Shown: positions 1 through 39,027 of the stretch, one piece after another | How positions within the stretch are numbered: position 1 is the first letter of the stretch | How the letters are laid out: every line of letters begins with the position of its first letter | Assembly: GCA_028285655.1 (NCBI GenBank) | Contig: JANQOT010000170.1 | Coordinates: 1 to 39,027 of the forward strand | Reading direction: 5' to 3' | From: Gammaproteobacteria bacterium | Lineage (GTDB): Bacteria; Pseudomonadota; Gammaproteobacteria; UBA4575 | DNA length: 39,027 nucleotides | Notes under the pieces: model-generated | What the model saw: the letters and a program-made list of their open reading frames with translations, nothing else | What the model was told of the DNA's origin: nothing | Database searches by the model: none | Program-made: the position numbers and the translations under genes

Positions 1-51
1 GCCAGAACCGGATTTTGAATCCGGCGCGTCTACCAGTTCCGCCACCCCGGC
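1..51 (-). tRNA. tRNA-Leu(CAA), 5' portion only, truncated by the window edge
   Basis: The reverse complement reads GCCGGGGTGGCGGAACTGGTAGACGCGCCGGATTCAAAATCCGG..., with a Leu-type acceptor/D-arm and the anticodon stem-loop CCGGA-TTCAAAA-TCCGG (anticodon CAA). Confidence 0.88.
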
Positions 52-166
52 ATGTGGTAAGGTTCGCGAAGTTTAACCGAAACTCCCATAACATCAAGCT
101 TGGAAAATGCGCGCCTGGATAGTGCCTATATATATGACGTGCGATGTTTTTAACTAGTGCTTACGA

Positions 167-1210
167 ATGATTAAACCAACGCGAAGTTATTGCGTAGACG
201 ATTTCGATTACGAACTGCCCCGGTCGCTGATAGCCAATACTCCGTCACAACATCGCGATGGCAGTCGTTTGCTGATTGTGTCTAAAGACAGCGACTCCCT
301 GATCGATGAGCAATTCACTGGATTGAAAAACAGACTGCATAGCGGTGATTTGCTGGTTTTAAATAATACAAAAGTGTTTCCTGCGCGTTTGTTCGGAAAT
401 AAAGAAAGCGGCGGTAAAGTAGAAATACTGGCGGAGCGCATTATGCAGGATGGGGTCGTAAAAGCGCAGTTAAAATCCAATCGAAGTCCAAAAGTAGGAA
501 GTGAAATTACCATCGGTGAACAGGTTCGAGTGACAATCGATGCGCGTGAAAAGGAGTTTTTTCTGCTGCGATTTTGCGAGCCGCACACTCCGATGCAGGT
601 GTTTGAGCGTTTTGGTCATGTTCCGCTGCCACCATATATTGAACGAGCAGATCAAAAATCGGATGTAGAAAGATACCAAACCGTATTTGCGAAACAGGTC
701 GGTGCTGTCGCCGCACCGACTGCCGGACTGCATTTTACAACTTCGATGCTGGAGGACTTGCGCCTGCAAGGTGTGGAGATAGTTGAAATCACTTTACATG
801 TAGGAGCCGGAACATTTAAACCGGTCAAAGTGCAGCAAATTGACCAGCATACGATGCACAGTGAATATGCGACAGTGTCCGCGTCAAATTGCAAAAAAAT
901 AAAATCCGTAAAAAAGAATGGTGGTCGAGTCATTGCGGTCGGCACAACTTGTGTGCGTGCTTTGGAAACGGCGGCGCTTTCGGGAGAAATACAGGCATTT
1001 AACGGGGAAACCGAAATATTTATTTATCCAGGATTTGAATTTCAGGTAGTGGATGGATTGATTACCAATTTCCATTTACCGCGTTCCACGTTATTGATGT
1101 TGGTCAGCGCATTTGCCGGCTATACAAAAACCATGCAGGCATACCAGCATGCGATTCGGGAAAAATACCGCTTTTACAGTTATGGCGATGCAATGTTTAT
1201 TACGGAATAA
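167..1210 (+). CDS. queA: S-adenosylmethionine:tRNA ribosyltransferase-isomerase
   Basis: ORF 347 aa with QueA motifs (YELPRSLIANTP, GAVAAPTAGLHFT, LHVGAGTFKPV, ITNFHLPRSTLLMLVSAFAG); followed by tgt. Confidence 0.98.
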   Translation: MIKPTRSYCVDDFDYELPRSLIANTPSQHRDGSRLLIVSKDSDSLIDEQFTGLKNRLHSGDLLVLNNTKVFPARLFGNKESGGKVEILAERIMQDGVVKAQLKSNRSPKVGSEITIGEQVRVTIDAREKEFFLLRFCEPHTPMQVFERFGHVPLPPYIERADQKSDVERYQTVFAKQVGAVAAPTAGLHFTTSMLEDLRLQGVEIVEITLHVGAGTFKPVKVQQIDQHTMHSEYATVSASNCKKIKSVKKNGGRVIAVGTTCVRALETAALSGEIQAFNGETEIFIYPGFEFQVVDGLITNFHLPRSTLLMLVSAFAGYTKTMQAYQHAIREKYRFYSYGDAMFITE

Positions 1211-2326
<1,116 letters not shown>

Positions 2327-2344
2327 ATGCCGGCGCGCGACTTA

Positions 2345-2680
2345 CAGGTCGGGCCCGCCGAGCGCGAAAATTGCCGGGAGTATCGCCCGACCTATTACTA
2401 CTGAATTAAAATATAGCGAAAGAATCGCTGCGCGATACTCGATTTGCGACTACTACCAGGTCGGGCCCACCGAGCGCGAAAATTGCCGGGAGTACCGCCC
2501 GACCTATTACTACTGGATTAAAATATAGCGAAAGAATCGCTGCGCGATGCTCGATTTGCGTGTACTACCAGGTCGGGCCCGCCGAGCGCGAAAATTGCCG
2601 GGAGTACCGCCCGACCTATTACTACTGGATTAGAATATAGCGAAAGAATCGCTGCGCGATACTCGATTTGCGACTACTAC
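2345..2680. repeat. Three tandem 112-bp repeat units, each containing two inverted repeats
   Basis: Units start at 2345, 2457 and 2569 (CAGGTCGGGCCC...CTACTAC) with only a few substitutions between them. Each has AGGTCGGGC...GCCCGACCT and ATCGC-TGC-GCGAT. A degenerate further start (CCAGTCGCA) follows at 2681. Confidence 0.95.
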
Positions 2681-2746
2681 CCAGTCGCATGTGTGGCATA
2701 ATACGCCGCTTTGTATTTCCGGGTTCTCTGTACAGGGGATGAAGAT

Positions 2747-3073
2747 ATGTTTTTAATAAATGACGCATACGCCGAAGGGGCTCCACAACAAGCCGGTGGC
2801 GGTATAGAAATGCTGGTCATGATTGGTGTGTTCTTCCTGATCATGTACTTCATGATTATTCGGCCGCAACAAAAACGACAAAAAGAGCACAAATCGTTAA
2901 TGGAATCCTTGAACAAGGGTGATGAAGTGGTCACCAATGGCGGCATGATGGGGCGCATTCAGGGAGTGGGTGATGACATCGTACGTATAGAGCTAACCGA
3001 AAACGTGGTTATCAAGGTGCAAAAACATGCGATCAGCAGTGTGTTGCCCAAGGGAACGCTAAACCAGGATTAA
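2747..3073 (+). CDS. yajC: Preprotein translocase subunit YajC
   Basis: Small protein with an N-terminal TM (MLVMIGVFFLIMYFMIIRPQQKRQKEHKSLMESLNKGDEVVTNGGMMGRI) upstream of secDF. The ATG at 2747 is preferred over the track start (TTG 2711) because a purine-rich RBS precedes it. Confidence 0.95.
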   Translation: MFLINDAYAEGAPQQAGGGIEMLVMIGVFFLIMYFMIIRPQQKRQKEHKSLMESLNKGDEVVTNGGMMGRIQGVGDDIVRIELTENVVIKVQKHAISSVLPKGTLNQD

Positions 3074-3097
3074 ACCAGGCGCTGTCGAGATTTATAC

Positions 3098-4966
3098 ATG
3101 TTGAATCATTACCCCTTGTGGAAAAATTTATTTATATTTTTCGTACTGCTGGTAGCGGTAGTCTACGCGCTACCTAACTTGTATCCGGAAGATCCTTCGG
3201 TGCAAATTTCGCACGATAGTGGCGAACTTCCTGCCGGACTACAGACCCAGGTCGAGTCCGCGCTTAATCAAAACAATATTTCCAGCAAAGGGATTGAATC
3301 AAACGAACTGCAACAGCTTTTAGTGCGCTTCGATAAAGAAGAAAAGCAACTGGCCGCAGCTGATGAGTTAAAAAGCGCGTTGGGGTCCAATCATGTTGTG
3401 GCGCTAAACCTGGCGCCGGCGGTACCGCAATGGCTAAAAAGTTTAAACGCGAGCCCGATGAACCTGGGTCTCGATTTGCGTGGCGGCGTGCATTTTCTAT
3501 TGCAAGTGGACATGAATGCCGCAGTGCAAAAAGCGCTGGATGGCTACGAAGACAGTTTTCGCAGCACCTTGCGCGAAAACAAAGTGCGCTATAACAGCGT
3601 CAATCATGACGGCGATACCATAACGGTAAAATTTCGCGATCAGGAAAATTACACCGCCGGATTAAAAGAGCTAAAGGACGAATATAGAAGCGATATCGAT
3701 TTCAGTGAACTGGAAATTGAAAAAGGTTTCGCTTTACAGGCGGCGTTCAAACCCGCCGCGCGTACGGAGTTGCAAACTTTCGCTGTGCAGCAAAATATCA
3801 CCACGTTACGCAAAAGAGTAAACGAGTTGGGTGTTGCCGAACCTGTGATTCAGCGGCAAGGGGTTGACCGCATCGTGGTGCAACTGCCGGGGGTGCAGGA
3901 TACGGCTGAGGCGAAAATTATTCTGGGCGCTACCGCAACGCTTGAATTTCATTTGGTGGACGAGCAAGGGGATGCTTATTTAGCTCAGCAAAGCGGGCAG
4001 ATTCCGATCGGTGACAAACTTTATTTTGAACGCGATGGTACTCCGGTATTGTTGAAACGAAAATCCATGCTGTCCGGCGATCGAATTACAGATGCCGCTT
4101 CGGGAATCGACCAGGATTCAGCAGGTCCGGCCGTATTTATCACACTCGACGGACAAGGTTCGCGCCAGTTTCACGACGTGACCAGCGAAAATGTAAAGCG
4201 CTTGATGGCAGTGGTGTTTATCGAGAACAAGACCGAGTATTACAAAGACGAAAACGGCGAGTTACAGCGACGCGAACGAAAAGTAGAAGAAGTAATTAAT
4301 ATTGCGCGTATTCAGGAACCGTTGAGCAAACGTTTTCAAATCACCGGCCTGGATTCAACGCGCGAGGCGCGAAACCTGGCCTTGTTGTTGCGCGCGGGTG
4401 CTTTGGCGGCACCCATCAGTATTATCGAGGAACGGACCGTCGGACCAAGTCTCGGTCAGCAAAATATCGACCAGGGCAAAAAATCCGTACTACTGGGGCT
4501 AATTCTGGTCATGGTATTTATGGTGATTTATTACCGTGTGTTTGGATTATTTGCAAATGCTGCGTTGATTGCCAACCTGGTGATGATCATCGCCATTTTA
4601 TCCATGATTCCGGGGGCTACATTAACATTGCCGGGCATAGCCGGGATCGTGCTTACCGTCGGTATGGCGGTGGACGCAAACGTTTTAATATTTGAGCGGA
4701 TTCGTGAAGAGCTGCGCAACGGCAATTCGCCGCAGGCCAGTATTCATTCCGGTTACGCCAAAGCGCTATCGACAATTGCCGATGCCAATGTCACTACGTT
4801 AATTGCAGCGATTGTGTTATTCACATTTGGTACCGGCCCAATTAAAGGGTTTGCCGTGACATTGTCGATCGGGATTGTTTGTTCCATGTTTACAGCCATC
4901 ATGGGAACGCGGGCGTTGGTTAATTTAATATACGGCGGCAAAAAGTCGCCGGTGTTGGCGATTTAA
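3098..4966 (+). CDS. secD: Protein translocase subunit SecD
   Basis: ORF 622 aa; LGLDLRGGVHFLLQVD, VVQLPGVQD, GIVLTVGMAVDANVLIFERIREE. Confidence 0.98.
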   Translation: MLNHYPLWKNLFIFFVLLVAVVYALPNLYPEDPSVQISHDSGELPAGLQTQVESALNQNNISSKGIESNELQQLLVRFDKEEKQLAAADELKSALGSNHVVALNLAPAVPQWLKSLNASPMNLGLDLRGGVHFLLQVDMNAAVQKALDGYEDSFRSTLRENKVRYNSVNHDGDTITVKFRDQENYTAGLKELKDEYRSDIDFSELEIEKGFALQAAFKPAARTELQTFAVQQNITTLRKRVNELGVAEPVIQRQGVDRIVVQLPGVQDTAEAKIILGATATLEFHLVDEQGDAYLAQQSGQIPIGDKLYFERDGTPVLLKRKSMLSGDRITDAASGIDQDSAGPAVFITLDGQGSRQFHDVTSENVKRLMAVVFIENKTEYYKDENGELQRRERKVEEVINIARIQEPLSKRFQITGLDSTREARNLALLLRAGALAAPISIIEERTVGPSLGQQNIDQGKKSVLLGLILVMVFMVIYYRVFGLFANAALIANLVMIIAILSMIPGATLTLPGIAGIVLTVGMAVDANVLIFERIREELRNGNSPQASIHSGYAKALSTIADANVTTLIAAIVLFTFGTGPIKGFAVTLSIGIVCSMFTAIMGTRALVNLIYGGKKSPVLAI

Positions 4967-4970
4967 GCTT

Positions 4971-5903
4971 ATGCAATTTATAAAAGATCAACTGCACATC
5001 GATTTTATCGGCAAGCGTAAAATTGCCTGGGTGATATCGGCTATTTTAATTGTTATTTCGCTGGTATCCATTGTTACGCGCGGATTGAATTTGGGAATTG
5101 ACTTTACCGGTGGAACGCTGGTCGAGGTCGGTTATGAGCAATCGGTTGAGTTAGCCCCTATTCGTGCGGCATTGGAAAGCGCACAGTTTGAAGATGTCAT
5201 TGTGCAGCACTTCGGAACGGCTAAAGATGTGTTGATTCGGCTACCTTCCAGTGACGGCGAAGACAGCGCCGAACTCAGTAATGTAGTGTTAACTGCACTA
5301 GAACCTACCGGCGACCCTGTAATGAGACGCGTCGAATTTGTCGGTCCCCAGGTGGGCGAAGAATTGCGTGACGATGGCGGGCTGGCCATTATTTATGCGC
5401 TAGTGGGCATTTTGATTTATGTCGCCTTACGATTTGAATACCGCTTCGCTCTGGGTTCGGTGGCGGCGCTGATTCATGATGTTGTGCTAACCGTCGGGTT
5501 TTTCTCGGTTACCCAGGCGCCATTTGATTTGACGGTATTGGCTGCAGTACTCGCGGTAATCGGCTATAGCTTGAACGACACCATTGTTGTGTTTGACCGC
5601 ATACGCGAAAATTTTCGTCGCATGCGCAAAAAATCTGCGCTGGATGTAATCAATGGCTCAGTGAATCAGACACTGGCACGCACGTTAATGACATCTTTAA
5701 CCACTTTGCTGGTATTGCTGGCTTTATTTTTTATCGGCGGCGAAGTCATTCATTCGTTTGCACTGGCATTGATTGTGGGCGTGATCGTAGGAACGTATTC
5801 CTCGATTTATATTGCCAGCGCAATGTTGGTGCTGTTAAACGTATCTTCTGCCGATTTAATGCAGGTAGAAAAAGAAAACCCGGAACTGGACCAGCAGCCC
5901 TGA
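4971..5903 (+). CDS. secF: Protein translocase subunit SecF
   Basis: ORF 310 aa; LGIDFTGGTLVEV, VLAVIGYSLNDTIVVFDRIREN; adjacent to secD. Confidence 0.98.
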   Translation: MQFIKDQLHIDFIGKRKIAWVISAILIVISLVSIVTRGLNLGIDFTGGTLVEVGYEQSVELAPIRAALESAQFEDVIVQHFGTAKDVLIRLPSSDGEDSAELSNVVLTALEPTGDPVMRRVEFVGPQVGEELRDDGGLAIIYALVGILIYVALRFEYRFALGSVAALIHDVVLTVGFFSVTQAPFDLTVLAAVLAVIGYSLNDTIVVFDRIRENFRRMRKKSALDVINGSVNQTLARTLMTSLTTLLVLLALFFIGGEVIHSFALALIVGVIVGTYSSIYIASAMLVLLNVSSADLMQVEKENPELDQQP

Positions 5904-5907
5904 AAAA

Positions 5908-6696
5908 CTAAACGTTTTTAATGGCCGAATTCAAGGTAGTTAATAACGGTTTAAAAAGTTTGCTGTTGGCGGCGACAATATTTCCGGTAACCATATAATC
6001 ATGGCCGCCATCCAGATCACTTACCAGTCCGCCTGCTTCCTGAATCAGCAATACGCCGGCGGCAATGTCCCAGATATTTAATCCGAACTCCCAGAAACCG
6101 TCGAAACGACCGGCAGCAACATAAGCCAAATCGAGTGCGGCCGAACCGGCTCGGCGAATTCCCGAAGTATGTACCAGCAGCGCACGTAAAGTGGCTAGAT
6201 AGGTGTCGATTTCCTGATCGACCCGGTAGGGTAGGCCGGTACCGATCAGACTGCTTTGTAGATCTCTTTGCGTGCTGACACGAATGCGACGATTGTTTAA
6301 TGTCGCGCCCTCACCGCGGCTCGCGCAAAACAGTTCTTCCTTGAACGGATCGTAAACCACTCCGAGCTGCATTTTTTTGCCTTCGCGCATAGCGATAGAA
6401 ACTGCATACTGCGGAATGCCGTGTAAAAAATTGGTGGTGCCGTCCAGTGGATCAATAATCCATTCACAATGTTCCCCTTCTTGACGGCCTGATTCTTCCG
6501 CTACAATTGCATGTTCGGGATAAGCCTTGCGGATTACCGAAATGATTTCCTGTTCGGCATGTAAGTCCACCTCGGTCACGAAATCGTTAACATTTTTTTG
6601 CTGTATCTTTAGATCACGACTTCGGGCTGCATTACGAAGCAGTATCTGGCCGGCGGCGCGCGCCGCGCTTATCGCTATATTTAAGGCCGGTTTCAT
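5908..6696 (-). CDS. suhB: Inositol-1-monophosphatase family protein (SuhB)
   Basis: MKPALNIAISAARAAGQILLRN..., EESG, WIIDPLDGTTNFLHGIP, WDIAAGVLLIQEAGG. The track ORF (353 aa) extends upstream; the ATG at 6696 gives the canonical N-terminus. Confidence 0.95.
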   Translation of the reverse strand: MKPALNIAISAARAAGQILLRNAARSRDLKIQQKNVNDFVTEVDLHAEQEIISVIRKAYPEHAIVAEESGRQEGEHCEWIIDPLDGTTNFLHGIPQYAVSIAMREGKKMQLGVVYDPFKEELFCASRGEGATLNNRRIRVSTQRDLQSSLIGTGLPYRVDQEIDTYLATLRALLVHTSGIRRAGSAALDLAYVAAGRFDGFWEFGLNIWDIAAGVLLIQEAGGLVSDLDGGHDYMVTGNIVAANSKLFKPLLTTLNSAIKNV

Positions 6697-6764
6697 TGGC
6701 GAAAGTATTGCACTGATAAATTGGCCGCACAGAGTAGCACATGTTGATTGATGAATACGTTTAG

Positions 6765-7496
6765 ATGACAGAACTGCAACCAAAAATAATACTGGTCGAA
6801 CCATCGCATCCGGGCAATATAGGTGCCGCTGCGCGTGCCATGAAGACCATGTCGTTATCGCAACTGGTGCTGGTGAAGCCAAAACAGTTCCCCCACCCGG
6901 AAGCTGTTGCGCGAGCATCGCGGGCGGACGATATTCTCGACAATGCACAAACGGTTGCATCGCTTGCAACGGCAGTCGAGGGATGTCACTGGGTGGTCGG
7001 CATTACCGCCCGGACTCGAAAAATTTCTTCGCAAATTTACACGCCGCGCGAATTAATGGAAAAAATGCTTGATCAATTTGCCGGTTTACAAGTTGCCTGG
7101 GTGTTTGGCCGCGAACGCAGCGGATTAAGTAATGAAGAACTGGATTTGTGCCAGGCGATTTGTACGATTCCGGCCGATACGGAATACAGCTCGCTAAATC
7201 TTGCCGCCGCGGTTCAGATTATTGGTTACGAGTGGTTCAGCCGCATTCATGGCATGGCGACGCATCGGAGAACAGGCAGTAAAGGGGACGATTCGGCCAA
7301 TTCCATGGCGGCTGCCGAAGAGGTGGAAGGGTTTTATCAGCATTTATGGGACAGCCTTGTTGCCAGCGATTTTATGGATCCGGTAAACCCCAAACCGCTG
7401 AAGCGTAAAATTCGGCGACTTTTTGACCGCGCCGGATTGACCAGAGCAGAAGTCAATATATTGCGAGGAATCCTTAAAAGCTTTAATAAACAATAG
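6765..7496 (+). CDS. trmJ: tRNA (cytidine/uridine-2'-O-)-methyltransferase TrmJ
   Basis: SpoU family: ILVEPSHPGNIGAAARAMKTM, WVFGRERSGLSNEEL, YSSLNLAAAVQI; immediately upstream of iscR, as in many gammaproteobacteria. Confidence 0.94.
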   Translation: MTELQPKIILVEPSHPGNIGAAARAMKTMSLSQLVLVKPKQFPHPEAVARASRADDILDNAQTVASLATAVEGCHWVVGITARTRKISSQIYTPRELMEKMLDQFAGLQVAWVFGRERSGLSNEELDLCQAICTIPADTEYSSLNLAAAVQIIGYEWFSRIHGMATHRRTGSKGDDSANSMAAAEEVEGFYQHLWDSLVASDFMDPVNPKPLKRKIRRLFDRAGLTRAEVNILRGILKSFNKQ

Positions 7497-7555
7497 GTTA
7501 TATAATTAATTCCGCAACTGGATAGGTCCGGCCATACTGTACTAACCCGTTAGCA

Positions 7556-7580
7556 ATACTTGATAAATTTACTCAGGTAT
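7556..7580 (+). promoter_or_regulatory. Candidate IscR type-1 binding site upstream of iscR
   Basis: ATACTTGATAAATTTACTCAGGTAT matches the E. coli-type consensus ATASYYGACTRWWWYAGTCRRSTAT at 22/25 by hand. TTGATA (7560-7565) and TACTAT (7584-7589), 18-bp spacer, form a plausible promoter. Confidence 0.75.
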
Positions 7581-7620
7581 TGCTACTATTTCACTACGAT
7601 TTAGTAATAACGGTGCACAT

Positions 7621-8094
7621 ATGAAATTAAGTACCAAAGGCCGATATGCAGTAACTGCGATGCTGGATATCGCCATTCATAGTAACGACGGCCCGGTTTC
7701 GCTGAGCGATATTTCGGCTCGGCAGGGTATTTCCCTGTCTTATCTAGAGCAGCTGTTCGGCCGGATGCGCAGACGTGGCTTGGTGGCAAGTACGCGCGGC
7801 CCGGGTGGCGGTTATAGCCTGGCACATTCAGCAGACCAGATCGCCATTGCCGATATTATCGTCGCGGTAGACGAAAACGTCGATGCAACTCGATGCGGCG
7901 GTAAATCTGACTGTCAGAACCAACAACGCTGTTTAACCCATGAGTTGTGGGAAGACTTAAGTGCCCAGATTCATGAATTTTTATCGCGTATCAGCTTGGC
8001 TGACGCCATCAATAAAGAACGGGTGGCGGAAGTCGCGGCGCGGCAGGACCGAATGTTGAGTGACAACGAACGTCGCGTTGAATTTCAGCCCTAG
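7621..8094 (+). CDS. iscR: Rrf2-family Fe-S cluster assembly transcriptional regulator
   Basis: [21 protein letters not shown]..., cysteine ligands [13 protein letters not shown]; followed by iscSUA. Confidence 0.97.
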
Positions 8095-8130
8095 TACAGT
8101 CGATAAATGTTTTTATAAAGGAATACGCAG

Positions 8131-9354
8131 GTGAGCGAACTTAAATTACCAATTTATCTGGATTACAGCGCGACCACGCCGGTGGATCCTCGTGTGGCAG
8201 CAAAAATGGCGGAATGCCTGACCAACGAGGGTAATTTTGGTAATCCGGCCTCCCGCAGTCATGCATTTGGCTGGCAGGCGGAAGCCGCGGTCGAAGAAGC
8301 GCGTGCCAATGTTGCGGCACTAGTGAATGCCGACCCCAAGGAAATCATCTGGACCAGCGGAGCGACTGAATCCGATAATCTGGCCATCAAGGGCGCGGCG
8401 CATTTTTATAGCAAGAAAGGCAAGCACATTATTACCCTGAAAACCGAGCATAAAGCAGTGCTGGATACCTGCCGGCAACTGGAACGCGAGGGATTTGAGG
8501 TGACATATCTCGAGCCGGAATCCGACGGCTTGGTAGATCTGGAAAAACTGAAAGCAGCCATTCGCGACGACACGGTGCTGATTTCGATAATGCACGTAAA
8601 TAATGAAATCGGCGTAATCCAGGATATTCAGGCAATCGGTGAAATCGCTCGCGAACATAAAGTGATTTTTCATGTGGATGCGGCCCAGAGCCCCGGAAAA
8701 GCACCGATCGATTTAAAAGAAATGAAAGTCGATCTGATGAGTTTTTCGGCGCACAAGATATACGGCCCCAAAGGCATTGGAGCGCTGTATGTACGACGCA
8801 AGCCGCGAGTGCGAATCGAAGCACAAATGCACGGTGGCGGACACGAGCGTGGCATGCGTTCCGGTACCTTACCCACTCATCAGATTGTGGGGATGGGTGA
8901 GGCCTTTCGTATCGCAAAAGAAGAAATGGCGACTGAAAATGAACGCATTCGTATGTTACGGGATCGCCTGTTGAACGGCTTGAAGGAAATTGAGGAAGTG
9001 TACATCAATGGAGACCTCGACCACCGCGTGCCGCACAACTTGAATATGAGTTTTAACTTCGTCGAGGGCGAAAGTCTGATAATGGCGTTGAAAGATATTG
9101 CGATATCGTCCGGTTCCGCTTGTACCAGTGCTTCATTGGAACCCAGTTACGTGCTGCGTGCACTGGGCCGCGACGACGAACTTGCGCATAGCTCGTTGCG
9201 ATTCAGTATTGGTCGCTTCACGACAACCGACGACATTGATTATGCAATTGATACGATTAAAAAGGCAGTAAGTAAACTGCGCGACCTCTCACCACTGTGG
9301 GAAATGCACAAGGACGGCATCGATCTGAAAACGATCGAATGGGCGGCGCATTAG
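8131..9354 (+). CDS. iscS: Cysteine desulfurase
   Basis: ORF 407 aa, GTG start; [53 protein letters not shown]. Confidence 0.98.
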
Positions 9355-9384
9355 AATCACCTAAATTTAACAGGAGAAAGGCAA

Positions 9385-9789
9385 ATGGCATATGGAGAAA
9401 AAGTTCTAGACCATTACGAGAATCCACGCAACGTTGGAACTCTTGATAAAGAGGATACCAATGTCGGTACCGGCATGGTGGGTGCTCCGGCGTGCGGTGA
9501 CGTAATGAAGCTGCAAATTAAAGTAGGCCAGAACGGTGTCATCGAAGACGCGAAATTTAAAACCTATGGTTGCGGTTCGGCCATCGCTTCATCCAGTTTG
9601 CTGACAGAATGGGTGAAAGGAAAAACGCTGGACGAAGCCAGCCAGATTAAAAATTCCGATATCGCCGAAGAGCTGGCATTACCGCCGGTGAAAATTCATT
9701 GTTCAGTATTGGCGGAAGACGCGATTCGTGCGGCAATCGACGATTACCAGGGTAAGCAGGGCGCGCACGAAGAAAAGAAAAGCGCGTAG
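9385..9789 (+). CDS. iscU: Fe-S cluster assembly scaffold IscU
   Basis: ENPRNVGTLD, GAPACGDVMKLQI, FKTYGCGSAIASSS, LPPVKIHCSVLAEDAI. Confidence 0.98.
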   Translation: MAYGEKVLDHYENPRNVGTLDKEDTNVGTGMVGAPACGDVMKLQIKVGQNGVIEDAKFKTYGCGSAIASSSLLTEWVKGKTLDEASQIKNSDIAEELALPPVKIHCSVLAEDAIRAAIDDYQGKQGAHEEKKSA

Positions 9790-9795
9790 CAAACT

Positions 9796-10119
9796 ATGTC
9801 CATATCGTTAACCGACAGTGCAGCCGATCGGGTGAAAACCTTTTTGCAAAAACGTGGCAAAGGGGTCGGAGTGCGTCTGGGAATTAAAACCACTGGATGT
9901 TCCGGTATGGCATATACCATCGAATTCGCAGACGATATTGAAGATACCGACGAAGTATTTGAAGACAAGGGCGTCAAAGTTATCGTCAATCCCAAAAGTC
10001 TGGTGTATCTGCAAGGCACCGAGCTGGATTTTGCCAAAGAAGGTTTAAACGAAGGATTTAAATTTAATAATCCTAATGAGAAAGAGAGATGCGGCTGTGG
10101 AGAGAGCTTCACTGTATGA
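9796..10119 (+). CDS. iscA: Fe-S cluster assembly protein IscA
   Basis: A-type carrier: [21 protein letters not shown]-terminal CGCGESF. Confidence 0.97.
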
Positions 10120-10241
10120 ACACTTCGGTCATTTGCTACAAGTTCTTTATTCTCTTATCGACCCTGACATTCCTGCAACCAGACTAGGTTCCATCGGGAA
10201 GCCCGTTTATTCTCCAAACCTGACGCATTACACCAATTACG

Positions 10242-10784
10242 ATGCAGTTTGATTTCACTCGAAACTATTTCGAGCTGTTTGACCTTGAACAGCGCTATGC
10301 AATCGACAGCGATAAACTTGCAGCTTGCTACCAGCAATTGCAATCGGAATATCATCCGGATCGTTTTGTAAATGCCGACGACCAGGACCGGCGACTTGCC
10401 ATTCAGGTGACGACATTTATTAACGAGGCGCACGATACATTACGCGATGAGCAGTCGCGCGCCCGTTATTTATTGCAGTTGCAGGGAATTCCGTTCGATT
10501 CGGATCAGGATACGACCCAGGATATGGAATTTCTGGTGGCGCAAATGGAATTGCGTGAACAAATCGATGAAGTGGACCAGCACCAGGAACCACTGGACCG
10601 TTTGGACGAATTGGCGAGCGAGGCACGTAAACAAAAAAATGATTTGGTTCAGACCTATCAGCAACAATATGCAGCCGAGGATTGGGAACAGGCAAAAGAA
10701 ACCGTGCTGAAGATGCAATTTTTTGCGCGCTTGCAGCAACAAATCAACACTAAACAGGAAATACTGGAAGACCAGTTATTGTAA
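10242..10784 (+). CDS. hscB: Fe-S biogenesis J-domain co-chaperone HscB
   Basis: NYFELFDLEQRYAID, YHPDRF (HPD motif), between iscA and hscA. Confidence 0.96.
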   Translation: MQFDFTRNYFELFDLEQRYAIDSDKLAACYQQLQSEYHPDRFVNADDQDRRLAIQVTTFINEAHDTLRDEQSRARYLLQLQGIPFDSDQDTTQDMEFLVAQMELREQIDEVDQHQEPLDRLDELASEARKQKNDLVQTYQQQYAAEDWEQAKETVLKMQFFARLQQQINTKQEILEDQLL

Positions 10785-10787
10785 ATC

Positions 10788-12668
10788 ATGGCGTTACTGC
10801 AAATATCCGAACCCGGCATGTCGACCGCTCCCCATGAGCATCGTTTGGCCGTGGGGATCGATTTGGGAACCACCAACTCTCTGGTGGCGTCGGTACGCAG
10901 CGGTGTGGCGGAAGTGCTGGTGGATGAATCCGGTACGGCCTTGTTGCCGTCGGTTGTGCACTATTCTTCAGATCGTGATCCTCAGGTGGGGGCGCAGGCG
11001 CTGGAGCACACCGCGGCCGACCCGCTGAATACCATCGCATCTATCAAGCGCGTCATGGGCCGGTCGCGGCAGGAGATCGATTCCGCTAGCGAATACGTTC
11101 CGTTTCAATTCGAGCAGGACAATGCAAATGTCCCGCGAGTAAAAACCGCAGCCGGACCGCGTACTGCGGTGGAAATTTCCGCGGAAATTCTCGCAGCGCT
11201 GAAAGCGCGAGCCGAACAGTCTCTTGGCGGGGACTTGGTGGGCGCGGTAATTACCGTGCCGGCATACTTTGACGATTCACAGCGGCAGGCGACGAAAGAC
11301 GCGGCGACGCTGGCCGGTGTAAATGTGTTTCGTTTGCTCAACGAACCCACCGCGGCGGCGATTGCATACGGACTGGACCAGGGAGCCGAAGGAGTCATTG
11401 CGGTGTTCGACCTGGGTGGCGGAACATTTGATATCTCGATTCTGCGGTTACGCAAGGGCGTGTTTGAAGTGCTGGCCACGGGAGGTGATTCCGCGCTGGG
11501 CGGCGACGATTTTGACCAGGCGATTGCACAATGGTGGTTACAACAGTCCGGCCTGCAGGCAGCGAGCGATCACCAGCTTATGCGTTCGGTATTGACGGCG
11601 GCACGGCAAGCGAAAGAAGCACTAACCGCTGCCGACCAAACGACCATGCAAGTGGCGTTACCCGATGGCGACTCGGTGAAGCAGGTGTTGAGTCGCGAAC
11701 AATTTGACGGCCTGATCAAAGGCCTGGTAAAGAAAACCACTGTTGCATGCCGGCGGGCACTGCGCGACGCGGGCATCGAAAAAAGCGACGTAACTGAAGT
11801 CGTTATGGTAGGAGGTTCCACTCGAGTACCGCTGGTGCGAAAAGATGTGGAGACGTTTTTTGGCCGTAGTGCCCACACCGGTATCGATCCGGATCAAGTA
11901 GTGGCGATCGGTGCTGCGATCCAGGCGGATATCCTGGCCGGCAACAAATCCGGTGATGAAATGCTGCTGCTGGATGTCATTCCCCTGTCGCTGGGAATCG
12001 AAACCATGGGCGGGCTGATGGAAAAGATTATCGACCGCAACAGTACGATTCCGCTGGCGCGTGCGCAGGAATTTACGACCTACAAAGACGGTCAGTCCGC
12101 GATGCGCATCCACGTTTTGCAGGGTGAGCGCGAACTGGTATCGGATTGCAGATCCCTGGCGACGTTTGATTTGACTGGACTGCCGCCGTTGGTGGCCGGT
12201 GCCGCCAAGATTCGCGTGACCTTTCAGGTCGACGCCGACGGACTCCTGAATGTCGGTGCGCAGGAAGTGAATACGGGTGTGGCGGCCAGTATCGAAGTCA
12301 AACCCTCTTACGGGCTTACCGATAAGGAAATCGAGACCATGCTGCAGGATTCGATGGCACACGCCAAGGACGATATGGAAGCCAGAAGTTTACGCGAGCA
12401 GCAGGTAGAGGCGGATCGCGTCGTTGAAGCGATTAATGCCGCGCTGGAAAAAGACGGCCGGCAATTGTTGAACGCAGCCGAGCTGGCGCAAATCACCACA
12501 AGTCGAGACCAGTTAATCGATGTGCGCAACCAGGCCGGCGATCCGGACCAAATCAAGTCCGCGATCAAACAGCTGGAAACGATTAGCGAAGAATATGTTG
12601 CCCGCCGTATGAATGCCAGTGTACGCAGCATGATGCAAGGGCATAAGGTGGAAGAATTTCAACCATAG
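10788..12668 (+). CDS. hscA: Fe-S biogenesis Hsp70 chaperone HscA
   Basis: [39 protein letters not shown]; Hsp70 motifs [28 protein letters not shown]. Confidence 0.98.
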
Positions 12669-12678
12669 TGTAGTCACC

Positions 12679-13017
12679 ATGCCGACCATAACATTCTTAC
12701 CGCACCCAGAAATATGTCCGCAGGGCAAAACCGTCCAGGTCGACTCCGGCATCAGCGTATGCGATGCAGCGTTATCTAACGGCATCGCGATCGAGCATGC
12801 CTGCGAAAAATCCTGTGCCTGTACTACCTGCCATGTATATGTTCGCGAGGGTCTGGACTCGTTGCCGGAAGCCACCGAGACCGAGGAAGACTATCTCGAC
12901 AAGGCCTGGGGACTGGACCCCGATTCGCGGCTCAGTTGTCAGGCAATTGTCGGCGAAGAGGATTTGACCATTGAAATACCAAAGTACACGATTAATCTGG
13001 TATCCGAAAACCATTAA
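12679..13017 (+). CDS. fdx: [2Fe-2S] ferredoxin of the isc operon
   Basis: ACEKSCACTTCHVYVREGLDSLPE...LSCQAIVG cysteine pattern; downstream of hscA. Confidence 0.97.
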   Translation: MPTITFLPHPEICPQGKTVQVDSGISVCDAALSNGIAIEHACEKSCACTTCHVYVREGLDSLPEATETEEDYLDKAWGLDPDSRLSCQAIVGEEDLTIEIPKYTINLVSENH

Positions 13018-13101
13018 TCCGGAGCCATCGCCCTGCTTGTGTGGACACAGTTTTTCCGGCGTATTGTAAAAACGTTTTAAAGCCGTCAGAAGGAGGTATT
13101 T

Positions 13102-13302
13102 ATGGGTTTGAAGTGGACAGATTCTCTCGATATAGCGATTGAGTTGGACGAACAGCATCCCGATGTCAATCCGCAGTATGTTCGATTTACCGATTTGCAC
13201 GCCTGGGTTTGTGCGCTGGAAGAATTTGACGACGATCCGGAGCATTCCAACGAACGTATTCTGGAAGCCATTCAAATGGCGTGGCTAGACGAGCGCGACT
13301 AG
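13102..13302 (+). CDS. iscX: Fe-S assembly protein IscX
   Basis: [39 protein letters not shown]...[10 protein letters not shown]. Confidence 0.95.
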
Positions 13303-13373
13303 GCAGAAAATTTCCGTCTGAATCCCGATTTCAGTCATTTCGTCCAGGCCTTTAATTGAATTAAATTAAAGCG

Positions 13374-13402
13374 TTCACACGTAGCGATTATCCGAGTAAA
13401 AT
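13374..13402 (+). promoter_or_regulatory. Candidate sigma70 promoter for ndk
   Basis: TTCACA - 17 bp - TAAAAT, about 55 bp before the ndk ATG. Confidence 0.5.
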
Positions 13403-13456
13403 CCGCCAATTGTATTATTTTATTCACAAATTTAACCAATTCAGGAGATAAGTTAC

Positions 13457-13885
13457 ATGGCAACGGAACGCACCCTTTCCATAATCAAACCAGATGCAGT
13501 GGAGAAAAATATTATTGGTGAAATTTACAATCGGTTCGAAAAGGCGGGTTTGAAAATTGTTGCTGCCAGAATGCTTCGGCTTACCAAGTTCAAGGCCAAG
13601 GAATTTTACGCGATTCACGAAGGCAAGCCGTTCTATGATGGTTTGGTAAAGTTCATGAGTTCCGGACCCATTATGGTTACGGTGCTGGAGGGAGAGGACG
13701 CGATTCAAAAGCATCGAGATATTATCGGCAATACCGACCCGCAAAAAGCGGCGCCAGGCACCATTCGATCAGACTTTGCAGAAGTGGTAGAGCGCAATGC
13801 CGTGCATGGATCGGATAGTCCGGAAACCGCCGCAACGGAAGTCGCATTCTTTTTCAGTCAGAGGCAAATTTGGCAGCACAAGTAA
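13457..13885 (+). CDS. ndk: Nucleoside diphosphate kinase
   Basis: [45 protein letters not shown]. Confidence 0.98.
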
Positions 13886-15021
13886 CATCATCGAATGCCC
13901 CGGCAAACTTGTTCGGGTGTGAGCGTACCAGGCTGGAGCAGTATTTTATGCAGCGTGGCGAAAACAAATTTCGTGCGCAGCAATGGTTTCAATGGGTGTA
14001 CCAACGAGGAATTACCGACATTGATGCCATGACTGATTTGAGTCTTTCTTTGCGCTCATCGTTACGTGCAGATACAGAATTAGCTTTGCCGGTAATCGAA
14101 TCGGAAAACATCTCGCGCGACGGTACTATTAAATGGTTATTGCGGGTCGACGACGGCAACGCAATTGAAACGGTATATATTCCGGAAAAATCTCGCGGCA
14201 CTTTATGTATATCGTCGCAAGTAGGTTGCGCACTGGATTGCACTTTTTGCGCAACCGCCAGACAGGGATTTAATCGCAATTTAACGGCAGCGGAAATTAT
14301 CGGCCAGGTATGGATCGCAGATCAGCGCTTGCGCGCGATGGGCAAAAGTAAACATGCCATCACGAATGTGGTGTTTATGGGTATGGGAGAGCCGTTGCTG
14401 AATTTTAACAACGTTGTTTCGGTTATCGATATTTTACTGGATGATTTTGCGTACGGACTAGGCAAGCGAAAAGTAACCGTAAGCACATCCGGTGTCGTCC
14501 CAAAAATTGACACGCTTTCACAAACCGTTGATGTAAGTCTGGCGATATCGCTGCATGCACCTAATAATGAACTGCGTAATGAGCTGGTACCGCTGAACAG
14601 AAAATTTCCTATCGAAGAATTATTGGCTGCGTGCAAGCGTTATCTTAGTCAAAAACATCGGCGGGAAAGCATCACGTTTGAATATGTGATGCTGGATAAA
14701 GTAAACGATAGCATCGATCACGCAAAGCAACTATGTGCATTGTTAACTAATGTGCGCGCCAAAGTTAACTTAATCCCGTTTAATCCATTTGCAAATTCCG
14801 GCTACCGGCGCTCGAGTCAGCAAGCGATCGACCAATTCAGCGAGGTGCTTATGCAGGGGGGTTTAACAGTGATTACCCGCAGACCCCGAGGTGAGGATAT
14901 TGCCGCTGCTTGCGGCCAATTAGCCGGTAAAGTAGTGGATAAGGCGCACCGCGACAGCCATTATGTTAGATTATACGAGCGATCTATGTTGAGCAGGAGG
15001 ATTGCAACAACATGCGCATAG
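13870..15021 (+). CDS. rlmN: Dual-specificity rRNA/tRNA adenine-C2 methyltransferase (radical SAM)
   Basis: [41 protein letters not shown]. The track start is a TTG overlapping ndk by 16 nt; the exact start is uncertain. Confidence 0.96.
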
Positions 15022-15779
15022 GGTTTTTAACGATTATTTGTGTATTTTTGGGCGCCTGTGCGGTCCAGCCGACCACGGCGCCGACCACAACAACCGGCAA
15101 TACAGCGAATACCAACAACCAGCGAGCGGCTGCGCTGAACGTGGAGCTAGGCGCCAGATATATCGCCAACGGCGAATACCAGTTGGCCAACGATAAACTG
15201 TTAAAGGCGATGAAACAGGATCCCAGATCTTCATCTGCACGCTGGACTTATGCATTGCTGCAGGAGCGCCTGGGTCAGGCGGATGTAGCCGATAAGTACT
15301 TCAAATCCGCATTGTCGATTAATTCGAATGATTCGCGCGGGCGCAACAACTACGGTGCGTTCTTGTGTAAACAGGGCCGGTATCTGGAAGCGGATAAACA
15401 GTTTCAAAAAGCATTGGCAGATCCGCTATACAAAACACGCGCATCCGGCAACCTGAATGCCGGTGTTTGTGCAATGGAGATTCCTGATTACAATTTGGCA
15501 AAAAATTATTTTACGGAAGTATTGAAATTACAGCCCGCGAATCGGGTTGCGCTGTATCAAATGGCGAAGCTGCATTTTCTGCAGAATGATTATGCCGGTG
15601 CTCAAAGTTATATTCGCGACTTTGAACAGATTTCCGAACATACTGCAGAGTCTCTTTGGCTGGCCTATCGTGCCGAACGCCAATTGGGAAATGTACGCAG
15701 CGCGAATTCGTACGCCAAGCTTTTAACGAATTCATTTCCCAAATCCAATGAAGCTGCGCAGCTGGCAAGAATAAACTGA
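15012..15779 (+). CDS. pilF: Type IV pilus biogenesis/stability lipoprotein PilF (PilW), TPR repeats
   Basis: Lipobox FLGAC; TPR-like repeats (NVELGARYIANGEYQLANDKLLKAMKQDP..., NNYGAFLCKQGRYLEADKQFQKAL); between rlmN and rodZ. Confidence 0.9.
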   Translation: MRIGFLTIICVFLGACAVQPTTAPTTTTGNTANTNNQRAAALNVELGARYIANGEYQLANDKLLKAMKQDPRSSSARWTYALLQERLGQADVADKYFKSALSINSNDSRGRNNYGAFLCKQGRYLEADKQFQKALADPLYKTRASGNLNAGVCAMEIPDYNLAKNYFTEVLKLQPANRVALYQMAKLHFLQNDYAGAQSYIRDFEQISEHTAESLWLAYRAERQLGNVRSANSYAKLLTNSFPKSNEAAQLARIN

Positions 15780-16705
15780 TGAGTACAGATAATCACACAG
15801 AAACGGAAGACGGCGTAAGGTTTGGAGAAACTTTGCGGGATGCGCGCGAACAGGCTTCTTACAGTCTTGCATATGTTACGTCTCAAACGCATTTAAAAGC
15901 CGAGATTATTGAGGCGCTGGAACAGGAAAATTTTGGTGAATTATCCGGAGACGTATTTATTCGTGGATATATTCGAACCTACACCAAGTTGCTGGAACTT
16001 GATCCGGAACCACTAATAGCCGCGTACGAAAAATCCAAGCCGGCAAAACCGCAAGAACCTGCCGTAGCGGTCGCGCAACCTAGAAAAAAACGTCGCTCCA
16101 TGGGTGTGGATCCCGTCGTTATATGGAGTACGGCGGCAGTCGTGATCATTTCGGTTGGGTTGCTGATTTCGTGGTGGACGCACGAGAGCGTCGAAGCACC
16201 GGTACAACTTGCTGAAGTCGCCGATACGTTTGAAGATCCGTTGCCGCTGGAAGAAAACGTCGGTGACCGTGAAGCGATAGCGGATCATCAAGTAGGGTTG
16301 GGAGACATCAGTCCCGAAATCGATACCTCATTGCAAACACCAAGTGTTATTTCTGAACCAGTTTCGCAGCCGGAACCGGCCGAACAAATCGTTCAACGGG
16401 CGCGAGTAGAAGAGTTAGCGATAGAAGCACCCTTAAGCGGTGGTAATGTAGATAAAGTTCGTATCATTGTCCGGTATAAGGAAGAGAGCTGGACAGAAAT
16501 TTTCGATGCGCGCAAACGTCGTTTATTACATGGGCTAATTCAGCCGGGAGCAGTACGAATTATTTCGGGGCAGGCTCCGTTAAACGTATTTTTAGGCAAC
16601 TCGCCGGGCGTCGAATTGGAAATTAACGGCAAACCATTTGATCATAGTCCTTACGTGCGACGTAACAATACGGCGCGTTTTCTCATCGACGATATAAGTT
16701 CATAA
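15779..16705 (+). CDS. rodZ: RodZ-like cytoskeletal protein (HTH + TM + DUF4115)
   Basis: FGETLRDAREQASYSLAYVTSQTHLKAEIIEALEQENF; TM VVIWSTAAVVIISVGLLISWW; C-terminal ESWTEIFDARKRRLLHGL. Confidence 0.92.
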   Translation: MSTDNHTETEDGVRFGETLRDAREQASYSLAYVTSQTHLKAEIIEALEQENFGELSGDVFIRGYIRTYTKLLELDPEPLIAAYEKSKPAKPQEPAVAVAQPRKKRRSMGVDPVVIWSTAAVVIISVGLLISWWTHESVEAPVQLAEVADTFEDPLPLEENVGDREAIADHQVGLGDISPEIDTSLQTPSVISEPVSQPEPAEQIVQRARVEELAIEAPLSGGNVDKVRIIVRYKEESWTEIFDARKRRLLHGLIQPGAVRIISGQAPLNVFLGNSPGVELEINGKPFDHSPYVRRNNTARFLIDDISS

Positions 16706-16729
16706 GCGTCAACTCAGACGGCTGCTTGC

Positions 16730-18001
16730 ATGGGTAACAACATCCAATCGATTCGAGGGATGCATGATTTTGCGCCCGCAGAAGCGCAAACCATGCGCAT
16801 GCTGGAAACGAAGTTGATTCGAGTATTAAACAGCTATGCGTATCAGGAGATACGAACGCCCGTTGTTGAAAAGCTGGATTTGTTCAAGCGTTCAATCGGT
16901 GAAGTCACCGATATTGTGGAAAAAGAAATGTATGCGTTTGAAGACCGCGGCGGCGATTGGCTGGCACTGCGTCCGGAGGGAACCGCCAGCACAGTGCGCG
17001 CGGGTATTCAAAACGGCTGGCTGCACAATCAGCAGCCTCGCTACTGGTATCTGGGGCCCTACTTTCGTCGCGAGCGTCCGCAAAAAGGCCGCTATCGCCA
17101 GTTTCATCAATTAGGTGTGGAAACCTTTGGTTTGGCGGGACCGGATATCGACGCAGAACTTATCTTGATTTCGCAACGATTCTGGCAAGTGCTGGGACTG
17201 CCCCGGCATTGCTTGCAACTGCAACTAAACAGCCTGGGTGATGCCGATGCCCGCGCCCGGCATCGACACGATCTGGTCGATTTTCTCAGCCAACACGAAA
17301 CCGGGCTGGATGAGGACGCACGTAAACGGTTGCATACTAATCCTTTACGGGTGCTGGATAGTAAAAATCCACAAGTGCAGGACATTACCGCACAGGCGCC
17401 GGTACTGCTGGATTATCTGGGTGAGCAGGAGCAAGAGCATTTTGCGGCTTTGCAGGCAAGTCTGGATACATTGCACATTTCCTATCAAATTAATCCGCGG
17501 CTGGTGAGAGGGTTAGACTATTACAACCGTACGGTATTTGAATGGGTATCGACTGAACTGGGTGCACAGGGAACGGTTTGTGCCGGCGGGCGCTACGATC
17601 AATTAGTCGAACAAATGGGCGGTCGAGCGACCCCCGCGGCCGGATTTGCAGTCGGTTTGGAGCGTTTACACAGTCTGGCCGAAAAAAATCTTCTAACCGA
17701 AATCAAGGTAATCGATATTTATCTGGTTGCGCTGGGTGATAACGCCGTCGCTTACACTATGGAGTTGGCAGAGCAAATTCGAACAGAGTTACCCAACTTG
17801 GCTATTCAGATGAACTGTGGTGGTGGTAGTATCAAGTCCCAAATGAAGCGGGCCGACCGTTGTGGTGCGCGTCTGGCCCTGATCGCAGGCGACGACGAAG
17901 TCGCACAGCAGCAGATTACCATTAAAGATTTACTTGGTGATCAACCGCAGCGTACGGTGTCGAAAGATGCGCTAGTCGAACTGCTGAAAGTGGAAAACTA
18001 A
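16730..18001 (+). CDS. hisS: Histidyl-tRNA synthetase
   Basis: IQSIRGMHDFAPAEAQ, LRPEGTA, RRERPQKGRYRQFHQLGVE, LVRGLDYYNRTVFEW. Confidence 0.98.
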   Translation: MGNNIQSIRGMHDFAPAEAQTMRMLETKLIRVLNSYAYQEIRTPVVEKLDLFKRSIGEVTDIVEKEMYAFEDRGGDWLALRPEGTASTVRAGIQNGWLHNQQPRYWYLGPYFRRERPQKGRYRQFHQLGVETFGLAGPDIDAELILISQRFWQVLGLPRHCLQLQLNSLGDADARARHRHDLVDFLSQHETGLDEDARKRLHTNPLRVLDSKNPQVQDITAQAPVLLDYLGEQEQEHFAALQASLDTLHISYQINPRLVRGLDYYNRTVFEWVSTELGAQGTVCAGGRYDQLVEQMGGRATPAAGFAVGLERLHSLAEKNLLTEIKVIDIYLVALGDNAVAYTMELAEQIRTELPNLAIQMNCGGGSIKSQMKRADRCGARLALIAGDDEVAQQQITIKDLLGDQPQRTVSKDALVELLKVEN

Positions 18002-18014
18002 GGAGAAATAACCG

Positions 18015-18650
18015 GTGGCTGAGTACGAAACAGAAGAACAACAAGTAAAAGCCATTAAAGACTGGTGGAAAGAAAACGGTCGTTCGGTGGTTGCCGGAGT
18101 CGTAATCGGCGTCGCCGGGTTGGTCGGATGGAAAGGCTGGGATGCTTACCAGGAACAACAATCGCTGGCGGCATCCGACCGCTATCAGGCGATGCGTTCG
18201 TCTATTTTGGCGCAAAACATTGAAGCAGTCGTTCAGCAGGCGGGAGAGCTGAAAAATAATTACAGTTCCACTCCGTATGCGTCGCTGGGTGCATTGCTAT
18301 TAGCCAAAGCCCATGCGGAAAAAGGGGAGCAGGCAGCAGTGGTGGAAAACCTGCAGTGGGTAATCGATAACGGCAAGCAGGAAACACTGCAAGAAATCGC
18401 CAGGCTGCGTCTGGCGCGGGTTTACATCGCACAAAATGAACTGGACCAGGCACAAAGTCTGATCGATCAGGACTACCCGCTGGCATACCGGTCTTTACTG
18501 GCTGAAATTCGCGGAGATTTGCTGGCTCGTCGCGGAGATCTGGCGGCGGCACGCAGTGCCTACGATGAAGCGATCGCAGCGGCAGGCGAAGAGGATGTGG
18601 TCTACCTGCGTATGAAGCGGGATAATCTGGGCGTGACCGGAAAGTCTTAA
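18015..18650 (+). CDS. yfgM: YfgM-like tetratricopeptide membrane protein
   Basis: EEQQVKAIKDWWKENGRSVVAGVVIGVAGLVGWKGW (DUF2133-like N-terminus); located hisS-yfgM-bamB. Confidence 0.92.
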   Translation: MAEYETEEQQVKAIKDWWKENGRSVVAGVVIGVAGLVGWKGWDAYQEQQSLAASDRYQAMRSSILAQNIEAVVQQAGELKNNYSSTPYASLGALLLAKAHAEKGEQAAVVENLQWVIDNGKQETLQEIARLRLARVYIAQNELDQAQSLIDQDYPLAYRSLLAEIRGDLLARRGDLAAARSAYDEAIAAAGEEDVVYLRMKRDNLGVTGKS

Positions 18651-18689
18651 AAATAAAATTCAGTTAGCGACTAAGTAATATAGCAGCGC

Positions 18690-19859
18690 ATGCGCATTTT
18701 AATATTTATCGGGCTAATAGTATTACTGCAGGGTTGCAGTTATATCCCGTGGTTTGGCGACGAAGAAAAAGTCGAAATCGAACCGCGCGAACCGGCCGAA
18801 CTGACGGAACTTTCACCCGAACTGACCTTGCAGCAAAATTGGTCGGCGTCGGGCGGCGGCGATGCTGAAGAAAAATACATACGAATACAGCCGTATTTTT
18901 TTGCCGATAAAGTAGCGTTTGCGGATACCGGTGCCAATATCGCGGTATACGAAGTCGGCAGTGGTCAGCGGGTGTGGGCGCGCAAATTGTCGGGTGATTT
19001 GTCCGGCGGCGTGGGTGGCAACGCCGATGTGCTGGTCGTGGGTACTGTCGACGGCAGTGTGATTGCGGTAAACAGTGACGACGGAACCGATATTTGGACG
19101 GCCGATTTGACCAGCGAGGTGATGGCTATTTCGCCGGGGTTCGAAGGTACGGTCATAGTCAGAACCAACGACAGTCGCGTACATGGGCTGGCGGCGGAAA
19201 GTGGCGAGGAACTGTGGGTAGTCTCGCAAAGTTCTCCCGCTTTGACATTACGCGGTACCGGTGCGCCGTTAATCCGCGATGGTATCGCCTATTTGGGAAT
19301 GGATAACGGCAAAGTCATCGCTATTTCAATTGCCAGCGGAAATCTAATATGGGAATCGCGGGTGTCGGTTCCGTCCGGCAGATCCGAACTGGATCGTATT
19401 GTCGACATTGACGGGCAGCTGGCGGCGGATGCCCAGTATATTTATGCGGCCAGTTATCATGGTCGTGTTACTGCTATAGAGCGTACTAACGGCCGAATTG
19501 TGTGGGCGCGTGATATCGCGTCAATCGTCGGTGTCAGCATCGACGATAATCTTGTTTACGTCACGGATCGCGACGATAGCGTGTGGGCCTTGCAAAAAGC
19601 ATCCGGCGTGACCGAGTGGCGTCAGGATAAACTTTATTACCGCGAGCTTTCCACACCAGTAAGCTTGGAAAATACGGTTATCGTGGGTGATTATCGCGGT
19701 TACCTGCACGCTCTGGCGAAAGACGACGGACGCTTGGTAGGACGAACAAATCTGGGTAAGAAACCGATTCAAACCTCGATGTCGCCGTCCGCAGCGATTT
19801 CGTATGTGGTAGACACCAGTGGCCGGCTGGCGGCATATTCTATCTCTTCTTCTAAATAG
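18690..19859 (+). CDS. bamB: Outer membrane protein assembly factor BamB
   Basis: Lipoprotein signal LLQGCS; PQQ-like beta-propeller repeats; between yfgM and der. Confidence 0.94.
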   Translation: MRILIFIGLIVLLQGCSYIPWFGDEEKVEIEPREPAELTELSPELTLQQNWSASGGGDAEEKYIRIQPYFFADKVAFADTGANIAVYEVGSGQRVWARKLSGDLSGGVGGNADVLVVGTVDGSVIAVNSDDGTDIWTADLTSEVMAISPGFEGTVIVRTNDSRVHGLAAESGEELWVVSQSSPALTLRGTGAPLIRDGIAYLGMDNGKVIAISIASGNLIWESRVSVPSGRSELDRIVDIDGQLAADAQYIYAASYHGRVTAIERTNGRIVWARDIASIVGVSIDDNLVYVTDRDDSVWALQKASGVTEWRQDKLYYRELSTPVSLENTVIVGDYRGYLHALAKDDGRLVGRTNLGKKPIQTSMSPSAAISYVVDTSGRLAAYSISSSK

Positions 19860-19912
19860 CGCGGCGCCGAGTAGGCGTTGCGGAATCTAAAGTAAGAAAC
19901 AACGGCGGCCAT

Positions 19913-21307
19913 ATGCGTCCCATAATTGCTTTGATCGGTAGACCCAATGTCGGCAAGTCTACCTTGTTTAATTTTCTCACCAATTCGCGTGACGCTCTGG
20001 TTGCGGATTTTCCGGGGTTAACCCGTGATCGAAAGTATGGTTTGTGTACGCGTTACGATCGCAGCTGCGTAGTGATTGATACCGGCGGGATTACGCACGC
20101 AAGTAATGAACTAGATCTGGGTATGCAGCAGCAAACCGACCGCGCAGTCGAGGAAGCCCACATTGTGTTACTGCTGGTGGATGCGCAGCAGGGGCTGGTG
20201 CCTGAAGACCAGGTTATTGTAGACGAACTGCGACGTCGGGGAATTGAGTTTTCATTAGCCGTAAACAAAATCGATGGCGCCGATGCCAATCTGGCGGCGG
20301 CAGAATTCTACCAACTGGGCGCAAAAAATTTATTCACCATCGCATCCAAGCAGGGCCGGGGCATAGAGGCGATGATGACCGAGCTATTACAGGAATTTCC
20401 GCAACCGGAAGAAGAAATTGTTCTCGATACGCCGCAAGATCGGTCTACCCGCATCGCAATCATCGGGCGTCCTAATGCCGGCAAATCGACTTTAGTAAAC
20501 GCCCTGATCAAACAAGATCGTCTGGTTACCTCAGCGATTCCCGGCACTACACGAGACAGTGTTGAGCTGCCGTTCGAGTACAACGGCCATCAGTTTACCC
20601 TGATCGATACTGCCGGTGTTCGACGCAAAAGCCGCGTTCAGGAAAAGATAGAGAAATTCAGTATTGTGCAGACACTGGAGGCGGTTGCCTCCGCGCATGT
20701 GGTGATCTGTTTAGTCGATTTAACAGAAGGTCTTACCGACCAGGACAGCACGCTGTTGGAAATCGTACTGCGCGAAGGCCGCGCGCTGGTATTGGCAATC
20801 AACAAAACCGACTGCGGTGACAGTGATCTATACCATCAACTGGAATATACACTTGATACCCGTTACCGCTATCTTGCATATGTTGAAAAAATCCGTATTT
20901 CCGCAGAAAAGCAAATCGGCCTGAAAAAACTAATGCGGGCCGTAATTGCGGCCAATCGCAGTGCGGCAATCGATGTGCCGACTTCGGAGTTGAATCAGAT
21001 TCTGGAAAAAGCATTGGCAGCATCTGCGCCGCCGCTGGTAAAAGGCCGGCGCATTAAACTCAGGTACATTCATCAGGGAGGATCGCATCCGCCGACATTC
21101 GTATTATATGGAACGCAGGCAAATAAACTGCCCGACCCGTACATTCGTTATCTGGAAAATTTCTTTCGGTCGTCACTAAAACTGGTCGGAACTCCCATTC
21201 GATTCCTGCTGCGCTCGCCGGACAATCCGTACGCCGGTAAACGCAATGAACAGAGCTCCAGACAAAAACGCAAGCGCGAACGATTAATGCGGCACAATAA
21301 AAGTTAA
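19913..21307 (+). CDS. der: Ribosome-associated GTPase Der (two G domains)
   Basis: IALIGRPNVGKSTLFN and IAIIGRPNAGKSTLVNAL; C-terminal KH-like domain. Confidence 0.98.
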   Translation: MRPIIALIGRPNVGKSTLFNFLTNSRDALVADFPGLTRDRKYGLCTRYDRSCVVIDTGGITHASNELDLGMQQQTDRAVEEAHIVLLLVDAQQGLVPEDQVIVDELRRRGIEFSLAVNKIDGADANLAAAEFYQLGAKNLFTIASKQGRGIEAMMTELLQEFPQPEEEIVLDTPQDRSTRIAIIGRPNAGKSTLVNALIKQDRLVTSAIPGTTRDSVELPFEYNGHQFTLIDTAGVRRKSRVQEKIEKFSIVQTLEAVASAHVVICLVDLTEGLTDQDSTLLEIVLREGRALVLAINKTDCGDSDLYHQLEYTLDTRYRYLAYVEKIRISAEKQIGLKKLMRAVIAANRSAAIDVPTSELNQILEKALAASAPPLVKGRRIKLRYIHQGGSHPPTFVLYGTQANKLPDPYIRYLENFFRSSLKLVGTPIRFLLRSPDNPYAGKRNEQSSRQKRKRERLMRHNKS

Positions 21308-21338
21308 CGGGCTGATACAAAAGTAGAAATGGCAGCTA

Positions 21339-22490
21339 ATGAGTAAACGTGCAGCAATCAAACCATTCCATGTGATGGATATTCTGGAACGCTGCAAGCA
21401 AATGGAAGCGCATGGCCGGGATGTGGTGCATATGGAAATCGGAGAGCCTGATTTTCCCAGTCCCGAACCGATAGTGCGTGCCGGCATAAGCGCATTGCAA
21501 AAAAACCAGACGCACTATACCGGCGCGTTGGGCTTGCGGGAATTACGCCAGCGTATTAGTGAATTCTACCGTCGACGCCTGCGGGTCGATGTCGAACCGG
21601 AACAAATCGTGGTGACCCCTGGAGCTTCGGGTGCGCTGCAACTTATATACGCACATATGTTGCAGCAAAAAAATACCATTATGGTGTCCGACCCCGGTTA
21701 TCCCTGTAATCGAAATTTGGCGGCTGTTTTCGGCGGTGATGTGCTGGCCGTTCCGGTGAATGCGGATACGCAATACCAGTTAACCGCAGAATCAGTTGAA
21801 AAACACTGGCGCAAGAATATTGCGGCGGTACTGATTGCCAGTCCGTCCAATCCAACCGGGACCTTATGCAGTTGTAATCAGTTATTGCAGATTGCCGATT
21901 ATCTGGCTGAAAAAAACAGCGTGCTAATCGTGGATGAAATCTACCAGGGTTTGAACTATGCGGGCTCCAGTTCCACAGTTGCAGGGTTGCGCGACAATAT
22001 TTACGTATTAAATAGTTTCTCCAAATACTTCGGTATGACTGGATGGAGAGTCGGCTGGCTGGTGGCGCCACTGGAGCAAATTCCCCGGCTGGACGCGATT
22101 GCACAGAATACGTATCTGGCGACTTCCACGATCGCTCAGCACGCGGCCATTGCCGCATTTAGCGCCGAAACCCATGCCATTCTTGAACAGCGCCGCGATA
22201 TCTTCAGACAACGGCGCGATCTGGTGCTGGCGGCATTGCAAAATATAGGGGTGGATGTGCCCGTCGTGCCGCAGGGTGCTTTTTATATCTATGCCAACGT
22301 CTCAAAATTTACTCACGACAGCTTTGAATTTTGCCGTTCCCTGCTGGAACAAACGGCAGTGGCGGTGACGCCCGGGTGCGATTTCGGCGAACACTCGGCG
22401 CAGCAACATATTCGGTTTGCCTATACTACAAGTGAAAAAAGGTTACGTGCGGGCATGCAGCGTTTGCAGGAATTTATTGCGACGCTTTAA
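21339..22490 (+). CDS. PLP-dependent class I/II aminotransferase
   Basis: HMEIGEPDFPSPEPIV, NPTGTL, VDEIYQGL, NSFSKYFGMTGWRVGW (PLP-lysine region). Confidence 0.93.
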   Translation: MSKRAAIKPFHVMDILERCKQMEAHGRDVVHMEIGEPDFPSPEPIVRAGISALQKNQTHYTGALGLRELRQRISEFYRRRLRVDVEPEQIVVTPGASGALQLIYAHMLQQKNTIMVSDPGYPCNRNLAAVFGGDVLAVPVNADTQYQLTAESVEKHWRKNIAAVLIASPSNPTGTLCSCNQLLQIADYLAEKNSVLIVDEIYQGLNYAGSSSTVAGLRDNIYVLNSFSKYFGMTGWRVGWLVAPLEQIPRLDAIAQNTYLATSTIAQHAAIAAFSAETHAILEQRRDIFRQRRDLVLAALQNIGVDVPVVPQGAFYIYANVSKFTHDSFEFCRSLLEQTAVAVTPGCDFGEHSAQQHIRFAYTTSEKRLRAGMQRLQEFIATL

Positions 22491-23214
22491 ATGCTTCGGC
22501 ATCTGTTGCCAGAGTCTCAAGGTACAAGACAGTAGCGCCGGCCACGGCAGCCGGCATGGCGATGAAATTAATCAACGGTATCATGGTCAGCCCCGCGACC
22601 ATCGCACCGAAACTCAGGCATTTTAATCGTTGCCTGCGAACCAGTGCCCGCGTGGTTTTAAACCGGATGTTGTGGTTGCCTAAAGGGTAATCGAGATATT
22701 CCAGACTTAACATCCAGGCGGAAAATAACAGCCACAAAAACGGCGCGATTACATTGACTCCCGGAATGACAAATAACAGCAATAAAGGCAGCGACCGAAG
22801 TAAAAAATAGACCAATTTGCCTATTTCGTTGCCGATACTGCGCGGGATTTCTTTTACTAACTGCATATTCGTCGAGCCGCTGTCTTTAATTTGTTCACCG
22901 CGCAAATGCTGCTCGACTTTTTCCGCCAGTAAACCATTAAAAGGCGCAGCAATGACATTCATCAGTAAAGCAAACAAATAAAAAACCACCAGAAAGTAAG
23001 TAATCGCGAATAGTGGCCACAGAATAAATTCGGCCCATTCCAGCCAGCCGGGCAACATTTTGAGTAAAAATTGATCGAACCACTGTATTCCGAACCAGAG
23101 AACCGCGGCAAAAATAGCGATGTTGATCAGGAGCGGAATTGCTACGAAACGTCTGATTCCGGATTCACCCAACAGCTTAACGCCGGTCAATAAACAGCGT
23201 ATTCCATGGAACAT
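22474..23214 (-). CDS. cysZ: CysZ-like sulfate transport/EI24-family membrane protein
   Basis: GIRCLLTGVKLLGESGIRRFVAIPLLINI, NVIAAPFNGLLAEKVE, LEYLDYPLGNHNIRFK. Confidence 0.9.
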   Translation of the reverse strand: MFHGIRCLLTGVKLLGESGIRRFVAIPLLINIAIFAAVLWFGIQWFDQFLLKMLPGWLEWAEFILWPLFAITYFLVVFYLFALLMNVIAAPFNGLLAEKVEQHLRGEQIKDSGSTNMQLVKEIPRSIGNEIGKLVYFLLRSLPLLLLFVIPGVNVIAPFLWLLFSAWMLSLEYLDYPLGNHNIRFKTTRALVRRQRLKCLSFGAMVAGLTMIPLINFIAMPAAVAGATVLYLETLATDAEAFKASQ

Positions 23215-23240
23215 TGTCGTGGTTTCAGGGCTCTAAATGA

Positions 23241-23639
23241 TTATTCGCCTGGTGGCAATTGTACCGGAGTAGCGTTAGTCCAGCCGGACATGCGATGTTC
23301 GACCGTGACTGCCGTGTAAATTCCGCCGCGAACATTAAAGTTTGCACTAAGGCGCATAAAACGAGGCTCTGTTAAACTTGCGAGCGTGTTTAAAATTTCA
23401 TTAGTAACGGCTTCGTGAAAAGCACCTTTATCCCTGAACGACACCATGTATAATTTAAGCGACTTTAATTCCACGCATAATTTATCTGGCACGTATTCGA
23501 GCAGAAATTCTGCAAAGTCCGGTTGGCCGGTAAGCGGACATAAACAGGTAAATTCTGGAATTGAAATTCGGATGGTATAATCGCGACCGGGCTCGGGATT
23601 ATCGAACGTCTCTAAGACACTTACGGACTTTTTTGACAT
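23241..23639 (-). CDS. queF: NADPH-dependent 7-cyano-7-deazaguanine reductase, short type
   Basis: [53 protein letters not shown]. Confidence 0.95.
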
Positions 23640-23692
23640 TGAATTCTCAACAACTTGTTATAACCTGCGCTAATTTTACTGGATATTAACGG

Positions 23693-26600
23693 ATGCGTCT
23701 TCGTAAAGTAAAAATGGCGGGGTTTAAATCATTTGTTGACCCCACCACGCTCATATTTCCGAGCGACATGGTAGGCATCGTTGGCCCCAACGGTTGCGGA
23801 AAGTCCAATATCGTCGATGCGATTCGCTGGGTGATGGGGGCCAGTACAAAAAATATTCGTGGTGACACGCTTGAAGACGTAATTTTTAAAGGTTCCAGTG
23901 GCCGCCAGCCGGTCGGACAGGCCAGTATCGAACTGGTGTTCGATAACTCCATGGGCAAAGTCGGCGGCAAATATGCCTCGTACAATGAAATTTCAATTCG
24001 CCGCCAGGTCACGCGTGACGGGCAATCAAAATATTATTTAAACGGTACGCATTGTCGCCGTCGCGATATCGTCGATATCTTTTTGGGTACCGGACTGGGG
24101 CCGCGCAGCTATGCGATTATCGAACAGGGCATGATTTCCCGGCTGATCGACGCCAAACCGGAAGAAATGCGTGTCTATCTGGAAGAGGCTGCGGGAATAT
24201 CCAAGTACAAAGAGCGTCGTCGGGAAACCGAGAATCGAATTCGTCATACGCGCGAAAATCTGGATCGATTAAACGATTTGATTGACGAGGTCGCCAAGCA
24301 AATCGCGAAACTGAAGCGGCAGGCGACGATCGCGGAAAAGTACAAAACACTTAAATCGGAAGAACGGCGGTCAAAAGCCGAATTATTGCTGTTGCGCTGG
24401 CAAGCCATGCAAACCGAACTGGTCGATGAACAGAAGCGGGTAGAAAGCAAAGAAACGCAATTAGAGCAAACCATCGCAACACTGCGTTCCCTGGAAGCCG
24501 AGCTGGAACAACTGCGCGTGGAGCATGGAAGTGCAACCGAGGCGATGAACACGGTTCAGGGGGAGTACTACCAGGTGGGTGCGGATATTTCCCGTCTGGA
24601 ACAGTCGATTCAACATGCTTCTGAAACCAAGGAACGCCAGCAGGCGGAATTAACCGAAATCGACAGTAACCTGCAAAACATCGCGCAGGAAATCGAGAAA
24701 CAAAAAGCGGCGCAGCAGGAATTTGAAGATCAGATGCAGACCATGCAGGACGAATTGAATTCTCTGAGTGAAGAATTCAGTCGTGTCGGCCAGGCCGTAT
24801 CCAGTGCCGAGCGAGCTGAATTGTCATGGCGCGAAGCCTGGGACGACCTGGTGGTGGAAATGAGCGAACCCAGCCATCAGGTGGAAGCACTATCGCAGCG
24901 TATCGGTTTGCTGGAGCAGGAAATCGAACGGCTGGAGCAGCGACGACAAAAATTTACTGCCGAACATGCTCAACATATTCAGCAAGAAGGCGAGTCCGAT
25001 CTGGCTCCCGTACAACGACGTTTGGATACCCGCGCCGAAGCCGTTAATGACTGTAAACGGTTGCTCGATCAAACCGTAGCTGAAATTGCGCAATGCCGCG
25101 AACAAATTGAAGAATTGCTGGAGCAGCTGGATGAAAGCAAGTCCGAACGTCAGCGTATTCGAGGCGAGCTGGCCACATTGCAGGCGTTGCAGGATGCTGC
25201 ATTGCATGGTGAGCAGCAAGAAGTACAACAGTGGGTAAAGAAAAACAATTTACACAAAGCATCCCGCCTTGCCGATCAAATCGAAGTGGAGGCCGGTTGG
25301 GAGCGTGCGGTAGAAACCGTACTTGGCGATTACCTGGAAGCCATTTGCGCCGACAATTTAAATAAGGCCGCGTCCAGGCTGCAGGATTTGCAGCAAGGGA
25401 AAATCGTTCTGTTTGATGCAAGCAGTTCAGCCAAACAAGGCTCGTCTGCCCAAACACTGGCCAGCAAAGTGAAAACCAAACTGTCAGTGGTGAATGAGCT
25501 GCGAAGCGTATTGGTTGCCGATAATTTGCAGCAGGCGATCAAGATTCGTAGTCAATTACAGCCACACGAATCCGTTATAACCCCCGATGGAATTTGGTTC
25601 GGAGCTTCCTGGCTGCGTTTTTCCAATGCAGTCGATACCCAGGCAGGCGTGTTAAGCCGTAAAGCGGCGATAAGCGACCTGGAAGATCAGTTGGGTGAAA
25701 TTGAAATCACCATTACCGAACTAAGCGATCAGTACCAGGCGGAAACAGATAGGCTGGCAGAGCAGGAACGCCAGCGGGACGATGCGCAACAGGCGCATAA
25801 TCTTGCATTTCAGCAACAGGCGGAAATTAACGCGGAACTTGATCGGCGTCGTACCTCGATTGAACACTGGCAAGAGCGCGAGTCACAGTTGCGAACCTAT
25901 ATAGATGAAGCCGCTACGCAACTGGAAGAATATCAAAAGCAAAAAGATACCGCGATCGAACAACACGATGCGGCGCAAAGCAGGCTGGATAATCTGCAGG
26001 AACGTAAAGACGAACTGCTGAATCGCAAAGAAGAAGTGGTGTTTGAATTTACCGAGCGTAAAGAGCAGGCCGGCGAGCTACAGGAGCGACGGCACGCATT
26101 GCAGCTGGAGATCGAAGCATCGCGTACCCGTACTGCGACTGCGCAGTCGATTATCGAACGCCTGCACGCGCAGGAAGAAGAATTAAATAAACGTAGCGGA
26201 CAACTAAACGAGGCAATCGCGGAAAGCGATGCGCCGATAAAAGAAATGACGACGACATTGCAGGCTTCGCTGGATAAGCGATTACAAGTGGAGCAAAACC
26301 TGCAGCAATCGAGAAAAAATCTCGAACAGGTGGAAGAAGTCATTCGCGACAAGGACGAACAAAGAGTGTCTGTGGACCAGCAGATCGGGGAACAGCGGGA
26401 AACATTAAACACTCAGCGAATGCACTGGCAGGAACTCAACGTACGTGCGCAGACTATCAAAGAACAACTCGATCAGTTTGACTGGAATGCGGAGGAATTG
26501 GCGAAAGGCTTGCCTGAAGATGCCTCGTTGCAGCGATGGGAAGAAATCGTTAAAGAGCTGGAGCAAAAAATCAGTCGACTGGGGGCTATTAACCTGGCGG

Positions 26601-27196
26601 CAATCGATGAATACAAAGAGCAGAGCGAGCGTAAGGAATATCTCGATTCCCAAAATAATGATTTAACCAAGGCACTTAATACTCTTGAGTCTGCGATTCG
26701 TAAGATTGATAAAGAAACCAAGGAACGTTTTAAAGATACCTTTGACCGCGTGAACAGCCATATACAGCGCATGTATCCGCGATTGTTTCCCGGAGGCAAG
26801 GCATATCTGGAAATGTCCGGAGATGATTTGTTGACCACTGGTGTAACCATTATGGCGCGACCGCCCGGCAAGCGGGTTTCTTCCATTCAACTATTATCCG
26901 GCGGAGAAAAAGCGTTAACCGCAGCCGCACTGGTACTGGCGATATTCGAACTGAATCCGGCGCCATTCTGTTTGCTCGATGAGGTCGATGCGCCGTTGGA
27001 CGATGCAAATGTCGGTCGTTTTTGCGAATTGATTAAAGATATGAGCGAACGCGTACAGTTTGTATTTATTACCCACAACAAGACTACCATGGAATACGCT
27101 GAGCACCTGTTGGGCGTTACCATGAACGAACCCGGCGTGTCGCGTCTGGTTTCCGTAGATATCGAGGAAGCTGCCGAGTTGGCGACTGCCAGCTAG
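23693..27196 (+). CDS. smc: Chromosome segregation protein SMC
   Basis: ORF 1167 aa; GPNGCGKSNIVDAIRWVMG, long coiled coils, hinge region, LSGGEKALTAAALVLAIF, CLLDEVDAPLDDANV. Confidence 0.98.
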   Translation: MRLRKVKMAGFKSFVDPTTLIFPSDMVGIVGPNGCGKSNIVDAIRWVMGASTKNIRGDTLEDVIFKGSSGRQPVGQASIELVFDNSMGKVGGKYASYNEISIRRQVTRDGQSKYYLNGTHCRRRDIVDIFLGTGLGPRSYAIIEQGMISRLIDAKPEEMRVYLEEAAGISKYKERRRETENRIRHTRENLDRLNDLIDEVAKQIAKLKRQATIAEKYKTLKSEERRSKAELLLLRWQAMQTELVDEQKRVESKETQLEQTIATLRSLEAELEQLRVEHGSATEAMNTVQGEYYQVGADISRLEQSIQHASETKERQQAELTEIDSNLQNIAQEIEKQKAAQQEFEDQMQTMQDELNSLSEEFSRVGQAVSSAERAELSWREAWDDLVVEMSEPSHQVEALSQRIGLLEQEIERLEQRRQKFTAEHAQHIQQEGESDLAPVQRRLDTRAEAVNDCKRLLDQTVAEIAQCREQIEELLEQLDESKSERQRIRGELATLQALQDAALHGEQQEVQQWVKKNNLHKASRLADQIEVEAGWERAVETVLGDYLEAICADNLNKAASRLQDLQQGKIVLFDASSSAKQGSSAQTLASKVKTKLSVVNELRSVLVADNLQQAIKIRSQLQPHESVITPDGIWFGASWLRFSNAVDTQAGVLSRKAAISDLEDQLGEIEITITELSDQYQAETDRLAEQERQRDDAQQAHNLAFQQQAEINAELDRRRTSIEHWQERESQLRTYIDEAATQLEEYQKQKDTAIEQHDAAQSRLDNLQERKDELLNRKEEVVFEFTERKEQAGELQERRHALQLEIEASRTRTATAQSIIERLHAQEEELNKRSGQLNEAIAESDAPIKEMTTTLQASLDKRLQVEQNLQQSRKNLEQVEEVIRDKDEQRVSVDQQIGEQRETLNTQRMHWQELNVRAQTIKEQLDQFDWNAEELAKGLPEDASLQRWEEIVKELEQKISRLGAINLAAIDEYKEQSERKEYLDSQNNDLTKALNTLESAIRKIDKETKERFKDTFDRVNSHIQRMYPRLFPGGKAYLEMSGDDLLTTGVTIMARPPGKRVSSIQLLSGGEKALTAAALVLAIFELNPAPFCLLDEVDAPLDDANVGRFCELIKDMSERVQFVFITHNKTTMEYAEHLLGVTMNEPGVSRLVSVDIEEAAELATAS

Positions 27197-27218
27197 CGCA
27201 GTTGCAGTAGCTACCGCC

Positions 27219-27977
27219 GTGTCAGCAACCGAACTACGTATCACCTTATTAATCGCAGCTATCATCATCGTTGCCGTGATGTATGTGTGGTATCGCGCAA
27301 ATTCTAAAGACGGATTTAATAGTGGAATTTCCAACCACGACGATCATTTCGAAAACGATCTGAAAAATATTCCACAATTCGATCAGCGAGACGACGGTGA
27401 ATTATTGCCGGACGATCTGCGTTCCGAGTTTCAGAACGTCAGTCAGGAATTACGCCAGGAGACGATAGCCAAGCGAATCCAGAAAAGCAAATCCGAACGT
27501 CGTGAAACGGTTGCGTCGAATGTGGCCGCTGCAACTTCCAGTGAATTACTGGTAATTTTCCATGTTGTGGCGCATTCAGGAGAAGCGTTTACCGGTCCAA
27601 TGATCATGCAAATGATGGCCGAGCTGGAACTCGAGTACGGCGATCTCGGCATCTATCATTACAATATCGAACGATTAAATAAAAAACAAAGTGTATATTG
27701 CGTGGCAAACATGCTTAAGCCCGGTAATTTCGATTTAACTGCGATGGAAGAATTTTCTACACGCGGACTAACCATGATTATGCAGTTACCCGGTCCCGAA
27801 GATGGCTTAAAGGCGTTTAACATCATGGTCGAACATGCGCAGCGCCTGACGGCTTTTCTAAATGGCGAGTTGCTGGATGAAGACCGCAATCCGCTAACCA
27901 AACAAACGATTTCTCTGTATAAGGAAAGAGTGCAGTTATTTAGTTTGCGAACGGGTAATAAAGTAGCGACTGCCTAG
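27219..27977 (+). CDS. zipA: Cell division protein ZipA
   Basis: N-terminal TM (ELRITLLIAAIIIVAVMYVWYRA), C-terminal ZipA-like domain; located smc-zipA-ligA. Confidence 0.92.
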   Translation: MSATELRITLLIAAIIIVAVMYVWYRANSKDGFNSGISNHDDHFENDLKNIPQFDQRDDGELLPDDLRSEFQNVSQELRQETIAKRIQKSKSERRETVASNVAAATSSELLVIFHVVAHSGEAFTGPMIMQMMAELELEYGDLGIYHYNIERLNKKQSVYCVANMLKPGNFDLTAMEEFSTRGLTMIMQLPGPEDGLKAFNIMVEHAQRLTAFLNGELLDEDRNPLTKQTISLYKERVQLFSLRTGNKVATA

Positions 27978-28038
27978 TTGTCCCAGGTTCGGAATTTTCA
28001 AGCAGTTCCAAGTACAATACTTATAATTACATTTGTAA

Positions 28039-30069
<2,031 letters not shown>

Positions 30070-30071
30070 TT

Positions 30072-30434
30072 ATGTCTTCTATCGAACGTAGAGCATTTTT
30101 ACGCTATAAAATTTCTATTCCGGTGCATCTGGAAACAAGCGACGGGACATTATTCGATACCGTTACTCGCGATATTTCACTGGGTGGAATGCAAGTGGAA
30201 TGCGATTCCGCTATGCTGAATAGAATGCTTCCGGGCGGGATTAAAACGGCGCCTGGTGATCAAGTATATTTGCAGGCGAAGTTTCAGTTTCCCGATGAGG
30301 ATGAATCCATTTTAATACGTGCGCATGTATTAGGCGTATTGCGATTGGCGGAGAGCGAGTTTTCAATCAGACTGTCGTTTAATGAAATTGACCCGACACA
30401 ACAGGATCAGTTGCAACGTCTTCTTAATCAATAA
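30072..30434 (+). CDS. PilZ-domain protein (putative c-di-GMP receptor)
   Basis: ERRAFLRYKISIPVHL and TRDISLGGMQVEC: the RxxxR and (D/N)xSxxG motifs. Confidence 0.85.
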   Translation: MSSIERRAFLRYKISIPVHLETSDGTLFDTVTRDISLGGMQVECDSAMLNRMLPGGIKTAPGDQVYLQAKFQFPDEDESILIRAHVLGVLRLAESEFSIRLSFNEIDPTQQDQLQRLLNQ

Positions 30435-30476
30435 CTGCGTTTTAGGTCGGAAAACGCGTTCGGAAAATGTATTCGT

Positions 30477-31235
30477 ATGACTAATATACATTCTACCGCA
30501 GTAGTGTCCTCCGACGCGGTAATTGCTGAGAATGTAAACATTGGTCCCTATGCAGTCATCGAGCAAAATGTAGAAATCGGCGCCGGCAGCATAATTGGGT
30601 CACACAGCGTATTACATTCGTATACGCGCTTGGGCGAAAATAATCGAATACACAACCACGTCGTGTTAGGCGGCGCGCCTCAGGATATTTCCTACAGTGG
30701 AGAACAAACCTGGCTGCAGCTTGGTAACGACAATGTAATTCGCGAGTTCTGTTCAATTCACCGTTCAACGAATACCGAGCGCGCCACTCAAGTAGGAAAT
30801 AATTGCTACATTATGTGTAATTCACATATTGGCCATGATTGCCAGGTGGGAAACGATGTGATCATCACTGCCTATGCCGGAATAAGCGGGCATGTGGAGA
30901 TCGGCGATCGGGCCGTGATCGGTGGAAATGTAGGGATACATCAATTTTGCCGGATTGGGTCATTGGCAATGGTGGGCGCATACACGCCAGTGGGAAAAGA
31001 CGTATTGCCGTTTAGTATGCTGGGCCGGGATCCGGTCGCGCATTACAAATTAAATGTCGTGGGATTGCGGCGCGCCGGAATTAAAGGCGATCGTTATCGT
31101 GCGCTGGAGAAAGGCATGCAATTGGTACGTAATGGAAAAAACGATCAGTTGATTGCTGAAACCGAGGAATTAAAATTGCTTGCGAACTGGCTGGCAGCAC
31201 CTTCCAAGCGTGGAATCTATAAGTTTGCGCGTTAA
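30477..31235 (+). CDS. LpxA-like acyl-ACP-UDP-sugar O-acyltransferase (left-handed beta-helix)
   Basis: Hexapeptide repeats; GGAPQDISYSGEQTWLQLGNDNVIREFCSIHRST, HIGHDCQVGND, GIHQFCRIGSLAMVGAYTPVGKDV. Confidence 0.88.
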   Translation: MTNIHSTAVVSSDAVIAENVNIGPYAVIEQNVEIGAGSIIGSHSVLHSYTRLGENNRIHNHVVLGGAPQDISYSGEQTWLQLGNDNVIREFCSIHRSTNTERATQVGNNCYIMCNSHIGHDCQVGNDVIITAYAGISGHVEIGDRAVIGGNVGIHQFCRIGSLAMVGAYTPVGKDVLPFSMLGRDPVAHYKLNVVGLRRAGIKGDRYRALEKGMQLVRNGKNDQLIAETEELKLLANWLAAPSKRGIYKFAR

Positions 31236-31266
31236 ACTATATTTTACTGCGTAAAGCAATGAGCAT

Positions 31267-31779
31267 ATGGGAAGTTTAGTTCAATTCTATTACCGTATGA
31301 CGCTTTTACAGACAAAGCCTCAAGACGGCCCGTATTCGCAAACGCTGCAGCTTGTACTATTAATCCTGTGTTTCCTGATTTCGGTTTTAACAGTATTGGC
31401 CTTATACGATCTGTGGCCAAGTATTGTTCATTCAGCTCTTGATCTGGCTTTTTTATACCTGTTTACATTGGTATTGTTAAATAATGCAAAAGAACGGATA
31501 AGACAGACGTTTTGTGCTTTTCTTGGATCAGGTTTTATCATAAGTGTAGTAAATGCAATAGCGTTTCATGGCTTGATAAAAAATAAAAACGCAGATTCAA
31601 TTTCATTGTTTGATCTGACCGTGTTTTTCCTGATATTTTCCTGGACCCTGCTTGTATACGGCCATATAGTGCGGCACGCAATCGATGTAAAACTGGCGAC
31701 CGGCGTCGGTATCGTATTGGGGTATACGTTAATCACCATGATATTTCGTCAAATGATGGCCAGCTCCTTCGGATTTTAA
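31267..31779 (+). CDS. Small integral membrane protein, unknown function
   Basis: ORF 170 aa with several hydrophobic segments (LVLLILCFLISVLTVLALYDLW, LAFLYLFTLVLLN, LTVFFLIFSWTLLVYG); ends 2 nt before mpl. Confidence 0.7.
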   Translation: MGSLVQFYYRMTLLQTKPQDGPYSQTLQLVLLILCFLISVLTVLALYDLWPSIVHSALDLAFLYLFTLVLLNNAKERIRQTFCAFLGSGFIISVVNAIAFHGLIKNKNADSISLFDLTVFFLIFSWTLLVYGHIVRHAIDVKLATGVGIVLGYTLITMIFRQMMASSFGF

Positions 31780-31780
31780 T

Positions 31781-33145
31781 ATGCATATCCATATTCTCGG
31801 AATTTGCGGAACATTCATGGGGGGCGTGGCGCTGTTGGCAAAACAAATGGGCTATCGCGTCACCGGATCCGATGAAAATGTATACCCGCCCATGAGCACG
31901 CAACTTTCGTCCGCCGGTATCGAGTTATTCGAAGGTTACGGTGCAGAACAATTGGATAGCCGTCCCGATCAAATTGTGGTGGGCAATGTAATGACGCGTG
32001 GTCATGCTGTCATCGAGCGCATGCTTGAAGAGCAATGGCCGATGGTTTCCGGTCCGCAATGGTTGAGCGAGCATTTGTTGCGCACACGCTGGGTGCTGGC
32101 GGTCGCAGGAACACATGGGAAAACAAGCACCGCAAGTATGCTGGCCTGGATTCTTGAAAGTGCCGGTTTAAGTCCGGGATTTCTAATCGGCGGTGTGCCG
32201 CATAATTTTAATTTGTCGGCGCGTGCCGGAAGTAAACCTTTTTTTGTAATTGAAGCCGACGAATACGATACTGCTTTTTTTGACAAGCGTTCCAAGTTTA
32301 TTCATTACCAGCCGCGCACCTTGATAATCAACAATCTTGAATTTGATCATGCCGATATTTTTCGGGATTTAACGGATATACAAAAACAGTTTCATCACTT
32401 ATTAAAAATTCTGCCGCAGCAGGGCAAGCTGATATTCAATGCTGCCGATGCGAATGTTCGTTCCGTCATCGAGTTGGGCTGTTGGTCGGAACAGGAATCT
32501 TTCGGCATGTCCGGTGATACGGATTGGTCTGTCAGTACGCAGAAAAACAGTAAACCGTTGTTTAAGTTTTCTTGGCAAAATGAAAAGAAATACGACTGCG
32601 TGCTGAACCAGTTTGGCGACCATAATGCACTCAATGCGATGGCTGCGATTGCAGCAGCCCGGCATGCAGGTGTCGCGGTCGAAACATCAATAAAAGCGTT
32701 GGCAAAATTTGAAGGGGTTAAACGCAGGCTGGAGGACAAGGGAACCTACGGTGAAATTACGATATTCGATGATTTTGCGCACCACCCCACTGAAATTCGC
32801 TGTACCTTGCAGGCGTTTCAACAGAAATATCCTGCGCAAAGAATGATTGTGGTATTTGAGCCACGATCCAATACCATGCAAATGGGTGTGCATAAAAATG
32901 ACTTGAAGCGGGCGTTGGCAGCGGCCACCGAGCTGTTTATTTACGACGGCGGCGCTATGAATTGGTCCATTCAGCAGGCGCTCGAAGGATATCCATGTAC
33001 TATCCTCGGAGATATCGACCAGCTTGTCGATTCTCTGCTTGAGACTCTGCGACCAAAGGATAATGTTGTGCTACTGAGCAACGGTGGGTTTGGCGGTTTA
33101 TGCGATAAGTTAATCGCCGCATTGCAGCATCGTTCAGATTCTTAA
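31781..33145 (+). CDS. mpl: UDP-N-acetylmuramate:L-alanyl-gamma-D-glutamyl-meso-diaminopimelate ligase
   Basis: MHIHILGICGTFMGGVALLAKQMGYRVTGSDENVYPPMS, AGTHGKTSTASM, DDFAHHPTEI, VFEPRSNTM. Confidence 0.96.
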   Translation: MHIHILGICGTFMGGVALLAKQMGYRVTGSDENVYPPMSTQLSSAGIELFEGYGAEQLDSRPDQIVVGNVMTRGHAVIERMLEEQWPMVSGPQWLSEHLLRTRWVLAVAGTHGKTSTASMLAWILESAGLSPGFLIGGVPHNFNLSARAGSKPFFVIEADEYDTAFFDKRSKFIHYQPRTLIINNLEFDHADIFRDLTDIQKQFHHLLKILPQQGKLIFNAADANVRSVIELGCWSEQESFGMSGDTDWSVSTQKNSKPLFKFSWQNEKKYDCVLNQFGDHNALNAMAAIAAARHAGVAVETSIKALAKFEGVKRRLEDKGTYGEITIFDDFAHHPTEIRCTLQAFQQKYPAQRMIVVFEPRSNTMQMGVHKNDLKRALAAATELFIYDGGAMNWSIQQALEGYPCTILGDIDQLVDSLLETLRPKDNVVLLSNGGFGGLCDKLIAALQHRSDS

Positions 33146-33168
33146 CAGCATATTTCAGGGAAGCTTCC

Positions 33169-34419
33169 TTGGTAGAGCGACGTCGAAGAAGTCTTAGTTC
33201 CGGTAGCAAAATAGGAAAATACGAACTGCGCGAGGCGATTCGCAGGCAGCCGGAACGGTCTTTGTTTAACGCGTACGATCCGTTTCTGGACCGTACTGTA
33301 GCGATCAAAATTATTCAATTGTTTGCTCCGAATAGCGTTGAACAACATGAAGCAATCGATACGTTTTTTATCGAAGCGCGTGCGATTGCCCGTTTGCAGC
33401 ATCAAAATATTGTATCGGTATACGATGCCGGAATGGGAGACTATGAAGGGTTTATGGTCATGGAATTCGTGCATGGTCAAAGTTTGTTGCAACGTTTAAA
33501 ACAGCAAAGCCGATTGCCTGTAAAAGAAGCACTGCACATTGCGATTCAAGTGTGTCACGCGCTTCGTTATGCGCACTCTAAAAGTATTGTGCATCGCGAT
33601 ATAAAACCCAGCAATATTATGTTGACGGATGAAGGTCAGATAAAACTGGTCGATTTCGGAATATCTTTTGTCGCGTCGGAAGATGAAAACAATGTGCCGG
33701 GGTTGGTGGGAACACCTTCCTATATGGCGCCGGAATTGCTCGACGCAAAAAGCCCCAGCGAACAAAGCGACCAGTTTTCATTAGGTGTTGTTCTGTACGA
33801 GATGGTTACAGGTCGGTTACCCTTCACGGGCTCGGATGCACATGGTGTATTGTACAAGATAATCAATGAAGAACCGGAGGCGCTGGAAGAAGGATTGGCT
33901 TCCTTGTCGCAATTGATATTTAAAATGTTGGCAAAAGATCCGAATGAACGTTTTGGATCCACGTATGAGTTGGAACAAGAGATGCAAGCATTGGCAAATG
34001 CTGCCCATATGGCGGATGAATCTGCCGACGGTATAGACACAATGCATTTGAAGCAAGCCAATGTTTTTACCGATTGTGAACTGGAAACCTTGCAAGAATT
34101 GGCCTTATGCTCGCAGATTGTCACCGATGATCAGGTCGGGGTGGCTAATGGTGATTCTGTTTTTAAAGACCACGATTACTACTATATAATTGAGGGTCAA
34201 TTTCGATGCAAATCCGCCGAATCCGAATTTATCGCCATAAGCGGGGAATGGTTGACAGACATTTCTATCCGGTCCGATTCAGACCGGCCCGATAGCAGCG
34301 CAACCGGCGATTCGCGACTACTGCATGTTTCCAGCGACAAGTTGCAGTCCAGCTCAATTTCCACCCAGGCGTATTTTTACCGCAGTATTTCCAATCTTTT
34401 GATCGCAAATTTGCATTAA
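33169..34419 (+). CDS. Serine/threonine protein kinase with an uncharacterised C-terminal extension
   Basis: TVAIKII, IVHRDIKPSNIMLTDEGQIKLVDFGISF, GTPSYMAPELLD, DQFSLGVVLYEMVTGRLPF. Track start is TTG. Confidence 0.94.
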   Translation: MVERRRRSLSSGSKIGKYELREAIRRQPERSLFNAYDPFLDRTVAIKIIQLFAPNSVEQHEAIDTFFIEARAIARLQHQNIVSVYDAGMGDYEGFMVMEFVHGQSLLQRLKQQSRLPVKEALHIAIQVCHALRYAHSKSIVHRDIKPSNIMLTDEGQIKLVDFGISFVASEDENNVPGLVGTPSYMAPELLDAKSPSEQSDQFSLGVVLYEMVTGRLPFTGSDAHGVLYKIINEEPEALEEGLASLSQLIFKMLAKDPNERFGSTYELEQEMQALANAAHMADESADGIDTMHLKQANVFTDCELETLQELALCSQIVTDDQVGVANGDSVFKDHDYYYIIEGQFRCKSAESEFIAISGEWLTDISIRSDSDRPDSSATGDSRLLHVSSDKLQSSSISTQAYFYRSISNLLIANLH

Positions 34420-34465
34420 AAAGTTTGCGCTGGAATCGCAAGCCTGGAATTGCTATAACCTTGAT

Positions 34466-35092
34466 TTGCCTTCAAACTACGTATGTATGGAACTTCCATT
34501 ATTTCCGCTTAATGCTGTATTGTTTCCCGGCGGCGTGTTGCCGCTGAGGATATTTGAGCCTCGATACCTGGACATGGTCAAAGACTGTGTGCGCGATCAG
34601 AGCGAATTCGTGATTTGTCTTATTCGGGACGGAGAGGAGGTCGGCAATGCTGCACGCCATTGCAATATCGGAACGGCGTGCAAAATTACGGATTGGGAAA
34701 CTTTACCTGAAGGATTGCTCGGCATCACCGTGCAGGGAATTCGCAGGGTATCGATCAACAGCGTAGAAACACGTTCGAACCAGTTGCTGGTAGGCAGCGT
34801 CGACGGTTTGCAAGAAGATCAAGACGAAGAGTTACCAGCTGAGTTTAATGAATGGGCGCATTTAGTGTCGCTTATCATTAACAAGCTTGGAAAGCCGTTT
34901 AGCGAACAGCAGTTTCAATTAAAAAGCGCCAATTGGGTGGGCGCAAGATTAACGGAATACCTGCCATTCGAATTGGCAGCGAAACAGCGCATTCTGGAAA
35001 TAGACCATCCGCTGGTGCGGCTGGAGCACTTGCAGGATTCGCTGGAGCATATCGAACAGTACTACACAAAAGGAAACTTCCAGAGTCAGTAA
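34466..35092 (+). CDS. LON peptidase substrate-binding domain protein (no ATPase or protease domain)
   Basis: LPLFPLNAVLFPGGVLPLRIFEPRYLDMVKDC, FVICLIRDGEEVG, GLLGITVQGIRRV; only 208 aa. ATG at 34487 is an alternative start. Confidence 0.92.
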   Translation: MPSNYVCMELPLFPLNAVLFPGGVLPLRIFEPRYLDMVKDCVRDQSEFVICLIRDGEEVGNAARHCNIGTACKITDWETLPEGLLGITVQGIRRVSINSVETRSNQLLVGSVDGLQEDQDEELPAEFNEWAHLVSLIINKLGKPFSEQQFQLKSANWVGARLTEYLPFELAAKQRILEIDHPLVRLEHLQDSLEHIEQYYTKGNFQSQ

Positions 35093-35173
35093 GTAAACAA
35101 TATGAATTTAACCGACACCTGCTCTGGTCTATCACTATATTTTGGAATTACATAAGAAACGCTAGGAGAAAAA

Positions 35174-35554
35174 ATGGCTATAAAAGAACTGAATTCTGAC
35201 AATTTTAACGATACCATTCAGGGTAATGACATCGTTATTATCGATTTCTGGGCGCAATGGTGTGGCCCCTGCAAGTCGTTTGCACCCACATTTGAAACGG
35301 CCTCGGAAAATCATCCTGATGTGGTATTTGCCAAAGTAAACACGGAAGAACAAACTGAATTGGCGCAGGCATGTCAAATTCGCTCCATTCCGAATTTGAT
35401 GATATTCAGAGAGCAAGTTTTGTTGTTTAATCAGGCAGGTGCATTGGCGCCTGCGCAACTGGAAGATGTTCTGGGGAAAGTGAAAGAACTTGATATGGAA
35501 GAAGTGCGCGCTTCTCTGCTGGAAGAGCAAAAAGAGAACCAGAAGGCGGAATAA
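35174..35554 (+). CDS. Thioredoxin-family protein
   Basis: VIIDFWAQWCGPCKSFAPTFE, IRSIPNLMIFREQ; charged C-terminal extension. Confidence 0.94.
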   Translation: MAIKELNSDNFNDTIQGNDIVIIDFWAQWCGPCKSFAPTFETASENHPDVVFAKVNTEEQTELAQACQIRSIPNLMIFREQVLLFNQAGALAPAQLEDVLGKVKELDMEEVRASLLEEQKENQKAE

Positions 35555-35596
35555 AAACCTGTTGCAATAGGCTTTATACGTAGCGCAGAAACTGAT

Positions 35597-37408
35597 TTGC
35601 CAACTTTACCGGTAATGGAATCTACACCGAAAAAATATACTTTTAAATATATTGTTGAACTAGCGTTGCAGCACCGTAAGCAGTTGCTGATCGCTAATTT
35701 GATTGCGGTGCTTGCTGTAATTGCAAGCGTACCTATTCCGTTGCTGATTCCTTTATTGGTCGATGAAATCCTGCTGGAAAAACCCGGTAAAGTCGTAGCA
35801 GCGTTCAATGCTGTTTTTTCGAGTGGCCCGCATGATCCGATATTTTATATTGGCGGAATTCTGGTAGTAACGATTTTCCTGCGACTGGTATCAGTGGGGC
35901 TTAACGTTCTGCAGACCAAAAAATTTGTCAGTATTTCCAAGGAAATCATTTATAGAATTCGTTCGCAGTTGTTAAATCGCCTGCAATCCGTTGCTATGTC
36001 GGAATACGAAACCGTGGGTGGCGGAACGGTATCGTCGCTTTTTGTGACCGACCTGAATACGGTGGATCAGTTTGCGGGCGAATCCGTCAGCAAAGTAATT
36101 GTGTCGGCGTTAACAATCGTTGGTGTCGCCATGGTCCTGTTGTGGCTGCATTGGCAATTAGCGCTTTTCATACTATTAATGAACCCGCTGGTGATTTATT
36201 TCACAATGGCCATGGGGAAACGCGTCAAGCACCTCAAGAAAAAGGAAAATCGTGCATTTGAAATTTTTCAGCAGGCGTTGACCGAAACACTGGATGGAAT
36301 CCAACAGATTCGTGCCAGCAATCGCGAGCGTTTCTATTTGTCCCGCGTGGATCGTCTGGCATCAAATGTGCGTGATCATTCAATGGCGTTTTCATGGAAG
36401 AGTGACGCGGCAAATCGTCTTTCGTTCGTAATCTTTCTGGTCGGATTTGATATTTTTCGAGCGGTTGGCATGCTAATGGTGTTGTTTGCCGGTTTGTCGA
36501 TTGGTGAAATGATCGCAGTGTTTGGCTATTTGTGGTTCATGATGGGACCGGTGCAGGATGTTCTGAATATCCAGTATTCTTATTTTGGAGCCAAGGCTGC
36601 GTTGGGACGCATTAACAGTTTAATGTACCTGCCGAATGAGCCGGTTTATCAACACGAAGTGAATCCTTTCAAGGGTAAACGCGGTGTAAGCGTGGAACTA
36701 AACAATATCAAGTTTGCCTACGGAGACGGGCCGTATGTGCTGGAAGGGGTCAATTTATCCATCGCCGCGGGTGAAAAAGTCGCGTTGGTCGGTGCCAGCG
36801 GCGGAGGAAAATCAACATTGGTGCAAGTACTACTGGGACTGTATCCGCCGTTATTCGGCGAAATAAATTTTGACGGCGTGCCGGTGTCGAAAATCGGTCT
36901 GGATACGGTACGCGAACATGTTGCCTGCGTATTGCAACATCCGGCATTGTTTAACGACACATTGCGCATGAATTTGACTCTGGGCCGTGAAGTGCCCGAT
37001 GAAAAACTATGGGAAGTCCTTGAAGTGGCGCAAATTCGAAGTGTGGTCGAAAAATTGCCTCGCGGTCTGGACAGTTTAATCGGATTGAACGGAATTCGAT
37101 TGTCCGGCGGCCAGCGTCAAAGAATTGCGATTGCACGTATGGCATTGACCAATCCGAATGTAGTTATACTGGATGAAGCGACGTCTGCTCTGGACGCGGA
37201 TACCGAAGCACGAGTTCACCAGGAATTGCACAAGTTTTTACGTGATCGCACCACGATCATTATCGCGCATCGCTTGAGTGCGGTGCGGCAGGCTGATCGG
37301 GTCTATGTGTTCGAAGACGGTACGATTACAGAACAGGGCCGGCATGAAGAATTGATGACTGCAAATGGTTTATACTCCAAACTTTACGGTCATCAGCAAA
37401 CTGCGTAA
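35597..37408 (+). CDS. ABC transporter, fused permease/ATP-binding (subfamily B/MsbA-like)
   Basis: Six-TM-like N-terminal half; ALVGASGGGKSTLVQVLLG, LSGGQRQRIAIARM, VVILDEATSALD. TTG start in track; ATG at 35615 is an alternative. Confidence 0.93.
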   Translation: MPTLPVMESTPKKYTFKYIVELALQHRKQLLIANLIAVLAVIASVPIPLLIPLLVDEILLEKPGKVVAAFNAVFSSGPHDPIFYIGGILVVTIFLRLVSVGLNVLQTKKFVSISKEIIYRIRSQLLNRLQSVAMSEYETVGGGTVSSLFVTDLNTVDQFAGESVSKVIVSALTIVGVAMVLLWLHWQLALFILLMNPLVIYFTMAMGKRVKHLKKKENRAFEIFQQALTETLDGIQQIRASNRERFYLSRVDRLASNVRDHSMAFSWKSDAANRLSFVIFLVGFDIFRAVGMLMVLFAGLSIGEMIAVFGYLWFMMGPVQDVLNIQYSYFGAKAALGRINSLMYLPNEPVYQHEVNPFKGKRGVSVELNNIKFAYGDGPYVLEGVNLSIAAGEKVALVGASGGGKSTLVQVLLGLYPPLFGEINFDGVPVSKIGLDTVREHVACVLQHPALFNDTLRMNLTLGREVPDEKLWEVLEVAQIRSVVEKLPRGLDSLIGLNGIRLSGGQRQRIAIARMALTNPNVVILDEATSALDADTEARVHQELHKFLRDRTTIIIAHRLSAVRQADRVYVFEDGTITEQGRHEELMTANGLYSKLYGHQQTA

Positions 37409-37484
37409 ACACTTTATGGTTGCCCGGTTCGCCTGGCATATGGGTAAAAATTCACTTAAATTAAAAATTTATTAGCCAACTGAT

Positions 37485-38366
37485 ATGGAATCTGTACAAG
37501 CTGGAATTTTGCAAGACATCCCGCAGCGTTCTCGCTATCTCACTTTTGTCATTAAAGATCCAAAAGAGCTCAAAACTGCGTTGACCGCGCTCAGCCACAT
37601 GGTGGAGGGAAAAAGTATTGTGATGGGCTTCGGCGCGAAAGTAGTCAATGCGTTGCGTCAGGATGTTCCCGGGCTGACTACATTTCCCGATTATACACAG
37701 GGGCCGGTATCCATTCCGGCAACTACCGGAGATTTGTGGTGTTGGCTACGCGGTGAAGATCGCGGTGAACTATTGCATCGCGGGCGCGCGGTAGAAGTTA
37801 TTGCCGACCCGGCGTTTGAACTTCATAGCGTGGTCGACGGTTTTAAATACGGTAGCGGGCTGGATCTTACCGGTTACGAAGACGGCACGGAAAATCCCAA
37901 AGACAAGGCTGCTATTGATGCTGCGATCGTACAGAACAAAGGCCAGGGAATGGATGGCTCCAGCTTTGTCGCGATACAACAATGGCTGCACGACTTGAAT
38001 CATTTCGAGTCCTTATTGCAAGTGGACCAGGATGCCATTATCGGGCGCAGTAAAGAAGATAATCATGAAATAAGCAGTGCACCTGAAAGTGCTCATGTCA
38101 AAAGAGTCGAACAGGAAGACTTCGATCCGCCGGCATTTATGTTGCGGCGATCCATGCCCTGGATAGAAAATCAGCAGGCTGGATTGATGTTCGTTACCTT
38201 TGGCAAAAACTTCGATGCCTTTGAAACACTGTTGAGCCGAATGTCGGGCCAGGACGACGGCATTACCGATGCGCTATTTTCCTTTTCAAAACCTCTGACC
38301 GGTAACTACTACTGGTGCCCACCCATGGGTAGAAGCGGACTGGATTTAAGTCAATTGAAGATTTAG
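37485..38366 (+). CDS. DyP-type heme peroxidase (YfeX-like)
   Basis: QAGILQDIPQRSRYLTF, GYEDGTENPKD (GxxDG), RRSMPW, GLMFVTFGKNFDAFETLLSRM. Confidence 0.92.
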   Translation: MESVQAGILQDIPQRSRYLTFVIKDPKELKTALTALSHMVEGKSIVMGFGAKVVNALRQDVPGLTTFPDYTQGPVSIPATTGDLWCWLRGEDRGELLHRGRAVEVIADPAFELHSVVDGFKYGSGLDLTGYEDGTENPKDKAAIDAAIVQNKGQGMDGSSFVAIQQWLHDLNHFESLLQVDQDAIIGRSKEDNHEISSAPESAHVKRVEQEDFDPPAFMLRRSMPWIENQQAGLMFVTFGKNFDAFETLLSRMSGQDDGITDALFSFSKPLTGNYYWCPPMGRSGLDLSQLKI

Positions 38367-38393
38367 TCATCTTTAAAAAGCCGAAAATAAGGC

Positions 38394-38422
38394 TTGCAAT
38401 TACGAATGAGAATGATTATCAT
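38394..38422 (+). promoter_or_regulatory. Candidate sigma70 promoter for the hemP-like gene
   Basis: TTGCAA (38394-38399), 17-bp spacer, TATCAT (38417-38422); the -10 lies inside the Fur-like box. Confidence 0.6.
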
Positions 38423-38426
38423 TACG
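38408..38426 (+). promoter_or_regulatory. Fur-box-like operator
   Basis: GAGAATGATTATCATTACG matches the canonical GATAATGATWATCATTATC at 16/19 by hand; sits upstream of a HemP-like ORF. Confidence 0.82.
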
Positions 38427-38459
38427 TTTCTTTCGTAATTTTCCAATGGGGAGCGCAAA

Positions 38460-38624
38460 ATGCCAGAAAATCCAGTTTGCAAATCCAAGCAATGCGAGCA
38501 ATGTTCTGAAACAGTTCCATTATCGAATTTACTGCAGGGACGTCGGTATACCTGGATACGTCACGGCGCTGAAACATATTTATTGCAGTTGACCAAATCA
38601 AATAAGTTACTGTTAACCAAGTGA
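38460..38624 (+). CDS. hemP: Hemin uptake protein HemP family, small (54 aa); not in the supplied ORF track
   Basis: MPENPVCKSKQCEQCSETVPLSNLLQGRRYTWIRHGAETYLLQLTKSNKLLLTK*. The C-terminal pattern LLxG...I.H.G..Y.L.LT..NKLLLTK is HemP-like; preceded by GGGGAG RBS and a Fur-like box. Confidence 0.85.
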   Translation: MPENPVCKSKQCEQCSETVPLSNLLQGRRYTWIRHGAETYLLQLTKSNKLLLTK

Positions 38625-38655
38625 ATTTTGGATGCTAATTTTTTAGCGAATCCAA

Positions 38656-38756
38656 TCGAGCATGGGGAACAAGATGGATGAATAAATTACCCATGATTCC
38701 ACATAGGTTCGAGCATGGGGAACAAGATGGATGATTAAATTACCCATGATTCCACA
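38656..38756. repeat. Direct repeat of a 48-bp hairpin unit (period 53 bp)
   Basis: TCGAGCATGGGGAACAAGATGGATGA[A/T]TAAATTACCCATGATTCCACA at 38656-38703 and 38709-38756. Each unit has the inverted repeat CATGGG...CCCATG. Confidence 0.93.
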
Positions 38757-38843
38757 GTTCCTGTACTAAGCGGCTTAGCCTTTGCTGTTTAGCGGTTACT
38801 CAAGCCAGGACTTGTCGCCGTTTGCCTAAAAGTAGTAGTGACC

Positions 38844-39027
38844 TCCTCACAAGTCGGTAGCCAGAGTATTTTTAAGCCTCGTAATTCAATAATGAATGGC
38901 TGCGCCATGCTTGATTTGCCCGCAATACCCGCGGGCAAGTGTCCTCACAAGTCGGTAGCCAGAGTATTTTTAACCTTGTAATTCAATAATGAATGGCTGC
39001 GCCATGCTTAATTTGCCCGCAATACCC
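38844..39027. repeat. Tandem repeat of a roughly 98-bp unit, second copy truncated by the window end
   Basis: TCCTCACAAGTCGGTAGCCAGAGTATTTTTAA... starts at 38844 and 38942. Contains ATGGC-TGC-GCCAT and TTGCCCGC-AATACCC-GCGGGCAA inverted repeats. Confidence 0.93.

Follow-up and report, generated by a model that had tools for sequence, protein, structure and literature searches.

Two tandem repeat arrays, one near each end of the 39,027-nucleotide stretch of DNA analysed here (the window), share a 27-nt core, which raises the question of what this core is part of and how it reached both places. The original prediction took the cores for members of a dispersed modular repeat family, with a constant core and variable flanks, in which one stem pair had undergone a compensatory change.

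The shared core is the inner part of a two-hairpin unit

All five predicted cores were recovered at their positions, with identities between the two array families of 22/27 for copy 1 and 23/27 for copy 2, and the swap of a C-G for a G-C stem pair between the families was likewise confirmed. Contig C251 ends in the same 97-bp unit as the right array, which the assembler has therefore probably split. The core forms the inside of a longer unit of two hairpins, which is naturally read on the minus strand and naturally adjoins the 3' end of a tRNA gene (Table 1). Separately, a 53-bp direct repeat of about two copies, TCGAGCATGGGGAACAAGATGGATGAATAAATTACCCATGATTCCACA, lies between hemP and the right-edge array (window 38656-38756).

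Table 1 Features of the two arrays and of the tgt-yajC junction in the window.
Feature	Position	Strand	Evidence
tgt (queuine tRNA-ribosyltransferase), C-terminal codons replaced at insertion	1217-2326	+	PF01702, E 8.7e-160; relatives
Left array, 3.0 copies of a 112-bp unit, each hairpin C, half hairpin B and hairpin A	2345-2681	-	Tandem Repeats Finder, 95% matches; models R1, R2, R3
Hairpin C, copy 3	2342-2401	-	R3, 49.3 bits
Third copy, 3' half of hairpin B and hairpin A, behind hairpin C; includes core 2422-2448	2419-2469	-	R1 match 2416-2460; R2, 32.2 bits
Hairpin C, copy 2	2454-2513	-	R3, 58.6 bits
Second copy, 3' half of hairpin B and hairpin A, behind hairpin C	2531-2574	-	R1 match 2528-2572; R2, 26.1 bits
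Hairpin C, copy 1	2566-2625	-	R3, 56.8 bits
CCA-proximal copy, hairpins B and A complete; TATTATGCCA precedes on its strand	2643-2693	-	R2, 64.4 bits; flank
Insertion junction TGTGGCATAATACGCCGCT; minus-strand reading supplies CCA in front of the array	2692-2710	+	Uninterrupted in nine relatives
yajC, downstream of the array, then secD and secF	2747-3073	+	PF02699, E 1.6e-30
Right array, 1.9 copies of 97-98 bp, cut by the contig end	38844-39027		Tandem Repeats Finder
Right-edge copy, hairpins B and A complete; GAGGA in place of CCA before it	38891-38941	-	R2, 68.4 bits; flank
Right-edge copy, 5' side cut by the contig end	38988-39027	-	R2, 45.7 bits; contig C251 copies

Read on the minus strand, the unit follows CCA with CAC, then hairpin B, whose 7-nt loop is conserved and mostly GGGTATT, then AAATYAAG, and finally hairpin A, which mostly has a GNA triloop. 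The consensus behind CCA is CAC TTGCGNGY GGGTATT RCNCGCAA ATYAAGTAT SGC GNA GCS AT, and the module, about 50-60 bp in size, contains no gene. The 112-bp unit carries a third covarying hairpin, C. An origin of this arrangement by insertion of hairpin C into hairpin B was rejected, because the missing 5' arm of B was not found beyond C.

The covariation, which had been proposed from a single pair, is real and far stronger than that pair suggested, as all stems covary when compared with shuffled and slid controls. In hairpin A, 99.1% of cells are paired with two-sided changes at three of the five pairs, and the covariation score is 0.478 versus 0.153 for shuffled alignments (n = 22 copies, 0/500 shuffles). 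Hairpins A and B together are 93.4% paired, with two-sided changes at 8/13 pairs and a score of 0.517 versus 0.174 shuffled and at most 0.080 slid (n = 34 copies); three rows of this alignment come from tRNA flanks, and its rows are related, so that shuffle counts are not probabilities. For hairpin C the values are 98.5%, 7/9 pairs and 0.676 versus 0.239 (n = 15 copies). Single copies fold only moderately better than their shuffles (z -1.5 to -3.8), and the predicted stem pairing is carried by the comparative evidence, not by single-copy folding.

The family was found only in related uncultured gammaproteobacteria

Among the matches listed, the core pattern at up to three mismatches hit the source genome (G000; 2.49 Mb, 275 contigs, 86% complete) 22 times, versus none for the reversed control pattern, a covariance model hit it 33 times at E ≤ 1, and the family amounts to about 30 copies. 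These genome-wide copies support a dispersed modular family with a constant core and variable flanks, which is neither limited to the loci of the window nor covarying at one stem pair only. Model R2 gave, among the matches listed, 33 matches in this genome and 1-15 in each of eight others, in three genera. With model R1, copies were found in 6 of 55 genomes (G000 and relatives), all from one uncultured gammaproteobacterial family, and none outside that family under strict filters among 369 genomes sampled from the class. Plasmid and phage records gave no match to the family. A pattern scan of named genomes yielded one true match, L023 on a G015 contig; L024-L026 lacked the rest of the unit and were treated as chance. 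The family also matches none with a name: Rfam 15 gave no match to it at the gathering score, only tRNA and tmRNA being found in the window and 17 element loci.

Many copies lie exactly behind tRNA CCA ends

For 87 matches, we determined how far upstream, on the same strand, the nearest tRNA or tmRNA gene lies. Among the matches listed, the copy starts 0 nt behind the tRNA CCA in 27 cases and at 1 nt in one, none starts at 2-14 nt, one lies at 15 nt and 21 lie at 51-214 nt. Altogether 28/87 copies abut a tRNA, 22 more are found within 260 nt downstream of a tRNA or tmRNA, and 37 have neither within 260 nt. The abutting copies all came from the genome-wide search and not from inspection of tRNA flanks, L161 excepted. 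The abutted tRNAs represent 15 types in nine genomes: Phe, Met/fMet, His, Leu (three types), Pro (two), Val (two), Cys, Tyr, Arg, Ser and Asn. G011 is a complete genome, and five of its nine copies among the matches listed abut a tRNA, for a chance per copy of about 1e-5. Hairpin C too is found directly behind CCA, at tRNA-Ala, Asn, Thr and Leu and at other sites.

The preference for CCA extends to sites away from tRNAs. CCA lies directly upstream at 8 and GGA at 4 of about 14 independent non-tRNA sites, versus a CCA background of 1.7%; the 8/14 figure is rough, since the sites were picked by eye after the data had been seen. GGA replaces CCA before the right-edge array and at L111, L219 and L224. 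Partial duplicates of tRNA or tmRNA 3' ends precede some copies, including L136 (fMet), L196 (Pro), L223 (tmRNA), L124 (Met) and L230 (Pro), and with L200 and L139 these make up a minority.

An intrinsic terminator was rejected, as hairpin B is followed by AAAT and no T run comes directly after the hairpin. Copies also sit between co-directional tRNA genes (Tyr-Gly, Cys-Leu, Arg-His), which argues against a terminator.

Two further arrangements were seen at tRNA genes. At L139:951-1003 (G007), an antisense hairpin B-A copy lies between an intact tRNA-Arg(cct) and a 31-bp duplicate of its 3' end, the layout of a tRNA-linked repeat. A second tRNA-linked repeat, GGTTCRACAAAATCG..CGATTTT plus further hairpins, follows a terminator-like hairpin at several tRNAs and terminates in a copy of its tRNA's 3' end with CCA, often with hairpin B next. 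It occurs in tRNA 3' flanks at L136, L196, L200, L230, L138, L121 and L128 (G000, G007, G011, G015) and is nearer to the E. coli tRNA-linked repeats than the hairpin B-A family is.

Orthologous sites are filled in some genomes and empty in others

Occupancy differs at orthologous tRNAs, namely fMet, Met, Cys, Tyr, Pro and Leu(caa). G002 and G011 carry a copy at tRNA-fMet that G014 lacks, with apparently the same gene downstream, and G007 carries one at tRNA-Cys, upstream of tRNA-Leu, where G011 has none. Most tRNAs of carrier genomes have no element.

The left array of the window provides the clearest comparison. In nine relatives, the end of tgt runs directly into TGTGGCATAATACG upstream of yajC, with small substitutions in G008 and G015. 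In the window, the array is located directly before TGTGGCATAATACG, that is, directly behind TATTATGCCA(CA) on the element strand, and the insertion point can be placed only to within CCACA, as these letters occur in both target and element. The final tgt codons were replaced, the gene ending in RNEG-stop in the window versus TSESSVA-stop in G003. Compared with the relatives, tgt-yajC is one clear filled site versus nine uninterrupted ones. Neither a target-site duplication nor a clean 3' end could be defined for the family. No recent insertion was seen among the genomes compared, one per species. The TGTGGCATAATACG segment, kept upstream of yajC in all relatives, resembles an extended -10 promoter, and the adjoining array might alter expression of yajC-secD-secF.

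Some copies appear to have been retained for longer. Those between tRNA-Val(gac) and a neighbouring gene that we take, from its N-terminal sequence, to be thrS keep most of their pairing in G002, G011, G014 and G008 (genera g3 and g4). They look old and vertically inherited, which would suit a functional trailer as well. Two non-tRNA sites, L195/L220 and L211/L215, also look orthologous between genomes, with hairpin B kept and its bases changed; some non-tRNA copies would therefore be old too.

A proposed insertion behind CCA by an enzyme acting in trans

What has to be explained is a family of paired hairpins that lies directly behind CCA and occupies orthologous tRNAs patchily. With a probability of roughly 55%, we favour the reading that these are non-autonomous, non-coding hairpin modules, inserted 3' of CCA by an enzyme acting in trans and tandemly amplified, with pairing maintained. 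Insertion of a module would take place in a single orientation, immediately 3' of a CCA triplet and most frequently of the one that ends a tRNA gene, leaving the tRNA intact. Tandem copying would come next, sometimes joined with the third module, hairpin C, itself directly behind CCA. As the modules contain no gene, they would depend on an enzyme made elsewhere. Such an enzyme may recognise a single strand in its folded form, in the manner of IS200/REP-type and other single-strand systems; this is suggested by the constant orientation of the copies at tRNAs, a target of only about three bases, and the covarying hairpins with conserved loops. The 3' ends of tRNA genes are classic integration sites, where, to our knowledge, known integrases read the sequence of one tRNA. 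For a family that starts precisely 0 nt behind 15 tRNA types, the implication would be that CCA itself is read.

The mobilising enzyme was not found in the carrier genomes searched. The Y1 transposase (PF01797) is absent from seven of eight genomes (G000, G007, G015, G002, G014, G003 and G011, which is complete and has nine copies), all five matches being in G008, at C1:1193788-1194111 and four more places with no link to the elements. Reverse transcriptase (PF00078) is absent from eight of ten genomes (G000, G011, G007, G002, G014, G008, G003, G017) and present only in G015 and G012, and RNA-mediated insertion by a resident reverse transcriptase was rejected on this ground. It is possible, and we suggest it tentatively, that the family represents a new class of mobile element for which CCA is the sole target requirement, which exploits the universal 3' end of tRNAs whatever their type, and which is moved by an enzyme other than a Y1 transposase or a reverse transcriptase.

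The strongest alternative, which we regard as somewhat unlikely, is a functional trailer RNA similar to tRNA-linked repeats: the hairpins would be part of the tRNA transcript, would direct 3' processing or give rise to small RNAs from the trailer, and would spread among tRNA genes by recombination between their 3' ends instead of transposition. The exact position at the processing site, the conserved loops, the retention of the tRNA-Val-thrS copies across genera and the location of several copies behind partial tRNA or tmRNA duplicates all fit this explanation. So does the excess of G-U over A-C (18 versus 8) on the tRNA strand of hairpins A and B (56 copies), where G-U makes up 3.1%, a share comparable with the 2.4 and 7.9% seen in tRNA stems from the same genomes. 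However, a trailer function is at odds with the patchy occupancy, which leaves most tRNAs of the carriers bare, and with copies such as those at tgt-yajC, which are distant from tRNAs and antisense to the operon around them. Spread by recombination meets a further difficulty, as different tRNA types have only CCA in common at the site, and recombination would therefore have nothing to work with.

It is improbable that the covariation is mutational and not selected, template switching between the arms of an imperfect palindrome making paired changes without function. The arms do change together in every stem, and G-U is almost absent from hairpin C (1/133 pairs), but conservation extends to the GGGTATT and GNA loops and to the position at CCA, hairpins A and B contain more G-U than A-C, and the position behind tRNAs would be left unexplained. 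Movement of REP-like elements by a RAYT (Y1) transposase, a link raised in the original prediction, is very improbable: dispersed short intergenic palindromes, tandem clusters, strand-specific position and GTAG in some hairpin B loops agree with it, but most of the genomes, complete G011 included, have no such enzyme, and GTAG is a minority loop variant of hairpin B, not a conserved tag.

Comparison with known systems

Literature searches found only E. coli tRNA-linked repeats and unrelated MITEs. Hairpin C resembles integron attC sites, single-strand hairpins whose arms vary and covary and whose ends are conserved. Such sites carry R boxes, GTTRRRY/RYYYAAC, at their stem ends; these boxes are absent from the 15-copy hairpin C alignment, and the elements here carry no gene cassettes. 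GTAG-tagged REP/RAYT palindromes are likewise short, dispersed, intergenic, clustered and without coding capacity. By contrast, carriers of the present family mostly have no Y1 transposase, and its copies have a fixed place behind CCA and no conserved GTAG-type tetranucleotide 5' of the palindrome, the hairpin B loops being mostly GGGTATT. Coxiella QMITE1 and QMITE2 are non-autonomous gammaproteobacterial repeats that can overlap gene 3' ends; they span 150-400 bp and have both terminal inverted repeats and direct repeats, and the text describing them does not mention tRNA (PMC5896051). The hairpin B-A unit has no terminal inverted repeat across it, and the tgt-yajC junction has no target-site duplication.

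The nearest known kind are the tRNA-linked repeats of E. coli, including the 178-bp tyrT repeats (Egan & Landy 1978; Rudd 1999; reviewed in PMC8144298). They too are repeats of about 100 bp directly behind tRNA genes, tandem at some loci and with no agreed function, and some copies of the present family also follow duplicated tRNA or tmRNA 3' ends. The E. coli repeats are located in tRNA or rRNA operons, with 18-19 bp at their end identical to the upstream tRNA 3' end (PMC8144298), an identity that most copies here do not have. Conversely, a covarying two-hairpin unit located exactly at CCA, behind 15 tRNA types and at non-tRNA CCA sites, is absent from their description. If CCA itself is read, tRNA-linked repeats, known since 1978 and yet to be assigned a general function, would gain a testable mode of spread, and the filled and empty sites would be the starting point for testing it.
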